Shown here: positions 1-64,000 of the stretch, piece by piece | Layout of the letters: each line of letters opens with the position of its first letter | Position numbering within the stretch: position 1 is the first letter of the stretch | Assembly (NCBI GenBank): GCA_937960435.1 | Contig: CALGPN010000025.1 | Coordinates: 62,001 to 126,000, forward strand | From: an uncultured Desulfosoma sp. | GTDB taxonomy: Bacteria; Desulfobacterota; Syntrophobacteria; Syntrophobacterales; DSM-9756 | DNA: 64,000 bases | Direction of reading: 5' to 3' | The notes under the pieces: generated by a model | The model's database searches: none | Seen by the model: the letters and a program-made list of their open reading frames with translations, nothing else | Told to the model about the DNA's origin: nothing | Made by a program: the position numbers and the translations under genes

Positions 1-1
1 G

Positions 2-619
2 GAATACATGTCCATCATGGGCCCGTCCGGATCGGGCAAGTCCACCCTGTTCAACATGATCGGCGCATTGGACAAGCCCACATCCGGCCGCGTCTTTATC
101 GACGAAGTGGACGTGGCTCAATTGGACGCCTATGAATTGGCATGGCTTCGGTGCCGCAAGATCGGCTACATCTTCCAGACTTTCAACCTCATCCAGGTCA
201 TGACCGCCATTGAAAACGTGACGCTCCCCATGATCTTCGCCGGCATGGGCCGGGACGAATACATGGACAAGGGCATGGAGCTTCTCAAGCTCGTGGGCCT
301 TGCGGAACGCTTTCAGCACAAGCCTGCCGAATTGTCCGGCGGGCAGCAGCAGCGGGTGGCCGTCGCCCGGGCCTTGGCCAACGACCCCGCCATCATCTTG
401 GCCGACGAACCCACGGGGAACCTGGATCTAACCACGGGAGAGGAAATCATTTCGTTGCTTAAGGAATTGTCTCAGCAGCGGGGCGTGACCATCATTTCGG
501 CCACCCACGACATCAAGATGATCAACGTGTCGGACCGTGTCGTCTGGATTCGGGACGGGCGGATCGACCGCATCGAGGATCGGGAAAAGCTCCAAGTCTC
601 CGTTGGACAAGTGTTCTAG
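2..619 (+). CDS. ABC transporter ATP-binding protein, LolD/MacB type (5' end outside window)
   Basis: ATPase that should power the FtsX-type permease encoded just downstream. The reading frame is open to the window edge (Glu-Tyr precede the first Met), so the true start lies upstream. Visible motifs are Walker A GPSGSGKST, signature LSGGQQQRVAVARAL, Walker B ILADEPTGNLD and the H-loop ATHD. All are intact, so an active ATPase is expected at the inner face of the inner membrane. LolD/MacB-class ATPases pair with mechanotransducing permeases rather than classical importers, which fits the MacB/FtsX domain of the next gene. Substrate cannot be deduced. Confidence 0.93.
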   Translation, partial: EYMSIMGPSGSGKSTLFNMIGALDKPTSGRVFIDEVDVAQLDAYELAWLRCRKIGYIFQTFNLIQVMTAIENVTLPMIFAGMGRDEYMDKGMELLKLVGLAERFQHKPAELSGGQQQRVAVARALANDPAIILADEPTGNLDLTTGEEIISLLKELSQQRGVTIISATHDIKMINVSDRVVWIRDGRIDRIEDREKLQVSVGQVF

Positions 620-787
620 GTCTCAGGGTCGCTTCTTGTGGCGCCGAAGTGAGCGAAGCTGATCCCGCGGCATCGCCGTCAGCTTGGGAACACAGAGCAC
701 GTCGCAGGCCTTTGGAAAAGCCTGAGGCCATGCCAAGGCAAAATTCCGGAGCGATCCCGAACCGAAACCCCAAACTCAAGGCTCATT

Positions 788-3700
788 ATGGGCGCAGGGC
801 AAAAAACTCGTTGGCCTGAAATGACATCGCGACGAGGCGCACTCCGGGTTTGCTTTTTCCTTGTTCTGGCCGCCCTAAACGGCATATGGGGCGTCCAGAG
901 GGCCAGCGGTGCCGAGGAATCCCTCCGCCGGCACGTGGAAGCCCTCACCCGCTTCGACGACCGGTCCACAGGATCTGCGGGCTGCACGGCCGCCGCCGAC
1001 TATATCGCCGAAACCTTCCGTCGCGCGGGTCTGAACTCCGTGGGCCGTCAGCTCTACTTCGTTCCCGTACCCGTTTTGGATGTGGGACGGATCACCGTGG
1101 GCTCGGAAAGTTATCCCCTTTACCCCTGGGCCCCAAACATGGCCATGCTCTCCCAAACCCCGCCTGAGGGCCTGGATGGGCCTCTAGTGGACGTTGGCGA
1201 CGGGGCTTTGGGCCGCTTCGACGGGCAGGTCATCCAAAATTCCTTGGTGCTCATGGATGTTTCTTCCGGCGAAAATTGGTGGTTTGCCGCCCAGATGGGG
1301 GCTAGAGCCGTCATTTTTCTCGGAGGGTCGGAAGAAACCCGCGATGAGTTCGCCGTCAAAGGGATCCCGACGCCTTTGGATTTTCCGAGATTTTACGCAC
1401 CACCCGAAACGGCGGCGCTTTTAAGGCAGGCCGCGGTCCGAAAGACCCGGGCGCATGTGCTTGTGCGCAGTCATTGGGAACACCGCACAGCACAGAACAT
1501 CTACGGCCTGATTCCGGGCTCTTCCCCGCAATTCGCCAAAGAGCTCGTGATTATCGAAGCACCTTACGATGCGGCATCCCACGTCATCGGTCTGGCGCCC
1601 GGCGCGGACCAGGCTTTTTCTGCCGCCGTGCTGCTTCACCTGGCCGAGTCTTTCGCGGCCCACCCTCCGGCCCGAAGCGTTCTCTTGGCGGCGGTTTCCG
1701 GGCACGGCCAGAGCCTTCTGGGCACGCGCCATTTCCTCTGGACACTGGAAGCGCCCCGTCGCAACCTTCGCCATGAACAGCGCGCGCTTGCCGAGAAACA
1801 AAAGGATGTGCAGGAGCTCCTCAGGGTCCTTTCACGGCCCGACCCGCTGGAGCCCGATGCGGAAAACCCCGCGACCATGACTAAAGTCTGGAGCTACGTG
1901 GTGGGACGGGCCAAGGACGAGGCGGATCGTTTGACCCGGGAAGCCCTCCATGAAAAAGAGCTCGCGGCGCAGGCGCTTCGCTACCGGCGCCTGAGCTGGA
2001 AGGAGACATCGGAGGAGCTCGGCCCCGAAGAGCGCGCTTTGGCATTGAACCTGATCCGGTCCGGACTCGGCGACCTGGAAAAAGAACGCCTAGAGACCCA
2101 CACCCGATTGAAGGTTACCAAGTCGTGGACGGATCTTCGAAACCTGGCGGACGACTTCGAGAGGGTCCTGCACCTCGGTCTTTCATTGTCGACTCATTCT
2201 CCACGGGTCACCCTCAGTGAATGGGGCGGCACCTTTCCTTTGCGGGAACAAGTGTACCGACTGGTGCGCAACGTGGAGCTCGCCGATCTTTTCCGCCGGT
2301 CGGCGGAAGAGGTGGCTCAGGAAACCACTCAAGAGCCCCTCTTTGAGAAAACCGCCCGGCACGGTGCGGACACGGCGCCTCGGGCCGTGGAAAGTGCAGG
2401 GCCCCACTGCATGGCGTGCGATATCGGGGCCTTGACCGGATGCCCGTCCTTTGCTCTTACCAGCGCCAACAACCGCCGCGCTCTCTGGGAAACCCCCAAC
2501 GACACGAAAACCCGGCTGGACTGGGACGGGCTGGGAACGTACCAAAACGTCTTGCCCGCCGTCTTGGCAAAAGTTTTCAGCCATCCCAAGCTCAAGGAAA
2601 GTTGTCGGCCGGGATTCGAGGGTTTGGCGTCCGTGGAAGGCCGGGCCATGTTCATCCGGCAAGGAGAACTTTTCCCGGATAAGCCCGCGCCGGGGACACT
2701 CGTCTTCGCCCTGCAGGGAAATTCCGTGGTTCGCGTCATGACGTTTCGCGACGGTTCCTTCTTCATCCCGGCGGTGGCCAACAAACGGGTCGCTTTTCAA
2801 AAACTTATCCTCGAACCTTACGGCGTGGATCCCGACACCGGAAAGATCCGGTGGGTCGCCGACAAGGTTCAGACATCGAAAGACAACTACCGCTTGAATA
2901 TCAAAGGGCGCATCGCCACCTCCACGCTGGTGATGTTCCCCTGTCGGCAAACGGACATCGTGGGCGTCCTCGACCCGCAGCGCATGGACTACCTCACCAA
3001 GATTACCGTGCTGGACGGGGTCACGGGAGCGCGCCCTCTGCGGTATTGGTACAGCCGCTTGGACGGTCGGGACACCTTCGCCGTGTCCCTGTTTCTAGAG
3101 CGAGGCAGCCGATTCAAGGTCATCCTTTCGGACACTTTGCTCCGCAAGGAATTCCTGCTCATCAACGGGGATGCCCAAAACCCCATGGGCCTGGGCCATC
3201 CCATCGGCGAACCGGCCGTGATCACCCACACACCCGTCCGGGTTGTGGAGGATCTCATCCATTTGGTGGGCGAGCGGCTCAGGAACCTTACCGCCCACGG
3301 AATCAGCAACCGCTATTTGGAAAGCCTCTATCGAGAATCCCTGGAAGAACGGGACCGTGCACGGGAGGACGAGGCCGCCCTGCGCCACAGTCTTTCCTGG
3401 GAAAGGACCGTCTCCGCCTGGGCCAAACTCAACGCGGTCTATAACGAAATCGAAAACACGCAGCAGGACGTCCTCGGCGGTGTCATGTTCTTCATCGCCT
3501 TGTTCGTGCCTTTCGCCTACTGTCTGGAGCGCTATCTTTTCTGCTTTCGAAACATCTACAAGCAGATCACGGCCTTCTTTGTGCTCCTCATCGCCACCAT
3601 CCTCACCATCCGCGCTCTCCATCCGGCGTTCCGGCTCACCTACAACCCCATGGTGGTCATCATCGCCTTCTTTATCGTGGCCTTGAGCGTCCTGGTGTCC

Positions 3701-5605
3701 TGGATTCTTTTCGTGCGCTTCGAACGGGAAATGGCGGGTTCCGCCGCAAGGGGGGGGGCTTCGGCGGCGGCATCCAAAGAAAGCGTCAACAAATGGCAGG
3801 CCTTCGGAGCCGGATTCGCCATCGGCGCTTCCAACCTGAACCGAAGGCGATTGCGCACGGCGCTCACTTCGCTCACACTCATCATTCTCACCTTTACCAT
3901 CATGTCGTTCACCAACGTCCGGAGCCTCACCAAGACGACCATGACGCGGGTTGGGGAAACCCCGGCGTACATGGGCGTGCTCTTGCGGCATCAGCTATGG
4001 CGGCCTTTGACGTCCGTTTCCCTGGAAAGTCTCGCGGCACGCTACGGCCATCGAGCCGCGATCTGGCCGCGCTCGTGGATCGATCCCGCCCATCCGTCCT
4101 TGCGGGCCGTCGCTTCCGTGAGCACGGACGATGAGGTCGCCCCTGTGGAAGGGGTTCTGGGCGTCGGCGTCCAGGCGCCGGCCGCCCTGAGAGACATCCT
4201 CACGGCGGGCCGGTGGTTCACCGATGCGGACGATCGAGCGGTCATCCTCCCCACGGCCCTGGCGCGGAAGCTCGGGCTGGACCCCTCCCGGGATGTGGGC
4301 TCTGTCGTCCACCTTTGGGAAACGCCCGTGACCGTTATCGGCTTTTTCGATCCGGACCGTTTGGAAGCCTTCACGGACCTGGACGGAACTGCCGTCAAAC
4401 CCGCCTACTTGGAAATTTCACCGGATGAAGACCTTACCGAAGTCGAAGCCGAAGCCATGCAAGCCGGGGAAGCCGTGGGGCCCATGATCGAGCGGTTCCG
4501 TGCGGCTTCAGGCGATGCCACCGTCTTGATTCCCCACACGACATGCCTTTCCATGGGGGGCACCTTGCGGGCGGTCTCCCTGGTTGTGGACCGGGCCGAG
4601 ACGGCTTTGGAGACGGCCGAAGATCTCACCCGAAGGCTCGCCTTCCCGCTCTATGTGGGGGCCGACATGACCTATTTTCATTCCGCCGCGAAAACCCTAC
4701 GCTACCAAGGGATGGCCAATATTCTCGTGCCCATGCTCATCGTCATCTTCATTTGTCTGAACACCATGATCGGCCATGTCCATGAGCGGAAATCGGAAAT
4801 CGGCGTCTACACGTCCGTGGGTCTAGCCCCCAATCACGTGGGCTTCCTGTTCATTGTGGAAGCTTTGTCTTTGGCGGTCCTTTCCACAGTCATCGGTTAC
4901 ATTCTGGCCCAGCTCACGGCCCATTTTCTGGGCAAAACCCAGTTCTTCTCCGAACTCACCTTCAACTACTCCTCCCTGGCCAGCGTGGCCTGCATGGTGC
5001 TCGTCTTTTCGGTGGTCCTGCTGGCGTCCCTCTATCCGGCGCGCATGGCCGCCGCCTTGGCCATGCCCGACGTGACCCGGACATGGACCGTGCCCAAAGC
5101 CCAGGGTGACCTTCTGGAACTTCATCTGCCTTTCCTTCTCAAACCCGAGGAAGAAGCCGGCATCATGGCCTATTTGAACGCCTTCATCCGGGACCACCAC
5201 GACGTGGCCCAGGGGCCCTTTCTCGTGGACGATGTGCACATGGCCCCCGTCGCCCCGGAAGTGGACGGCACGCAAGTTCCCGAGCCCGTGTGCCTTTGGC
5301 TCTATGCCAATGTTTGGCTGGCACCGTTCGATTTCGGCATCAAACAGCGGCTGCATTTGCACTGCTGCCCGTCGCCCGACGATCCCGGCTACATGGAAGT
5401 GGCCTTGCAGATGATCCGCCTGTCCGGGGAACGCACGGCCTGGCAGCGCGCCAACCGTAACTTCATCAAAGTCATGCGCAAGCAGATGCTCCTGTGGCGG
5501 CTTCTCGATCCCGAAACCAAAGCCCTCTACACCCGCTCGGCTGCGCCACTCGATCTCGACGAGGCTCGGGGGGACATGCCCGCTTCCTTCACGGGGCAAG
5601 GATAG
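788..5605 (+). CDS. Giant FtsX/MacB-type permease with N-terminal degenerate M28 peptidase-like domain
   Basis: A 1605-residue membrane protein. Residues 20-42 look like a signal segment. Residues about 45-320 read as an M28 zinc-peptidase fold with PA-like insert. The usual metal ligands are gone: the HxD position is A258-P259-Y260-D261, the GADDN position is G272-A273-D274-Q275, and the SGEE position is S304-G305-H306-G307. A charged helical stretch and a globular region follow, then three membrane helices (about 896-978). Next comes an FtsX unit: helix at about 1025-1045, MacB-like periplasmic domain, helices near 1311-1335, 1351-1376 and 1399-1420, and a 180-residue cytoplasmic tail. Start taken at the ATG with AAGG upstream; an ATG at 821 lacks a ribosome site. 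With the ATPase it forms a type VII-like ABC system, possibly binding rather than cutting a peptide. Confidence 0.85.
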   Translation: MGAGQKTRWPEMTSRRGALRVCFFLVLAALNGIWGVQRASGAEESLRRHVEALTRFDDRSTGSAGCTAAADYIAETFRRAGLNSVGRQLYFVPVPVLDVGRITVGSESYPLYPWAPNMAMLSQTPPEGLDGPLVDVGDGALGRFDGQVIQNSLVLMDVSSGENWWFAAQMGARAVIFLGGSEETRDEFAVKGIPTPLDFPRFYAPPETAALLRQAAVRKTRAHVLVRSHWEHRTAQNIYGLIPGSSPQFAKELVIIEAPYDAASHVIGLAPGADQAFSAAVLLHLAESFAAHPPARSVLLAAVSGHGQSLLGTRHFLWTLEAPRRNLRHEQRALAEKQKDVQELLRVLSRPDPLEPDAENPATMTKVWSYVVGRAKDEADRLTREALHEKELAAQALRYRRLSWKETSEELGPEERALALNLIRSGLGDLEKERLETHTRLKVTKSWTDLRNLADDFERVLHLGLSLSTHSPRVTLSEWGGTFPLREQVYRLVRNVELADLFRRSAEEVAQETTQEPLFEKTARHGADTAPRAVESAGPHCMACDIGALTGCPSFALTSANNRRALWETPNDTKTRLDWDGLGTYQNVLPAVLAKVFSHPKLKESCRPGFEGLASVEGRAMFIRQGELFPDKPAPGTLVFALQGNSVVRVMTFRDGSFFIPAVANKRVAFQKLILEPYGVDPDTGKIRWVADKVQTSKDNYRLNIKGRIATSTLVMFPCRQTDIVGVLDPQRMDYLTKITVLDGVTGARPLRYWYSRLDGRDTFAVSLFLERGSRFKVILSDTLLRKEFLLINGDAQNPMGLGHPIGEPAVITHTPVRVVEDLIHLVGERLRNLTAHGISNRYLESLYRESLEERDRAREDEAALRHSLSWERTVSAWAKLNAVYNEIENTQQDVLGGVMFFIALFVPFAYCLERYLFCFRNIYKQITAFFVLLIATILTIRALHPAFRLTYNPMVVIIAFFIVALSVLVSWILFVRFEREMAGSAARGGASAAASKESVNKWQAFGAGFAIGASNLNRRRLRTALTSLTLIILTFTIMSFTNVRSLTKTTMTRVGETPAYMGVLLRHQLWRPLTSVSLESLAARYGHRAAIWPRSWIDPAHPSLRAVASVSTDDEVAPVEGVLGVGVQAPAALRDILTAGRWFTDADDRAVILPTALARKLGLDPSRDVGSVVHLWETPVTVIGFFDPDRLEAFTDLDGTAVKPAYLEISPDEDLTEVEAEAMQAGEAVGPMIERFRAASGDATVLIPHTTCLSMGGTLRAVSLVVDRAETALETAEDLTRRLAFPLYVGADMTYFHSAAKTLRYQGMANILVPMLIVIFICLNTMIGHVHERKSEIGVYTSVGLAPNHVGFLFIVEALSLAVLSTVIGYILAQLTAHFLGKTQFFSELTFNYSSLASVACMVLVFSVVLLASLYPARMAAALAMPDVTRTWTVPKAQGDLLELHLPFLLKPEEEAGIMAYLNAFIRDHHDVAQGPFLVDDVHMAPVAPEVDGTQVPEPVCLWLYANVWLAPFDFGIKQRLHLHCCPSPDDPGYMEVALQMIRLSGERTAWQRANRNFIKVMRKQMLLWRLLDPETKALYTRSAAPLDLDEARGDMPASFTGQG

Positions 5606-5608
5606 GCC

Positions 5609-7591
5609 ATGGAAAGACGAAAACTGCGCTGGGGGGTCGTGGGGCTCGGGATCCTTTTGTCCGTCGTCTTCTGTGCCTTGACGCCGTACAACAACGTGCG
5701 ATTGCAAAACAGCCCCCTTGCGGGCGGCCATTTCCCCCTGGCCTCTTTCGCCGTGCTTCTTCTCTTCGCCGCCCTTTACAACCCCGTGGCGCGAAAAATC
5801 GCATCGCGAGCCGTCCTGGGCGCCCACGAACTCCTGCTTCTGTGGGCCATGATCACCGTGTCCACAGGGATCGCCTACACGGGCCTCTTCCGAACGTTCC
5901 TCATCAACATCACCACCCCGGCCTGGCTCTCCGCTACGGGACATCCCACAGGAAAGGCGCTCCTGGATCTCCTTCCCCGCGCGCTCTTTCTCCATGACAC
6001 GCAAACAGTGCAACTCCTCTACCGGGGACTGGAAGGCGGGCGAAATCTCTCGTGGCACGAAGTCCTCTTGCGAATCCCGTGGTCCTTTTGGATCGCGCCC
6101 TTGAGCCTGTGGGGCGCCTTCATCGCGTGCGTGTACGCCGCCTTTATGGGCCTGACGGGGCTCTTCAGTCACCAGTGGATCGAAAACGAAAAGATGAATT
6201 TTCCGCTGCTTCGGGTGCCCATAGAAATCGGGGAAGAATCCGAAAGAGGGGCCCTGTGGCATTATCTCACGCAAAAGACCTTCCTCATCGGCTTTTTCAT
6301 TCCGGTGCTGTTGCATCTCTTGAACGGGCTGCACACCTATTATCCTCAGGTGCCTCAGATCCCCGTCCTTTTCTTGGCGCAGCCCTATATCCCTCGCGAG
6401 GGCCTTCTTTCTGGATTCGGCAAGGTGAAGATTTACCTTTATCCCGCCTTTATCGGCTTTGCGTATCTCACATCCAAACAGGTCTCCTTCAGTCTGTGGT
6501 TTTTCTTCCTTCTAGGCGGACTCCTGCCGGGTCTCCTTCAGCTCGTGGGATGGAAGCTGCCGTCGGCGGCCATGGGAACCACTTTCGGCCCAGTGCTCGC
6601 CCGGGTGGAAGAAATGCAGATGATCGGAGCCTTCGCCGTGTTTTTCTTCTTCATCGTCTGGTTGGCCCGATATCACCTGAAGGAGACGGCCCTGAGCTTT
6701 TTCAAGCCCAAGGCTGCGGGTGAGGAGCCGCCCAAAAGCCTCGTGCACCCCAAAAACGCCATGATCCTCTTTCTCGCCGGCGCCGGGGGAGCCATCGTCT
6801 GGATGGCGTCTTTCGGGATGGATCCTTTGCCGGCCGTGTTGTTCCTCGGCGTCTGCTTCATGCTTCACGTGGTGACCTCCCGACTCATCTGCCAGGGGGG
6901 CTTGCCTTATTTTACGCTTACGGCCGCCCCGTCCGACGGCTTCCTTTCCATGATGGCCACCAAAGCCATCGCCCCTCTGACATTGGCCATGGCCATCATT
7001 ATTCAAAAGGTCGCCTTTGTGGATGTGCGGGAGTCCCTGATGCCGTCGCTTTTCCATGCGTCCAAAGCGGCGGAGGCCCTCAGGACGCGACGCCGGTTTC
7101 TTTTCGGCATCCTGGCCGCCATGGTTCTCGGCGTGGTTGTCTCCGGCGCGGCCATGTTGGTCATGAGTTTCCAGCACGGTATCACCATGCTTCCGGACGA
7201 CTGGGCTGTGGAAACGAGCCGGAGGGTCCACGAGGGCGTAGCCCAGCTGCTGCGCTATCCGGAAGAACCCAAGAAATGGAGCATGGTTTTCGCCAGCGTG
7301 GGGGCCGGCGTCATGGCGCTTTTGGTCTTCGGGTACCGGCGTTTTTTATGGTGGCCGCTCCATCCCATCGGGTACCTCACCACGTACAGTTCGGCCTTGC
7401 GGATCCTATGGTTCAGCTTTCTCGTGGGGTGGCTGTGCAACACCCTTGTTCTGCGTTACGGCGGCGTTAAAGCCTTCAAGGAAGTGCGACGGCTCTTTAT
7501 CGGCCTGATCGTGGGGGACATGGTCATGGCCGTCGCCTGGCTGATCGTCGGTTTGTTCATGCCCATCAGCTATCATGTGCTGCCCTTGTAA
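5609..7591 (+). CDS. Large polytopic membrane protein, DUF6785/OPT-like
   Basis: A 660-residue protein with about 12-14 hydrophobic segments and no signal peptide. The overall look (long loops with aromatic/Pro-rich motifs, FSHQWIENEKMNFPLLRVP near residue 188) resembles the poorly characterised DUF6785/DUF6784 membrane families distantly related to oligopeptide transporters. It starts 3 bases after the permease stop with AAGGA overlapping that stop, so it is almost certainly co-translated with the ABC genes. The following gene is a similar-sized membrane protein, which suggests a two-protein transporter. Substrate unknown; family assignment is from memory of sequence style. Confidence 0.72.
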   Translation: MERRKLRWGVVGLGILLSVVFCALTPYNNVRLQNSPLAGGHFPLASFAVLLLFAALYNPVARKIASRAVLGAHELLLLWAMITVSTGIAYTGLFRTFLINITTPAWLSATGHPTGKALLDLLPRALFLHDTQTVQLLYRGLEGGRNLSWHEVLLRIPWSFWIAPLSLWGAFIACVYAAFMGLTGLFSHQWIENEKMNFPLLRVPIEIGEESERGALWHYLTQKTFLIGFFIPVLLHLLNGLHTYYPQVPQIPVLFLAQPYIPREGLLSGFGKVKIYLYPAFIGFAYLTSKQVSFSLWFFFLLGGLLPGLLQLVGWKLPSAAMGTTFGPVLARVEEMQMIGAFAVFFFFIVWLARYHLKETALSFFKPKAAGEEPPKSLVHPKNAMILFLAGAGGAIVWMASFGMDPLPAVLFLGVCFMLHVVTSRLICQGGLPYFTLTAAPSDGFLSMMATKAIAPLTLAMAIIIQKVAFVDVRESLMPSLFHASKAAEALRTRRRFLFGILAAMVLGVVVSGAAMLVMSFQHGITMLPDDWAVETSRRVHEGVAQLLRYPEEPKKWSMVFASVGAGVMALLVFGYRRFLWWPLHPIGYLTTYSSALRILWFSFLVGWLCNTLVLRYGGVKAFKEVRRLFIGLIVGDMVMAVAWLIVGLFMPISYHVLPL

Positions 7592-7633
7592 GGACTCTAA
7601 GGCGATGCACAAAAAGGCACGTGGAGACGTCCC

Positions 7634-9598
7634 ATGATCGAGGACAAGGAACTCAAAGAATACCGGGATCTCCTCCAACCCCCGGAACAGTTCCGGGACG
7701 GCTTCGGCTGGAAATCCGTCATCGGGGCCATTTTTATCGGCTTTCTCATGATGCCCGGCTCCATGTACCTGGGCTTGGTGATCGGCACGGGGATCGGTCC
7801 CGCGGCGCGGTGGGTGACGATCATCCTTTTTGCCGAAGTGGCCAAAAGGGCCTACACGCGGCTCAATCAACAGGAAATTTTCGTGCTCTACTACATGGCT
7901 GGAGCCGCCATGGCCTCGCCTTTTTCCGGCCTCTTGTGGAACCAATACCTGGTGCAGTCGGAAGCGGCCCGCATGCTGGGCCTCACCCCCTATATCCCCT
8001 CCTGGGTGGCGCCCCAGCCGGGATCCGAATCTCTCATCGAAAGAACCTTCTTCCACAGGGATTGGCTCGTGCCGATCCTCCTCATGGTCGGGTTCGAACT
8101 CATCCAAGCCGTGGACCACTTCGGTTTGGGCTACGCCTTGTACCGGTTGACTTCCGATGTGGAAAAGCTCCCCTTCCCCATGGCGCCCGTGGGGGCCTTG
8201 GGCAACATGGCCCTGGCCGAATCCGCCGAAAAGAAGGAAACGGGGTGGAAATGGCGCCTCTTTTCCATCGGCGGCATGACGGGGCTGTGTTTCGGGGCCG
8301 TGTATGTGCTCCTTCCGGCCGCCTCCGGGGTCATCCTCTCCGAACCCGTGCGGCTCCTCCCCATTCCTTGGATCGAACTTACGCCGGTAACCGAAGACAT
8401 TCTCCCGGCGGTGGCCACAGGCATTCAGCTGGATTTGGGCCTTCTTTTCATCGGCATGGTGCTTCCCTTTTGGGCCGTCATGGGCGGCGCCATCGGGTTT
8501 TTGATCACCCTGGTGGCCAATCCCATTCTTTACCACCACGGGATTTTACAGCGGTGGCACAAGGGCATGGGCACCGTGGATACGGTCTTTGCCAACAACT
8601 TCGATTTCTACATGAGCTTCGGCATTGGCATCGGCTTGGCCATCGCCGTGATCGGGATCGCTCAGGTTTTTCGCGGAATCCGATCCGATTCCATGGCCCC
8701 GTTTCGCCAACGCATGAAAAAGCTTTTCGAACCCCCGCCGGGTCGAGGCGACTTCAGCGTCTGGATCGCCATCGCCATCTATGTGGGCTCCACGCTGGCC
8801 TACGTCATTCTGTGTTCGATCCTCGTTCCAGGATTTCCATGGATTTTCCTTGTGGCTTACGGGTTTGTCTACACGCCCTTTATCAGCTATGTTTCCGCGC
8901 GGATGGAAGGCATCACGGGCCAGTTCGTGAGCCTCCCCATGGTGAGGGAAGCGAGCTTCATCGCCGCCTCCAAGTTCTTCGGCTACCATGGGATCGGCAT
9001 CTGGTACGCGCCCATCCCCTTCCACAATTACGGCAAAGCCACGGTGCGATGGCGGGAAATTGAACTGACGGGCACCAGTTTTCGAAGCATCATCAAGGCG
9101 GAAATTCTCGTTTTTCCGGTGGTCATGATCGCCAGTTTGCTTTTTTCGCAATACATCTGGCGACTGGCTCCCATCCCGTCGAGCCAATACCCGTATGCCC
9201 AAGAACTGTGGCATTTGCAGGCGCTGAACACGCTGCTTCTGCAAAGCGCCACTTTGGAAGGCTATTCGCCTTTTTTTGAAGCCTTGAAAGGCCAATATGT
9301 CCTTTGGGGGCTGGGGCTGGGAACCGTGGTCTATTGGATCCTGAGCCTCCTGCATTGGCCGATCCTGCTCATCTACGGCATTGTGCGCGGCTTGGGGCAG
9401 TCCACGCCCCACGGCATTTTTTTGGAAATCATCGGCGCTTTTCTCGGCCGCTATTATTTTTCCAAAAAGTACGGCCTGGCCTGGCGCCAGTACGCCCCGG
9501 TGCTCCTGGCCGGCTTTTCCTGCGGCATGGGACTCATGGGCATGCTCGCCATGGGCTTCACTTTGATCATGCGCTCTTTGGGAAGCCTTGCGTACTGA
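7634..9598 (+). CDS. Polytopic membrane protein, OPT/peptide-transporter-like
   Basis: A 654-residue protein with about 12-14 membrane segments and a short acidic N-terminus (MIEDKELKEYRDLL). Features reminiscent of oligopeptide-transporter-superfamily proteins include Gly-rich helices, an FSGLLWNQYLVQSEAARM segment near residue 97 and a conserved-looking GYHGIGIWYAPIPFHNYGKA stretch near 450. GGAG lies 9 bases before the ATG. It follows the DUF6785-like protein and precedes a glycosyltransferase whose ATG overlaps its TGA, so it is in the same operon as the LolD-like ATPase and M28-FtsX permease. A partner role with the previous membrane protein is inferred. No catalytic residues can be pointed to. 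Confidence 0.7.
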   Translation: MIEDKELKEYRDLLQPPEQFRDGFGWKSVIGAIFIGFLMMPGSMYLGLVIGTGIGPAARWVTIILFAEVAKRAYTRLNQQEIFVLYYMAGAAMASPFSGLLWNQYLVQSEAARMLGLTPYIPSWVAPQPGSESLIERTFFHRDWLVPILLMVGFELIQAVDHFGLGYALYRLTSDVEKLPFPMAPVGALGNMALAESAEKKETGWKWRLFSIGGMTGLCFGAVYVLLPAASGVILSEPVRLLPIPWIELTPVTEDILPAVATGIQLDLGLLFIGMVLPFWAVMGGAIGFLITLVANPILYHHGILQRWHKGMGTVDTVFANNFDFYMSFGIGIGLAIAVIGIAQVFRGIRSDSMAPFRQRMKKLFEPPPGRGDFSVWIAIAIYVGSTLAYVILCSILVPGFPWIFLVAYGFVYTPFISYVSARMEGITGQFVSLPMVREASFIAASKFFGYHGIGIWYAPIPFHNYGKATVRWREIELTGTSFRSIIKAEILVFPVVMIASLLFSQYIWRLAPIPSSQYPYAQELWHLQALNTLLLQSATLEGYSPFFEALKGQYVLWGLGLGTVVYWILSLLHWPILLIYGIVRGLGQSTPHGIFLEIIGAFLGRYYFSKKYGLAWRQYAPVLLAGFSCGMGLMGMLAMGFTLIMRSLGSLAY

Positions 9599-10944
9599 TG
9601 CCTTCACGAGCCCTGATCATCTTTGCCCGCGACCCGAAACCCGGCCAAGTCAAAACGCGGCTCTCACAACACCTGGGGCCTCGAGCCGCCTGCGATCTCT
9701 ATATAAAGCTGCTGCGCTATACTCTGGGAATCGCCTACGACTTTCAAAGGCGTTGGCCGAAAACGCATGTGTACGTGGCCGTCACGCCCGCGGAAGCCGG
9801 GGAATCTTTTCGGTCACGCTTCGCTCTTCCCTGGTCCGTCATGGCCCAAGGTGGCGATCACTTGGGTCGACGCATGGCCCGGGCGTTTCAAGAATTGTTT
9901 CACCGGGGCTACGAGGCCGTGCTTCTTATCGGTTCTGATGTGGCAAACATCACCGTAAAAGACCTTCAGGACGCCTTCACGCTTCTCGAACACCGAAAAG
10001 CCGTGCTGGGCCCTGCGGAAGACGGTGGCTTTTACGCCGTCGGCTTGAGACGACCCTGCCCCGAAGCCTTTTCAAGCCCTCATTGGGGAACATCCCAGGT
10101 TTTCCAGAGAACTTTAAGCCTCTTGCAGACACACGGGCTGACGCCCGCTCTTCTGCCCATGCGTCATGATGTGGACCGCGTGGAAGATCTTGTGCGTGTC
10201 CTCCAAAACCCCTTTTTCAGGCATTCGGTTTCCGTGGTTGTCCCCACGCTCTTTGAGGCCTTAACGCTTCGATCGTGGATTCAAGGACTTCAAGGAATTC
10301 TCTGGCCAGGGGACGACATTTGTGTGGTCCGGGGACTTCCTCACCAAACCAGCTCCCTTTCGGGGCACGACGAGGGCGGTGTGCTGTGGCTGAATGCCCC
10401 GCTCGGCCGAGGTCGACAACTCAATTGGGGCGCTCGACACACACGAGGGGAGATTCTCTGGTTTCTTCACGATGATTGTGTTCCCGGCTTTACGGCCGCT
10501 TACCAGGTGCGAAAGATACTCTGCGACCCGAAGTGTTCCCTGGGGTGTTTTCGTTTGGCGTTTTTTCCCACCAACCGATTTTTGCAAGCCATCGCCGCCT
10601 GGGCCAACTGGAGAACCCGTCTTTTTCGATTGCCTTATGGGGATCAAGGTTTTTTTTGCCGTCGACCGACCTTCGAGACCCTCGGGGGTTTTGTTCAACC
10701 TTATCTTATGGAAGACGTGGATTTTGCCGGGGCTTGCCGACGCCGCGGTTCTTTGCTGATTCTTGACGACGTGCTGACTACCTCTTCTCGACGATACCTG
10801 CGCCACGGCATTTTGAAAGCCTCCTGGCACAATCACCTGACTTTTTATGGCCATGTTCTCGGGGTTTCCAACATCGCTCTCTATCGAAAATATTATAAGC
10901 GACAATGTTCCATTCGGGCAGGCGAAGAGTTCGGGAGCCTTTGA
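9598..10944 (+). CDS. Fused glycosyltransferase: DUF2064 (TIGR04282) plus GT2-like (TIGR04283)
   Basis: A 448-residue cytoplasmic protein joining two families normally found as neighbours, the rSAM/selenodomain-associated transferases 1 and 2. Residues 1-205 are the DUF2064/cofC-like nucleotidyl- or glycosyl-transferase (start MPSRALIIFARDPKPGQVKTR; GSDVANI; GPAEDGGFYAVGL). Residues 208-448 are a GT2-like domain starting SVVVPTLFEA. In the second domain the family motif DGGSxD is replaced by VRGLPHQT, although the later LHDDC acidic motif is retained, so the second half may be inactive or altered. The ATG overlaps the upstream TGA (ATGA) and its own TGA overlaps the next ATG. Typical homologs occur beside arsS/arsenosugar genes, but none is visible here. 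Confidence 0.82.
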   Translation: MPSRALIIFARDPKPGQVKTRLSQHLGPRAACDLYIKLLRYTLGIAYDFQRRWPKTHVYVAVTPAEAGESFRSRFALPWSVMAQGGDHLGRRMARAFQELFHRGYEAVLLIGSDVANITVKDLQDAFTLLEHRKAVLGPAEDGGFYAVGLRRPCPEAFSSPHWGTSQVFQRTLSLLQTHGLTPALLPMRHDVDRVEDLVRVLQNPFFRHSVSVVVPTLFEALTLRSWIQGLQGILWPGDDICVVRGLPHQTSSLSGHDEGGVLWLNAPLGRGRQLNWGARHTRGEILWFLHDDCVPGFTAAYQVRKILCDPKCSLGCFRLAFFPTNRFLQAIAAWANWRTRLFRLPYGDQGFFCRRPTFETLGGFVQPYLMEDVDFAGACRRRGSLLILDDVLTTSSRRYLRHGILKASWHNHLTFYGHVLGVSNIALYRKYYKRQCSIRAGEEFGSL

Positions 10945-12086
10945 TGGACATCACAAAATTTTCCATACCGGAAATCATTTTCGGCCGGGGCGCTTTGAAA
11001 TACGCGGGGTTGTGCGCCAAGCGCCTCGGCGCCGAAAAGCCCATGGTGGTCAGCGACCCTGGGCTTCGAGAAGCGGGGTGGGTGTCACGCCTTTTTGATG
11101 TGCTCGCCGGGGAAGGGATGGAATGGTGCTATTTCGAGGATGTTGTCAGCAACCCCCGGGACTTTCAAGTGGCCCATGGAGCTCTTTTCTACGCCCAACA
11201 TCAGGCGGATGTCATCATTGCCCTAGGCGGAGGGAGCCCCATGGATGCGGCTAAGGGGATCGCCGTGGTGGTGGGCAACGGCGGAAGCATCCACGATTAC
11301 GAAGGAGCCAATCGAATCCATCGTCCGTTGCCTCCCATGGTTTTTCTTCCTTCGACCGCGGGAAGCGGGTCGGACATTTCCCAGTTCGCCATCATCACGG
11401 ACACACGCCGTCGTCTCAAAATGACTATTGTCAGCCGAACCCTCGTTCCCAACATTTCCATCATCGATCCCAACATCCTGACCACCAAACCGCGTCACCT
11501 CGTTTTGGCGGCCGCCGTCGATGCCTTGGCCCACGCCATCGAATCCTACGTGTCTATTATCGCTTCCCCTTTCACAGAGCTGCAATCCTTGAAAGCCATC
11601 GAGATGATCAGCATATATTTGCCTTTGGCCGCCCGAGAGCCGTCCCTGGAAATTCTGGAAGCCCTGAGCATCGCCAGCACCGCCGCCGGAATGGCTTTCA
11701 GCAATGCCAGTTTGGGGGCCGACCATGCCTTGGCCCATTCCCTCGGAGGGACTTTTGATATCCTCCACGGGGAAGTGCATTCGGTGCTTTTGCCAGCCGT
11801 CATGCGCTACAATCTGGAGGCCGCCCTGCCCAAGATGGCCCAGATCGGGAGGATATTGACCGGGAAAAACATTCGCCACGAGCGAAAAGCGGCTGAGGCG
11901 GGCATCCAAAGCCTGGAAAATCTCTTCGCCTCCTTGGAAATGAAACATCGACTCCGAGATGTGGTTCCGGACGCTTCTCACCTGCCGGAACTTTGTCGTA
12001 TGGCGGCGAGCGATGCATGCTTGCTGACTAACCCGAGATCTGCGACTTGGATGGATCTGTTGAAAATCTGTGAAGAGGTCTGGTGA
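10944..12086 (+). CDS. Iron-containing alcohol dehydrogenase (group III)
   Basis: A 380-residue NAD(P)-dependent alcohol dehydrogenase. The nucleotide motif ALGGGSPMDAAKG is present. Metal ligands in FucO-like spacing are D193, H197, H261 and H275, with H265 in the place of the catalytic His of the family. Start chosen at the ATG overlapping the upstream TGA, with GGGAG 8 bases before. An in-frame ATG 39 bases upstream would overlap the glycosyltransferase more deeply. The gene sits between the glycosyltransferase and a histidine kinase, all overlapping by 4 bases. It is clearly related to the second ADH at 14981 (shared YVSxIAxP and GMAFxNASLG blocks), but the two are not recent duplicates. 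Substrate probably a short alcohol/aldehyde; not determinable. Confidence 0.92.
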   Translation: MDITKFSIPEIIFGRGALKYAGLCAKRLGAEKPMVVSDPGLREAGWVSRLFDVLAGEGMEWCYFEDVVSNPRDFQVAHGALFYAQHQADVIIALGGGSPMDAAKGIAVVVGNGGSIHDYEGANRIHRPLPPMVFLPSTAGSGSDISQFAIITDTRRRLKMTIVSRTLVPNISIIDPNILTTKPRHLVLAAAVDALAHAIESYVSIIASPFTELQSLKAIEMISIYLPLAAREPSLEILEALSIASTAAGMAFSNASLGADHALAHSLGGTFDILHGEVHSVLLPAVMRYNLEAALPKMAQIGRILTGKNIRHERKAAEAGIQSLENLFASLEMKHRLRDVVPDASHLPELCRMAASDACLLTNPRSATWMDLLKICEEVW

Positions 12087-13279
12087 TGAAATCTCCTCCG
12101 TCTTTGGAAGACTTGATCGGCATCGAATATTCCAAACTGGGTTTTTTCCGCGAAGCTCAAGAAAAAATCGCGCAGCTCCATGCATCCACGTTGGAACTGG
12201 AACGTCGCCGTCAGCAGATCCAAGCCATTTTGGACGGAATTACAGATGTCATGGCGGTAATCACGCCCGAGGGCCGCATCACCTCCGTCAATCGCGTTTT
12301 TTACGAGGTCTTCGGCGGCAGCTCTCCCATCGGGCGCGCGTGCTACAATGTTTTTCGAGGTAGTGATAGATTCTGTGATCCTTGTCCGGCGACCATTGCT
12401 TATGAAACCAATCGGTTGTGTCGCCAGGAACACATCCTGACTCTCCAGAACAAGACACGCCATTTTGAAATCACGGCTTCCCCTTTGAGGGATCCTCAAG
12501 GACGCCCGTGCCACATTTTGTTGCTGAAACGTGATGTGACCCTTGAGCGTGAGTATCAGGCAAAGCTTAACCACGCTGAAAAGATGAGCGCCGTCGGTCT
12601 ATTGGCTGCCGGCGTCGCCCACGAAATCAACAACCCCCTTACGGCCATTCTTGGGTTTGTCCAAGCCATACGAAAACGCCTTCCCGAAGTGAGGGATCGG
12701 CTGCCCCAAGAATTTCGCTCCACTCTGGAGGAATACACGGAAATCATCACGGACGAATGCGCCCGATGCCAGGAAATCGTGCAGGGGCTCCTCAGTTTCA
12801 GCAGACCCTACACGGGGGCGACGACCGCGGTGGATTTAAACCAATGCGTCCAAGAAACCGTCAGGCTCGTGCGTCACCGCTTTCGCGAATTTCCCGGACT
12901 TCAGTACGCCCAGGAGTTGGATGCGAAACTTCCCCCCATTCAGGGCGAACCGTCTCAGATTAAACAACTTTTGCTCAATTTGCTTCTCAACGCTTTGGAC
13001 GCCCTCCCTAACGGCCATGGGGCCGTGCGTGTTCGGACCTTTGTGCGCAACGATCATGAAGTCTGCCTGGAAGTTCAGGACACCGGCTGCGGCATAGAAA
13101 GAGAAAGCCTGGGAAAAATCTTTGCTCCCTTTTTCACCACCAAGCCCGTCGGCCGAGGAACCGGAATGGGGCTTTCCATGTGCTACTCTATCGCCCAGGC
13201 CCACAACGCCTCCATTGAAGTGGAAAGTGAACCTCACAAAGGCTCCACCTTTCGAGTCGTCTTCGGGTTAATGCCATGA
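12086..13279 (+). CDS. Cytoplasmic PAS-domain sensor histidine kinase (NtrB-like)
   Basis: A 397-residue kinase without transmembrane segments, hence a cytoplasmic sensor. Order of parts: an N-terminal coiled segment, a PAS domain (about 45-160, ILDGITDVMAVITPEGRI) with a Cys cluster (CYNVFRGSDRFCDPC, near 92-106), the H-box VAHEINNP with phospho-acceptor H179, and an HATPase_c domain with N-box LLLNLLLNALDAL, DTGCGI and GTGMGLS. The PAS cysteines could bind a metal or Fe-S cluster, or sense redox. A GTG one codon upstream is an alternative start. Its last bases overlap the next gene, its probable cognate NtrC-type regulator. The location between two iron ADH genes suggests control of alcohol metabolism. 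Confidence 0.92.
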   Translation: MKSPPSLEDLIGIEYSKLGFFREAQEKIAQLHASTLELERRRQQIQAILDGITDVMAVITPEGRITSVNRVFYEVFGGSSPIGRACYNVFRGSDRFCDPCPATIAYETNRLCRQEHILTLQNKTRHFEITASPLRDPQGRPCHILLLKRDVTLEREYQAKLNHAEKMSAVGLLAAGVAHEINNPLTAILGFVQAIRKRLPEVRDRLPQEFRSTLEEYTEIITDECARCQEIVQGLLSFSRPYTGATTAVDLNQCVQETVRLVRHRFREFPGLQYAQELDAKLPPIQGEPSQIKQLLLNLLLNALDALPNGHGAVRVRTFVRNDHEVCLEVQDTGCGIERESLGKIFAPFFTTKPVGRGTGMGLSMCYSIAQAHNASIEVESEPHKGSTFRVVFGLMP

Positions 13280-14625
13280 TTCCCATGCGTGTGCTTGTCA
13301 TCGACGATGAACTGTCCATCAGAAAATTGATGGAAAAAGAGTTGGCGACGCCACAGCGGAGGATTGTGACGGCAGACAGTGTGGCCACAGCCAAGAAACG
13401 GATCGCCGAGGAGACATTTGATGTCATCGTGGCCGATATTCGATTGCCCGACGGCGATGGGTTGGATCTTTTGAGCCTTTTTCGACAAGTCTTGCCCGAT
13501 GTGGAGGTCATTTTGATCACGGGTTACGGCACCGTGGAAAGCGCCCTCAAAGCCATGAAGCTGGGCGCTTACGATTACATCACCAAGCCTTTTGATTTAG
13601 AGCGGTTAGAGGTGGTCCTGGACAAAGCCTTTGAAAGGGTCTGCCTCAAGAGGGAGAACCGAAGACTTCTTCAAGGAATAAAAGATACGGACGCTCCCCG
13701 CCTCGTGGGCCGATCGCCGGCCATGCGTCACATTACTCAGCTGATTCAAAAGGTCAGCTCGCACGACACATCGGTTCTCATTACCGGAGAATCGGGCACC
13801 GGCAAGGAGGTGGTTGCGCGTAACATCCACGCTTTAAGCCCCCGGGCTCCACGTCCTTTTATCGTGAAGAATTGCGCGGAACTCCAGAAAGATCTTCTGC
13901 GCAGCGAGCTCTTTGGGTATGTCAAGGGAGCTTTTACGGGAGCGGGGGAGACACGTGAGGGCCTTGTCAGCTTGGCCGATGGCGGAACCCTTTTTCTCGA
14001 TGAAATCGGCGAAATGCCCTTCGAACTGCAAGGTGCATTGCTTCGGCTGCTTGAAACCAAAAAATTTCGAAGAGTCGGAGATCAACACGAAAGGCACGTG
14101 GATGTTCGATTCCTTTTCGCTACTCACCGAGATCTAAAAAAGGAAGTGGAGGCCGGTCGCTTTCACGAGGCACTCTTTCACAGGCTGAACGTTTTTCGGA
14201 TCCACCTGCCCCCTTTGAGGGAACGGCGTGAAGACATACCATTGTTGGTCGAACATTTTTTGGGCGTTCTCAGTCGGCCCGGCACCTCGTACAAAATGCC
14301 GGACGAGACCCTGGCTTACCTCATGTCCTATCACTGGCCGGGCAATGTCCGTGAACTGAGAAACGTGCTGGAACGTTGTCTCATCCTCAGCGAGGACAAA
14401 ATCCTTCTGCCCAACAGCCTTCCTCAGGAGCTAACCCAAGGAGCCTCTTTCGGCGCTCCCGATGCATCCCCATGCCTACCCCTCCATGAAGTGGAACGAA
14501 TGCATATCCGAAAAGCCTTGGCACGGTTTGCCGGCAACAAAGTCGAAACCGCTCGAGCTCTGGGAATTAGCCGCCGTACCCTCTACCGCAAACTTAAAAC
14601 TTACGGGCTGGATGAGAAATCCTGA
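13276..14625 (+). CDS. NtrC-family sigma54-dependent response regulator
   Basis: A 449-residue protein with receiver, AAA+ and Fis-type HTH domains. The receiver starts VLVIDDE with phospho-acceptor D54 in VADIRLP and Lys in ITKPFDLE. The AAA+ domain has Walker A GESGTGKE, sigma54-contact motif GAFTGA and Walker B GTLFLDEIGE. The C-terminal helix-turn-helix ends ARALGISRRTLYRKLKTYG. The ATG overlaps the kinase stop, so the pair is translationally coupled. All residues needed for phosphorylation-controlled sigma54 activation are present. A likely target is the alcohol dehydrogenase gene that starts 355 bases downstream, where only a weak -24/-12 match (14896-14910) is seen. Confidence 0.95.
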   Translation: MIPMRVLVIDDELSIRKLMEKELATPQRRIVTADSVATAKKRIAEETFDVIVADIRLPDGDGLDLLSLFRQVLPDVEVILITGYGTVESALKAMKLGAYDYITKPFDLERLEVVLDKAFERVCLKRENRRLLQGIKDTDAPRLVGRSPAMRHITQLIQKVSSHDTSVLITGESGTGKEVVARNIHALSPRAPRPFIVKNCAELQKDLLRSELFGYVKGAFTGAGETREGLVSLADGGTLFLDEIGEMPFELQGALLRLLETKKFRRVGDQHERHVDVRFLFATHRDLKKEVEAGRFHEALFHRLNVFRIHLPPLRERREDIPLLVEHFLGVLSRPGTSYKMPDETLAYLMSYHWPGNVRELRNVLERCLILSEDKILLPNSLPQELTQGASFGAPDASPCLPLHEVERMHIRKALARFAGNKVETARALGISRRTLYRKLKTYGLDEKS

Positions 14626-14980
14626 GACCTTTCCCTTGGGCCCACTGACCGTGACAACTTGACACAGCCAGAAAAACTTCGCGATCAAAAGGATCCATGC
14701 CTCACAGGGTTCCTGAACAACGCTTTCGAGACCTCCCCCTCACGCTAAGCGCCATTTCGTGAAGAGAAAAAAGAGTCATGGACGACCCGACCAATGGCGA
14801 TTTCATTTTTTCCGATTGCGCCAATCAGGCACAGTCGCCAGATCGATTTCCTCTCCTTAAATGATAAGGTGTTGTTTTTCATATATTTCTCCGACAGGCA
14901 TCAATCTTGATTATGGCCCTCATGCGCACCCTCGTGGTGAAGGTGCTGACGGAGAGTTTTTCAAACAAAGGAGGCATGCC
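14626..14980 (+). other. Intergenic region, 355 bases, before the second ADH
   Basis: No credible gene. It carries an AT-richer stretch (about 14755-14890). The best sigma54-like match is imperfect: AGGCATCAATCTTGA at 14896-14910, with GG and a 10-base spacer but GA instead of GC at -12. A TTGACA at 14659-14664 has no convincing -10 partner. The strong ribosome site AAAGGAGG lies just before the ADH ATG. Confidence 0.4.
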
Positions 14981-16147
14981 ATGGCAGTGAGAGAACAAGT
15001 GTACGGTTTTTACATTCCCACGGTCACCTTGATGGGCATCGGCTCTCACAAGGAAATCGGCAAACAAATCCAGGTGCTTGGAGGAAAGAAACCCTTTTTA
15101 TGTACGGACAAGGGCATCGTTTCGGCCGGCATCGCCGATCAGATTGTTCAGCTGATCAAAAAAGACACCGGGCTGGACGTGGTCGTTTTCGACGAAACAG
15201 TGCCCAATCCCACAGACAAGAACGTCCATGACGGCCTGAAGGTCTTTAAGGACAAAGGCTGTGACCTGATTATCTCCCTCGGTGGCGGAAGTTCTCACGA
15301 CTGTGCCAAGGGGATCGGCATTGTGGCCACCAATGGAGGTCACATTCGGGACTATGAAGGCATCGACAAATCCAGTAAGGCCATGCCGCCTTTCATCGCG
15401 ATCAACACCACCGCGGGAACGGCCAGCGAAATGACCCGCTTTTGCATCATCACGAATACGGACACCAAGGTCAAAATGGCCATCGTGGATTGGCGGGTCA
15501 CGCCAAACGTGGCCATCAACGACCCGCTTCTCATGATGGGTATGCCCCCGGCGCTCACAGCCGCCACAGGCATGGACGCACTGACCCACGCCGTTGAGGC
15601 CTATGTGTCCACCATTGCCACCCCCGTCACCGATGCGTGTGCCCTCAAGGCCATTGAATTGATTTCCCAGAATCTACGGGCCGCCGTCGCCAACGGCGCC
15701 GACGTCGAGGCGCGGGACAACATGGCTTACGCGGAATATCTTGCGGGTATGGCTTTCAACAATGCCAGTCTCGGTCATGTGCACGCCATGGCTCATCAGC
15801 TCGGCGGTTTCTACGACCTGCCGCACGGAGTCTGCAACGCCATTCTTCTTCCCCATGTGGAACGGTTCAACATGATCGCCAAAATGGATCGTTTTGCGGA
15901 CATCGCCGTGGCCATGGGCGAAAACATCAGCGGGTTGTCCCCTCGAGCCGCCGCGGAAAAGGCTTTGGAAGCGATCGTCACCCTTTCCCAAGACGTCGGC
16001 ATTCCTCGAGGACTTGCGGAACTGGGAGTGAAGGAACAAGATATTCCCATCATGGCTCAAAACGCGCAAAAAGATGCGTGCGGGCTCACCAACCCGCGAT
16101 GCCCCACCCTAGAAGATGTGATCCAAATCTACAAAAACGCTTTGTAG
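14981..16147 (+). CDS. Iron-containing alcohol dehydrogenase (group III, 1,3-propanediol/methanol dehydrogenase-like)
   Basis: A 388-residue enzyme, MAVREQVYGFYIPTVTLMG at the start. It has SLGGGSSHDCAKG for NAD binding and metal ligands D199, H203, H268 and H282 in the FucO spacing, with H272 as the family catalytic His. The start is fixed by AAAGGAGG with a 7-8 base spacer; upstream in-frame codons lie in AT-rich leader. It is monocistronic or followed at distance by the glutaredoxin/AOR genes. Family members oxidise short-chain alcohols or reduce aldehydes. Pairing with the tungsten AOR downstream suggests alcohol to aldehyde to acid flow, which is inference. Confidence 0.94.
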   Translation: MAVREQVYGFYIPTVTLMGIGSHKEIGKQIQVLGGKKPFLCTDKGIVSAGIADQIVQLIKKDTGLDVVVFDETVPNPTDKNVHDGLKVFKDKGCDLIISLGGGSSHDCAKGIGIVATNGGHIRDYEGIDKSSKAMPPFIAINTTAGTASEMTRFCIITNTDTKVKMAIVDWRVTPNVAINDPLLMMGMPPALTAATGMDALTHAVEAYVSTIATPVTDACALKAIELISQNLRAAVANGADVEARDNMAYAEYLAGMAFNNASLGHVHAMAHQLGGFYDLPHGVCNAILLPHVERFNMIAKMDRFADIAVAMGENISGLSPRAAAEKALEAIVTLSQDVGIPRGLAELGVKEQDIPIMAQNAQKDACGLTNPRCPTLEDVIQIYKNAL

Positions 16148-16587
16148 TGGATTTTGATTCTCTTCGCCGATAGCGCCTTCAAAGCGAGGCGCATGCCTCG
16201 GCGCATAGAAGGGTTTTCCCGCTGCATCCTTAAGACCTGGTGTGGGTTCAGAGGATGCAGCGGTGCCCGTTGTCATCGTTTGGGGGCTACCTTGACTTTG
16301 CCCAGCAATTGTGATTTTTAAGTCAAAAGAAATGGGGCGGTTCCCAGCATCATTGAAACAATAGGCAAGAGGCTGTTGTGAAAGGGGCTTTCCGGGAAGG
16401 GTCGGCCTATGGATCAATCGAAAAGAAATAATCCTTGTTGTCCTTGGCTCCCATGGTATTAATGTGGTTTAAGCCTTAAGTGGAAAACTTTTTCGGTTTT
16501 TTGGATTCCATCGGTCCTTTAAAGTTCTCCTGTTCAAGAGAAGACGGTTTCGGCGTTCGCGGAAAGCCTCTTTAGAAAGGCTGCCAG
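16148..16587 (+). other. Intergenic region, 440 bases, with a long inverted repeat
   Basis: No credible gene on either strand. It holds a 6-bp-stem hairpin CGAGGC-GCAT-GCCTCG (16185-16200) and a perfect 12-base inverted repeat (16219-16230 and 16252-16263). The second half (16440-16560) is AT-rich and probably contains the promoter of the glutaredoxin/AOR genes, but no clear -35/-10 or -24/-12 pair stands out. Confidence 0.4.
16219..16263. repeat. Perfect 12-base inverted repeat with 21-base spacer
   Basis: CCGCTGCATCCT at 16219-16230 is exactly mirrored by AGGATGCAGCGG at 16252-16263. No T-run follows on either strand, so it is not a standard terminator. It could be an mRNA-end stabilising hairpin for the ADH transcript or a protein-binding site. 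Confidence 0.55.
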
Positions 16588-16887
16588 ATGCTTCAGCAAC
16601 TCGACCAAGACCGACCGTCCATTATTCTCTACGGATTGCTCACGTGTCCCCATTGCCGACGTGTCAAAGAATTGTTGGAGCAGCACTCCATTCCCTTTAA
16701 GCTATGCCTTGTGGACCTTCTGGTCGGTGAGGAGCGTTCAAGAGTCTTGTCCGAGATCCAGTCTCGAAACCGTGAAGTTACCTTCCCGACCCTGGTGGTG
16801 GGGGATGGCGTCATTGTGGGCTATCGGCCCGGGGATATCGAACGGGTTTTGCGCGAAGCGAAATGGATCCAGAACAAGGAGGATTAG
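16588..16887 (+). CDS. Glutaredoxin-like thiol protein
   Basis: A 99-residue thioredoxin-fold protein with the redox motif CPHC (C21, C24) after a short beta strand, and the cis-Pro element TFPTLVVGD followed by VIVGYRPGDIERVL. It is closely similar in layout to the second glutaredoxin-like protein at 32018-32272, which pairs with an FTR subunit. AAAGG stands 8 bases before the ATG. It precedes the tungsten AOR by 78 bases and probably shares its transcript, where it might handle thiol or metal chemistry for that enzyme; this is inference. Confidence 0.88.
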   Translation: MLQQLDQDRPSIILYGLLTCPHCRRVKELLEQHSIPFKLCLVDLLVGEERSRVLSEIQSRNREVTFPTLVVGDGVIVGYRPGDIERVLREAKWIQNKED

Positions 16888-16965
16888 GCTGAGTGGCGGC
16901 GGAAGAAATGTGCAGGAATCCCGCCGATTCGCATCAATCCCCGAAAGAAACGAGGAGACACGATA

Positions 16966-18702
16966 ATGGAAAAAATTCTTCGCATCGACATGGGTGCTGC
17001 CGGTGGGCCAAAAATCACTGTTGAACCCCTGGGGGACTATGCGGGCTTGGGCGGCCGGGCCATGACCTCGGCCATCGTGTGCAAGGAAGTTCCGCCCACG
17101 TGCCATCCGTTGAGCGCAGAAAACAAGTTGGTCATTGCCCCGGGGCTTTTGAGCGGGACGACGGGGGCCATGACCGGACGGATTTCCGTGGGCTGCAAGA
17201 GCCCTCTGACCGGAACGATCAAGGAGGCCAATGCCGGCGGCCAACCGGCTCAGGTGCTGGGTCGCTTGGGCTACGCCGCCATCGTTCTGGAAGGAAAACC
17301 CAAGGACGACACCCTGTATAAAATCATCATCAATCAGGAAGGGGTGAAGGTTCTTCCCGCCAACGATTTGAAAGGCCTCGGCAATTACAAAACGGTGGAA
17401 AAAGCCAAAGAAGAATACGGAGACAAGATCGCCTGCATCTCCATCGGACAGGCCGGCGAGATGAAACTGGCGGCGGCATCCGTAGCCTGCACGGACCCCG
17501 AACTTCGCCCCACACGCCATGCCGGCCGGGGGGGATGCGGTGCTGTTATGGGCTCCAAGGGGGTGAAGCTCATCGTGCTAGATGACACTGGCGTCAAAAT
17601 GCGTTCCCCCAAGGACCCCGAGAAATTCAAAGACGCCAACAAACGCTTCGTGGAGGGCTTGAGGCGCCACCCTGTGACAGGGCAGGGACTTCCAGCCTAC
17701 GGGACCAACGTGCTCACTAACATCATCAATGAAGCCGGGGCCTACCCCACTTATAACTTCAAAGACGGCCGGTTCGCCGGAGCCGCCAAAATCAGCGGCG
17801 AGACCCAGGCGGAAACGGAAAAGGCCCGGGGCGGCAACCCCACCCATGGCTGTCACCGCGGCTGCGTCATCCGCTGTTCGGGAATCTACGTGGATAAAGA
17901 CGGCAACTACATCAGCAAGCAGCCCGAATACGAAACCGTATGGGCCCACGGCGGCAACTGCGGCATCGACGATCTGGACGCCATCGCGCAGCTCGATTTT
18001 TTGGACGATGATACCGGCTTGGATACTATCGAAATGGGCGCCACCATTGCCGTCGCCATGGAAGCGGGGCTGGCCAAGTTCGGAGACGCCCAGGCAGCCA
18101 TCGAACTGGTGAAGGAAGTGGGCAAGGGCACGCCTCTCGGCCGCATTCTGGGAAGCGGCGCGGCCGTGACCGGAAAAGTTTTCGGCGTGGAAAGAGTCCC
18201 TGTGGTCAAAGGCCAAGCCATGCCCGCCTACGACCCGCGAGCGGTGAAGGGCATCGGGGTCACCTACGCCACAAGCACCATGGGCGCGGATCATACGGCG
18301 GGATACGCCGTGGCCACGAACATCCTCAAAGTCGGCGGCCATGTGGATCCCCTCTCCCCCCAGGGACAGGTGGAACTGTCGCGCAACCTCCAGATCGCCA
18401 CGGCGGCCCTCGACTCCACGGGCATGTGCCTCTTCATCGCCTTCGCGCTCTTGGACCAGCCGGACACGTTCCAAGCCCTGGTGGATATGATCAACGCCTT
18501 TTACGGGCTCAATATGACAGCAGATGATGTGGCCGCTTTGGGTAAGAAGGTTCTCTCCATGGAACGGGACTTCAACCTGCGGGCGGGCTTTACGTCCAAA
18601 GACGATCGGCTTCCGGACTACTTCAAGAAAGAAGCCCTGCCGCCCCACAACGTGACCTTCGACGTCCCGGATGAAGAACTGGACAAGGTCTTTAACTGGT
18701 AA
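16966..18702 (+). CDS. Tungsten-dependent aldehyde:ferredoxin oxidoreductase family protein
   Basis: A 578-residue protein with AOR domain 1 (from MEKILRIDMG; GRAMTSAIVC; APGLLSGTTGAMTGRISVG) binding the tungstopterin, then domains 2/3. Fe-S cysteines are C296, C300 and C304 (HGCHRGCVIRCSG, Cx3Cx3C rather than the more usual Cx2Cx3C) and C488 in DSTGMCLF. Family reaction: aldehyde plus water to acid with reduction of ferredoxin, in the cytoplasm. A ribosome site GAGGAG lies 10 bases upstream, and a strong terminator follows. Neighbouring iron ADHs and the divergent CoA-transferase operon suggest an aldehyde-to-acid step feeding CoA activation. Exact substrate not predictable; some AOR paralogs lack aldehyde activity. 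Confidence 0.92.
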   Translation: MEKILRIDMGAAGGPKITVEPLGDYAGLGGRAMTSAIVCKEVPPTCHPLSAENKLVIAPGLLSGTTGAMTGRISVGCKSPLTGTIKEANAGGQPAQVLGRLGYAAIVLEGKPKDDTLYKIIINQEGVKVLPANDLKGLGNYKTVEKAKEEYGDKIACISIGQAGEMKLAAASVACTDPELRPTRHAGRGGCGAVMGSKGVKLIVLDDTGVKMRSPKDPEKFKDANKRFVEGLRRHPVTGQGLPAYGTNVLTNIINEAGAYPTYNFKDGRFAGAAKISGETQAETEKARGGNPTHGCHRGCVIRCSGIYVDKDGNYISKQPEYETVWAHGGNCGIDDLDAIAQLDFLDDDTGLDTIEMGATIAVAMEAGLAKFGDAQAAIELVKEVGKGTPLGRILGSGAAVTGKVFGVERVPVVKGQAMPAYDPRAVKGIGVTYATSTMGADHTAGYAVATNILKVGGHVDPLSPQGQVELSRNLQIATAALDSTGMCLFIAFALLDQPDTFQALVDMINAFYGLNMTADDVAALGKKVLSMERDFNLRAGFTSKDDRLPDYFKKEALPPHNVTFDVPDEELDKVFNW

Positions 18703-18718
18703 AGCAGTGCAAAACGGC

Positions 18719-18752
18719 AAAAAAGGGGTCGGGATCTTCCCCGCCCCTTTTT
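18719..18752 (+). terminator. Rho-independent terminator after AOR
   Basis: A-run, GGGG-T-C-GGGA, loop, then TCCCCGCCCC followed by TTTTT. The GC-rich stem has one mismatch, and because an A-run precedes it the structure may work in both directions. It lies 17 bases after the AOR stop. Confidence 0.85.
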
Positions 18753-19062
18753 ACGTCCCCACCGACTTTCCCCAAGATTTTGGAATTCAAGCTTTCAGGC
18801 CTTTGACGGCTTATTTCTAAATTCGACGAACACCACCTCTGGGTCGACCATCTCTCCGTCGACCGAAGTTTTTGGAGCTCGCCGGTCGCGATCCGACAAA
18901 ATGTGTTTGAATGCGTCAAACGCTATTGTTCAGGCTTAGGGGAGGCTTTTTTGATGAGCCTCGTTCCCCGGAGCATCGAGCCTACGGCTTAAGTTATCGG
19001 CTTTAAGATTGTATTGTAACGCTCTTAGTTTTTTATCCGAGACGGATTTTGTGGGAAGGCTC
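18753..19062. other. Intergenic region, 310 bases, between convergent units
   Basis: No credible gene. It contains two short inverted repeats: GGTCGAC/GTCGACC (18842-18848/18858-18864) and GTTTGA-5-TCAAAC (18905-18921). Neither is followed by a T-run. The region lies between the AOR terminator and the 3' end of the minus-strand receiver-like gene. Confidence 0.35.
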
Positions 19063-19512
19063 TCAGCTGTGGGGCATTTCGTCGGCGGCTTTCGCCTTCG
19101 GGAGGGGTTTGCCGGTGCTGACGAGTTCATGGTCGAAGTCGGCGAGAATATGGCGGACCATGGTCTGGATTTCCCACGGGGCGTAGGGTTCCACAACGCA
19201 GCCGTACACCCCGGCTTCCATAGCCTCGCGGATAAGCCCCCGCGAACTTTGGGCGCACAGAAGAATGAGGCGGCAGCCTTTGCACGCCGCACGAATCCGC
19301 CCGTAGATCGAGGGGCCGTGATGGTGGATCGCCCCGCTGTCGAGGATCACGATGGCTCGGCTCACAGCCCCAAGGCGCTCCAGAAGAGCCGACAAGCTTT
19401 CGACGCCCTCCGTCGGCGCCCCCACATGAGCCAGGGCTTCGAGCGCGTGGACACGGACCTCCTCACGGGAAACCCACAAGAAAACCTTTGAGGGTTCCTT
19501 TTTGGATACCAT
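19063..19512 (-). CDS. Divergent receiver-like (CheY-fold) protein
   Basis: A 149-residue protein with alternating beta/alpha pattern: VFLWVSREE, AIVILDSGAI, CRLILLCAQSS, GVYGCVVEPYAPWEI. This mimics a response-regulator receiver, with an Asp at the end of beta 3 (ILDSG) and Ser at the end of beta 4. The conserved Lys of the KP motif is replaced by Glu (VEPY), and the N-terminal acidic pair is missing (VSREE), so classical phosphorylation is unlikely. No output domain. It is the last gene of the minus-strand run after the metallo-hydrolase, separated by about 96 bases. The ribosome site is weak. Could alternatively be a pseudo-receiver or unrelated Rossmann protein. Confidence 0.55.
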   Translation of the reverse strand: MVSKKEPSKVFLWVSREEVRVHALEALAHVGAPTEGVESLSALLERLGAVSRAIVILDSGAIHHHGPSIYGRIRAACKGCRLILLCAQSSRGLIREAMEAGVYGCVVEPYAPWEIQTMVRHILADFDHELVSTGKPLPKAKAADEMPHS

Positions 19513-19608
19513 CTCTTTTGTATCGCCGTCCCGGAGGTCGCCATCGACCCCGAGCAGCGCGGAGGTTCCCTGAGAAAACAGGCCGGCGCCGCCCGCTTCC
19601 GAAGAAGC

Positions 19609-20832
19609 TCAATTCTTCTGCGACACCTTCTGCATCAACTCCTCTTTGAAATGCCCGACGAATTCATTTCGGAAAGCCTCAATGTCCATGGCCTCGTCTT
19701 GGCGTCCCGAAAGATACAAGGCCATTCCTTTGTAGATTTGCGCTTCTTTCACATCCCCGTGGCGACAGAGGACGTCATCGAAGGCAGCCACGGCCTCCTC
19801 GTAATGCCCTAGGCCCATGAGGGCGTAACCTCGGGTGAGCGTTTCAAAGCGCTCCTCGTCTTCCTGACGGCCGTCGGGGATCTTTTCCAAGACCTCAAGG
19901 GTTGCCAAGGCCTCTTGGAACCGGCCCATGTCGTTCAAGCATAGAACTTTCAGGCGTAACGCCGACGCATCCGACGGGTTGTGATGGATGGATTTTTCCG
20001 CGCAGTACAGGGCTTCTTCCAGACACCCTTTCCCGATCAAATGGCGGGCAGCTTCCTCGCACGAAAGCTCTCGACTCACCCCCAGTAGATGCTTGATCAT
20101 TTCTTCGTATCCGGCCTCAACGACCTTAGAGCCCAACCCAAAAACCGGCATTCCGTGACCCGGGAGGAGGTGCGTGATGTCCATGCGGCGCAGCACTCTG
20201 AAAGCCTGCAGCATATGATCCAAGCGCCCGCCGCCGTGTTTGTCCGGAGCCGAAAGGCCGTAGGGAAGCACGGCGTCCCCGCTGAAGAGGCTTTTGGAGT
20301 CTTTATGGTACAAGCAGATCCCATCGAAGGTGTGCCCGGGGGTATGGACGACCTCCAGAGCGAACCGCCCGGCGTCAATGGTTTCCTTGCCCTGGAGCAG
20401 GCGCACGGGAAAACCCAAGGGCTTTAAATTCTTTTTGAGCTCTTCGGGACCGGCTTCGTGCATGACGATTTCCATTGTCCCTTTTTCGCGGATGCCTCGG
20501 TAGTTACAGAGCTCCAACACCCCCATGGCATGATCGAAATGCCCGTGGGTGATGACAACCCGTTTGACGTGGGCGGGGTCGTAACCCAAATCGAAGAACT
20601 GCAAATAGGCGGTGTAATCGTTTCCCGGATCGATGACGGTCAGACCGTCATCCTCGATGATGTAAATATTGGAGGAGAAATTGTACCCTTCCAAAAACCA
20701 GGTCTTCTCGAAAAGCGGTTCCGCGGTGTCGGACATTTCCGCCAATCGCGTCCAGCCTTGCGTGGGTTTTTCCAGGTCGTAAGGGGTGCACTGAAGGTTC
20801 TCGTAATCGTTTTCCTGGGGAGTCGGTTGCAT
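19609..20832 (-). CDS. Metallo-beta-lactamase fold hydrolase with C-terminal TPR repeats
   Basis: A 407-residue protein. The MBL domain (about 44-245) has the full dinuclear metal set: H96-x-H98-x-D100-H101, H167 in HTPGH, D186 in FSGDAVLP and H226 in LLPGHG. A helical C-terminal part (about 275-395) carries TPR-like repeats (EEALYCAEKSIHHNPSD, QEALATLEVLEK, EEAVAAFDDVL). Start chosen at the ATG with GAAAGGA upstream; a reading frame extending a further 92 codons has poor protein character. It is the last enzyme gene of the CoA-transferase operon. Glyoxalase II-type thioester hydrolysis on an acyl-CoA is an attractive but unproven role. Confidence 0.82.
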   Translation of the reverse strand: MQPTPQENDYENLQCTPYDLEKPTQGWTRLAEMSDTAEPLFEKTWFLEGYNFSSNIYIIEDDGLTVIDPGNDYTAYLQFFDLGYDPAHVKRVVITHGHFDHAMGVLELCNYRGIREKGTMEIVMHEAGPEELKKNLKPLGFPVRLLQGKETIDAGRFALEVVHTPGHTFDGICLYHKDSKSLFSGDAVLPYGLSAPDKHGGGRLDHMLQAFRVLRRMDITHLLPGHGMPVFGLGSKVVEAGYEEMIKHLLGVSRELSCEEAARHLIGKGCLEEALYCAEKSIHHNPSDASALRLKVLCLNDMGRFQEALATLEVLEKIPDGRQEDEERFETLTRGYALMGLGHYEEAVAAFDDVLCRHGDVKEAQIYKGMALYLSGRQDEAMDIEAFRNEFVGHFKEELMQKVSQKN

Positions 20833-21050
20833 GGGGGCAGTCCTTTCCGTAACGTCGCGGTGCAGGCTCACCTCGTCGACGATGGCATCACACGAACTCG
20901 GACCAACGGCAGGAAATCCCGTTCGGGAGGGAAGCGCACACCGGTCGCCGGTCCGTTCCAAGGAACAACCGGCGATCCGGCCGACTTTGGGCCTGGGAAG
21001 GCCGCCACCCGTGGAATCGGCCATGGAAGGGCGGCCTCCCCATATGCTCC

Positions 21051-21470
21051 TTACGGCGCCGCGTAGGGCAGGAAGTAGCTCAGTTTCATCTTTTCCTTCG
21101 GCCACCACTTGGTCTTCTTTTCCTCTCCGGGATACACATCGGCTTCGTTGATCTTGTTGATCACGAGCTCGATGAAGTGGAACTCGGTGAGTTCATATTT
21201 GGTGATGACCTCGGGCGGCAGCAGCACGGCGTAACCCGTTTCCTTGCTGGCCTCCCAACGGAAATCTTCGTTGGGTTCCGCCGTCTTTTCCCCTTTAGGG
21301 TTGTAGACGGCCAGAAGCCGGCCGATCACCTTATCGCCGGGTTTCACCTTGAAGTCATTGTAAACGTCATCCGGCAAATACCACCACAAGGCCCTGTAGC
21401 CCGTCTTCACATAACCCCGAACCAACATGGGGTCGAATCCGCACACGCTCACTCGGCATTTTTCGGGCAT
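21051..21470 (-). CDS. Conserved-looking small protein of unknown function (139 aa)
   Basis: I do not recognise this family. The protein is 139 residues, rich in Tyr/Trp/Pro (TGYRALWWYLPDDVYNDF near 23-40), and predicted beta-rich in the middle (KVKPGDKVIGRLLAVYNPKGE, then GYAVLLPPEVITKY). It has two cysteines (C5, C10) near the N-terminus. Start at the ATG with GAGGAGGG 7 bases upstream, one base after the preceding stop, so it is translationally coupled to the 98-residue protein. It belongs to the block of four small proteins between the CoA-transferases and the metallo-hydrolase. A subunit or binding role for the pathway is inferred only from position. Confidence 0.7.
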   Translation of the reverse strand: MPEKCRVSVCGFDPMLVRGYVKTGYRALWWYLPDDVYNDFKVKPGDKVIGRLLAVYNPKGEKTAEPNEDFRWEASKETGYAVLLPPEVITKYELTEFHFIELVINKINEADVYPGEEKKTKWWPKEKMKLSYFLPYAAP

Positions 21471-21471
21471 G

Positions 21472-21768
21472 CTAACCCTCCTCTTGCGTCGATAGAGACG
21501 ACCGCAGGTCTTTGACCTGCCCATAACAAAAGTCCCAAAAGGCGCTCACCTGATCGTCGTCCAACTGCTGGGTCACGTGCATCCGCCGGACGAACGGCGC
21601 CATGTATTCCTCGATTTCATGGGCAAATTCCAAAACGAGGAAATCATCGTGTCCGTCGCCGTCGGCCATATCCAGGTAGCTGGCCTTCCAGGTGAGCACC
21701 ATGGACTTGAGCCGTTCCAGTTCCTGGGCCGCGTAGATTCGTGCCTGCTCAAGGATCGCGTCGTTCAT
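21472..21768 (-). CDS. Small helical protein of unknown function (98 aa)
   Basis: Unrecognised. Acidic, mostly helical 98-residue protein (MNDAILEQARIYAAQELERL..., DGDGHDDFLVLEFAHEIEEY, TQQLDDDQVSAFWDFCYGQV) with a single Cys and no membrane segment. It starts 6 bases after the stop of the cysteine-rich 75-residue protein and ends one base before the next start. The tight packing indicates stoichiometric production with its neighbours, as for subunits of a complex. No catalytic motif. Confidence 0.7.
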   Translation of the reverse strand: MNDAILEQARIYAAQELERLKSMVLTWKASYLDMADGDGHDDFLVLEFAHEIEEYMAPFVRRMHVTQQLDDDQVSAFWDFCYGQVKDLRSSLSTQEEG

Positions 21769-21774
21769 GGCCGC

Positions 21775-22002
21775 CTATTTCTTCGGTTCGAAAGCAAAGC
21801 ATTTCTTGACTATATTAAAATCCGCCACACACCAATAATGGGGCCAGTGGATCTTTTTGCACCAGCCGATGATGTCCGCCGGCGGGAATTTGGATCCTTT
21901 CAGAACCGGTTTAAGATGGTCACACTGCCAACAGATATGATCACTCTGCTTCTCGGGCACCAAAACGGTGTCGAGAAATTGCCGCGGAGTCAAGTCTGCC
22001 AT
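21775..22002 (-). CDS. Small cysteine-rich protein, possible Fe-S (HiPIP-like) subunit
   Basis: A 75-residue protein with C24-x2-C27, C48, C58 and C68 among many Trp/His residues (DHICWQCDHLK, IIGWCKKIHWPHYWC, KKCFAFEPKK). Size and Cys spacing recall the small Fe-S subunits (BssB/BssC type) of arylalkylsuccinate synthases, but no glycyl-radical enzyme lies in this window. Start taken at ATG 22002, with GAAAGGAG about 10 bases upstream; a TTG 27 bases further up would overlap the previous gene. A zinc-binding protein is an equally open alternative. Confidence 0.68.
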   Translation of the reverse strand: MADLTPRQFLDTVLVPEKQSDHICWQCDHLKPVLKGSKFPPADIIGWCKKIHWPHYWCVADFNIVKKCFAFEPKK

Positions 22003-22022
22003 GGTCGCACCACTCCTTTCTT

Positions 22023-22490
22023 TTACCAATCACCCACTTCGCCCTTTTTGATCTTTTCCTGGTATTCCTGCCACACTTCAGGCGAAAGTTTTTGGATGTC
22101 CCAGGTAAAACCGCAGGACCCCGCCACCCCGGTTGACGGCGGCTGGGGGCGCCACCCGCGCACGGGACGACCTCGAGCGCTGAATTTCACCATGTCGGCT
22201 CGGCCGAGGTAAATGTGGCGCGGCAAGCAGTTGTACGGACGTGTCTTTCCCGGTGTTCCGGGAAGGATCTGCTCGTAGCCGTCATTGGGCTTGTCGGCGT
22301 ACACGGGAAGGATGTCCGGTTTTTCGCCGGGTTTCTTTTCCGGGCCTTTGTACATGTGCCCTTGAATCATGTAGATGTAATAAACGTTTTCACAGCCGGC
22401 GCACTTGATCTTCCCTTCCCAATTCCAGAAGTAATACGGATCTAAGTAGTTGACCGTATCACATTCCTTGCACCAAATGATGTCACACAT
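22023..22490 (-). CDS. Zinc-ribbon/rubredoxin-like protein of unknown function (155 aa)
   Basis: A 155-residue protein beginning with a metal-knuckle pair, C7-x2-C10 and C30-x2-C33, separated by an aromatic segment (NYLDPYYFWNWEGKIKC). A Pro/Gly/Arg-rich, apparently extended middle (about 45-125) and a charged C-terminal helix follow. The four Cys fit a rubredoxin- or zinc-ribbon-type site. A GGAGGAG ribosome site lies 8-10 bases before the ATG. It follows the second CoA-transferase by 16 bases and leads the block of small proteins. Function unknown; acyl-carrier or electron-transfer roles are possible. Confidence 0.72.
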   Translation of the reverse strand: MCDIIWCKECDTVNYLDPYYFWNWEGKIKCAGCENVYYIYMIQGHMYKGPEKKPGEKPDILPVYADKPNDGYEQILPGTPGKTRPYNCLPRHIYLGRADMVKFSARGRPVRGWRPQPPSTGVAGSCGFTWDIQKLSPEVWQEYQEKIKKGEVGDW

Positions 22491-22506
22491 CGGCGGCTCC
22501 TCCCCT

Positions 22507-23919
22507 CTAGATGAGGTTCTTTTCGTACCATTCTTCGATCTTGCTCATGGGGTACCCGAGCATTTCATGATAGATCTTCACGTTGTCGGCGCCCACCGGC
22601 CGCCAGATCCAGTTCACACGGCGCGGCGTCTTGCTCAAAAGCCCCGCGCTGTACCCGCTTTGGATGAGCACATCACCGAAGACGGGATCATCCAGCCAGC
22701 GCACCGTGCCTCTCTGGCGAAAGTGTTCGGACTCATACACTTCCTTGTCGTTCATGACGGGCATGGCCAAAAGTCCCGCATCGGTCAAAGTCTTCACCAC
22801 TTGAGACCGCGTCTTGTCCGCCGCCCATTCTTCCAAAGCCTTGTAGATGGCGATCTGGGCCTGAGGCCGAATGCGATCTTGCAGCGTCTTGTACTGATCC
22901 CACAGGTCGTTACGGCCGATAATGGCGCACAGTTCCTTGAAATCCGGATCGTTGAAAGCGCTCACCACCGCGTAGCGCGCTTCATATTTAAGCTGCGGGT
23001 TGGGCTCATCGGGATAATCACTCTTGCCGCAAAGAATAATCCCATGGACGCACAACTGCGTATCCCAATTGCCCCAACGTTGGCGGACAATGCCGAAACG
23101 GCCATAAAGCGGCACCGTGTAGCCCAGGGCGCGCGTGGCCGCCTGAACCTGAGAAAATTCAATCATGGTGCCCAGGCCCGTTTTTCGGCGCCAATATAGG
23201 GCCGCCAAAATGGCTACGGTGATCTGGGTTCCGGAATACCAGTCGATGCACCAGTTGGAGTGCTTGGTGCAGTGGCCGCCGAAGTCTTCGTGAAAGCCGG
23301 TAATGCTTGCGAGACCCGCATGGGCTTGCCCGAGGATGTCGTAGGAACCGCCGAAAACCTTGGGGCCGTAGCCGAATCCGCCGCCCCAGACGTAGATGAA
23401 CCGAGGGTTGAGCTCCTGCAGGTATCGGTAGCTCTGTTTCCAGCGGTCGAAGGTCCCCGGACGGTAGCATTCGGTAAGGCCGTCGGAAAGTTTCACGAGC
23501 CGGTAAAAGGCTTCTTTCATTTCCGGCACGTGATAGTCCATAGTTATATAATATTCATTTGTATTGGCGTTGGTGAAGCCGAGGCCTGTGCCCGTCATGG
23601 GGCGGCTGTCATGCAAAGGATAGAGGTAGCATTCATTGAAGGGGGATGTGTGCCGCATGGGATCACCCATCCGCGGCATTTCCACTTTGATGCACTCCGC
23701 CCCCAGCTCGGCCAGGTTGGCCACCGAATGGGGCGTGAAGATGTACATGGTGGTGCTGAGCCATCGGATGCCTTTGAGGGATTCCGGCTTGGTCTTTTCC
23801 TGGCCCGGTGCGAAGACCTTGCGGCAATACTCCTCATAGGGCATTTTCATCTCTTCCAGTTCCCCCTGACTCCTGGGCCCCGGCAGATCTTCGATTCGGG
23901 TCACTCTCTGGTCTTTCAT
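22507..23919 (-). CDS. Class III CoA-transferase (CaiB/BaiF family), subunit 2
   Basis: A 470-residue protein. After a 47-residue extension, the family fold begins [10 protein letters not shown]...[21 protein letters not shown]. The catalytic Asp that forms the acyl-anhydride in this family is present as D226 in [10 protein letters not shown]. The downstream helix [24 protein letters not shown] is typical. Family reaction: transfer of CoA between an acyl-CoA and a free carboxylate via anhydride/thioester intermediates. AAGGAGTG lies 10 bases before the ATG, and the start is one base from the upstream CoA-transferase stop. This suggests a heteromer as in BbsEF (benzylsuccinate) or SmtAB (malate). 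Substrate unknown. Confidence 0.92.
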
Positions 23920-23920
23920 C

Positions 23921-25408
23921 TTAGATCACTCCTTGTTCCTTGAGTTCCCTCATTTCGGTTTGCCCCAAGCCGATGTATTTCATGAAAATTTCGGCATTGT
24001 CTTTGCCCAAAGGCCGGCCGAGCCATTTCACACGGGCCGGAGTGCGCATCTGGTAGGCGTTGGTGGACTCGGAGTACATGAGGGTGCCGTATTGTTCATC
24101 TTCGATGACATTCACCCACGGCCGATACTTGAAGTGCGGGAACTCGGCCACTTCGTCGATGTAGAGCAGCGGTCCGGCCGCGATTTCGTACTGCATGAGT
24201 TTTTCTTCAGCCTCCACGCGGTTGATGTTGCGCAACCACATGGTGGTCATGGTGTAGGTCTTGGTGAGGGCCTGGAGGGCGTTGCGGGCCGCCATTTCCT
24301 TCAAGAGCGGGTCTTCGTGGATGAGGCGCCCGAAAATGGGGAGCTCGCGCTCGATACACATCCCGATGCGGTACCACAGACGGTCGGTTTGGCCACCGAT
24401 CATCATGTAGCCGTCTTTGCAAGGGTTCCAGGCGTACTGGTTCAGGTTGGGGTCCCAGCCGCCGGTTCGCGCCTTGATGCTCTTGTTGAACCCGTACCAC
24501 GTGATGTCGAAGTCCAAAATGTCCATCAAGGCTTCGGCGGCCGTCGTTTCGATGAACTGACCCTCACCGCTGAATTCATCGCGCCAGAAAAGGGCCGCCA
24601 GCGCATTCACCGCCGTCTGTTCCCCGGCCACGTAATCAGCGAACCACACGCCGGAGCGGGTCGGGTCGCCGCCCTTGCCTCGAGGCAAAAGGTCTTCCGG
24701 GAAACCGGTGTTATGGATGAAAGAGCAGGCCGCTTGGCCGAAGGGATCGAGCATCCATTGGCCGAACTTGGACACCTTGTCTTTCATGGGGCCCCATTGG
24801 CCGTGCTCACCGATCCAGCAGTAAATAAGTTTGGGGTTAATCTGGGAAAGCTGCCGATAGCCGATCCCTCTTTCATCCATATAGCCCGGGGGATACTCTT
24901 CAATGAGAATATCGGCGTGTTGGGCGAGCTTGGTGTAGAGTTCGCGACCTTTTTCCGTTTCCAGGTTGAGGGTCACGGAATAGGCATTACGAAGCTCGTG
25001 GATGAAATCCAACCCGCATTTGTCGCCGTTTTTGTCTTCCAGCATGTATTCTTCGCGGCCGAAGGGGGTGAGTTTCCGGAGCGGATCGCCCGTGGGCGGC
25101 TCAACGTTGATGAGCTCCGCCCCCAGTTCGCTCAGAAGCCCCGAGGCGAACTTATGCCCCATGCGCCACTGCCCGCAACACAAAACCCGAACGCCCTGAA
25201 GGGCTTCGGGTTTTCCGCGGGCATAATCGATGCGCAGATTGTCCTCACACCACTTGCCGAACTCTTCGGCCTTCCTTCGGGCATAGACCGCGGCCACTTC
25301 TTCGGGTGATGGTGGCGGTGTGACCGGCCACGGCCGAACATCCGGCCCCATCAATGTCAGGGTATCCTCCCGACTGTTAATTTCCACTTCACGAACTTTT
25401 TTCGCCAT
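23921..25408 (-). CDS. Class III CoA-transferase (CaiB/BaiF family), subunit 1
   Basis: A 495-residue protein, first gene of the operon. It has an unusual 68-residue N-terminal extension, then [11 protein letters not shown]...[21 protein letters not shown], the CoA-domain fold and catalytic Asp D258 in [20 protein letters not shown] stands 8 bases before the ATG. It is paralogous to the next gene, but the sequences differ strongly. Having catalytic Asp in both subunits allows either two active subunits or two different acid specificities. The upstream sigma54 regulator and nearby AOR/ADH genes suggest CoA activation of an acid produced by alcohol/aldehyde oxidation. Confidence 0.92.
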
Positions 25409-26220
25409 CTTTTAACCTCCTTGAGTTCCGGAACGATCCCCTCAACGCTCCCGCTGCATCTTTCGGGATCCGAGACGCCACCCGCCCGTGGGCTTCACGT
25501 TCGATAGCGCAGCACCTTCCCGGACTCCCGGCGCTTCATGCGGCTCTTTCGCCGACTCCCACCCCCTTCCTTTCGGATTGATAGGAAACACGCGACCTTA
25601 CACCTTCCCCCTCGGTTCTTTCGGAACCCATGGAATCCGCCTCCAAACCGTGGGGCTCATGACCGCTTCCGGCTTTCTGGGAAAACTGTTGCGGAATCGG
25701 TTCTTCCGCCACGCGACGAAACCGCAGCGGCGCCACAGACCAACAGGCCGCAAGCGCCTTACTGCACTGATTCTACCGCGCACGTGCACCATCGAATCGA
25801 CCGCGATGGTGGAAAAGGAACCGCCGTAGGACTGGGAATCAGGAATGGATGCGCCGCATCATCACTGAAGATAAGGATTGGGAGTATAGGTCTTCGCCCG
25901 GAGTGCTTTCGGCTTCTGGAACCATCCGAGTGCCTTTGCGAGAACGATGGACCATCTGCACCGCTCTATGAGCATACAAGATCCGGGCCAGCCGATTTTC
26001 TTTATGTTGTGCTTCATTTCACGCACCCGTTCCCCACATTCTTTCGCACTCTTAGATCACCGGAGCTGCGGGAGGCTTCTCGTCCCTGTGGTCCCGGCAG
26101 GCTCGGCCCTGCCGTCGGTTTGACCGGAATCCGACATCAAAGCCTTTCTCTAAGATCCTATCAATCGAATGATACAGCGTATAATGTGCATGTTCGATTT
26201 CGGACCCAAAAATCCACATT
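25409..26220 (-). other. 812-base gap upstream of the CoA-transferase operon
   Basis: No gene I can support. Open frames on the plus strand here are Arg/Pro/Ser-rich and without ribosome sites. The region must carry the promoter of the CoA-transferase operon. I looked for GG-N10-GC -24/-12 elements on the minus strand and found none that match well. The unusually long leader suggests upstream activator sites for the sigma54 regulator encoded behind it. Confidence 0.4.
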
Positions 26221-28482
26221 TTAGACGCTGGCTTCAGGGTGCAAGCCGTAACGCTGGATTTTGCTGTAGAGGGTGCTTCGGCTGACTCGAAGCTTTCGCG
26301 CCGCTTCACGTTTGTTCCACTGGGTTTGGCGAAGAACTTGCAAAATGAGTCGCTTTTCGTTTTCCACCAGCGAGGCGGCCGGAGCCGGCTCTTGACCGTG
26401 GAAGAGAAAGCGCGGCAGGTGCTGACGTCGGATGATTTCTTCCTGAGCCAAGATGACCGCGTGACTCACGGCATTTTCCAACTGACGGACGTTGCCGGGC
26501 CAGTCGTAATCCATGAGGGCCTGGAGGGCACCGGAAGAAAATCCCGCAAGGGTTTTCCCTTCCTTGCTGCTGTATTTGTTGAGGAAGTAATGGCACAGGA
26601 GAGGGATATCTTCCTTCCGGTCCCGCAGAGGGGGGAGATGAATGGAGATGACGTTCAGGCGGTAGTACAGGTCGTCACGGAATCGACCGTTTTCTACTTC
26701 AGCCAGCAGGTTGCGATTGGTGGCGGCAAGCACCCGCACATCGGCCTGCAGCGTGGATTCCCCGCCGACCCGCTCAAAGCGGTGATCCTGAAGAAACCTG
26801 AGGAGCAAAACTTGGGTCGCCGGGGCAATGTCCCCGATTTCGTCCAGAAACAGGGTGCCGCCCTGCGCCCTTTCGATGCGCCCCATTTTCCGCCGGATGG
26901 CCCCTGTGAAGGCCCCTTTTTCGTGACCGAACAGCTCGCTTTCCAGCAACGTGGGCGAATAAGCGGAGCAATGGGCGACCACGAAGGGGCCCTTTTTCCG
27001 GTGGCTCCGGTTGTGGATGGCGTGGGCTACCAGCTCCTTTCCGGTACCGTTCTCGCCGGTGATGAGAACAGTGGCGTCGGAGGCGGCCACCAGGTCGATG
27101 AGTTCATAGACTTCCCTCATCTCTTTGCTTTGACCAATGATGCCGTCTCGAGTGGACAGAGCCGCCTCCTGAAAAGAGGCGCCCTCCACGGCGGTCTCTT
27201 CCACGACGAGCCGTTTCACAGGCCCGGCGATCAAGGCAAAAAGCGCTTGGATGAAACAGCGCACGTCGGAAACGAGACTTTGAAACTCGGCGGACAGCAC
27301 CAGATAATAGCCGAAAGCCCTTTCCCGAGTCCCCAGAGTTCCAAAACCGAGAATGTTTTCGCGAACGCCGCAACGGTGAAGCGTTTCATTGAGCTCGCCC
27401 GCTGCGGTGCCCTCATCACCGTCCTGGTTCGCCCTGTGCATGGTCTCGAAGATCCAGCGGGCCTGGGCCCCATCGGAAAAAAGGTCCTTGAGATTTTGCA
27501 GGGTCCGGCTCTCCAGACCGTGTTGTTCGGAGACCAGGAGCCGGCCTTTCCCCGAAGCATCCGGCACGAGGAGGATGATGTCCAACGACCCCAGATTGCA
27601 TCGCAAGGCCTCCGTCAGGACCTCCACCAAGATGTTCAGGGAGGGCGCCTGCGAGGCTTTATCGACAATTTCCTGCAACCTCCGGTATGACGGGGCCTGT
27701 CTTTCCGGGACCGAATCCAGGCTTCGCCCACCAAATCCCTCGCTGTCGCCATCGTCGCCGACAGGCCCCAAAGGAGTCCCTTCGACACTTCCCCACTCCA
27801 TGCCCGCCACGTATGTCCCTTCCTCCTCGTTATCCAATGGGCTAAGGCACACCAGAGCCGATCCCCTGCCCGTCCCATCGCCGTTTGGGCAATAGGCGGT
27901 GCGCCTGTCCCAATCCATGGCCTCCAGAGGGCACCGTCGCCCGAAGGAGGCGCAGGGCTGGTTCAAACCCCGCACAGCCTGGTAGCATGGCATGCCGACC
28001 GCCAAAGGAGGCCGCAACCCTCGCTTGCGATGAAATGCGTCGTTGGCGTAGACAAGGATCTTGGATCGGGCCTCCACAACGAAGAACCCTTCCCGCAGCC
28101 GCTCCATGGCCCACTGCAGGACCCCTTGGTTCGCAGAAGCCGACATTGTTCCCAAGGTGTCGACGGTTCCATCGTGGATCAAGCCGACGAAGGCCACCTT
28201 GTCCCTGACGGGAACCGGCTCGAGGACAACGTGCAGAGGATCGCTTCCAGGAAAAGAATGTCCCTCCCAGTGCATTGGTTTTCCGCCGCGGCGACGAAGA
28301 TCGGCGGCGATGTCCCGAACCGTGACGGAACAGCCTAGGCCCTTTAAAAATTTTTCCAGACTCCATCGCGGAATCCGTGCCCCACGGGCAAGTCCAAAGG
28401 CCTGCGCAGGCTCGTCGCTCACGTGAATGACATTTAGTTTCGAATCAACGAGGAAAAACCCGCTGACGTGCTTTGCCGTCAT
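26221..28482 (-). CDS. Sigma54-dependent transcriptional regulator with PAS and GAF-like sensor domains
   Basis: A 753-residue activator. An N-terminal PAS (HVSGFFLVDSKLNVIHVSD) is followed by a second PAS with a cysteine cluster (CYQAVRGLNQPCASFGRRC) and a GAF-like region. Then come AAA+ with GENGTGKE, GAFTGA and GTLFLDEIGD, and a Fis-type HTH (AARKLRVSRSTLYSKIQRYG). No receiver domain, so it likely senses a ligand directly. I place the start at ATG 28482 because GGAGGG lies 6 bases upstream; the frame stays open to ATG 28764, but those 94 residues are Ser/Pro-rich and lack a ribosome site. It sits upstream of and codirectional with the CoA-transferase operon and probably controls it. Confidence 0.92.
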   Translation of the reverse strand: MTAKHVSGFFLVDSKLNVIHVSDEPAQAFGLARGARIPRWSLEKFLKGLGCSVTVRDIAADLRRRGGKPMHWEGHSFPGSDPLHVVLEPVPVRDKVAFVGLIHDGTVDTLGTMSASANQGVLQWAMERLREGFFVVEARSKILVYANDAFHRKRGLRPPLAVGMPCYQAVRGLNQPCASFGRRCPLEAMDWDRRTAYCPNGDGTGRGSALVCLSPLDNEEEGTYVAGMEWGSVEGTPLGPVGDDGDSEGFGGRSLDSVPERQAPSYRRLQEIVDKASQAPSLNILVEVLTEALRCNLGSLDIILLVPDASGKGRLLVSEQHGLESRTLQNLKDLFSDGAQARWIFETMHRANQDGDEGTAAGELNETLHRCGVRENILGFGTLGTRERAFGYYLVLSAEFQSLVSDVRCFIQALFALIAGPVKRLVVEETAVEGASFQEAALSTRDGIIGQSKEMREVYELIDLVAASDATVLITGENGTGKELVAHAIHNRSHRKKGPFVVAHCSAYSPTLLESELFGHEKGAFTGAIRRKMGRIERAQGGTLFLDEIGDIAPATQVLLLRFLQDHRFERVGGESTLQADVRVLAATNRNLLAEVENGRFRDDLYYRLNVISIHLPPLRDRKEDIPLLCHYFLNKYSSKEGKTLAGFSSGALQALMDYDWPGNVRQLENAVSHAVILAQEEIIRRQHLPRFLFHGQEPAPAASLVENEKRLILQVLRQTQWNKREAARKLRVSRSTLYSKIQRYGLHPEASV

Positions 28483-28825
28483 CCAGTCCCTCCGGTCCGT
28501 GGACGGCGTCGTGCCCAGGGGGTCGGAAATTTTTTCAAGAATCCGCCATGAAACCCCGCCGGACGAGCTCAACGCCGCTCCTTCGCTTTCCAATGCAGAG
28601 CCGGGACAGGGAACGCGAGAGGGAAAAGTCGCCGTGGATGAAGCCAGAGGAATGCCGCTCGATTGTTTGTATCTTGGCACCGGAGGCCGAATTCTGTCAA
28701 TAATCTTTACCGGTGCGGTTTTCCTTTTGGACGATGGAGTCCCCTTGACGGCGGGCAAATCCATCTTAATTTAGGAGCAACGAGAAAATGAGAAATGAAT
28801 CTCAAGTAAGCGAAGGAGGTTGGCC

Positions 28826-29008
28826 ATGCTGACCCTGAATATAGAAGATCTTCGAAAGGAACGTCGGCCGCTGTGGATGACCCACTGGGAAGTGGAAAAT
28901 GTGGCCGATCTGTTAGGCGGCGGTGGTGATGTGTGGGCCGATCGGCTGCACGCCGAATGGTCCCGAGACGCCGGGGAGGAAATCTCTGAAAGCGAGACAA
29001 CTCACTAA
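28826..29008 (+). CDS. Small orphan protein (60 aa)
   Basis: Unrecognised family. Acidic 60-residue protein (MLTLNIEDLRKERRPLWMTH... ending SESETTH) with one Gly run (LLGGGGD). Two signs that it is a real gene are a canonical AAGGAGG ribosome site 6 bases before the ATG and a perfect rho-independent terminator 24 bases after the stop. It is transcribed divergently from the sigma54 regulator. A role as a small regulator or partner is possible but unsupported. Confidence 0.6.
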   Translation: MLTLNIEDLRKERRPLWMTHWEVENVADLLGGGGDVWADRLHAEWSRDAGEEISESETTH

Positions 29009-29031
29009 GCAAACGCCATAAGCGATTCGCC

Positions 29032-29063
29032 AAAAACAGCTCGGCTTCGGCCGAGCTGTTTTT
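29032..29063 (+). terminator. Rho-independent terminator after the 60-aa gene
   Basis: AAAAACAGCTCGGC, TTCG tetraloop, GCCGAGCTGTTTTT: a perfect 14-base mirrored stem ending in a T-run. The flanking A-run makes it bidirectional, so it could also serve the minus-strand HDOD gene ending at 29100. Confidence 0.95.
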
Positions 29064-29099
29064 GTGCTCCATGAGGCAACATACCGGGGAGGGCTCTGC

Positions 29100-30626
29100 C
29101 TAAGGGCGAAGTAGAGCCGTCCCCAGGGACGCAAGAGCGCACAAGCGCCGAAAGGCACAAAACGCCTCCTCATCCAGAGGCTCCCCGCCGGATCGGCGAT
29201 CACCGGCAAGAACCCCTACGGCCTTCGGCGGTAGGCCTACTCGGCCGACGAAAAATTCCCGAGAGGGAAAAAACTGCAACACTTCCGGCGTCACGAGGAC
29301 TTTTACAGAGGGTGGGCTCTTTTCGTGAACCCACAGCCACGGGGGACCGCTGAGCACATGGGCGAAGGCATTGGCGTAGGAGCTTACGGGGATCAAGAGC
29401 CCTCGCAATCGGCCGTCAAAAGCGCCGTAAAGTTCCTTGACCTCAAGGAATCTCCCGTCAGGCGTGAGCCTCAGGAATATCACCTGATCCAGTCCCGCCC
29501 CATCCATGAGGGCAAGTGCCGATCGTTCCAGCAATCCATGGATATGACCGCGCTTTTCATCCAGGAGGTAGGCGCAGATATCGTCCAGAAGTTCCAGTTG
29601 CCGAGCGGCATCGGCCGAGCGGGAAGGCTCGTCTTTCGAAGCCGAAGGCTCGCTGATGTGCGGCGCAACCGTATCTTCCCCCTTCACCGATTGGAATTCC
29701 GACTCTGCCGGCCTTTCCTTCGTTTCCAGCAGAGACTCCGGCGCCAAAGGAAGCTCCAGAGAAAAATCTCGGGCTCGTTTCTCGGCGGTCTCCAGGAGTC
29801 GAAGCAGGACGGACTCGGAAATTTTCAACCGCTCTGAAGCGACCTCAAGCGCCGCAGCCCGTTCTTCCGTTTCCCGCCCTCTTACCGAGGCGGCGGTGAG
29901 GGCGGCCCCCATGCGCACACATTGGATGCGGAGATCGGGGTCTTCCCGCTCCTGGGCAGCCCGCTTCACCGTTTCCCCCAAGGTCCACTCTTCGGCCAAC
30001 CGGGCGGTGAGCCGGCGGGATTCGATCCCGAACACTTCCTTTTCCGCCGAGGGCATTTCGTGGAGGGCGCATAAGGCGGATTTTTCCCTGAACGCGCTTA
30101 CCGTCTCGGGCGGGACGACACACAGGAGAGCGAGGAGTCCCACGTCCAGGAGCAATCCCGCCGCATACAGATCTTCAGGCGCCGGGTCGCGCAACGTCTC
30201 CCCCAGCCACTGGGCGAGGAGAGCCTGCTGATAGCTCGAAACCACGCGGCGCAGGATTTCCTGAAGCCTTTCCCCCCCGTAAGTCTCTTCGACAAAACGC
30301 GCAGACACGCACAAATGCCGCACGGCGTCGAACCCCACAACCACCACGGCCCGCGGAATGGCGCTCACTTTTTTCAGGCCCGGATTGTAATAGGCGCTAT
30401 TGGCCATCCGAAGCAACCGAGCGGTCATGAAAGGATCCCGGGCAACCGCATCCGCCATGGCTGAAGAGGGCGCGCCCGCTTGGGAAAAAATGCGGGCGAT
30501 GGTCATGACCGTCGGGCGCAACACGGGAAGCTCTTCTCGGCCCACGACGCGGGCCCAATAGTTCACCCCACGGACGGCAGGCCCCTCCCCCATGCCGGTT
30601 CCCGGTGCTTTCCCGCTTTCTTTCAT
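29100..30626 (-). CDS. HDOD-domain protein with C-terminal GAF-like domain, HD site degenerate
   Basis: A 508-residue signalling protein. The HDOD domain (about 30-240: LPVLRPTVMTIARIF, DPFMTARLLRMANSAYY, AVVVVGFDAVRHLCV) lacks the catalytic His: the HD position reads AGLLLDVGLL, so it is probably a non-enzymatic scaffold, as most HDOD proteins are. A linker of low complexity (about 290-345) leads to a GAF-like region (350-508). Together with the HDOD proteins at 44111 and 58519, the window has three of this family. The start is uncertain because the first 20 residues look disordered. Confidence 0.82.
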   Translation of the reverse strand: MKESGKAPGTGMGEGPAVRGVNYWARVVGREELPVLRPTVMTIARIFSQAGAPSSAMADAVARDPFMTARLLRMANSAYYNPGLKKVSAIPRAVVVVGFDAVRHLCVSARFVEETYGGERLQEILRRVVSSYQQALLAQWLGETLRDPAPEDLYAAGLLLDVGLLALLCVVPPETVSAFREKSALCALHEMPSAEKEVFGIESRRLTARLAEEWTLGETVKRAAQEREDPDLRIQCVRMGAALTAASVRGRETEERAAALEVASERLKISESVLLRLLETAEKRARDFSLELPLAPESLLETKERPAESEFQSVKGEDTVAPHISEPSASKDEPSRSADAARQLELLDDICAYLLDEKRGHIHGLLERSALALMDGAGLDQVIFLRLTPDGRFLEVKELYGAFDGRLRGLLIPVSSYANAFAHVLSGPPWLWVHEKSPPSVKVLVTPEVLQFFPSREFFVGRVGLPPKAVGVLAGDRRSGGEPLDEEAFCAFRRLCALASLGTALLRP

Positions 30627-30650
30627 GAGCCTTTCGCCTCGCCCTTGGGG

Positions 30651-31643
30651 TCACATCAAGAACGGCCGCACCGGATAATCGGGAACCCTCTCGCGAGACA
30701 AAAAGCCTCGGAGGGTTTCCACCATGGCCCAGAGGTCCGGCGCTCGACAGGCCGTGTGGAAATAGTGGGCCCCATAGGAAAAATTTTGGCATATCCAAAA
30801 AGCGAAAAGCCGCAGACGCCGCACGGCCTCGTGTTCGTCGAACCGGGTCGCCACAAGCTCTGCATACCGGGCCACCACAGCCCCCGCATCGGGCGGCTCG
30901 GGAACACCCCCTCCTTGCGCGTAATGGGAAAGATCCGCAAAGATCCATGGACGCATGAGGGCCGCGCGGCCGATCATGACGGCATCGCAGCCCGTCCCGT
31001 CCATCATGTTCAGGGCATCCTCGGGTGAAAACACGTCCCCGTTTCCCACGACGGGCTTGGAAAACACGCTTTTAAACCTTTTGATCGCCTCCCAACGGGC
31101 CGGTCTCTTGAAAAGATCCCGACGAGATCGGGCGTGGAGCACCACGGCGTCCACACCCCACTGCGCCAAACGCTCCGCCCACAATTCCAGCCCGTTACCC
31201 TCCCCCTCGGGGATCCGCATCTTGACCACCAGGGGGGCTCGAAGGACGCTTCGCGCTTGCCTGAGAATCTCACGGACCCGGTCCGGCCAGTTCAAAAGGG
31301 CCGCACCCCATCCGTATCGCGCGGGACCGCCCCGGGAACAGCCCAGGTTGAAATCGAACAGATCAAATCGGCCGAGACCCTGCAGTTTCTCAAAAGCTTT
31401 CGCCACCACGGCCGGATCGTCTCCCACGACCTGGGCCGCACGGGGCGTGTCCTTCGTTCCGACAGCGCAGTAGCTGTCTCGAGCCGGATCAGAAGAGGCA
31501 ACGATCCGGGCGTTGAGCATTTCCGTATAATAGAGCCCGCATCCGCCCCATTCGGCGACCAAATCCCGAAAGGGGGCATGGGTCAAATCCGCCATCGGCG
31601 CCAAGATATAGGGAGTCGGCAAAGACAGCGCCCCGATCTTCAC
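30651..31643 (-). CDS. tRNA-dihydrouridine synthase family protein
   Basis: A 330-residue TIM-barrel flavoenzyme of the Dus family, which reduces uridines in the tRNA D-loop with NADPH and FMN. It starts with LPTPYILAPMADLTHAPFR. The catalytic Cys lies in FNLGCSRGGP (family: N-x-GCP; here Ser replaces Pro) followed by GWGAALL. VVKMRIPEGEGNG, LHARSRRD, VVGNGDVFSPEDA and VMIGRAALMRPW follow in the expected order. Length is normal. It lies 24 bases before the HDOD gene, with which it may share a transcript. Confidence 0.92.
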   Translation of the reverse strand: MKIGALSLPTPYILAPMADLTHAPFRDLVAEWGGCGLYYTEMLNARIVASSDPARDSYCAVGTKDTPRAAQVVGDDPAVVAKAFEKLQGLGRFDLFDFNLGCSRGGPARYGWGAALLNWPDRVREILRQARSVLRAPLVVKMRIPEGEGNGLELWAERLAQWGVDAVVLHARSRRDLFKRPARWEAIKRFKSVFSKPVVGNGDVFSPEDALNMMDGTGCDAVMIGRAALMRPWIFADLSHYAQGGGVPEPPDAGAVVARYAELVATRFDEHEAVRRLRLFAFWICQNFSYGAHYFHTACRAPDLWAMVETLRGFLSRERVPDYPVRPFLM

Positions 31644-31685
31644 GGACTCTCGCCCTCCTGCGGGTCTTTGCGCCGAAAAACCCCC

Positions 31686-32021
31686 TTAAAGGAACATTTT
31701 TTCCGGCGGGCGCCTTTCGGGGACGGGCACGTGCGGGATCCTGCCTTCGTTCCAGTCACGGGAGACGTATAAGCCGCAGTAACAGCTGCCGTATTCGGCC
31801 ACATCCGGCTCACGATAGATGCAAGGGCAGATGATATCTTTATCCTTTTCCCGATCCCCGGAAGCCAGACGGCATGGGCATACCATGTATCCGTAGCGCT
31901 CTTTGTTGATGAGAAGACTTTCCAGAAGCGGGAGGGTGATCCCTTCACGGTCTTGATTAAAGAAATATCCCTTTGCCTCCTGAATCGGGCGCAATTTCTC
32001 GAAGAGCTCGGCGGCCGTCAT
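31686..32021 (-). CDS. Ferredoxin:thioredoxin reductase catalytic (beta) subunit-like protein
   Basis: A 111-residue protein with the FTR cysteine pattern C48-P-C50, C65-P-C67, C80-Y-C82. In plant/cyanobacterial FTR these ligate a [4Fe-4S] cluster next to the active disulfide. Here the last motif is CYC instead of CHC, and the spacings differ (14 and 12 residues instead of 16 and 8), so this is a divergent FTR. Its start overlaps the glutaredoxin-like gene by 4 bases. The pair suggests ferredoxin-driven reduction of a dedicated glutaredoxin-like partner. No variable FTR subunit is present, as is usual in anaerobes. Confidence 0.9.
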   Translation of the reverse strand: MTAAELFEKLRPIQEAKGYFFNQDREGITLPLLESLLINKERYGYMVCPCRLASGDREKDKDIICPCIYREPDVAEYGSCYCGLYVSRDWNEGRIPHVPVPERRPPEKMFL

Positions 32022-32272
32022 GACTTCAACGCCTCCTCAATTTCGTCCTTTCGAAAGCCCACGATAACCTTCTCGCCGATCAGGATGGTCGGGAAGGTAC
32101 AATTAGGATTGTAGCGTTTGACCTCGTCGATCATGGCCTGGCGTTCCTCTCCTTGCAGTGTATCCACATCAACGCAGTCGTACTTGATTCCACACTCGTT
32201 AAGGAAATCCTTCGTATGGCGACAATGAATACAGGTGCTCAGAGCATACAGTTTGACCAGCTTTTCGGACAT
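32018..32272 (-). CDS. Glutaredoxin-like protein, partner of FTR
   Basis: An 84-residue thioredoxin-fold protein with redox motif CIHC (C14, C17), cis-Pro element TFPTILIGE and C-terminal VIVGFRKDEIEEAL. The same blocks appear in the protein at 16588-16887, indicating paralogy. Its TGA overlaps the ATG of the FTR gene, so the two are coupled. A GGAGATGAG ribosome site lies upstream, and a palindrome (32328-32342) sits in the probable promoter region. Likely role: thiol reductant chain ferredoxin, FTR, glutaredoxin in the cytoplasm. Confidence 0.92.
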   Translation of the reverse strand: MSEKLVKLYALSTCIHCRHTKDFLNECGIKYDCVDVDTLQGEERQAMIDEVKRYNPNCTFPTILIGEKVIVGFRKDEIEEALKS

Positions 32273-32327
32273 GTCTCATCTCCTTTTCATTTCAGCCCGA
32301 AAATCCACATTTTTCCGCACTAACCAT

Positions 32328-32342
32328 CGTTTAACATAAACG
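32328..32342. promoter_or_regulatory. Palindromic operator-like site upstream of grx-FTR
   Basis: CGTTTAACATAAACG is a perfect 6-base dyad with a 3-base centre, 56 bases upstream of the glutaredoxin start in an AT-rich spacer. Identity of the regulator unknown. Confidence 0.4.
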
Positions 32343-32425
32343 TTAAATCCGGCCAACACAAGTTCCAATCCGTCGCAATGGTCCTTCCAAGATCGAGTAC
32401 AGTGCAAGGGAAGAGGTTTGAAATT

Positions 32426-33166
32426 TCATTTCTTCCCGTTGGCGAGACGGTGTTCGAGCCGTCGGGTGAGGTAGGACAAAGGATAGGTCAGGGCCAAATA
32501 AAACAGCGCCAGCGGCAAATAGGCCTCAAAAGTCTTGTAGGTCGTCGCGTTGATGACTTCGGAGGCCTTGGTCAATTCCCGCACAGAAATGACCGAGAGG
32601 AGCGAGGAATCTTTGATCAAGGAGACAAACTGCCCCGTCACGGGTGGGATGATGCGACGGAAAGCCTGTGGAAAAACCACATAACGCATGGTCTGGCGCT
32701 CATTGAGTCCCGTCGATTTGGCGGCTTCAATCTGGCCGGGATCGACGGATTCAATGCCTGCCCGCACCATCTCGGTGATATACGCCCCGGAAAAGAACGC
32801 CAGGGTGATCATGCCGATGACCACAGGGTTGTCGTAACGGAGCACCGCGGCAAGGCAAAAGTAAAAGATGTAGATTTGCACCAGCAAGGGGGTGCCGCGG
32901 AAGAGTTCCACATAGTAGGAGGCCAAGGCGCGGACGATGTCGTTTTTGGACACCCGAGCCAAGCCCCCCGTCACGCCGATGAGAAACCCCAAAGCGATGG
33001 CTCCCAAAGAAATGAGCACGGTGAACACAAAGCCTTTCAGAAACAGGCTGCGATATTGCCATGGCACCCACCAGTTCCATGGGTATTCCAAGGTGGCTAA
33101 CAAAAGGGCCAAGGTCGCGACGACCATGGCCCCGATAAGGCTGCGTACGAAAAGCCGATACGTCAT
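32426..33166 (-). CDS. Polar amino-acid ABC transporter permease
   Basis: A 246-residue HisM/GlnP-type permease with five or so membrane helices. The EAA loop reads GIESVDPGQIEAAKSTGLNERQTMRYVVFPQAFRRIIPP. It overlaps the stop of the binding-protein gene by 4 bases. No ATP-binding subunit follows: the operon ends here, so the ATPase must be supplied from elsewhere. The FtsX-associated ATPase at the window start is not of the right type. Confidence 0.92.
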   Translation of the reverse strand: MTYRLFVRSLIGAMVVATLALLLATLEYPWNWWVPWQYRSLFLKGFVFTVLISLGAIALGFLIGVTGGLARVSKNDIVRALASYYVELFRGTPLLVQIYIFYFCLAAVLRYDNPVVIGMITLAFFSGAYITEMVRAGIESVDPGQIEAAKSTGLNERQTMRYVVFPQAFRRIIPPVTGQFVSLIKDSSLLSVISVRELTKASEVINATTYKTFEAYLPLALFYLALTYPLSYLTRRLEHRLANGKK

Positions 33167-33972
33167 TGCTTGATGATTTCTCCCAGATGTTTTTGATAGA
33201 GCTCGTCGTAGCGGCCGTCACCCTTGATGGTGTCCAAGAAGATGTTCAGCCAATTGAGAAAATCGGCATCCCCCTTGCGTATGGCCATGGCGAAAGGCTC
33301 GTAGGTAAAGGGTTTCAAGAGCGCCCGTGTTGTCTCCTTGTTTTGTTCATGGTGCTTGGCGATGGAAATTTGGTCATAGAAGAAAGCGTCGGCCCGGCCG
33401 GTGACCACCTCGCGCACGCAGGCCGTCTCATCCTTGAACCGATTGATGGTCGCTTTGGGAAACCTTTTCGTGGCCACAAGGTCTCCTGTGGTCCCTGTCT
33501 TGACGGCAAGGACCCGCTCCGGCGCGTTCAATTGATCTACGCTCTGAATGTCGGCCGCTTTCTTGACGCTCAAAAGTGCACAAAGGCCGGTGACAAAATA
33601 CGGCTCGGTAAAGCTTACCGTCTTGGCCCGGGCCAAAGTCCGGGTCATGCCGGAAATGACCATGTCCACTTTACCGCTCTGGAGCGCCGGGATCAGTCCC
33701 GTCCATTCAATGTCTTTGATTTCGATCTGCACCCCCAGTTCCTGGGCGATGAGTTTCGCCAGATCCACGTCGAAACCCATGGGGTTGCCTTTGGGGTCGG
33801 CGTATTCAAAAGGGTAATATTCTACTTCCATGCCCACGATGAGGGTTCCGCGCTGGAGGATCTGGTTGAGAGTACTGGCTTGAAAAATTTCGTGGGGAGT
33901 CACCGCGTGCGCGGAAAAAGCCGCGCAAAGACCCGCCAGCACCATCGCCACGCTCAATGCCTTACACCTCAT
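33163..33972 (-). CDS. Amino-acid ABC transporter periplasmic binding protein
   Basis: A 269-residue type II solute-binding protein (SBP family 3) with a clear signal peptide (MRCKALSVAMVLAGLCAAFSAHA). Family hallmarks: GTLIVGMEVEYYPFEYADPKG, GFDVDLAKLIAQELG, MVISGMTRTLARAKTVSFTEPY, and VTGRADAFFYDQ. A ribosome site GGAGAGGAG is adjacent to the start. Coupled with the permease downstream. Substrate probably a polar amino acid; not predictable. Confidence 0.93.
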   Translation of the reverse strand: MRCKALSVAMVLAGLCAAFSAHAVTPHEIFQASTLNQILQRGTLIVGMEVEYYPFEYADPKGNPMGFDVDLAKLIAQELGVQIEIKDIEWTGLIPALQSGKVDMVISGMTRTLARAKTVSFTEPYFVTGLCALLSVKKAADIQSVDQLNAPERVLAVKTGTTGDLVATKRFPKATINRFKDETACVREVVTGRADAFFYDQISIAKHHEQNKETTRALLKPFTYEPFAMAIRKGDADFLNWLNIFLDTIKGDGRYDELYQKHLGEIIKQ

Positions 33973-33993
33973 GACTCCTCTCCTTTCTTGACT

Positions 33994-34845
33994 TTATGGA
34001 CATTGCCGCCACACATCCAAAAAGTCTCTTCCTTTCATGGCCATTCGTGTCAATGAGAAATCGTACCGGACGGGATCCTCGGGACTCACCTTTCGAAACC
34101 CCTCCGTGATCTCCAAAGCGGTCTTGAGGTCGCACTGTCGACGCCGGGTCAGGTCGCATGTTCGGGCGACGGCGAACATATGTGTATCCACGGGAACGAT
34201 GAGATCCCGCGGTCTAAGACACGACCACCCGCCGGGATCCACGGCGTCGCAGCGCACCATCCACCGAAGGAAGAGGTGCCAGCGTTTGCAGGCGCTGCCG
34301 CTCGAGGGTGAGGCGACCAATCGGTTTTTCGGGGGCGCATCTCCCGAGGCACCACGGGCGAGCATCCCTGAGAAAAGATCCAGGGCACGGAGCAGATCGC
34401 CTTGGGTCTCGGTTAGGCATCGCGCCATGGCCGATTCCAAAGAACCGTAAAGGCGAAGGGTCGCTGCCATGCCCTGAAGAAAAGCCCGAAGATCTCCTTC
34501 CCCGAAAAATCGATATCGGAATCCCCGGCACAGCCGGTTCATGTCCTCGGTGTCTGCGTGCTTTAAGAATGACGCTGGCTTCGGCCCCATCCGAGAGAGA
34601 ACGGCGCTCACCGTGTGGACGATGCTTTGTGCTCTTCCCACCGCAAGGGCCGCCGCCAGCAAGGCCACCACCTCCCTTTCCGAAGGGTCCTCATAGGGAT
34701 AGACGCACTGCAGCGGATCCGGTGGCACCATCTCCCGGCGATGATAGCGATCATAAACGAGATCCAAAAATTCTCGAAGGCGATGACGAAGGTTCAAGGG
34801 CGGGCCCTCAGGTATTTTTTCAAAACTTATAACGACTTCTCTCAA
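33994..34845 (-). CDS. TIGR02757 (DUF2400) family protein
   Basis: A 283-residue protein of a widespread uncharacterised family: LREFLDLVYDRYHRREMVPPDPLQCVYPYEDPSEREVVALLAAALAVGR-type N-terminus, then KRWHLFLRWMVRCDAVDPGGW and LIVPVDTHMFAVARTC. The motifs resemble helix-hairpin-helix DNA glycosylase-like folds, though function is not established. Start uncertain: TTG 34845 as given, or TTG 34797 with GAGGG 8 bases upstream. It lies 21 bases upstream of the binding-protein gene and may be cotranscribed. Confidence 0.85.
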   Translation of the reverse strand: MREVVISFEKIPEGPPLNLRHRLREFLDLVYDRYHRREMVPPDPLQCVYPYEDPSEREVVALLAAALAVGRAQSIVHTVSAVLSRMGPKPASFLKHADTEDMNRLCRGFRYRFFGEGDLRAFLQGMAATLRLYGSLESAMARCLTETQGDLLRALDLFSGMLARGASGDAPPKNRLVASPSSGSACKRWHLFLRWMVRCDAVDPGGWSCLRPRDLIVPVDTHMFAVARTCDLTRRRQCDLKTALEITEGFRKVSPEDPVRYDFSLTRMAMKGRDFLDVWRQCP

Positions 34846-34938
34846 AAAGCACCTCTTATTTAACGCATCTCGTCAAATTGGCAAGAGGGGCTGAGGGAGA
34901 TGCGGCTGTGCCGGGGTAAGCGAGAAAATACAATCTCT

Positions 34939-34952
34939 TTGACTTAGATCAA
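34939..34952 (+). promoter_or_regulatory. CRP/FNR-family (FNR/HcpR-like) binding site
   Basis: TTGACTTAGATCAA matches the FNR-type half-site layout TTGAT-N4-ATCAA with one substitution, and is also close to HcpR boxes of Desulfobacterota. It lies about 80 bases before the ATG of the HD-domain gene in a short divergent promoter region, so redox or nitrosative control of the plus-strand operon is likely. Confidence 0.55.
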
Positions 34953-35032
34953 GGCGGTCGAAGGCCGGCATCGTTATCTTAATGATGCCAAGACACATAC
35001 GATTTCGTGCTGCAAAAAGAGGAGCACACACC

Positions 35033-35734
35033 ATGCGATGCCCTGGACAAGACAGCCGGTTCTGGAAACCCGGGGCCATTTTTGAAGCGAAATGTCCCCA
35101 GTGCGGCCGACCGGTAGAATTCTTCAAAGATGAAACGAGCCGGAAATGCGCTCACTGCGGTCATAAGTTCGTGAACCCGCAAATGGATTTCGGCTGTGCG
35201 GCCTACTGTAAGTTCGCCGAACAGTGCCTTGGGGATCTGCCGCCGGAACTTCTGGCCCAGAGGGAAAACTTGCTCAAGGACCGCGTCGCCGTAGAAATGA
35301 AAAAACACTTCGGGCGCGATTTCAAACGGATCGCCCATGCCGGGAGGGTGGCCCGATTCGCCGAAAAATTGGCCGTGCCCGTCGGCGCGGATCCCGCAGT
35401 GGTTTTGATTGCGGCGCTGCTTCACGAGACCGGGGCTTCGGCCGAAGCCGCGGAGGCTTCCGAAACGGCTCGGGCAATCCTTTACCGGCTGGGAGCGCGC
35501 CAAGATCTCGTGGACGAGGTCTGCGCCATCATCGCCGCCATGACCGAGGAAAATCCTCAGGGCGGGCTTAACGAGCAGTGTGTCCGGGATGCCCATACTT
35601 TGGCGGACCTGGAAGAAGCCCTGGCCAAACATCCCGAACGGGTTCAGGAGCTCCGAAATACCACCAAAAGTCCTTTTGCCACCGAAGCGGCGCGATCCAT
35701 GGCCGAACGGCTGATTGGCGGCGAAAGATTCTAA
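35033..35734 (+). CDS. Zinc-ribbon plus HD-domain-like protein
   Basis: A 233-residue protein. The N-terminal zinc ribbon has paired Cys (KCPQCGRPVEF and KCAHCGHKF), then two further Cys (GCAAYCKFAEQC). An HD-like helical domain follows, with AHAGRVARFAEKLA and ALLHETGAS. The canonical HD dyad is HE here, so phosphohydrolase activity is uncertain. AGAGGAG lies 9 bases before the chosen ATG; an ATG 51 bases upstream has no ribosome site. It opens an operon with a ferredoxin-like and a cupin gene behind an FNR/HcpR-like site. Confidence 0.75.
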   Translation: MRCPGQDSRFWKPGAIFEAKCPQCGRPVEFFKDETSRKCAHCGHKFVNPQMDFGCAAYCKFAEQCLGDLPPELLAQRENLLKDRVAVEMKKHFGRDFKRIAHAGRVARFAEKLAVPVGADPAVVLIAALLHETGASAEAAEASETARAILYRLGARQDLVDEVCAIIAAMTEENPQGGLNEQCVRDAHTLADLEEALAKHPERVQELRNTTKSPFATEAARSMAERLIGGERF

Positions 35735-35761
35735 CCGAGACGGACGCTGAGGGTCCGTCGG
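35735..35761 (+). other. Intergenic hairpin
   Basis: GACGGAC (35739-35745) pairs with GTCCGTC (35753-35759), extended by CCG/CGG with a bulge, directly after the stop of the HD protein. There is no T-run, so a processing or attenuation element is more likely than a terminator. Confidence 0.4.
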
Positions 35762-35781
35762 ATCCCTAAGGAGCACACACG

Positions 35782-36570
35782 ATGAAGGTTCTTCGCAAAG
35801 TCATTGAAATCGATCAGGAACGCTGCGACGGCTGCGGCCAGTGCGTCATCGCGTGCGCCGAAGGCGCTATCGAAATCATCAATGGCAAGGCCACATTGGT
35901 TTCCGAAACCTACTGCGATGGCCTCGGCGCCTGCCTCGGCGAATGCCCCCAAGGCGCTCTAAAGCTTATCGAACGGGAAGCCGAGGATTTCGACCCCGAA
36001 GCCGTCGAGCGCCACTTGGAAAGCACGCAGGGATGGCACGCCGCCGAGGCTCCAGTCCTTGAGGCTGCCTCCCGGTGTCCGTCGCAGCAGATTCGCGTGC
36101 TGGAAAAGGCGCACACACCGCCTTCGACATCACGCACCCCTGTTTCCGCCCTGGGCCATTGGCCCGTGCAAATCCGCCTGATTCCTCCCAACGCCCCTTT
36201 TCTTCGCGACGCAGACCTTTTAGTCGCCGCGGACTGCGCGGCAGTGGCCGTGCCCGACTTTCACGGCCGCTTCCTGAGCGGCCGCGTCATCATGATCGGC
36301 TGCCCCAAATTCGATAACCTAACCGAATACGTGGATCGGTTCGCCGAAATCTTCACCCGCAACCCCATTCGTTCCGTCACGGTGCTGTCCATGGAAGTCC
36401 CCTGTTGTTCGGCCCTTTTGGGCGTGGTGCGTAAAGCCATGGAAAAGGCCGGCATAAAGATTCCCTTGGAGGAAGTTGTCATCGGCATCCGTGGGGATAT
36501 TTTGGAAACGCGAACCGTGGCCGCCGAAACGCCGAAAGGCCTTCAGGCGCCACAAGGAGTGCGCCCATGA
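35782..36570 (+). CDS. 4Fe-4S ferredoxin-domain protein
   Basis: A 262-residue cytoplasmic protein. Cluster 1 ligands are C15-x2-C18-x2-C21-x3-C25. A second set (C45, C51, C55 in YCDGLGACLGECP) is characteristic of this family of ferredoxin-like proteins found with hybrid-cluster/NO-responsive loci. A Cys-rich C-terminal domain follows (VIMIGCPKFDN, VPCCSALLG) that resembles a redox or ligand-binding module. Likely electron carrier; partner unknown. AAGGAG lies upstream, and its TGA overlaps the cupin start. Confidence 0.85.
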   Translation: MKVLRKVIEIDQERCDGCGQCVIACAEGAIEIINGKATLVSETYCDGLGACLGECPQGALKLIEREAEDFDPEAVERHLESTQGWHAAEAPVLEAASRCPSQQIRVLEKAHTPPSTSRTPVSALGHWPVQIRLIPPNAPFLRDADLLVAADCAAVAVPDFHGRFLSGRVIMIGCPKFDNLTEYVDRFAEIFTRNPIRSVTVLSMEVPCCSALLGVVRKAMEKAGIKIPLEEVVIGIRGDILETRTVAAETPKGLQAPQGVRP

Positions 36571-36884
36571 AACAAATCCATCTCTTCCAGGCCAACGATT
36601 TTTCTGAAAAGGGCATGAAACGGTTCCTTGTCCACGATTCCCCTTACTTCAAGATTCTCAACTTCAACTTTCTGCCCGGCCAAAGCCTGCCGCTCCATGC
36701 CCACGACGTGGAAGGCCAAGTCAGCCTGCTCATCCTCGAAGGCGAAGGAGAATACCTTGCAGGCGAAGAACAGACGATCCCCGTCGCTCCAGGCGACATA
36801 GTCATCTGCGACATCGCCGAACCCCACGGCCTCCGCGCCCGGTCCTCCATGCGCGTCCTCGTGACCATCGCGCCCCCCATTTGA
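36567..36884 (+). CDS. Small cupin-domain protein
   Basis: A 105-residue single cupin: LNFNFLPGQSLPLHAHDVEGQVSLLILEGEGE (motif 1 with H-x-H and downstream E/Q) and APGDIVICDIAEPHGLRA (motif 2 with metal His). The ATG overlaps the ferredoxin TGA. Possible metal-binding sensor or oxygen-sensitive protein; role in the operon unknown. Confidence 0.88.
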   Translation: MKQIHLFQANDFSEKGMKRFLVHDSPYFKILNFNFLPGQSLPLHAHDVEGQVSLLILEGEGEYLAGEEQTIPVAPGDIVICDIAEPHGLRARSSMRVLVTIAPPI

Positions 36885-37092
36885 ACGATCCCGCCTTCCG
36901 GGCGTCTCCGTCATAGAGGCGCTCAGAAGAATTTTGTTCCCATCAAATCATGTTTCCGCTAGGATGGGCTTCCAACACGACAGGGGGCCCATCTTCCCGA
37001 GGTTGTCTCCTCCTCCACCCACTCTCCCCAGGGCATGCATTCTCGTCGGGCCGCGACCGCATGGCACAGGCATCAGGGACAAAGGAGGCACG

Positions 37093-37701
37093 ATGGCAGG
37101 TCAAGACGACATCCACCTGGCTGTGAAGGCGCTGAAAATCGGGCACAAAGTGCGGGAGCTGCGTCAGCAGCACAAGTACACGCTGCAGGATCTGGCTCAA
37201 AAGACGGGATTGTCCAAGCCTTTCTTGTCGCAAATCGAAAACGACCACGTCGTTCCCCCCATCGCCACCCTCATGAAACTCGCACGGGCTTTGAACGTCA
37301 CCCTGGCGCACTTCTTCCAAGAACAGGAAACCGACGAAAAGATCTCCATCACGCGGCCCGAGGAGCGCTCCCGTTTGGAAAGGCGCCCGCACCAGAGCAA
37401 AGGGGAAACGAACTACATTTATGAATCCTTGGAATTTCGAAAGCGCTACAAGCACATGGAGCCGTTCTTGGTCGAATTTCCTTTGCAGGACGCAGACCAG
37501 ATGGTTTTCCAAAGTCACGAAGGGGAGGAATTCCTATTCATCCTGGAGGGGGAGGTGGAATTCCGAACCGTGGATCGCGTGGAAATTTTGCGGGCGGGAG
37601 ACAGCATTTACTTCGATTCGGACGTGAGTCACAGTTTTCGATGCTACGGCAACAAGCCGGCCCGGGCCGTGGCGGTCCTTTACACGCCACGACCCAGCTG
37701 A
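37093..37701 (+). CDS. XRE-family transcriptional regulator with C-terminal cupin
   Basis: A 202-residue regulator. The HTH_XRE domain (IGHKVRELRQQHKYTLQDLAQKTGLSKPFLSQIEN) is followed by a cupin (FQSHEGEEFLFILEGEVEFR, LRAGDSIYFDSDVSHSFRC). Such proteins (PuuR/SutR type) usually repress catabolic genes in response to a small ligand. Start set by AAAGGAGG 5 bases before the ATG. No obvious partner operon adjoins it; the cupin gene just upstream is a possible companion. Confidence 0.9.
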   Translation: MAGQDDIHLAVKALKIGHKVRELRQQHKYTLQDLAQKTGLSKPFLSQIENDHVVPPIATLMKLARALNVTLAHFFQEQETDEKISITRPEERSRLERRPHQSKGETNYIYESLEFRKRYKHMEPFLVEFPLQDADQMVFQSHEGEEFLFILEGEVEFRTVDRVEILRAGDSIYFDSDVSHSFRCYGNKPARAVAVLYTPRPS

Positions 37702-38122
37702 GGAATCTGGCGGGATCACGTACGGCGAGGCGCTGAGGGGGAAAGTCTTTGAAGGACGGACCCATCGATTCGCCCCAAGCCATCGGTTCCCGGGCATCGT
37801 CCGAGGGCGCACGGTCTTCATGGGGTCGGCCGTGCCTCGCCGGTCTGCCTCTTTTCCCATCTTTCATCCACGGGCGAACTATGCTAGGAAGGTCATTGTT
37901 CGTGAAGTCGTGAAGTCGTAAGTCGTGAAATCGTAAATCGTGAAATCGTAAATCGTGAAATCGTAAATCGTGAAATCGTGAAGTCGTGAAGTCGTAAATC
38001 GTGAAGTCGGGAAGTCGTAAATCGGGAAGTCGTAAATCGGGAAGTCGGGAAATTGGGGAGTGGGAAGTCGGGAGTGCGTAGAAACGCTAGGCCTTTGGAG
38101 GACGCTGGGTCCCGGGAGAGTG
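37702..38122. other. Intergenic region, 421 bases
   Basis: No supported gene. The first 200 bases include a distant 9-base inverted repeat, CGGCGAGGC (37723-37731) against GCCTCGCCG (37834-37842). From 37901 the region is occupied by a short-unit tandem repeat that runs nearly to the folC start. Confidence 0.45.
37901..38077 (+). repeat. Degenerate 7/8-base tandem repeat (about 20 units)
   Basis: Alternating units GTGAAGTC or GTGAAATC (8 bases) and GTAAATC (7 bases), giving a 15-base composite period, decaying at the 3' end to GGGAAGTC units. One strand is very poor in C outside the TC of each unit. It probably arose by slippage, is not protein-coding, and sits in the folC promoter region. 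Confidence 0.9.
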
Positions 38123-39430
38123 ATGAGCGCCGTCCCTGACTATGATGCCGCCGTTAATTTTTTGTGCCGTTTGCAAAAGGTGGGGATCAAGTTCGGGCTG
38201 AACCGGACGGAAAACCTTCTGGAACGGCTGGGCAACCCGCATTGTCGATTTCGCTCGATCCATATCGCGGGAACCAACGGCAAGGGTTCCACGGCGGCCA
38301 TGCTCTCCTCCATCTTGACAAACCACGGTTTCCGCGTCGGCCTTTACACTTCTCCCCATCTAGTGCGTTTTACGGAACGGTTCCGCATCAACGACCAGGA
38401 AGCGCCGACCGACAAAATTTTCAAGGTTTTTCAAGACGTCATGGAGGTGGTCTCCGGGGACGAGTGGCCGACGTTTTTTGAGGCGGTCACGGCCATGGCG
38501 TTCCATTATTTCGCCCAAGAAGGGGTGGATTGGGCCGTGATCGAAACGGGCATGGGCGGGCGTCTGGACGCCACCAACGTCATCCATCCGGATGTGGCCG
38601 TGATCACCAACGTGGCCATGGACCATCAAGAGTTTTTGGGGGCCACCCTTTCCGCCATCGCCCGGGAAAAGGCGGGAATCGTCAAAGAGGCCACGCCGGT
38701 GGTGACTGCCGTCCGACAGCCCGTCGTCCAAAGCACCCTGAAAACCACCTGTCTGAAAAAACGAGCCCCCCTTTTCCGCTACGGCATTCATTTCCGTTCA
38801 CGGCGAAACGGCCCGCAACGATTCCATTACCATGGCCTTTCACACAGCTGGTCGGACCTTTCCCTGGGGCTTCTTGGGGAGCATCAGTACATCAACGCGT
38901 CCATGGCCTTGGCCGCCCTAGAGATTCTCGAATCACACGGCGCCATCCCATTGGATGGCAAGGCCGTCGAGGCGGGACTCCTGAGCGTGCGATGGCCGGG
39001 GCGGCTGGAAATCCTGGAGACCAACCCTTTGGTTGTGCTGGACGGGGCTCATAACCCTCACGGCGCCGAATCCCTTCGCACGGCCCTCATGAGCCTGTTC
39101 CCCTACCGTCGTCTCCACCTCGTCATGGGCATCATGGGCGATAAGGATATCCGCGGCATCTTCCGCCGTCTTCTGCCTTTGGCGGAAACGGCCATCTTCA
39201 CGCGGCCGCGCTACGGGCGCGCTGCCGATCCAGAAAACCTGCGGCGCCTGGCCAGTCCGCTCATCAAGAAGATTTACGTCATCCCCAAACCGGGAGACGC
39301 CATCGCCCAAGCCAAATCCCTAGCGTCCCCCGACGATGCCATTTGCATCACAGGGTCCCTTTACTTCGCCGGTGAAGTCAAGGAACTTTACGGAGAACCG
39401 TCTCAAGTGCATGACCGCCTGTTGGCCTAA
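38123..39430 (+). CDS. folC: Bifunctional folylpolyglutamate synthase/dihydrofolate synthase
   Basis: A 435-residue Mur-ligase-family enzyme that adds glutamate to dihydropteroate/folates in the cytoplasm. P-loop GTNGKGSTAAML, GMGGRLDATN, TNVAMDHQEFLG, WPGRLEIL and DGAHNPHGAESL occur in the family order. The start is at ATG 38123, with GGGAGAG just upstream; an in-frame ATG at 38060 lies inside the tandem repeat. lptD begins 5 bases after its stop. Confidence 0.95.
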   Translation: MSAVPDYDAAVNFLCRLQKVGIKFGLNRTENLLERLGNPHCRFRSIHIAGTNGKGSTAAMLSSILTNHGFRVGLYTSPHLVRFTERFRINDQEAPTDKIFKVFQDVMEVVSGDEWPTFFEAVTAMAFHYFAQEGVDWAVIETGMGGRLDATNVIHPDVAVITNVAMDHQEFLGATLSAIAREKAGIVKEATPVVTAVRQPVVQSTLKTTCLKKRAPLFRYGIHFRSRRNGPQRFHYHGLSHSWSDLSLGLLGEHQYINASMALAALEILESHGAIPLDGKAVEAGLLSVRWPGRLEILETNPLVVLDGAHNPHGAESLRTALMSLFPYRRLHLVMGIMGDKDIRGIFRRLLPLAETAIFTRPRYGRAADPENLRRLASPLIKKIYVIPKPGDAIAQAKSLASPDDAICITGSLYFAGEVKELYGEPSQVHDRLLA

Positions 39431-39435
39431 AGACC

Positions 39436-41685
39436 ATGCGCCGACGTCGCCTTTCCTTTTGGTTTTGGGTTGCCGCCCTCGGGCTGGCGGCGCTCCTCTC
39501 GCGCCCTTTATGTCCGAAAGCGTATGCCGCGCCGAGGGATCCCTTGGAAACCAAAAACTTTTTTTCCCAGGGCGACACCCCGTGGTCCATCGAAGCCCAA
39601 ATCCTGCGCTATGACGCCCTCAACCGCATCTACCAAGCAGAAGGGGACGTGCGCATCGTTTCTGAAAACAAATCCATCCGCGCCGACTGGGCCCAGGTGG
39701 ACCTCAACCGCCAGGAGGCCCAACTGGCCGGGTCGGTTCGTATTCAGTATGGATCGGACTGGCTGACCGGAGACAAGGTCATCTGGCACCTGGACACGGA
39801 AACGGGGTGGGTGGACGGCGGCACGGTATACTTTTCGGACAACGGCTTCTATGTTTCGGGAAAAAGCATCACGAAACGCGGTCCCGACCGCTATCACGTG
39901 TCCCGCGGCACCTTGACCACCTGTGATCCGTCGTCCCCGGACTGGTCCGTCTCCTTCGGGGACATGGACGTCACGGTGGACGGGCTGGGCTGGGCCAAGC
40001 ACGGCGTGCTCCGGTTGGGCAGAATCCCTGTCTTCTATACGCCCTTTGCCGTTTTTCCCGTCAATCGGGAACGACAAACGGGCTTCCTCATGCCCACCTT
40101 CGGATCCAGCACGCTCCACGGGCCCTATGTGGAGGTCCCTTTTTACTGGGCCTGGCGCCGGGACATGGACTGGACTTTTTCCGTAAACGCCATGGAAAAA
40201 CGCGGCGCCATGCTCGGCGCCGAATACCGCATCGCCCACGATCGGCTCGGCGAAGGCGCGTGGCTCTTGAACTTCCTGGAAGACCAAGCGGACCGCGAGC
40301 ATCTCGCCGACAAGGGATACCCGTTTCAGGAAACGAATCGCTATTGGGTGCGCGCCCGCCACACCGCGGACCTGCCTTACGAAATGGAAATGTTTGTGGA
40401 TCTGGACCTCGTGAGCGACCGAAATTTCCTGAAAGAATTCAAGTCCGGGTCCGTCTCCCAAACGGCCACCAACCGGGCTTTCCGCCGCGTGAGTCAACGA
40501 GAAATTCTCAATGACGAGACGGTCTTAAGCCGTGAATCGAGCCTTTACCTGTTGCGCCGCTGGGAATCGGCGGTGGCCAGTATGGATGTGCGCTACTGGG
40601 ATCAACTGGACCGCAAACTCGATGAAACCACGCTGCAGCAACTGCCTTATCTGCGCGCCGCCGTAACACCCTCCCTTTTGGGCTCCTGGCCCGCGTACTA
40701 CACTGTGGACTCCTCCGTGGTCCACTATTGGCGCGCTCAAGGCGACACGGGCGTTCGCACGGACATCTCCCCCGTCCTGGCCTCCCCCTTCCAATGGTTA
40801 CCGTACCTCACTGTGGAACCTTCCTTCGGGTTGCGATCCACCCTTTACCAGGCGGACCGGAACGGCAAAGAGGATTCGACCCCCGATTGGCGATGGGTCC
40901 CCGAAGCCCGCCTCAGCGCCTCGACGCGGCTGGAGCGCGTCTATCACCCTTCCGAAACCTTGGCCGTGCAACACGTCATTCGTCCGGACGTGTTTTACAC
41001 CTACATTCCCGATATCGATCAAGACGATCTGCCCTTTTTCGACCCTTTGGACCGCATCGGACGCCAGAATACCGTCGTTTACGGCTTTTCCAGCTTCTTC
41101 ACCACAAAGAAAACGTCTCTCACGAGCACGAAGGAACCTTGGACGGCCTATCGGGAATGGGCCCGAGTCGGGGTCCACCAGGCGTATCTCTTGGACGATG
41201 AGATTGAAAAGCCTCCCATCGAAACTCAGCCGGGAAAGCGCTTTTCCGACGTCCAGTTGGCCGTGGACATCACCCCGGAACAATACCTCACCCTGTCCTA
41301 CGACGCCACGTACTCCCCTTCGCAAACACGCGCCAGCCGTCACGACGTCTCCGTGTGGCTCAACTCCCCTCGAGGGGACTGGGCGCAAGTCACCTACCGT
41401 TATCGAACGGACTCCGCCGTGGACGAAATCATCAGCAGTGCAGGCGTCCAGGTGATCCCACGGCTCAGTGTTTACGCACTCTACGATTATTCTTTCGACA
41501 AACAGGAGACGTTCAAGCAGACCTATGGGGTCCAATACCGGCACGGTTGCTGGGGGATTCGGGTGAGCTATCGCGAAGAGGCTCAAGAAAAGGAGGTCAC
41601 CTTGGCCCTGGTCTTGGTCGGCTTGGGGCAACTTGGGGGGACTTTCGCCCAGGAAGGCGACCTGTCCTTGTCCACAACCCCATAG
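39436..41685 (+). CDS. lptD: LPS-assembly protein LptD (OstA/Imp)
   Basis: A 749-residue outer-membrane beta-barrel protein with a signal peptide (cleavage near AYAAPRD, about residue 33). An N-terminal OstA/LptA-like jellyroll (WSIEAQILRYDALNRIYQAEG, DWLTGDKVIWH) is followed by the LptD barrel (FGSSTLHGPYVEVPFYWAW and many aromatic-ended strands). It inserts LPS into the outer membrane with LptE, so the organism makes lipopolysaccharide. The conserved interdomain cysteines are few (CDPSS), so disulfide maturation may differ. Cotranscribed with folC. Confidence 0.92.
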   Translation: MRRRRLSFWFWVAALGLAALLSRPLCPKAYAAPRDPLETKNFFSQGDTPWSIEAQILRYDALNRIYQAEGDVRIVSENKSIRADWAQVDLNRQEAQLAGSVRIQYGSDWLTGDKVIWHLDTETGWVDGGTVYFSDNGFYVSGKSITKRGPDRYHVSRGTLTTCDPSSPDWSVSFGDMDVTVDGLGWAKHGVLRLGRIPVFYTPFAVFPVNRERQTGFLMPTFGSSTLHGPYVEVPFYWAWRRDMDWTFSVNAMEKRGAMLGAEYRIAHDRLGEGAWLLNFLEDQADREHLADKGYPFQETNRYWVRARHTADLPYEMEMFVDLDLVSDRNFLKEFKSGSVSQTATNRAFRRVSQREILNDETVLSRESSLYLLRRWESAVASMDVRYWDQLDRKLDETTLQQLPYLRAAVTPSLLGSWPAYYTVDSSVVHYWRAQGDTGVRTDISPVLASPFQWLPYLTVEPSFGLRSTLYQADRNGKEDSTPDWRWVPEARLSASTRLERVYHPSETLAVQHVIRPDVFYTYIPDIDQDDLPFFDPLDRIGRQNTVVYGFSSFFTTKKTSLTSTKEPWTAYREWARVGVHQAYLLDDEIEKPPIETQPGKRFSDVQLAVDITPEQYLTLSYDATYSPSQTRASRHDVSVWLNSPRGDWAQVTYRYRTDSAVDEIISSAGVQVIPRLSVYALYDYSFDKQETFKQTYGVQYRHGCWGIRVSYREEAQEKEVTLALVLVGLGQLGGTFAQEGDLSLSTTP

Positions 41686-41879
41686 CAGGCTGTACACTGC
41701 CTGACGGGTCGTCCTCGAGCCCAGGCCCCTCTTTCGCACGGGCACACTGTTTGGGCCAAACGCCGCCCAGGCCCGGGAACGAAATGACGCTGGCCCTTCG
41801 GTAGCCATCTCGAAAGCCAAATTGCTGTGTTTCCAGGGCAAGAACGGCAACGTCCACGACCCGAAAAGAAAGAGACGAT

Positions 41880-42827
41880 ATGGAGAAAATTCGGTTGGGA
41901 GTCAGCGCGTGTCTTTTGGGGCAGCCCGTGCGCTATGACGGCGGTCACAAACTGGACCGCTATGTCACCGACGTTTTGGGACGTTACGTGGACTACGTCC
42001 CGGTCTGCCCGGAAGTGGAATGCGGCATGGGAATCCCCCGAGAGTCCATGCACTTGGAAGGCGACCCCGAAAACCCCAGGCTCATCACGACCCGAACCCG
42101 TCGGGACATGACCGAACAGATGCTTCGATGGGCCGAGAAACGTCTCAAAGAACTGGAACAGGAGAACCTCTGCGGCTTCATCTTCAAGAGCAATTCCCCC
42201 AGCAGCGGGATGGAACGGGTCAAGATCTTCGACGCCAAAGGCATGCCGCACAAGAAGGGCGTCGGCATCTTTGCCGGGCTTTTTATGAAGGCCTTCCCGC
42301 ATCTGCCCGTGGAAGAAGAGGGCCGGCTCAACGATGAGGTGCTGCGGGAGAATTTCGTTGAACGGATCTTTCAGCGCAAACGATGGGACGATCACGTCCG
42401 GGGCGGCAAGGACTTAGGCCGGCTCGTCCAATTCCACACCGACCATAAACTCCTCTACATGGCCCACAGCCCCAAGCATCACCGGGAAATGGGCAAACTC
42501 GTGGCGGAAGGCAAATCCCTTCCCCTCGATACGCTCTACCGCCGCTACGAAGACCTCATGACGGAGGCCATGAAACTCAAAGCCACCGTCAAGAAAAACA
42601 CCAACGTCCTTTTTCACCTCATGGGGTATTTCAAAAAGGAACTCTCACCATCTGAAAAAGAGGAACTTCGGGAAATCATCGAAGCCTATCACCGTGGGGT
42701 TTATCCTTTGATCGTCCCGATCACATTGATCAACCACTACGTGCGCAAATACGATCAACCGTATCTCAAGCGGCAAGTGTACCTCAACCCCCACCCGGTG
42801 GAACTCAAGCTGCGCAACCACGCCTAG
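41880..42827 (+). CDS. DUF523 and DUF1722 (YbgA) fusion protein
   Basis: A 315-residue protein. The N-terminal DUF523 domain (LGVSACLLGQPVRYDGGHK, VCPEVECGMGIPRE, CGFIFKSNSPSSG) is a cysteine-containing domain recently linked to desulfidation or thiouracil-type chemistry in some homologs. The C-terminal DUF1722/YbgA domain has the signature LVQFHTDHKLLYMAHSPKHHREMGKLV. This is a common two-domain arrangement. GAGACGAT precedes the ATG. Convergent with leuB, 22 bases apart. Function not established. Confidence 0.9.
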   Translation: MEKIRLGVSACLLGQPVRYDGGHKLDRYVTDVLGRYVDYVPVCPEVECGMGIPRESMHLEGDPENPRLITTRTRRDMTEQMLRWAEKRLKELEQENLCGFIFKSNSPSSGMERVKIFDAKGMPHKKGVGIFAGLFMKAFPHLPVEEEGRLNDEVLRENFVERIFQRKRWDDHVRGGKDLGRLVQFHTDHKLLYMAHSPKHHREMGKLVAEGKSLPLDTLYRRYEDLMTEAMKLKATVKKNTNVLFHLMGYFKKELSPSEKEELREIIEAYHRGVYPLIVPITLINHYVRKYDQPYLKRQVYLNPHPVELKLRNHA

Positions 42828-42849
42828 CAAGGGAGAAGGTTCGTTTCCA

Positions 42850-44043
<1,194 letters not shown>

Positions 44044-44110
44044 TCAAAGCATCGACCGAATTTCTTATGCGAAGAGGTGCGCGATCAACCCACACAACAC
44101 GGAGAGGCCC

Positions 44111-45505
44111 ATGCGAGGACCTGTCAAGACCGCATTCCATCACGAAGGTTTGAAAACCTTTGCCGGCGTGGATGAAAAGATCGTCATCGGGCTGTATAAC
44201 GCCGGGGCGCTCAAGAACCTCTCCCAGGGGGATGTCTTGTTTCGGCAAGGGGAACAGGATCACACGATCCACCTGGTCCTCAAGGGATCGATACGGCTCG
44301 TCAAACGGGCGGGCACCTCGGCACGGCAAACGGCTGTCCTAGGCCCAGGCGATGTGATTTGCGAAAGCCCCTTTTTCTCCGAAACGGGCGCGTGGAGCGC
44401 CGCCGTGGCGGCGGAGCCCTCCACGGTTCTCTCCTTTCCCGAAAACCTGCTGGATTCCCTGGACCCTCCCTTGGGCGCCTTCCTGACCAAAAAGCTCGCC
44501 GGCACCTTTCAGAGGCGTCTTCAGGAAAGCCTCACTCGACAGCACAACTTGGCAGCCTCGTGTGATTTCATGACCCGGTTCGCTCGACGCAGCATCGTGG
44601 AACGCACCCAGGACTACACCCAATCGGAAATGATCGTGGGGATGATCAAGAAAGTCCCTCAGCTCCCCATGTATGCGAGTCGTCTCGCCCAGATGCTACT
44701 CGATGCCAACACGTCGGCCAAAGACGTGGCGGCCTTGGCCAAAAACGACCCGTCCCTCGTGAGCGCCGTCCTCAAACGAGTCAATTCCGCCTACTACAAC
44801 TGGCAAAAAAAGATCTCCGACTTTCAGCACGCCGTGATCCTGCTAGGTTTTAATCAAGTGTACCAATTGGTGATCGCCGACGGGCTGCGTCGAACCATGC
44901 CCAACACCCCACCCTTTCGAGCCTTGCATAACCACTCCGTGGTGATTTCCCACGTGGCCTACGAAATCGCCCAAATCACCCACCGCCAACAGGCCTCCAT
45001 GATGAGCACCATCGCCCTGCTGCACGATATCGGCAAAAGCGTTCTGCTTCTCATGAAAAAACAAAACGCGAAACTCGCCGTACTCATCGACATGCTCGAT
45101 TCCGCTAAGCTGGGGTCTTTGCTGCTTGAGGAATGGAACATTCCCGAAAACGTGTGCCGCGCTGTGGAAATGCAGGACTATCCCGTCTTCAGCCCGCCGG
45201 ATCAAATTCCCGGCGAGGCGCGATCCCTCGTGGCCATGCTCTACGTCTCTCACCTGTGCGCCGATGCCATCCAAGGCGCCTCCAAAGAAGACCTCTGGAG
45301 ACCTTTCAGCGACGAATGGCTGCGCGTGCTGAACCTGCGTGTCAAGGACGTGGAAAGCCTCGCCCGGGACCATGTGAGGCCGAGTCTGGAAAAGAAGGGG
45401 GGGGCTCTGCCGGAACACGTGCGGCAATTCCTCGCAGGGACCCAAGAAAATGGGCAAAATGCGGGGAAAGAGCGCGATGAGACACAGTCTCGTTCCGGCC
45501 CCTAG
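44111..45505 (+). CDS. Cyclic-nucleotide-binding plus HDOD domain protein
   Basis: A 464-residue signalling protein. An N-terminal cNMP-binding beta-barrel (LSQGDVLFRQGEQDHTIHLVLKGSIRLV, LGPGDVICESPFF) is followed by an HDOD domain (VPQLPMYASRLAQMLLDANT, NDPSLVSAVLKRVNSAYYN, ALLHDIGKSVLLL) in which the HD pair is intact. Start at ATG 44111 with GGAGAGG upstream; the frame is open further upstream only as antisense of leuB. Likely links nucleotide signals to a regulatory output; no enzymatic activity can be asserted. Confidence 0.9.
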   Translation: MRGPVKTAFHHEGLKTFAGVDEKIVIGLYNAGALKNLSQGDVLFRQGEQDHTIHLVLKGSIRLVKRAGTSARQTAVLGPGDVICESPFFSETGAWSAAVAAEPSTVLSFPENLLDSLDPPLGAFLTKKLAGTFQRRLQESLTRQHNLAASCDFMTRFARRSIVERTQDYTQSEMIVGMIKKVPQLPMYASRLAQMLLDANTSAKDVAALAKNDPSLVSAVLKRVNSAYYNWQKKISDFQHAVILLGFNQVYQLVIADGLRRTMPNTPPFRALHNHSVVISHVAYEIAQITHRQQASMMSTIALLHDIGKSVLLLMKKQNAKLAVLIDMLDSAKLGSLLLEEWNIPENVCRAVEMQDYPVFSPPDQIPGEARSLVAMLYVSHLCADAIQGASKEDLWRPFSDEWLRVLNLRVKDVESLARDHVRPSLEKKGGALPEHVRQFLAGTQENGQNAGKERDETQSRSGP

Positions 45506-45611
45506 GTTTCTTGGAAGAAGTGTGTTATGGGGCAAACAAACGTCGGCCTTTCCGCAGGCCGGGATGAAGTTGTGACCCATCGATGATTCTCTTTCATCAA
45601 GGAGGAGCCCC

Positions 45612-45800
45612 ATGACTATGTGGAAATGCAACAAGTGCGGTCATACCCTGGATGCCGTGAGTCCCCCGGAAACCTGCCCGTCCTGTAAGGAAAAATGCGA
45701 ATTCCTCGACGTGACATGCTACATCCCTGAATGCGGCGGTCCCGGATCCGGCAACATCAACCCTCAGGTGTTCACAGAAAGCTTCAAGTCCGACAAATAA
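45612..45800 (+). CDS. Rubredoxin-like iron protein
   Basis: A 62-residue protein with C-x2-C knuckles (WKCNKCGHTLDAV and CPSCKEKC) followed by an unusual Cys-containing tail (DVTCYIPECGGPGSGNINPQVF). It resembles the short rubredoxin-like proteins common in sulfate reducers rather than classical 52-residue rubredoxin. AAGGAGGAG stands 4-6 bases before the ATG. Probable one-electron carrier at the head of the ORP-like cluster. Confidence 0.85.
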   Translation: MTMWKCNKCGHTLDAVSPPETCPSCKEKCEFLDVTCYIPECGGPGSGNINPQVFTESFKSDK

Positions 45801-45823
45801 ACCCCCTCTTCGTTCTTCAGGGG

Positions 45824-45873
45824 GCATATCGTTCCCTCGTCGGCGTCATGAGGCAACGATATGCACCCTTTTT
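45824..45873 (+). terminator. Long hairpin with T-run after rubredoxin-like gene
   Basis: GCATATCGTT (45824-45833) pairs perfectly with AACGATATGC (45855-45864), with an additional inner CCTC/GAGG pairing. ACCC and then TTTTT follow. It probably terminates the rubredoxin transcript ahead of the sigma54-type promoter of the next operon. A shorter CCCCCT/AGGGGG dyad lies directly in front. Confidence 0.6.
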
Positions 45874-45963
45874 CCAGCTTTACGTTCCGCAGCACCTTGT
45901 TTCACTCTTTTTTCCTTCGCCTTGTGGGCCATCTCTCCCGTGAGCGTCCGCGATGGCGCCTGC

Positions 45964-45978
45964 GGGCACGAATCTTGT
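45964..45978 (+). promoter_or_regulatory. Candidate sigma54 (-24/-12) promoter of the NifX/MinD operon
   Basis: GGGCACGAATCTTGT: the -24 element GGCACG is ideal and the 10-base GG-to-GC spacing is kept, but -12 reads GT instead of GC. It lies 39 bases before the ATG at 46017. Supported by context: ORP clusters are sigma54-controlled, and a sigma54 activator gene lies within this one. Confidence 0.45.
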
Positions 45979-46016
45979 TAGTTCCTTGGAGGACGATGCG
46001 CACAAGGAGTCCTCCC

Positions 46017-46655
46017 ATGGTGGCGGTGGCCGTTTCAAAGGGCCGTGTGGCCCCGGTTTTGGATTGGTGTACACAGATTCTTCTCGTTCCGACTGCGAGG
46101 CACAGAGACAACCAGGGCACTGTCTTGGATGTTTCCGCTTCGACGCCCTTTGAACGGCTCGAGCGACTCAAAGCCTACAAGGTGAACGTTCTGATCTGTG
46201 GCGCTTTGAGCCGCGAGCTGCTTCTTTACGCCGAGGGATTGGGCCTTCGGGTCATCTATGGGATCGCCGGGGACGTGCGCGGCGTTCTTCAGGCGTACCG
46301 CAGCGGGCGACTGCACGAACCCGACTTTTGGCTTCCGGGATGCACGGGCCCGAAACGGTACCGATCGTGCCGAGATCCTCTAAAACCGAAAGGAGAATGT
46401 ATCATGGCGCCGGGAAGAGGCAGAGGTATGGGAGGGGGCGGGGGTCAAGGGCAAGGACGGGGCCAGGGCAAGGGCGGCCGGGGACGGGGAAGCCCGGGGC
46501 AAGGTGCGGGCCCGGGCCGGGGTTCTCAGGGAGCGCCCGCTTTTTGCGTGTGCCCCGCGTGCGGAGAAAAGGTGCCTCATCGCCAAGGGGTGCCGTGCAA
46601 TGAGATGACCTGTCCTAAATGCGGCAAAGCCATGGTCCGGGGAGACGCCTCATGA
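46017..46655 (+). CDS. NifX/NifB-like protein fused to Gly-rich linker and zinc-ribbon tail
   Basis: A 212-residue protein. Residues 1-115 form a dinitrogenase iron-molybdenum cofactor-type fold (MVAVAVSKGRVAPVLDWC, AYKVNVLICGALSRELLLYAEGLGLRVI, GDVRGVLQAYRSGRL) with C-terminal Cys (LPGCTGPKRYRSC). A 45-residue Gly/Gln/Arg linker and a two-knuckle ribbon (CVCPACGEK, MTCPKCGK) follow. AAGGAG lies 7 bases before the ATG. Within it a second ATG (46404), preceded by AAAGGAG at 7 bases, could independently produce the 83-residue linker/ribbon portion. Its TGA overlaps the MinD start. Presumed Fe/Mo-S cluster-handling protein. Confidence 0.78.
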   Translation: MVAVAVSKGRVAPVLDWCTQILLVPTARHRDNQGTVLDVSASTPFERLERLKAYKVNVLICGALSRELLLYAEGLGLRVIYGIAGDVRGVLQAYRSGRLHEPDFWLPGCTGPKRYRSCRDPLKPKGECIMAPGRGRGMGGGGGQGQGRGQGKGGRGRGSPGQGAGPGRGSQGAPAFCVCPACGEKVPHRQGVPCNEMTCPKCGKAMVRGDAS

Positions 46656-47563
46656 TTCTTGCCACTGCCAGCGGCAAGGGAGGAACGGGAAAAACCACCG
46701 TGGCCTGTAACCTGGCGGTGGCTCTGGAGAGCCCGGTGGTTTTCGCCGACTGCGACGTGGAAGAGCCCAACGCTCATCTGTTTCTGAAACCCCATTGGGA
46801 CGGCACCGAAAGCGTGACCGTGGACGTGCCCGAGATGGACACGGCCCGGTGCACCCTATGCGGAGCCTGCCAGGAAATCTGCCAATTCAAGGCTATTGCG
46901 GTCTTGCCCGAGACGCTGCTTGTCTTTCAGGAATTATGTCACAGCTGCGGCGGCTGTGCGCTGGTCTGTCCCGAAAAGGCCGTCTCATGGAAGGCCCGAG
47001 AGGTGGGCCTGCTTCGTGTAGGGCACCGCGGTCCCATTCGGTTTGTCGATGGGACCCTAAAAATCGGCGAAGCCATGCCCCCCCCTCTGATCCGGCGCGT
47101 GCGCCGCAAAGCGGCGGAAACCCTGGGGGCCTCCATCACCATCTTGGACGCACCGCCGGGAACCTCTTGTCCCGTAGTCACAAGTCTTTGGGAATCCGAT
47201 TACGTTCTTTTGGTGACCGAACCCACGCCCTTTGGGTTGAACGATCTGGAACTGGCCGTCGGAGCTGTGAAAAAAATGGGCCTTCCATGCGGCATCGTAA
47301 TCAACCGATGCGACATCGGTGACGCGCGCGCCCGTGAGTTTGCGTGGAGGGAAAATATCCCGATACTTTTGGAAATTCCCTTTGATCGGCAAGTGGCGGA
47401 GCATTTAGCCAAAGGGGATGTGCTGGTCGAGGTTCTTCCTCGTTGGAAGGAAATGATGCAGGAACTGCATCGGAATGTCCTGCAGGCGGTGGAAGCTCTC
47501 CAGGGGAAAGTTTCCGGAAAAGCGTGTGCGGACTCCGAAATCCGCTCTGGGGTCTCGTCATGA
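46652..47563 (+). CDS. MinD-superfamily P-loop ATPase with inserted ferredoxin domain (1)
   Basis: A 303-residue cytoplasmic protein. Deviant Walker A ASGKGGTGKTTV, ADCDVEEPN, then an inserted double [4Fe-4S] ferredoxin (CTLCGACQEICQFKAI and CHSCGGCALVCPEKAV, about residues 68-110), and the second ATPase half (ILDAPPGTSCPVV, VTEPTPFGLNDLELAV). This architecture is typical of the paired ATPases in the ORP operons of sulfate reducers, where an ORP complex affects cell division. GGGGAGA upstream; ATGA overlap with the NifX gene and with the next MinD. Confidence 0.92.
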   Translation: MILATASGKGGTGKTTVACNLAVALESPVVFADCDVEEPNAHLFLKPHWDGTESVTVDVPEMDTARCTLCGACQEICQFKAIAVLPETLLVFQELCHSCGGCALVCPEKAVSWKAREVGLLRVGHRGPIRFVDGTLKIGEAMPPPLIRRVRRKAAETLGASITILDAPPGTSCPVVTSLWESDYVLLVTEPTPFGLNDLELAVGAVKKMGLPCGIVINRCDIGDARAREFAWRENIPILLEIPFDRQVAEHLAKGDVLVEVLPRWKEMMQELHRNVLQAVEALQGKVSGKACADSEIRSGVSS

Positions 47564-48450
47564 AAGAATTGGTGCTGATCAGCGGCAAAGGGGGCACGGG
47601 AAAAACCAGTCTGGTGGCCGCTTTTGCGGCCCTTGCCGCAAAAATCGTCCTGTGCGATGCGGACGTGGATGCAGCGGACCTTCACCTGGTGACCCAACCC
47701 CGCATTCTCGAAACGCATCCTCTCGTCGCCGGCCACAAAGCCGTGATCGATCCCGAACGCTGCACGCAATGCGGTCTATGCCGTGAATGGTGCCGGTTCG
47801 GGGCCATCAACGCCGATTTACGCATTGAGCCGCTTCTTTGCGAAGGCTGCGGGGTGTGCGCCCGGTTATGTCCGGAACAAGCCGTGGATTTTCGAGAAAA
47901 GACCTGCGGTGTGTGGCATGTTTCGGAAACGCCTTACGGTCCCATGGTGCATGCACGCTTAGGGATCGCGGAAGAAAATTCGGGGAAAATGGTGGCCTTG
48001 GTGCGTCGCGAGGCCCGACGCATCGCGGAAACTCGTCGGATCCCGATGATCCTCACCGACGGTCCGCCAGGTGTGGGCTGTCCTGTGATCGCCTCCATAG
48101 GCAACGCCGACGCCGTCCTCGCGGTGGCTGAACCCACGGTTTCCGGTCGTCACGATGTGGACCGCGTCCTGGCCCTTGCGGACCACTTCCGGGTCCCTGC
48201 CGCCGTCTGCGTGAACAAGTGGGATGTGCATCCGAAAGAAGCCGCGAGGATCGCCGAGGCAGCCCGAGAGAAGGGGGCCGAATGCGTTGGATTCATCCCT
48301 TTTGACCCTGTAGTGACTCGCTCTCAAGTTGACGGTCGATGTCTCATGGAATACGGTGAAACCGCCGTCGTGCGATCCATTGAGCAGGTGTGGGAAAAAC
48401 TCTGTGCTCTTCTGGGCCGGGCCGACGGCGACCTGAAGTCCCTCCAATGA
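47560..48450 (+). CDS. MinD-superfamily P-loop ATPase with inserted ferredoxin domain (2)
   Basis: A 296-residue paralog of the preceding ATPase: ISGKGGTGKTSLVAAF, CDADVDAADLHL, inserted clusters (CTQCGLCREWCRFGAI; CEGCGVCARLCPEQAV) and ILTDGPPGVGCPVIAS. Start at the ATG overlapping the upstream TGA; longer in-frame starts fall inside the first ATPase gene. The two proteins probably form a heterodimer, as in DVU2103/DVU2104-type pairs. Confidence 0.92.
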   Translation: MKELVLISGKGGTGKTSLVAAFAALAAKIVLCDADVDAADLHLVTQPRILETHPLVAGHKAVIDPERCTQCGLCREWCRFGAINADLRIEPLLCEGCGVCARLCPEQAVDFREKTCGVWHVSETPYGPMVHARLGIAEENSGKMVALVRREARRIAETRRIPMILTDGPPGVGCPVIASIGNADAVLAVAEPTVSGRHDVDRVLALADHFRVPAAVCVNKWDVHPKEAARIAEAAREKGAECVGFIPFDPVVTRSQVDGRCLMEYGETAVVRSIEQVWEKLCALLGRADGDLKSLQ

Positions 48451-48495
48451 ACCCGCGGTAAAGGCGAAACGTCGCGAAAACATGGAGGCAGCCCA

Positions 48496-48954
48496 ATGTT
48501 GGAGAAAATGCTTTATCCCACAGATTTTTCAGAAGTCTCGCGCAAGGCTCTCCGATATCTGAAGGTCTTGCGAGGAGCCGGAGTCAAACACGTGGTGCTT
48601 CTCCGGGTCATCAATGACAAAACCATGGCCGCCATCGCCAAGGGTGTGGCCTTGTCGGGAAAAGACGTGGCCAAGTTCCTCAAAGAGGTTCTCGAGTCGC
48701 TGCGGCAGGAGGCATGGAATGACATGCGCCCGATTGAAGAGGAGCTTAAGGAGGCGGGCTTCGAGGTGACCACACGCGTGGAAGAGGGCGTTCCGCAAAC
48801 GAAAATTTTGGAGGTCGCTGAAGAAGAAAAGGTTTCCGCCATCATTTTGGGTTCCCACGGCCGAAGCAACTTGAGCGCCGTGCTTCTGGGTTCGGTTTCG
48901 GACTATGTGATCCGCCATTCCAAATACCCTGTCATCGTGATCAAGAGGGACTAG
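48496..48954 (+). CDS. Universal stress protein (UspA family)
   Basis: A 152-residue Usp with ATP-binding motif IILGSHGRSNLSAVLLGSVSDYVIRHSKYPVIVI (Gly-2x-Gly-9x-Gly-Ser type), start MLEKMLYPTDFSEVSRKAL. GGAGG stands 7 bases before the ATG. Placed between the MinD ATPases and the sigma54 regulator, likely in the same transcript. Generic stress or nucleotide-sensing function. Confidence 0.92.
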   Translation: MLEKMLYPTDFSEVSRKALRYLKVLRGAGVKHVVLLRVINDKTMAAIAKGVALSGKDVAKFLKEVLESLRQEAWNDMRPIEEELKEAGFEVTTRVEEGVPQTKILEVAEEEKVSAIILGSHGRSNLSAVLLGSVSDYVIRHSKYPVIVIKRD

Positions 48955-49003
48955 AGCGCTCACGGCGGCGTGGGGATCCGCATGGGTTGTCGAGGCTTTG
49001 TTC

Positions 49004-50428
49004 ATGTCGGACGATCGAAGGAAGGCAAGTACCGATCGTAGGCAGCCCTTGGTGAGGGAAGCCGCGCCGCCTTTGGAATGGGCTCGAACGATCCTTGACA
49101 GCATCGCGGACGGGGTTTTTACGGTGGATGCGGATTTCCGCATCACCTTTTTCAACAAGGCTGCCGAGAAAATCACGGGGGTGCCAGCCGAGGACGCATT
49201 GGGAAAGCGCTGTGGGGAAGTCTTTCGCGCCAACATCTGCGAGACGGCCTGCGCTTTGCGCCACACCATGGAAACGGGGAAACCCGTGGTGGAGCAGGCC
49301 GTGGTGATTTTGAACGCCGAAAACCGTGAGGTTCCCATCAGCATCAGCACCGCCCTTCTCAAAGACCATGCCGGACGCACCGTAGGGGGTGTGGAAACCT
49401 TTCGCGATCTGACGGACGTGGAAACCCTGCGGCGCGAAATTCAGAAAAAATACCGCTTCAGGGACATCCTCTCCAAAGCGCCCGCCATGCAGCGGCTCTT
49501 CACCATCCTGCCGCAAATCGCTCAGAGCGAGAGCACGGTTTTGATCCAAGGGGAAAGCGGCACGGGAAAGGAAGTCCTGGCGAGGACCATCCATTCCCTG
49601 AGCCGCCGAGCCAAGGGACCTTTTGTGGCGGTCAACTGTGGGGCTTTGCCCGACACCCTTTTGGAATCGGAATTATTCGGCCATGTGGCGGGGGCCTTTA
49701 CCGACGCGAAGCGCAACCGCAGCGGTCGGTTTGCCTTGGCCGAGGGCGGAACCCTGTTTTTGGATGAGATCGGGGATGTGTCGCCGGCCCTTCAGGTTCG
49801 GCTTCTTCGGGTCCTCGAGGAGCGTGTTTACGAACCTTTGGGATCATCCAAAAGCTGTAAAGCCGATGTGCGCATCATCGCTGCGTCTAACAAGGACGTG
49901 GAAAAGCTGGTCGAAGAGGGACTTTTCCGCAAAGATCTCTTTTACCGCATCAATGTGGTGAAACTGTGGCTACCGCCTTTGTCCCAACGCCGTGAAGACA
50001 TCCCTCTGCTGGTCAACCACTTTGTGGATCGCTTCAACCGCTTGCAGAACAAGAGAATTTTCGGCTTGAGCCATGAAACCCTGCACATCTTTATGACGCA
50101 TGATTGGCCCGGGAATATTCGAGAATTGGAAAACGCCGTGGAGCACGCCTTCATCTTATGCCGCGAGGGCTGGATCCGACCGGAACATCTGCCGGAGCAC
50201 CTTCAGAAGGTGCGGGCAACTTTCGAAGCGCCCCACGGCTGGAGCCTCAATGACATTGAAAAGCGCGCCATTTGGGAAGCCTTGGAACGCAATCAATGGA
50301 GACGTATGGCCACGGCCCGAGAACTGGGCATCGACAAGAATACGCTCCGGCGAAAGATTCTCAGGCACCGGCTCGACTCCCTCATCCCCCCTGAAGGCCG
50401 CAAGATCGGCTCCCGCACGGCCGACTGA
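49004..50428 (+). CDS. Sigma54-dependent regulator with PAS domain
   Basis: A 474-residue enhancer-binding protein: PAS (about 28-145; ILDSIADGVFTVDADFRITFFNKAAEKITG) with Cys (FRANICETACALRH) that could host a redox cofactor, AAA+ (GESGTGKEV; GAFTDA in place of GAFTGA; GTLFLDEIGD) and a C-terminal Fis HTH (TARELGIDKNTLRRKIL). No receiver. ATG 49004 preferred over TTG 48998. Position inside the ORP-like cluster matches the cognate sigma54 regulator of Desulfovibrio orp operons; the -24/-12 site at 51134 is its probable target. Confidence 0.93.
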   Translation: MSDDRRKASTDRRQPLVREAAPPLEWARTILDSIADGVFTVDADFRITFFNKAAEKITGVPAEDALGKRCGEVFRANICETACALRHTMETGKPVVEQAVVILNAENREVPISISTALLKDHAGRTVGGVETFRDLTDVETLRREIQKKYRFRDILSKAPAMQRLFTILPQIAQSESTVLIQGESGTGKEVLARTIHSLSRRAKGPFVAVNCGALPDTLLESELFGHVAGAFTDAKRNRSGRFALAEGGTLFLDEIGDVSPALQVRLLRVLEERVYEPLGSSKSCKADVRIIAASNKDVEKLVEEGLFRKDLFYRINVVKLWLPPLSQRREDIPLLVNHFVDRFNRLQNKRIFGLSHETLHIFMTHDWPGNIRELENAVEHAFILCREGWIRPEHLPEHLQKVRATFEAPHGWSLNDIEKRAIWEALERNQWRRMATARELGIDKNTLRRKILRHRLDSLIPPEGRKIGSRTAD

Positions 50429-50501
50429 GCCCTCTCCGTCAGCCGTCATTGCCCTTCACCCCTTCCAAGCCCGCGCCACAACCGCCCGCATTCCGCAACC
50501 C

Positions 50502-50900
50502 GTAGGTTGGGGTGAGCGAAGCGAACCCCAACGCACACACCCAGCCCCACCCGGACAAATTCGGGGGGCACACGTTCCCTTCCCGATCGAGGGCGGGCAC
50601 AAGGCCCGCCCCTACCATCGGCGGCATACACCCTCCCCCCTACCATGGGCAGGCACGCTCTTCTACCCCCATAACGGGCGGGCACAAGGCCCGCCCCTAC
50701 ACGTGGTGGCCATACACCTCCGACCCCGCAACGGGCGGGCACAAGGCCCGCCCCTACGGATTCGGATGAGGCCCCAGCCCAGACGATTTTGGTTGACGCA
50801 CAAAGGGATCCGGGCAACTGAACCGGTCCGCACCCACGCGTAGCCTCTTCCCCTTCCCTCAGGCAACCCGTAGGTTGGAGTGAGCGAAGCGAACCCCAAC
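50502..50900. repeat. Cluster of two interspersed palindromic repeat families
   Basis: Family A: about 31 bases, arms GTTGGGGT and ACCCCAAC around a short centre. Copies at 50502-50532 and 50870-50900, the second with GGAGT in one arm. Family B: 25 bases, perfect arms GGGCGGGC and GCCCGCCC around ACAAG, ending CTAC. Copies at 50591-50615, 50676-50700 and 50733-50757. The same two families recur at 63460-63687, near-identical in sequence, which marks them as REP-like genome-wide elements. Confidence 0.9.
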
Positions 50901-51133
50901 ACAGCACTCCCCCGTCGCCCACAATCGTGCCTCCCCAAGCCCTTTGAAGGCTTAAGGCGTCGTCTCTTGTCGCGCCCGAAATTCCCGTCGCCCCACCATA
51001 GCGCCATTTCAGCTCCCGGGGTGCGTTTTGTTCCCTTTTGGGAAGCGGCCAGGTTCCGCCTCGGCCAGAGGGTCGCCTCCTTTTCTCGAATGCAGAAAGC
51101 TTCGACGGGCGTTGCCCGCGGGAAAAAACAGCC

Positions 51134-51148
51134 TGGCACATGATTTGC
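51134..51148 (+). promoter_or_regulatory. Sigma54 (-24/-12) promoter of mrp-orp genes
   Basis: TGGCACATGATTTGC is an exact match to TGGCAC-N5-TTGC. Transcription would start near 51160, giving a leader of about 80-100 bases before the Mrp gene. The sigma54 regulator gene ends about 700 bases upstream. Confidence 0.88.
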
Positions 51149-51256
51149 CCTCGCAGCTTAGGGCATGTTCTCATGAGCTTTTTATCGGCTCGCTGGGGAC
51201 CTTATCTCTCAACAGCATTCGGGAGGTTTAAAACACCATGACTCATTCATGTCATC

Positions 51257-52495
51257 ATGGAGATTCGGCACACGAACACAAAACCTCATGGCGAAAACGA
51301 CAGTGACCGGCTGGTGCACGAGCAACTGCGCCGGATCGGGCACAAGCTTCTCATCATGAGCGGCAAAGGTGGCGTGGGAAAAAGCAGCGTGGCGGCGGCC
51401 TTAAGTGTCACCCTTGCGCAAAAAGGGTTTAAAGTGGGCCTCTTGGATGTGGATCTCCATGGGCCCAGCATCCCTAAGATCCTCGGAGTTCAGGGGACAT
51501 TTCATGTGAACGCCCAGAGGCGCTTGGTTCCCCACGCTCTCATGGAAAACCTCCATGTGGTCTCTGTCCAACTTCTGCTGGATGACCCCGATGCCGCCGT
51601 CATTTGGAGAGGTCCCGTCAAGCATGGGGTCATCAAACAATTCATCGGCGAAGTGGACTGGGGGACTCTCGACTACCTGATCGTCGATTGCCCGCCGGGA
51701 ACCGGTGATGAACCTTTGAGCATCGCTCAGACGATTCCCGACGTTCATGCCGTGATCGTGACCACGCCTCAAGAGATCGCCCTCCAAGACGTTCGGAAAT
51801 CCATAAACTTTTGCCGTCAGGCCCACGTGCCTGTTCTGGGTCTTGTGGAAAACATGAGCGCCCTTGTGTGCCCGCATTGCGGCAAAGAGGTCCACCTTTT
51901 CGGCTCGGGAGGAGGCCGACGAACCGCCGAGCGGATGCAGGTCCATTTCCTGGGAAGCCTGCCTTTCGACCTCCGCGTGGTCGAAGCCGGGGACACCGGT
52001 GCTACCCTGCAGATGGCCCATGACCCGGGCAGCTCTTTTTCCCAAGCCTTGAATGCCCTCGCGGATCGGGTCATCGAACGATGTTCCCCGCCGCCCCTTT
52101 TTGAAGCGCAAGAAACGCATACGGACACAAACGAAAGGAGCGCGACTGTGGACTCGAATATTGTGCGGATTGCCGTCCCCACGGCCGACGGAATGCTTTG
52201 CAAGCATTTCGGGCACTGTGAAAAATTTGTTCTACTGGACGTTCACGGCTCTGAGATCCAAAATCGCACGGAGGTGAAACCGCCTCCTCACGAACCCGGC
52301 CTGCTTCCTCTGTGGCTGGCCGATCAAGGTGTGGGGCTGGTCATTGCCGGAGGCATGGGTCAACGGGCCGTCAGTCTCCTTGAAGAGCGGGGCATCCGGG
52401 TTCTGACGAGAGCCCCCGCCGATGATCCCCAAAACCTGGTACGCCGATATCTCGAGGGCACATTGGTATGTGGGGAAAACGTCTGCGATCATTAA
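51257..52495 (+). CDS. Mrp/NBP35-family ATPase with C-terminal NifX-like domain
   Basis: A 412-residue Fe-S carrier-type ATPase: GKGGVGKSSVAAAL, LLDVDLHGPSIPKILG, VDCPPGTGDEPL, CxxC metal motif VCPHCGKEV near residue 200. A NifX/NafY-like domain follows (about 300-412; IVRIAVPTADGMLCKHFGHCEKF, ending CGENVCDH). The given start has no ribosome site. A second ATG at 51238 in another frame, with GGAGG 11 bases upstream, encodes a His/Cys-rich stretch (MTHSCHHGDSAHEHK) typical of Mrp N-termini, and would join this frame if one A of the AAAA at 51294-51297 were absent. The gene may thus carry a real or sequencing frameshift at its 5' end. Confidence 0.9.
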   Translation: MEIRHTNTKPHGENDSDRLVHEQLRRIGHKLLIMSGKGGVGKSSVAAALSVTLAQKGFKVGLLDVDLHGPSIPKILGVQGTFHVNAQRRLVPHALMENLHVVSVQLLLDDPDAAVIWRGPVKHGVIKQFIGEVDWGTLDYLIVDCPPGTGDEPLSIAQTIPDVHAVIVTTPQEIALQDVRKSINFCRQAHVPVLGLVENMSALVCPHCGKEVHLFGSGGGRRTAERMQVHFLGSLPFDLRVVEAGDTGATLQMAHDPGSSFSQALNALADRVIERCSPPPLFEAQETHTDTNERSATVDSNIVRIAVPTADGMLCKHFGHCEKFVLLDVHGSEIQNRTEVKPPPHEPGLLPLWLADQGVGLVIAGGMGQRAVSLLEERGIRVLTRAPADDPQNLVRRYLEGTLVCGENVCDH

Positions 52496-52541
52496 GGCGT
52501 CGTCGAGGGTCCACAGTGAAGCCGTTTCAAGGAGAACACTA

Positions 52542-52901
52542 ATGAAAGTAGCCGTGAGCTGCGCGGGTAAAGATTTGGATTCGCAGGTCGACTCGAGGTT
52601 CGGCCGTGCCCCGTATTTCCTTCTTGTGGAAACGGAAACCCTGGCCTTTGAGGCCGTGTCCAACAGTTCTAATCTTCAGGCTGCGCAAGGCGCCGGGATT
52701 CAGGCCGCCTCCCTGGTCGCCCGCATGGGGCCTGCGGCCGTGCTCACCGGACACTGCGGCCCGAAAGCTTTTCAGGTCCTACAGTCCGCAGGGATCCGCG
52801 TCTATGCAGGGGTTTCGGGGACGATCAGGGAAGCCGTCGCGCGTCTGAATGAAGGCCTGCTGACGCCCGCTCAGGCGCCGAACGCGGAAGGCCACTGGTA
52901 A
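52542..52901 (+). CDS. Small NifX-fold protein, orange-protein (ORP)-like
   Basis: A 119-residue protein with the dinitrogenase Fe-Mo cofactor-binding fold: MKVAVSCAGKDLDSQVDSRFGRAPYFLLVE, SLVARMGPAAVLTGHCGPKAFQVLQ, GIRVYAGVSGTIREAVARL. Size and position after an Mrp-NifX gene match the orange protein of Desulfovibrio, which holds a Mo-Cu-S cluster bound non-covalently. Metal content here is inference. CAAGGAG lies 8-9 bases before the ATG. Confidence 0.85.
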   Translation: MKVAVSCAGKDLDSQVDSRFGRAPYFLLVETETLAFEAVSNSSNLQAAQGAGIQAASLVARMGPAAVLTGHCGPKAFQVLQSAGIRVYAGVSGTIREAVARLNEGLLTPAQAPNAEGHW

Positions 52902-53246
52902 ACTGCCCAAGAATCCATGGCTTTGGTCGGCCGCTTCAACGATCCGTCTAGGAGCCCTGGCGGCACGGCAGGGCATACCCTCGGCAAGGCCCGAAAAGCG
53001 CCGGGTCTCGATCCGAGACTGAGAGTCATGGGATTTGTGGGCAGGCAAGCCGTGAAAGTGCCTGAGTGTTTCATCGATGGATCTTGCGGGAGCTTCCGAC
53101 GGTGGAGGGAAAAAACCGAGGGTAAAATTTTTTCAAGGCAAAACGGGGAGCCTTCTGCTAAGGTGCCGTGCTTTGGCGGGCTGCCACAGCCCTAGGGCTA
53201 TCGAAGCAAGCGGAAACCGACGGCGCCCAAAGGAGGCTCTCCGCTC
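52902..53246 (+). other. 345-base intergenic region with several hairpins
   Basis: No supported gene. It contains stems GCCCTG/CAGGGC (52954-52974), GTCTCG/CGAGAC (53005-53019) and the palindrome AGCCCTAGGGCT (53188-53199). None has a T-run. It may be a structured leader for the MFS/hgc genes or the 3' end of the orp transcript. Confidence 0.4.
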
Positions 53247-54515
53247 GTGTTTTTAGGAATCCCCTTCAGCCGTTTGGGGCTGTTGATCTTCACGCGCTTG
53301 TGGCTCAACGCCGGAGTGCGTCTCGCCTACCCTTTTCTCCCCACCATCGCTCGAGGGTTGGGGATCAGCATCGAGCAAGCCGGCCTTTTTGTTGCGGCCC
53401 GCTCCTTCGTGGGCCTCTTCGGCATCGCGTTCGGATTCCTTTCAGAGAAAAAAGGGGAGAAAGCGGGCCTTCTTTTGGGCCTTGCTTTTTTCTCCCTGAG
53501 CGGCCTCTGCATCGGCTTTCATCTGAATCGCACGTGGGTCTTTATCGGCTTTATTTTGATGGGGCTGGCGCATGCGGTCTACAACCCCGCCGTCCAGGCC
53601 TATGTGAGCGGTCGGACGCCCTATCGGATTCGAGCCCGCGCCTTGGGTTTGCTCGAATCGTCCTGGTCCGCAGGCTGGTTTGTGGGAATCCCCGTCGGCG
53701 GCTTATTGATTTCCCGCTACGGCTGGAATGTCCCCTACATGCTTTTGGGGTTTATCGGCGTGATCCTTTTTCTCGCCACGCTCCGGGTTCCCTCGACCCC
53801 AAAGAAGTTTCCGGATTTGAGCGAGACCTGCGCTCGAAGGGAAAAACCCCACGACGGCTTCTTTAAGACGGACGGCCATAGGGGAAAATGCGCTCTTACG
53901 TCCACCACCCCGGCGGGATCGCCAGGCCGCCGTCCCAGGCCATGGCTGGCTCTCGGCGTCACCTTTTTCGCCCTGCTTGCCAACGAAAGCCTCATGATCG
54001 TCTACGGCGCCTGGATGGAATCCCGTTTTTCCATCGGGACCGGTTCCCTGGGAATCCTCTCCACTTTCATCGGCTTCATGGAATTGGCCGCCGAACTCAG
54101 CGTGGTCCTCATGGTGGATCGGCTTGGCAAAAAGCGGGCTCTCGGCTTTGGCCTCGCGGGGGCGGCATTGTGCTACGCCGCCTTGCCCGCTGCTCAAACA
54201 TCCGTAGCGCTTTCTGTGGCCGTGTTCGGTGCTGTTGCCTACTTTTTTGAATTCACCGTGGTCAGCGCCTTCCCCTACGTTTCGGAACTCAACCCCAACG
54301 CTCGGGGACGCTGGCTCTCCGCCAATTACAGCTTCATGGTCGCCGGTCGCGTCGTCGGGGCCTTGATCGGCCCCCGGCTATGGGAACACACCCATACCCT
54401 CCGCGCCCACATGGCCCTTTCCCTCCTGGCCACGGCCGTGGCCGCGGTTTTCCTCGCCATGGCCCCAAATCCGGACCGGTCCCGAAAGAGACCAGATCAC
54501 GGCCGGATGCCATAA
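53247..54515 (+). CDS. Major facilitator superfamily transporter
   Basis: A 422-residue, 12-helix MFS protein. The loop-2/3 motif GFLSEKKGEKAG and AYVSGRTPYRIRARALGLLESSWSAGW are typical of MFS drug/metabolite exporters. A long basic, Ser/Thr-rich central loop (about 190-232) separates the halves. It starts with GTG, with AAAGGAGG 10 bases upstream. It lies directly before hgcA and may be cotranscribed; a role in export of a thiol, metal or methylated product is speculative. Confidence 0.9.
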   Translation: MFLGIPFSRLGLLIFTRLWLNAGVRLAYPFLPTIARGLGISIEQAGLFVAARSFVGLFGIAFGFLSEKKGEKAGLLLGLAFFSLSGLCIGFHLNRTWVFIGFILMGLAHAVYNPAVQAYVSGRTPYRIRARALGLLESSWSAGWFVGIPVGGLLISRYGWNVPYMLLGFIGVILFLATLRVPSTPKKFPDLSETCARREKPHDGFFKTDGHRGKCALTSTTPAGSPGRRPRPWLALGVTFFALLANESLMIVYGAWMESRFSIGTGSLGILSTFIGFMELAAELSVVLMVDRLGKKRALGFGLAGAALCYAALPAAQTSVALSVAVFGAVAYFFEFTVVSAFPYVSELNPNARGRWLSANYSFMVAGRVVGALIGPRLWEHTHTLRAHMALSLLATAVAAVFLAMAPNPDRSRKRPDHGRMP

Positions 54516-54636
54516 AGATGCGGAATGCACTTGGAAGAGTTCGTTATCGGGCGCGCCGATTGACAAAATCGCGGCCCCGAGGTTAAGGGAGCCATACTCG
54601 ATTGCTTCAGGTGTCATTCAAAAAAAGAGGCCGCCG

Positions 54637-54741
54637 ATGGGCACACAAACGAGGGAAAGTCTTTTCAAAAACGTGGAACCCTGTTGCCGTCCTCCTCAGT
54701 CGGTGAAGGTTTCGTGCTGACCACCCAAGAAGCGGGCTCAG
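54637..54741 (+). other. Probable N-terminal coding extension of hgcA, interrupted by in-frame TGA
   Basis: In the same frame as hgcA, ATG 54637 (AGAGG 6 bases upstream) opens 27 codons including an EPCCRPPQS segment of the CC-rich type I recall from HgcA N-termini. They end with Cys27 and then TGA at 54718-54720. Thirteen bases later comes a hairpin. After the TGA the frame continues as PPKKRAQVSPP into the recognised HgcA sequence. Reading the TGA as selenocysteine gives a 386-residue HgcA with Sec at position 28. Alternatives: leader peptide, sequence error, or genuine nonsense mutation with re-initiation at GTG 54742. Confidence 0.55.
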
Positions 54742-54749
54742 GTGAGCCC
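54718..54749 (+). promoter_or_regulatory. In-frame TGA with SECIS-like hairpin
   Basis: TGA at 54718-54720. The stem GGGCTC (54734-54739) pairs with GAGCCC (54744-54749) around loop AGGT. There are 19 bases from the TGA to the loop, and a G lies within the first two loop bases. Both agree with the bacterial SECIS rules used for SelB-dependent recoding; the E. coli fdhF loop also begins AGGU. Confidence 0.5.
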
Positions 54750-55797
54750 CCCTCGGATGGACCAACCTTTCGTCGATGGTCCGTGGAACACGCCGGTCGG
54801 TCCCGTTCCTCTTGTGTCCTCTCGTTTGACGGCCCGGGACCGATGGGGAACGTTCAAGGTACGCTGCGGGATTGGGCGGATGCGCTACACGGTCGATCCC
54901 GGCCTCTATGCCCTGGGAAAACCGGGTCCGGCGGATTCCGTGCTGGTGACGGCCAATTATAAATTGAGCTTCGACGCGCTCCGGGCGGCTCTACCCGGTC
55001 GAAACGCCTGGATTCTCGTCGTAGACACCAAGGGAATCAACGTGTGGTGTGCCGCCGGAAAGGGAACTTTCGGCACGGACGAAGTGGTCGCCCGCGTTCA
55101 GGCCTGCGGCCTGCACCATGTGGTGTCTCATCGAACGCTTATCCTGCCGCAGCTTTCCGCACCCGGCGTGGCGGCCCGGCAGGTAAAAACGCACACAGGC
55201 TTTACGGCGCTCTTCGGCCCTGTGGACGCTCGAGATCTTCCCGCCTACCTGGATGCCGGACACAAAGCCACGAAAGCCATGCGGCGCAAAAAGTTTCCTT
55301 TAAGGGAGCGCCTTGAGCTCATACCTGTAGAACTGGTGCACAGTTTGAAGTGGGCCGGGATCATCGCAACGGTTTTTTTCGTCTTGGGCGGGTTCCTCGA
55401 TGAGGGACCCTTTTGGATTTCGGCATCCCGTGCGGCCTTAGGGCCCGCCACGGCGCTCCTGGGAGGCATCGCCGCCGGAGCCGTCTCGACCCCGGTCTTG
55501 CTCCCCTGGCTCCCGGGCCGGGCTTTTACGACGAAGGGCCTTTGGGCAGGGGCAATCCTTGCTGGAGCCGCCCTGCCTTTTATCGGTCCAAAGCTTTCCG
55601 GTGCCCTGGAAACGGTTTCGTGGGGATGCGGCGTGCTGGCGGTTTCGGCGTTTCTGGCCATGAACTTTACGGGGGCTTCGACCTATACCTCCCTTTCCGG
55701 CGTGCGTCGGGAAATGCGCTGGGCCGTGCCTTTAGAAGTTGTTCTTTTCGCCATTTTTGCCGGCTTATGGCTCTACAGCCGCTTGGTTTCCACATGA
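54742..55797 (+). CDS. hgcA: Corrinoid methyltransferase for mercury methylation, HgcA
   Basis: Conventional reading gives 351 residues from GTG 54742 (ATG 54757 is an alternative). The cap-helix signature NVWCAAGK is intact, with the cobalt-coordinating Cys at residue 103. The flanking GLYALGKPGPADSVLVTANYKLSFDALR and HHVVSHRTLILPQLSAPGVAARQVK are diagnostic. Five C-terminal membrane helices (about 195-350) match the HgcA topology. HgcA transfers a methyl group from a methylcorrinoid to Hg(II). hgcB follows 47 bases later. The true N-terminus may lie 105 bases upstream, across an in-frame TGA. Confidence 0.95.
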   Translation: MSPPRMDQPFVDGPWNTPVGPVPLVSSRLTARDRWGTFKVRCGIGRMRYTVDPGLYALGKPGPADSVLVTANYKLSFDALRAALPGRNAWILVVDTKGINVWCAAGKGTFGTDEVVARVQACGLHHVVSHRTLILPQLSAPGVAARQVKTHTGFTALFGPVDARDLPAYLDAGHKATKAMRRKKFPLRERLELIPVELVHSLKWAGIIATVFFVLGGFLDEGPFWISASRAALGPATALLGGIAAGAVSTPVLLPWLPGRAFTTKGLWAGAILAGAALPFIGPKLSGALETVSWGCGVLAVSAFLAMNFTGASTYTSLSGVRREMRWAVPLEVVLFAIFAGLWLYSRLVST

Positions 55798-55844
55798 CAG
55801 AAAAGGCAGCGGAACGTTTTTGGGGATTCGAACGGAGCTTTTTT

Positions 55845-56141
55845 ATGATCGGTCGCTTCGTGTACTTGAAGGATGTCGTGACGCTTCAGTTGGATCCGGA
55901 GAAATGCGTCGGGTGTGGTTTCTGCACCGATGTGTGTCCTCACGGCGTCTTCGTGCGGGAAAATGGTTCGATCCGTATCGCCTTTCGCGACGCTTGCATG
56001 GAATGCGGCGCCTGTGCCCGAAACTGCCCGGCGGACGCCATTCGTGTGAGAACCGGTGTGGGATGCGCTCAGGCTGTGATCCACAGCATGATCGGACGTT
56101 CGGGCGAAGGCTGTTGCTCTCTGGATTCGGGCTGTTGCTGA
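55845..56141 (+). CDS. hgcB: Ferredoxin partner of mercury methylation, HgcB
   Basis: A 98-residue protein with two [4Fe-4S] sites (C21-x2-C24-x2-C27-x3-C31 and C51-x2-C54-x2-C57-x3-C61), the additional conserved C74 in GVGCA, and Cys pairs C90-C91 and C97-C98 at the C-terminus. The terminal pair is the HgcB hallmark proposed to bind Hg(II) or methylmercury. It reduces the HgcA corrinoid. Start at ATG 55845 with CGGAG upstream gives normal length; ATG 55794 overlapping the hgcA stop would add 17 residues. Confidence 0.95.
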   Translation: MIGRFVYLKDVVTLQLDPEKCVGCGFCTDVCPHGVFVRENGSIRIAFRDACMECGACARNCPADAIRVRTGVGCAQAVIHSMIGRSGEGCCSLDSGCC

Positions 56142-56273
56142 AAAGCCGCCCCGTTTTATGGACAGGCCTTGGCAAAGACCGCATCGGTAGGGTAAAAATC
56201 ATTGACAGCGCATGGACGCTTCGCGGACAAGAGGCGTGACATGACCCTCACAGGACCCCATAAGGAGGATGCC

Positions 56274-56438
56274 ATGCCGACCTACGAATACCAGTGCCAG
56301 TCTTGCCAGAAAGAGTTCACTATCATTCAGAGCATTTCGGAGCACGGCAAGAATCCCGTCCAATGCCCAGAATGCCGAAGTGCCAAGGTGAAACAGCTCA
56401 TGTCCATTTTTACAGCCCAAACAAGCAAAAAGAGCTGA
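56274..56438 (+). CDS. FmdB-type zinc-ribbon protein
   Basis: A 54-residue protein, MPTYEYQCQSCQKEFTIIQS..., with second knuckle VQCPECRSAKV. It belongs to the FmdB putative regulatory family, often next to transport or oxidoreductase genes. TAAGGAGG lies 5-6 bases before the ATG. It closes the MFS-hgcAB unit, since a terminator follows directly. Confidence 0.9.
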   Translation: MPTYEYQCQSCQKEFTIIQSISEHGKNPVQCPECRSAKVKQLMSIFTAQTSKKS

Positions 56439-56461
56439 GCGCACAGTGCGTGCTGCGCGGT

Positions 56462-56490
56462 GAAGGCGCCTTCGGGCGCCTTCTTTTTTT
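56462..56490 (+). terminator. Rho-independent terminator after fmdB-like gene
   Basis: GAAGGCGCC, TTCG loop, GGCGCCTTC, then seven T. A perfect 9-bp stem. Confidence 0.95.
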
Positions 56491-56750
56491 GCCTTCATCC
56501 CGTCGTTTCACCCAACCCGATAGACATTTGGGAACGTCCGAGAACCCTGCGAAAACCATGGCCCCGTGCAGGCGGGGAACCTCCTTGAGTCGATTCGTCT
56601 GCAACTTCAGCGCTTGCGCCTCTAGCGCTCCTTTTGGGATCGGCATGTGCCGCGATCACTCTCAGCTCGTGCAGGCCAGTTCCATCATGATTACTAATTA
56701 CTCCGTGTGGTCAGGGTGATTTTGATGGGCCATAGGACGCGGAGGATCCG

Positions 56751-57908
56751 ATGCACTCAACCATGAAACTTTGCCGACGATCGCGGCGATTTTTGGTGGC
56801 CGCGTTACTGATATGGCTCATCATGTTTTTGGGGCAGACCTTTCAGAGGGCTCAGGGAGCGACAACCATGGAGAACGCAGCACATCAAAGGGCCAAGGCG
56901 ACCTTTGCGGGCGGATGTTTTTGGTGCCTAGAATCGGATTTTGAGAAGGTCGACGGCGTCTTGGAGGTAATTTCCGGTTACACGGGCGGCCATAAGGAAA
57001 ATCCGACCTATGAGGAGGTTTCTTCAGGGCGCACCGGGCACGTAGAAGCCGTGCAGGTGATCTACGACCCCGCCAAAGTGACTTATGAGGCATTATTGGA
57101 GATTTTTTGGCGTCATATCGACCCCACGGATCCCGGCGGTCAGTTCGTGGACCGAGGTTCCCAATATCGCACCGCCATCTTCTACGAAAATGACGACCAA
57201 AAGCGACTAGCTGAAGCTTCCCGGCGGAAATTACAGGAATCAGGCCGCTTCTCCAAACCCATCGTCACCGAAATCCTTCCCTTGGGAAAGTTTTACGAAG
57301 CGGAAGATTACCACCAGGATTTCTATCAAAAATCCCCCGTGAGGTATCATTTTTACCGGGCTAGTTCAGGGAGGGACGCATTTTTAAAGAGCGTATGGAA
57401 AGACGAAACGAAAAAAGAGCAGCTTGGTTCGACCAAAGCCGGATCTCCCGGATCCGCCTCCTTCGTCCGGCCCAGCGACGCCGAGCTCCGCAGGATCCTG
57501 ACCCCCCTGCAATACAAGGTCACTCGGGAAAACGGGACCGAACCGCCGTTCCAAAACGAATATTGGAACAACAAGCGCCCAGGCATTTACGTGGATGTGA
57601 TTTCGGGGGAGCCTTTGTTCAGTTCCGTGGATAAGTTTGATTCGGGAACAGGGTGGCCCAGTTTCACCAAGCCTTTGGAACCGGAAAACATCGTGGAACG
57701 GGAAGATCGATCCCTTTTTATGGTGCGCACGGAAGTCCGAAGCCGTCACGCCGATTCCCATCTCGGGCATGTGTTCTCGGACGGCCCGCCTCCCACAGGG
57801 CGACGGTATTGCATTAATTCCGCGGCGCTTCGCTTCATCCCTCTGGAAGACTTGGAAAAGGAGGGCTATGGGCAATACGTTCCGTTATTTTCCCAAAACC
57901 AACAATAG
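56751..57908 (+). CDS. msrAB: Fused peptide-methionine sulfoxide reductase MsrA/MsrB, exported
   Basis: A 385-residue protein with an N-terminal signal or anchor helix ([19 protein letters not shown]). The MsrA domain (about 42-205) has the catalytic motif [17 protein letters not shown]. The MsrB domain (about 238-375) has [23 protein letters not shown] and the catalytic Cys in [11 protein letters not shown]; the zinc CxxC pairs of many MsrB proteins are absent. It repairs oxidised methionines in the periplasm. No thioredoxin domain is fused. GGAGG lies just before the ATG; the reductase gene at 57921 follows 12 bases after the stop. Confidence 0.94.
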
Positions 57909-57920
57909 AGGAAAGGCCCC

Positions 57921-58442
57921 ATGGAAGTGACCCTGCTCATGGCCATGACCCTGGACGGAAAAATCGCCAAAACCGCCGACCACTTCCCTGACTGGACCGC
58001 ACCGGAGGACAAGAAATTTTTTGCCGAGCGCACCCGAAAAGCGGGCGCGGTCGTTATGGGGTCCCGAACGTTTGACACTCTCAAAAAGCCTCTACCCGGT
58101 CGGCTAAACGTTGTCATGACCCGCGATCCTTCGCGAACCTCTCCGTGGACCAACCTTGTCTTCACTCAGGATCCGCCCCGGAAGATTCTCGGCTGGCTGG
58201 AATCGCTCGGCTACCGGGAAGTGGTCCTCGCCGGGGGGGCTTTGATCAACTCGCTTTTTGCCGCAGAAAACCTCATCGATCGCCTCATCGTGACGGTGTC
58301 GCCGAAAATTTTCGGCACCGGCATTTCTCTTTTCTCACCCGAGATTTCCATGGACCTCAGCCTTGAAGACATTCAAAGAGCGGGAAAGGAGCTGGTTGTC
58401 CTGAGTTATAAGGTGCTTAAGCCAAATGCATTCTCTTCTTAA
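57921..58442 (+). CDS. Dihydrofolate reductase-like / RibD C-terminal domain protein
   Basis: A 173-residue reductase-fold protein: VTLLMAMTLDGKIAKTADHF, GAVVMGSRTFDTL, NVVMTRDP, EVVLAGGALINSLFAAENLIDRLIVTVSPKIFG. The NADPH-binding AGGxxIN signature is clear. Substrate may be a pterin or a ribitylated pyrimidine; no rib genes adjoin. AAAGG precedes the ATG, and the gene follows msrAB tightly. Confidence 0.88.
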   Translation: MEVTLLMAMTLDGKIAKTADHFPDWTAPEDKKFFAERTRKAGAVVMGSRTFDTLKKPLPGRLNVVMTRDPSRTSPWTNLVFTQDPPRKILGWLESLGYREVVLAGGALINSLFAAENLIDRLIVTVSPKIFGTGISLFSPEISMDLSLEDIQRAGKELVVLSYKVLKPNAFSS

Positions 58443-58518
58443 GCTCTCGGCGAGCCGTGCCGAATAGATTTTTGATCCCGGAAAACGGCTGACACGCTCC
58501 CATTCGAGAGGACATCCC

Positions 58519-59370
58519 ATGAAAGTGGCATCGCCTGGCTTGGAACTGCAAAGTTTTGTTCAGCTCAGCGGGGATCTTCCCCCAATGCCGCACGTGGCCT
58601 CGGAAGCGCTGCAAAAAATTTCGGAACCCGACGCTCGTGCGGAAGATATCGAAAAGATTCTCTCCAAGGATCCGGCGTTGGCCGCGAGGGTTCTAAAACT
58701 TGCCAATTCCTCCTTTTACGCCCGGTCCCGAACCATCGCCACGCTTCGGCACGCCGTTGTGGTCGTCGGTCTCAAAACCGTGCGATCCCTTGTCCTCGCC
58801 TCAGTGACGCGCGACCTTTTCGAACCTTTCGGCCTTACGGAAAAGCTCCTCTGGGAACATTCCGTCGGGTGCGGTTTGGCGGCCCGAACCGTAGCTCTCA
58901 GCCTACGTTATTCCAGGGCGGAAGAATGCTTCCTGGCAGGTTTGCTCCACGATGTCGGCAAGATGATCCTTTTAAGGCATTGCGAGGAACCCATGCGCCG
59001 CATCATCCAAGATGTTTATAATGAGCCCGAACTCTCTTTCATGTCCTTGGAACAAGAAGCCTTTGGGTTCGATCATGCACAAGTCGGCCGCCAGCTCGCC
59101 ATGAAGTGGCGCTTTCCCGAAGAAATCGCAGAGGCCATCGGATGCCATCATCGCCCTGCGACGGCAAAGATTTTACCTGCCCTGAGCGTGATCGTGCACT
59201 TGGCCAACGCCATTTGTCACAAGTTGGGCCTAGGCCCCACCAAGAAGCCCGATTTGGATTTGGCCGGGGTTCCCAGTGCACGCGCCCTGAAACTGAGTGC
59301 CGAAAAACTGGAAGCCCTGGAAGAATCCATTCGCCAAGTCATCCAAGCTGAGGCGTCGAGCCTTTCCTAG
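58519..59370 (+). CDS. HDOD-domain protein
   Basis: A 283-residue single-domain HDOD protein: LPPMPHVASEALQKISEPDARAEDIEKILSKDPALAARVLKLANSSFY, VVVVGLKTVRSLVLASVTRD, AGLLHDVGKMILL (HD intact) and IGCHHRP. Third HDOD protein in the window. GAGG precedes the ATG. Its end overlaps cobJ by 4 bases on the opposite strand. Confidence 0.9.
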   Translation: MKVASPGLELQSFVQLSGDLPPMPHVASEALQKISEPDARAEDIEKILSKDPALAARVLKLANSSFYARSRTIATLRHAVVVVGLKTVRSLVLASVTRDLFEPFGLTEKLLWEHSVGCGLAARTVALSLRYSRAEECFLAGLLHDVGKMILLRHCEEPMRRIIQDVYNEPELSFMSLEQEAFGFDHAQVGRQLAMKWRFPEEIAEAIGCHHRPATAKILPALSVIVHLANAICHKLGLGPTKKPDLDLAGVPSARALKLSAEKLEALEESIRQVIQAEASSLS

Positions 59371-60239
59371 ACGCCGTATTTGTCCAAATAGCCGCGGGGG
59401 GTGACCATCCAGCCGTTCCAGACGTAGGTGTGGCTGTTGCCCACAAGAAGCACCGTCTGCATGTCCACTTCTTCAGAGGCCATCTCGTCCAAGGTGGTCA
59501 CCCAATGGCGCTGCCCGTCCCGCATGGCTTTGTGCACCACCCCGACAGGGGTGTCCCCGGCGCGATGGCGCAAAAGGACGGCTCGGGCGCGATCGAGGAC
59601 ATCGGGTCGGGTGGCACTTCGCGGGTTGTAGAGGGCGATGACGAAATCGGCCACCGCCGCGGCATCCAGACGCTTTTCGATGATTTCCCAAGGCGTCAGA
59701 TGATCGCTCAAACTGACGGAGGCAAAATCGTGCATGAGGGGGGCGCCGAGGAGGGACGCCGCGGCGTTGAACGCCGCGATCCCCGGAATCACTTCCACCG
59801 GCAGCGCGTCGGGGGATGCGTTCGCGTGGAATCCACCTTTTCGAACCGCAATATCTCGGGCACGGCAGAGATCGAACACCAGGCCGGCCATGCCGTAAAT
59901 GCCGGCATCCCCTCCGGAAACTAGGGCGACGCGACGGCCTTCCAAAGCCAGATCCAGGGCTTCCCGGCACCGGTCCATTTCCTTGCGCATGCCGCTGGCC
60001 CGGACTTCTTTGCCCTGCGCAAACTCTTCCACAAGCTGCACGTAGGTCTTGTAGCCGACGATGACGTCCGCCCGGCGGAGCGCGTCGGCGGCCCGCGGGG
60101 CGAGATAGTCCACGGAACCCGGCCCGAGGCTCACGATCCAGAGTTGTCCTTGGCCACGGCCACGGTGACGTTGGGAGTCTTCTGCTTTTCCACGATCAAG
60201 AGCCCGTTTCGGGCCGCCATCAAGGCTGCGGCTTCGCAT
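59367..60239 (-). CDS. cobJ: Precorrin-3B C17-methyltransferase
   Basis: SAM-dependent tetrapyrrole methylase performing ring-contraction methylation (CobJ/CbiH). LWIVSLGPGSVDYLAPRA begins the fold; VALVSGGDAGIYGMAGLVFDL, VEVIPGIAAFNAAASLLGAPLMHDFASVSLSD and FVIALYNPRSATRPD are diagnostic. The start is ambiguous: ATG 60239 (GGAG 10 bases upstream) keeps the first strand but overlaps cbiG by 109 bases; GTG 60134 overlaps by 4 bases but deletes part of strand 1. Last gene of the cobalamin run seen here. Confidence 0.9.
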   Translation of the reverse strand: MRSRSLDGGPKRALDRGKAEDSQRHRGRGQGQLWIVSLGPGSVDYLAPRAADALRRADVIVGYKTYVQLVEEFAQGKEVRASGMRKEMDRCREALDLALEGRRVALVSGGDAGIYGMAGLVFDLCRARDIAVRKGGFHANASPDALPVEVIPGIAAFNAAASLLGAPLMHDFASVSLSDHLTPWEIIEKRLDAAAVADFVIALYNPRSATRPDVLDRARAVLLRHRAGDTPVGVVHKAMRDGQRHWVTTLDEMASEEVDMQTVLLVGNSHTYVWNGWMVTPRGYLDKYGV

Positions 60240-61243
60240 ACGCTGGACACTCCAATGCACCGGCACACCACGGGTGAGGGGTTCGGCACCCGCAGTGCCC
60301 GCAAAGTTTCAGAGGGGAAAAACACCATCGGCCAGCCGAGCTTTCCGGCGGCATCTTGAAGGCCGGGCTCGTCGGCCTTCACATCGACGCTGGCCAAGGT
60401 CCGAACGGCGCTCAATGCCAACTGATACCTCCGGAACACATCACGAATCGCCTGCACGATTTCCTCGGCCGGCGTGTTCCGATTGCACCCGACTCCCACA
60501 CTCAGGCATCGCGGCCGAAGGACCACCGCTCGGTAGCGTTCCGGCGGCTCATATTCGCTGACCCAAAGACCCGGAAGCATTTCGGGATCGACGCCTGCCG
60601 CATGAAAAGCTTCCGGCGCAGGCGAGCCGCCCGCGGGCTCGATCCACAAAGCCCCCGCAAGGGCCATGCGGTAGCGGGCCAGACGGCCGTCCGGGTCGTA
60701 AACCCAAAAAGGTTCTTCGTCCAAAACGGCGGTCGTCACGCGAGCCGCCCAGGTCATGTCTTCCATGACGAGCCCTGTTTCCATGGCCATGACATCCACG
60801 GCGGGTTTTCGGGATACATCGGATCCCGTCGTGATCACGGGCTGAGCCCCCAAAATGTCGGCCACAACTTCGGCCAATCGGTTGGCGCCGCCCACATGCC
60901 CGGAAAGCAAACTGATCACGAACCGGCCTCGTTCGTCCAGGACGACCACGGCGGGGTCCTGGGTCTTCGACCGCACCAAAGGGGCGATGCACCGCACGAC
61001 GATTCCTGCGGCCATGATGCAGACAATCGCCCGGTATTGGCCCCACAGCCTGGGAAAAAGGTCTCGAAGTCTTGTGTAAGGTTCGGCGCCCATGGCCACG
61101 GCAAAACCGTGGCGGGACGGCACATAGGCTCGGGATTCCGGAAGGGCTTCCGTGAGCCGCAGGGCCAGGGCCGTCCCTTGCCCCGTGACGGAAACGACCG
61201 CAACGGGCCGAGGTACATCAAAACTGTGCACGGCGGAAACCAT
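60131..61243 (-). CDS. cbiG: Cobalt-precorrin-5A hydrolase
   Basis: A 370-residue protein with the CbiG N-terminal domain (VAVVSVTGQGTALALRLTEAL), central domain (VCIMAAGIVVRCIAPLVRSKTQDPAVVVLDERGRFVISLLSGHVGGANRLAEVV) and C-terminal domain (LSVGVGCNRNTPAEEI...LASVDVKADEPGLQDAA). It opens the delta-lactone of cobalt-precorrin-5A, which indicates the anaerobic cobalamin route. Start at ATG 61243; an upstream in-frame ATG at 61303 would overlap cobM by 86 bases. Neither has a strong ribosome site, which suggests translational coupling. Confidence 0.92.
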   Translation of the reverse strand: MVSAVHSFDVPRPVAVVSVTGQGTALALRLTEALPESRAYVPSRHGFAVAMGAEPYTRLRDLFPRLWGQYRAIVCIMAAGIVVRCIAPLVRSKTQDPAVVVLDERGRFVISLLSGHVGGANRLAEVVADILGAQPVITTGSDVSRKPAVDVMAMETGLVMEDMTWAARVTTAVLDEEPFWVYDPDGRLARYRMALAGALWIEPAGGSPAPEAFHAAGVDPEMLPGLWVSEYEPPERYRAVVLRPRCLSVGVGCNRNTPAEEIVQAIRDVFRRYQLALSAVRTLASVDVKADEPGLQDAAGKLGWPMVFFPSETLRALRVPNPSPVVCRCIGVSSVCEAAALMAARNGLLIVEKQKTPNVTVAVAKDNSGS

Positions 61244-62036
61244 GGGAAAAAGACCCGTCGTACAAGCGGGATCGCACCGGCAGGCGATCCTCTCGAAAAA
61301 CATGGCCGACCATGACTATGGCCTGCCGGCGGATGCCGGCGTCCCGGACCTTCACGGCGATATCTTCCACCGTGCCGCGAAGGATCCTCTCATCCGGCCA
61401 GCCTACCCGATAGGCCACCACCACAGGGGTCTTTGGCCCGTAGGTGCGTCGCAACACTTCCGCGAGCCTTTCGATGTCCTGCACGCTCAAATAAATCGCA
61501 AGGGTGGTTCCGTGGGCGGCCAGTTTTTCCAGGGATTCCCTGTCGGGAACAGGGGTCTTTCCGGCCGTTCGCGTGATGATGACCGTCTGCGAGACCTCCG
61601 GGAGGGTCAGTTGGCATCGCAGGGCCGCAGCCGCCGCGAACACGGCCGAAACCCCGGGAATCACCTCATAGGGAACCCCTTCCGCATCGAGCAGCCGCAT
61701 CTGTTCGTGAATCGCGCCGTAAAGGCTTGGGTCTCCCGTATGGAGGCGCACCACCCGTTGTCCCCGACGCACTCCTTCCATGACCGCGGCGTGGGTTTGT
61801 TCCAACGTCATGGAGGCACTGTCCATAAGGATGGCGTCCGGTTTGCAAACATCGAGAAGGCTTTGAGGAACCAGGGAACCCGCGTAGATGACCCGGTCCG
61901 CTTCCCGAAGCCGCTTTTGGCCCTTCACCGTGATGAGTTCCGGGTCTCCGGGACCGGCCCCCACGAAGGCCACGCGACAGGGCACATTTTCGGAGGTCCT
62001 GGCCTGGAGATCGGCGTTTTGAGGTTCGTTGGGCAT
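61218..62036 (-). CDS. cbiF: Precorrin-4 C11-methyltransferase
   Basis: A 272-residue CobM/CbiF methylase: VAFVGAGPGDPELITVKGQKRLREADRVIYAGSLV, VVRLHTGDPSLYGAIHEQM, VIPGVSAVFAAAAAL, TVIITRTAGKTPVP and VVVAYRVGWPDERILRGT. All SAM-binding and substrate motifs present. An N-terminal 20-residue extension is unusual but may be disordered. It overlaps cbiG by 26 bases and follows cbiET by 18 bases. Confidence 0.94.
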   Translation of the reverse strand: MPNEPQNADLQARTSENVPCRVAFVGAGPGDPELITVKGQKRLREADRVIYAGSLVPQSLLDVCKPDAILMDSASMTLEQTHAAVMEGVRRGQRVVRLHTGDPSLYGAIHEQMRLLDAEGVPYEVIPGVSAVFAAAAALRCQLTLPEVSQTVIITRTAGKTPVPDRESLEKLAAHGTTLAIYLSVQDIERLAEVLRRTYGPKTPVVVAYRVGWPDERILRGTVEDIAVKVRDAGIRRQAIVMVGHVFREDRLPVRSRLYDGSFSHGFRRAQF

Positions 62037-62054
62037 GGGCTGACGCCTTCCTAT

Positions 62055-63446
62055 TCACATGTTTTCGCCGCTCTTTTCCAAGGCGCACAAAACGACGGGA
62101 TTGAGGGCTTCGAAGCGCATGCTCGAGCCGATGGGAACCGCCCGGCTCACCTGCACTTGGACCGCTTCCAGGGCGATGCCGCGAATTTTGGAAAAGGCTT
62201 CGATCTCGCCGACAGTGTGCCACGTCACAGCGGAAATCACAATGCGCCCCGACGGTTTGAGGCGATCCCAGACGGCTCCGAGGAGGTCGGGCAGAGCCCC
62301 GCCCGCCCCCCCGATAAAAACGCGATCCGGGGCTGGGAGCCGGGAGGCGGCCTCCAAGGCGTCGCCCACAATCACCTGGATTTCTCCACAATGAAATCGC
62401 CGCACGTTCGCTCGGATGTCTTCCGCCCTTTCGGGGACCCTCTCCACCGCCCAAACGCTTTTCAAAGGGTGAAGCAGGCTTGCTTCAACGGCCACGGAGC
62501 CGCTGCCGGCCCCCAGATCCCACAGAATATGGCCCGGTGCCAGCCGAAGCGTCGACAAAGCGACACTTCGTACCTCCTTTTTCGTAATGAGCCCATCCCG
62601 ATGGACAAACGCTTCGTCATCGATTCCTGGAAGACAAAACGGCGGCTCCGGGTAGAATCTTCCGCGTACGCCCCCGGATGCCAAGGGGGTCCCAAGCGAT
62701 TGGGCAGCGTCGGGTGAGCGACCTTCGGTATCAGGAAAGGGGTCCTCGCCGGGGTGAGCTCCTCGAGTTGAAGCGCTCGGGGGCGGGATGACCAGCACCA
62801 CATTGAGTGGCGAAAAATCCTGAGAAGCGGCTTCTTCAAGCGTGTATCGACGGATTTTTTCCGAGGGAAGTCCCAAATCTTCCCCGACAACCATGACGTG
62901 ACGTTTGAAACCGGATTCCACTAACCGTGTCGCGATCCATCGCGGCGGATGGTCTTGGTCCGTCAAAAAAGCCACGGCGCAGCCTCGGCGAAGAAACCAC
63001 ATCCACTCCATAGAGGGTTCACGCCCATGGAGGCTCACCACGCGCAGATCGTCCCAGGGCCGACCTAAAGCCGCGCACAAGCACTGGATGGATGTGGGCC
63101 CGGGAACGAAGTGTAACCGCTCCGACGGCAAGCGAGCCGAAAGAGACCGTCCGATGCCGAAAAACAAGGGATCGCCTGAGGCCAAAACCGCCACGCGCCG
63201 TTCTTGAGCGACAGTAACCACCCTGTCGATGAGGGTGTCCATGGATCCCCGAAGAACAATCTTTTCGCCGCCATGCGTCGGGAAAAATTCCAGGTGACGG
63301 GCCCCGCCCACAAGCACCTCGGCCTTCTCGATCCAGCGCAGGGCCTCCGCGGAGCACGTGCTAGGGCCGGTGCCGATCCCCACCACGGCGATGAGGGGCG
63401 GTGTCCATTTTTCGGGGTCTTTTGCCATTGTCAGTTTCGCGTTCAC
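62055..63446 (-). CDS. cobL: Fused precorrin-6Y C5,15-methyltransferase/decarboxylase (CbiE-CbiT)
   Basis: A 463-residue two-domain enzyme. CbiE-type methylase, residues 1-215 (IAVVGIGTGPSTCSAEALRWI, VLASGDPLFFGIGRSL, FVPGPTSIQCLCAALG). A linker of about 60 residues, then CbiT-type methyltransferase/decarboxylase (LITKKEVRSVALSTLRLAPGHILWDLGAGSGSVAVEA, VFIGGAGGALPDLL). ATG 63428 is an alternative start six codons in. The repeat-filled gap upstream separates it from cbiD. Confidence 0.94.
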   Translation of the reverse strand: MNAKLTMAKDPEKWTPPLIAVVGIGTGPSTCSAEALRWIEKAEVLVGGARHLEFFPTHGGEKIVLRGSMDTLIDRVVTVAQERRVAVLASGDPLFFGIGRSLSARLPSERLHFVPGPTSIQCLCAALGRPWDDLRVVSLHGREPSMEWMWFLRRGCAVAFLTDQDHPPRWIATRLVESGFKRHVMVVGEDLGLPSEKIRRYTLEEAASQDFSPLNVVLVIPPPSASTRGAHPGEDPFPDTEGRSPDAAQSLGTPLASGGVRGRFYPEPPFCLPGIDDEAFVHRDGLITKKEVRSVALSTLRLAPGHILWDLGAGSGSVAVEASLLHPLKSVWAVERVPERAEDIRANVRRFHCGEIQVIVGDALEAASRLPAPDRVFIGGAGGALPDLLGAVWDRLKPSGRIVISAVTWHTVGEIEAFSKIRGIALEAVQVQVSRAVPIGSSMRFEALNPVVLCALEKSGENM

Positions 63447-63765
63447 GTTAAAGCCCCACGGGCGGGCACAAGGCCCGCCCCTACACAGGCACGGCCGCCA
63501 TCAAGCAGGGCACCGTAGGTTGGGGTGAGCGCAGCGAACCCCAACACCAACACGCGGCCCCCGACCCCAAAAACCTTCGGGCCAAATCCCACGTATGCCC
63601 CCCATTGTGCGGGCGGGCACAAGGCCCGCCCCTACAGGGGCGCGCCAGCCGCCGCCGTAGGTTGGGGTGAGCGCAGCGAACCCCAACACCAAAGCGCGCT
63701 CTCAAGGCCCAGACCCCTAGGACGCCGTCCAAAGCTTTCCCCGGAATCATTCGCCCCCTCCGATC
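63447..63765. other. 319-base intergenic region filled by REP-like repeats
   Basis: No supported gene; the short open frames on the minus strand here are translations of the repeat units. It separates cbiD from cbiET. Confidence 0.6.
63460..63687. repeat. Second cluster of the two interspersed palindromic repeat families
   Basis: Family B copies at 63460-63484 and 63611-63635; family A copies at 63515-63545 and 63657-63687 (GCGCAGC in the centre instead of GCGAAGC). Arms are identical to those of the 50.5-50.9 kb cluster, so both families move or spread as palindromic units into intergenic DNA. Confidence 0.9.
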
Positions 63766-64000
63766 CTATCCCCTCTCCGACTGCGGCCCCTCGGCGTCGT
63801 GCACATCGGCGAGGAGGGTTCCATCGTAGTCAAAAAGGAGAAGGCGAAGGTGCCTCAGGACCGGCCCGGCGAAACGGCGCGACCGGCGCAGCGCCTCCCG
63901 GGCCACTTCGCCAATCAGCTCCCGAGCGCCGCTCTCAAGAAGGATTTCCAGAGCATGGCGCGCCGTGTTCGCCTGAGCCACGCGATCCAAAACCGCACGG
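63766..64000 (-). CDS. cbiD: Cobalt-precorrin-5B C1-methyltransferase, C-terminal part (5' end outside window)
   Basis: About 77 C-terminal residues in a frame open to the window edge: AQANTARHALEILLESGARELIGEVAREALRRSRR and the final strand LRLLLFDYDGTLLADV. The ANTA-x2-A/L-EIL block and the ending (IL/F-D-x-x-G-xLLA) are what CbiD C-termini look like, and the gene precedes cbiET, cbiF, cbiG and cobJ. Moderate certainty because only the tail is visible. Confidence 0.7.
   Translation of the reverse strand, partial: RAVLDRVAQANTARHALEILLESGARELIGEVAREALRRSRRFAGPVLRHLRLLLFDYDGTLLADVHDAEGPQSERG

Follow-up and report, generated by a model that had tools for sequence, protein, structure and literature searches.

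An in-frame UGA codon in hgcA of an uncultured Desulfosoma species is very probably read as selenocysteine

The hgcA gene found in a 64,000-nucleotide stretch of DNA from an uncultured Desulfosoma sp. (here called the window) is, with a probability that we put at about 0.96 on comparative sequence evidence, a selenoprotein gene in which UGA at position 54718 is read as selenocysteine (Sec). This reading, made by a first-pass annotation of the DNA, was supported by the reading frame, by position-specific conservation of the codon, by covariation in the hairpin following it and by a complete Sec machinery in the genome. The proposal itself was thus right, and the gene belongs to a selenoprotein class that has already been described. 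The features of the window discussed here, all on the forward strand, are as follows.

54625 to 54630: ribosome-binding-like site AAGAGG, 6 bases 5' of the ATG, seen in the sequence
54637 to 55797: hgcA read at full length as a proposed selenoprotein of 386 residues, residue 28 being Sec (NF040863, 431 bits; PF03599)
54637 to 54750: N-terminal tail of about 38 residues, predicted to be disordered, with Cys-Cys at residues 16-17 and Cys-Sec at 27-28 (AlphaFold2, conservation in the genus)
54718 to 54720: in-frame TGA, putatively read as Sec (TGA at this codon in 42 distinct hgcA genes and Cys there in many other relatives)
54734 to 54749: candidate bacterial SECIS apical hairpin GGGCTC-AGGT-GAGCCC (comparison, covariation, held-out model)
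55845 to 56141: hgcB, the partner ferredoxin, in a Cys form (GVGC, C-terminal Cys-Cys; NF040864)

The frame of hgcA was said to run upstream of its conventional start to an ATG with a ribosome site before it, and to hold 27 codons ending in Cys before the TGA, all of which was borne out by the sequence. The frame is open between TGA 54364 and TGA 54718, with no ATG, GTG or TTG between 54364 and 54637 other than the ATG at 54637-54639, which opens 27 codons of which the last, TGC, directly precedes TGA 54718. The ATG is preceded by AAGAGG at 54625-54630, and GAGG was also found 5' of an upstream ATG in members of the genus or family (loci L103, L104, L009 and L010). When translated with TGA as Sec, the 386-residue product matched the HgcA model NF040863 with 431.4 bits over residues 57-382 (curated cut-off 275 bits), a match that begins at residue 57 and leaves the Sec region outside the coverage of the model. 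The protein comprises the N-terminal tail, a corrinoid-binding domain with the cap helix NVWCAAGK, in which N135, V136, W137, C138 and A139 were invariant among 41 sequences, and five membrane helices. The adjoining hgcB matched NF040864 with 121.7 bits (cut-off 99), and the TGA after its terminal Cys-Cys is its stop codon. Upstream of hgcA, at 51257-52495 and 53247-54515 of the window, the neighbours are the iron-sulfur carrier MrpORP (NF041136, 522 bits) and an MFS transporter.

Conservation of the TGA was assessed among 80 hgcA loci from a genome collection together with loci of the family and order of the window, with the upstream translations aligned on the HgcA core motif LDQPFV. A TGA was located exactly 13 or 14 codons before this core in 42 distinct loci, that of the window included, while many of the other relatives had CC, C-x-C or a single Cys at the same codon and about 15 had neither; the Cys that the first-pass annotation had proposed to look for at the TGA position in relatives was thus found. 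Among 95 hgcA loci, 43 of the 45 in-frame TGAs within 28 codons before the core fell at codon -13 or -14, and only three TAA or TAG codons occurred in that same stretch. Two congeners displayed PCC...SCU, exactly as in the window. The upstream tail was poorly conserved except for its Cys/Sec motifs, which are kept within the genus, so that the outcome named beforehand as speaking against recoding, a lack of any conserved upstream sequence, was not what we saw. Cys directly preceded Sec in 34 of the 42 Sec forms and was absent from that place in the other 8; in Desulfacinum and its kin (L009, L010 and L104) the sequence at codon 13 before the core was GUC or GUS, with PCEP upstream. Sec in this protein hence does not depend upon a neighbouring Cys.

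Turning to the hairpin, the 6-bp stem was confirmed, with GGGCTC at 54734-54739, the loop AGGT at 54740-54743 and GAGCCC at 54744-54749, starting 13 bases after the TGA. The TGA-to-loop distance of 19 bases also held, whereas the assertion that the loop opens with two Gs did not, the loop being A-G-G-T with G at one of its first two positions, which still agrees with the rule for bacterial SECIS elements. Folded alone, the hairpin of the window was not statistically unusual (z -0.84, with 46 of 200 shuffled sequences folding as well), and an Rfam search of the region gave no match at either gathering or permissive thresholds. Because folding of the single sequence carried no significance, comparison across relatives was used instead. 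A hairpin of at least 5 bp at fixed spacing was found in 39 of 42 TGA genes, with its loop 19 or 22 bases past the TGA and with slightly different loop sizes at a few loci. The 37 Cys genes had no such hairpin, and shuffled sequences had it at a rate of 2.3%. The stem arms varied together, as in GGCTC/GAGCC, GGTTC/GAACC, AAGACCC/GGGTCTT and GGCCA/TGGCC. Two-sided changes were seen at all eight stem pairs tested (27 cells versus 11.9 in shuffles, with none of 500 shuffles as high), compensatory changes occurred at all five core stem pairs, and pairing dropped from 78% to about 50% when partners were shifted by one base. Using a covariance model built without the family of the window, which replaced an earlier model that had included the window, the site scored 32.6 bits with an E-value of 1.7e-6, the next best match in the 64-kb window having 0.054. 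This held-out match, together with the conserved position of the TGA (43 of 45), places the hairpin beyond chance. Other TGA-plus-hairpin combinations matched in a scan of the window were judged by eye to be chance occurrences.

Translation of HgcA would accordingly be expected to start at ATG 54637, whereupon SelB, bound to the hairpin at 54734-54749, would help the ribosome to take Sec-tRNASec at UGA 54718 rather than stop there; the resulting HgcA of 386 residues would have Cys27-Sec28 within its flexible N-terminal tail. That Sec is inserted at this UGA in the cell is what we infer from the sequence comparisons. If the TGA were instead the true stop of a 27-codon leader, HgcA would have to start at GTG 54742 or ATG 54757, and gene callers would indeed begin there, both codons lying just downstream of the TGA. 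Neither of the two is preceded by a ribosome-site motif, however, and such downstream starts were not conserved: of 41 TGA genes, just 5 had an ATG between TGA and core, and 10 had none of ATG, GTG and TTG there. An upstream ATG was, on the other hand, present within the 60 codons examined in 31 of the 41 genes, in 23 cases with a ribosome-site-like motif. With downstream starts scarce and upstream ATGs frequent, a leader peptide followed by re-initiation becomes a poor account, and since relatives have open frames with Cys in place of the TGA, and the covarying hairpin is tied to the TGA, we consider it highly improbable.

The genome contained all four sel genes that the first-pass annotation had suggested looking for, with matches of 623 bits for selA, 408 bits for selB and 375 bits for selD (G000:C12:12892-13815, locus L098), as well as a selC with a UCA anticodon (74.5 bits), called as tRNA-SeC by ARAGORN. 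The selD gene has an in-frame TGA of its own (VTGAGU-ASKL), which indicates that SelD is itself a selenoprotein here. Within the order, selA was found in 39 of 39 genomes searched. Also present were a second, divergent SelB (261 bits; G000:C34:5214-7100, minus strand) and, with that SelB about 1.1 kb downstream, a tRNASec-like tRNACys with a GCA anticodon and U73 (G000:C34:8244-8331, minus strand), a combination (loci L090 and L002) of the selB*/selC* type described for Syntrophobacterales (PMC7609411). With these two genes together on contig C34, and with such tRNAs in Desulfobacterales being able to have a UCA anticodon and a special CysRS (PMC7609411), decoding of the UGA as cysteine by this pair had to be weighed. 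The GCA anticodon of the tRNA found here does not read UGA, though, and the genome has SelB, SelA and a Sec-containing SelD alongside a canonical UCA selC, which makes cysteine decoding still less probable than a leader peptide; we rejected it for this genome, a rejection that does not extend to relatives having the UCA form. That the TGA is a TGC or TGT misread in sequencing or assembly can, finally, practically be dismissed, since the same TGA occurs in both congeners and in dozens of independent genomes, which makes a base error very unlikely, and the SECIS accompanies the TGA while Cys genes are without it.

Selenocysteine decoding of hgcA thus being the preferred reading, its distribution was followed on a rapidly built tree of the cores of 94 HgcA sequences, with moderate branch support, where the Sec state required 8 changes versus 31 in shuffles and hence is clustered, with several switches or losses. 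One gene among the Sec forms in that tree, L020 from a Nitrospinota bin, encodes a Cys-Cys HgcA, and the held-out model nonetheless gave 23 bits in it (2974-3011). Its hairpin is broken (GGCTCAGGATAGCC), as if left over from a change of Sec to Cys. By eye, similar SECIS-like remnants could be seen upstream of the hgcA core in L041 and L048. The decayed hairpins of these three Cys-Cys genes are apparently all relics of Sec-to-Cys changes.

The first-pass annotation implied that a Sec-containing HgcA would be new, but selenoprotein forms of both HgcA and HgcB were reported by Haft and Gwadz in 2023 (J Bacteriol 205:e0025922, as cited in PMC11588087 and PMC13188914). Citing that work, PMC11588087 notes that some homologs of HgcA and HgcB may be selenoproteins, as suggested by sequence analysis, and a 2026 review (PMC13188914) lists as predicted selenoproteins HgcA (NF040863, motif CU, with WP_250697417.1 as an example) and HgcB (NF040864, GVGU). 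The window gene shares the family and the Cys-Sec motif (TGC-TGA, residues 27-28) of the HgcA form reported by Haft and Gwadz, as it is cited there, and we found no difference from the entry listed in the review. The Desulfacinum relatives depart from the listed CU motif in having Cys or Ser after Sec (GUC, GUS) and no Cys before it. The partner protein, for which a Sec form (GVGU, NF040864) is listed likewise, has Cys in the window (GVGC), and among the fetched loci of relatives Cys and no Sec was seen at that site wherever it could be read. The experimentally studied HgcA of Pseudodesulfovibrio mercurii ND132 is alike in its corrinoid domain with a cap-helix Cys, its five-helix membrane domain and its adjoining hgcB; it differs in that work on it has treated it as an ordinary protein lacking Sec, and the passages of PMC7305189 and PMC11588087 consulted do not discuss the N-terminal Cys/Sec motif. 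What is added here to the known class is smaller: Sec without a preceding Cys (8 of 42), SECIS relics in some Cys genes, and the location of Sec in a tail for which disorder is predicted.

That location was predicted by an AlphaFold2 model (mean pLDDT 85, with Sec entered as Cys), whose confidence was high through most of both the corrinoid and the membrane domain and which had five long C-terminal helices. In the tail, pLDDT was below 50 for residues 1-25 and low to about residue 38, with block means of 36-70 over residues 1-40. By analogy, the thiol or selenol of the tail could be a ligand of Hg, a tentative assignment to which we give somewhat less than even odds; it would then bind Hg(II) or methylmercury and shuttle it between the corrinoid site and the Cys-bearing C-terminal tail of HgcB. 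Transfer of this sort is proposed for the Cys pair of HgcB itself. A further step, more doubtful, would be to regard the flexible tail as a second Hg-carrying arm that faces the C-terminal Cys tail of HgcB, with Sec and not a Cys pair as its essential ligand, an idea that draws on the retention of Sec in the 8 of 42 TGA genes without a preceding Cys, including Sec-Cys and Sec-Ser in Desulfacinum.

The tail of HgcA is lost when a gene caller treats the UGA as a stop, whereby the Sec site is missed when proteins are compared or when the gene is cloned from a downstream start. The keeping of an N-terminal selenol by many hgcA genes suggests that selenium plays a role in the formation of methylmercury and, if the Sec reading is true, selenium supply could affect HgcA production in these organisms.
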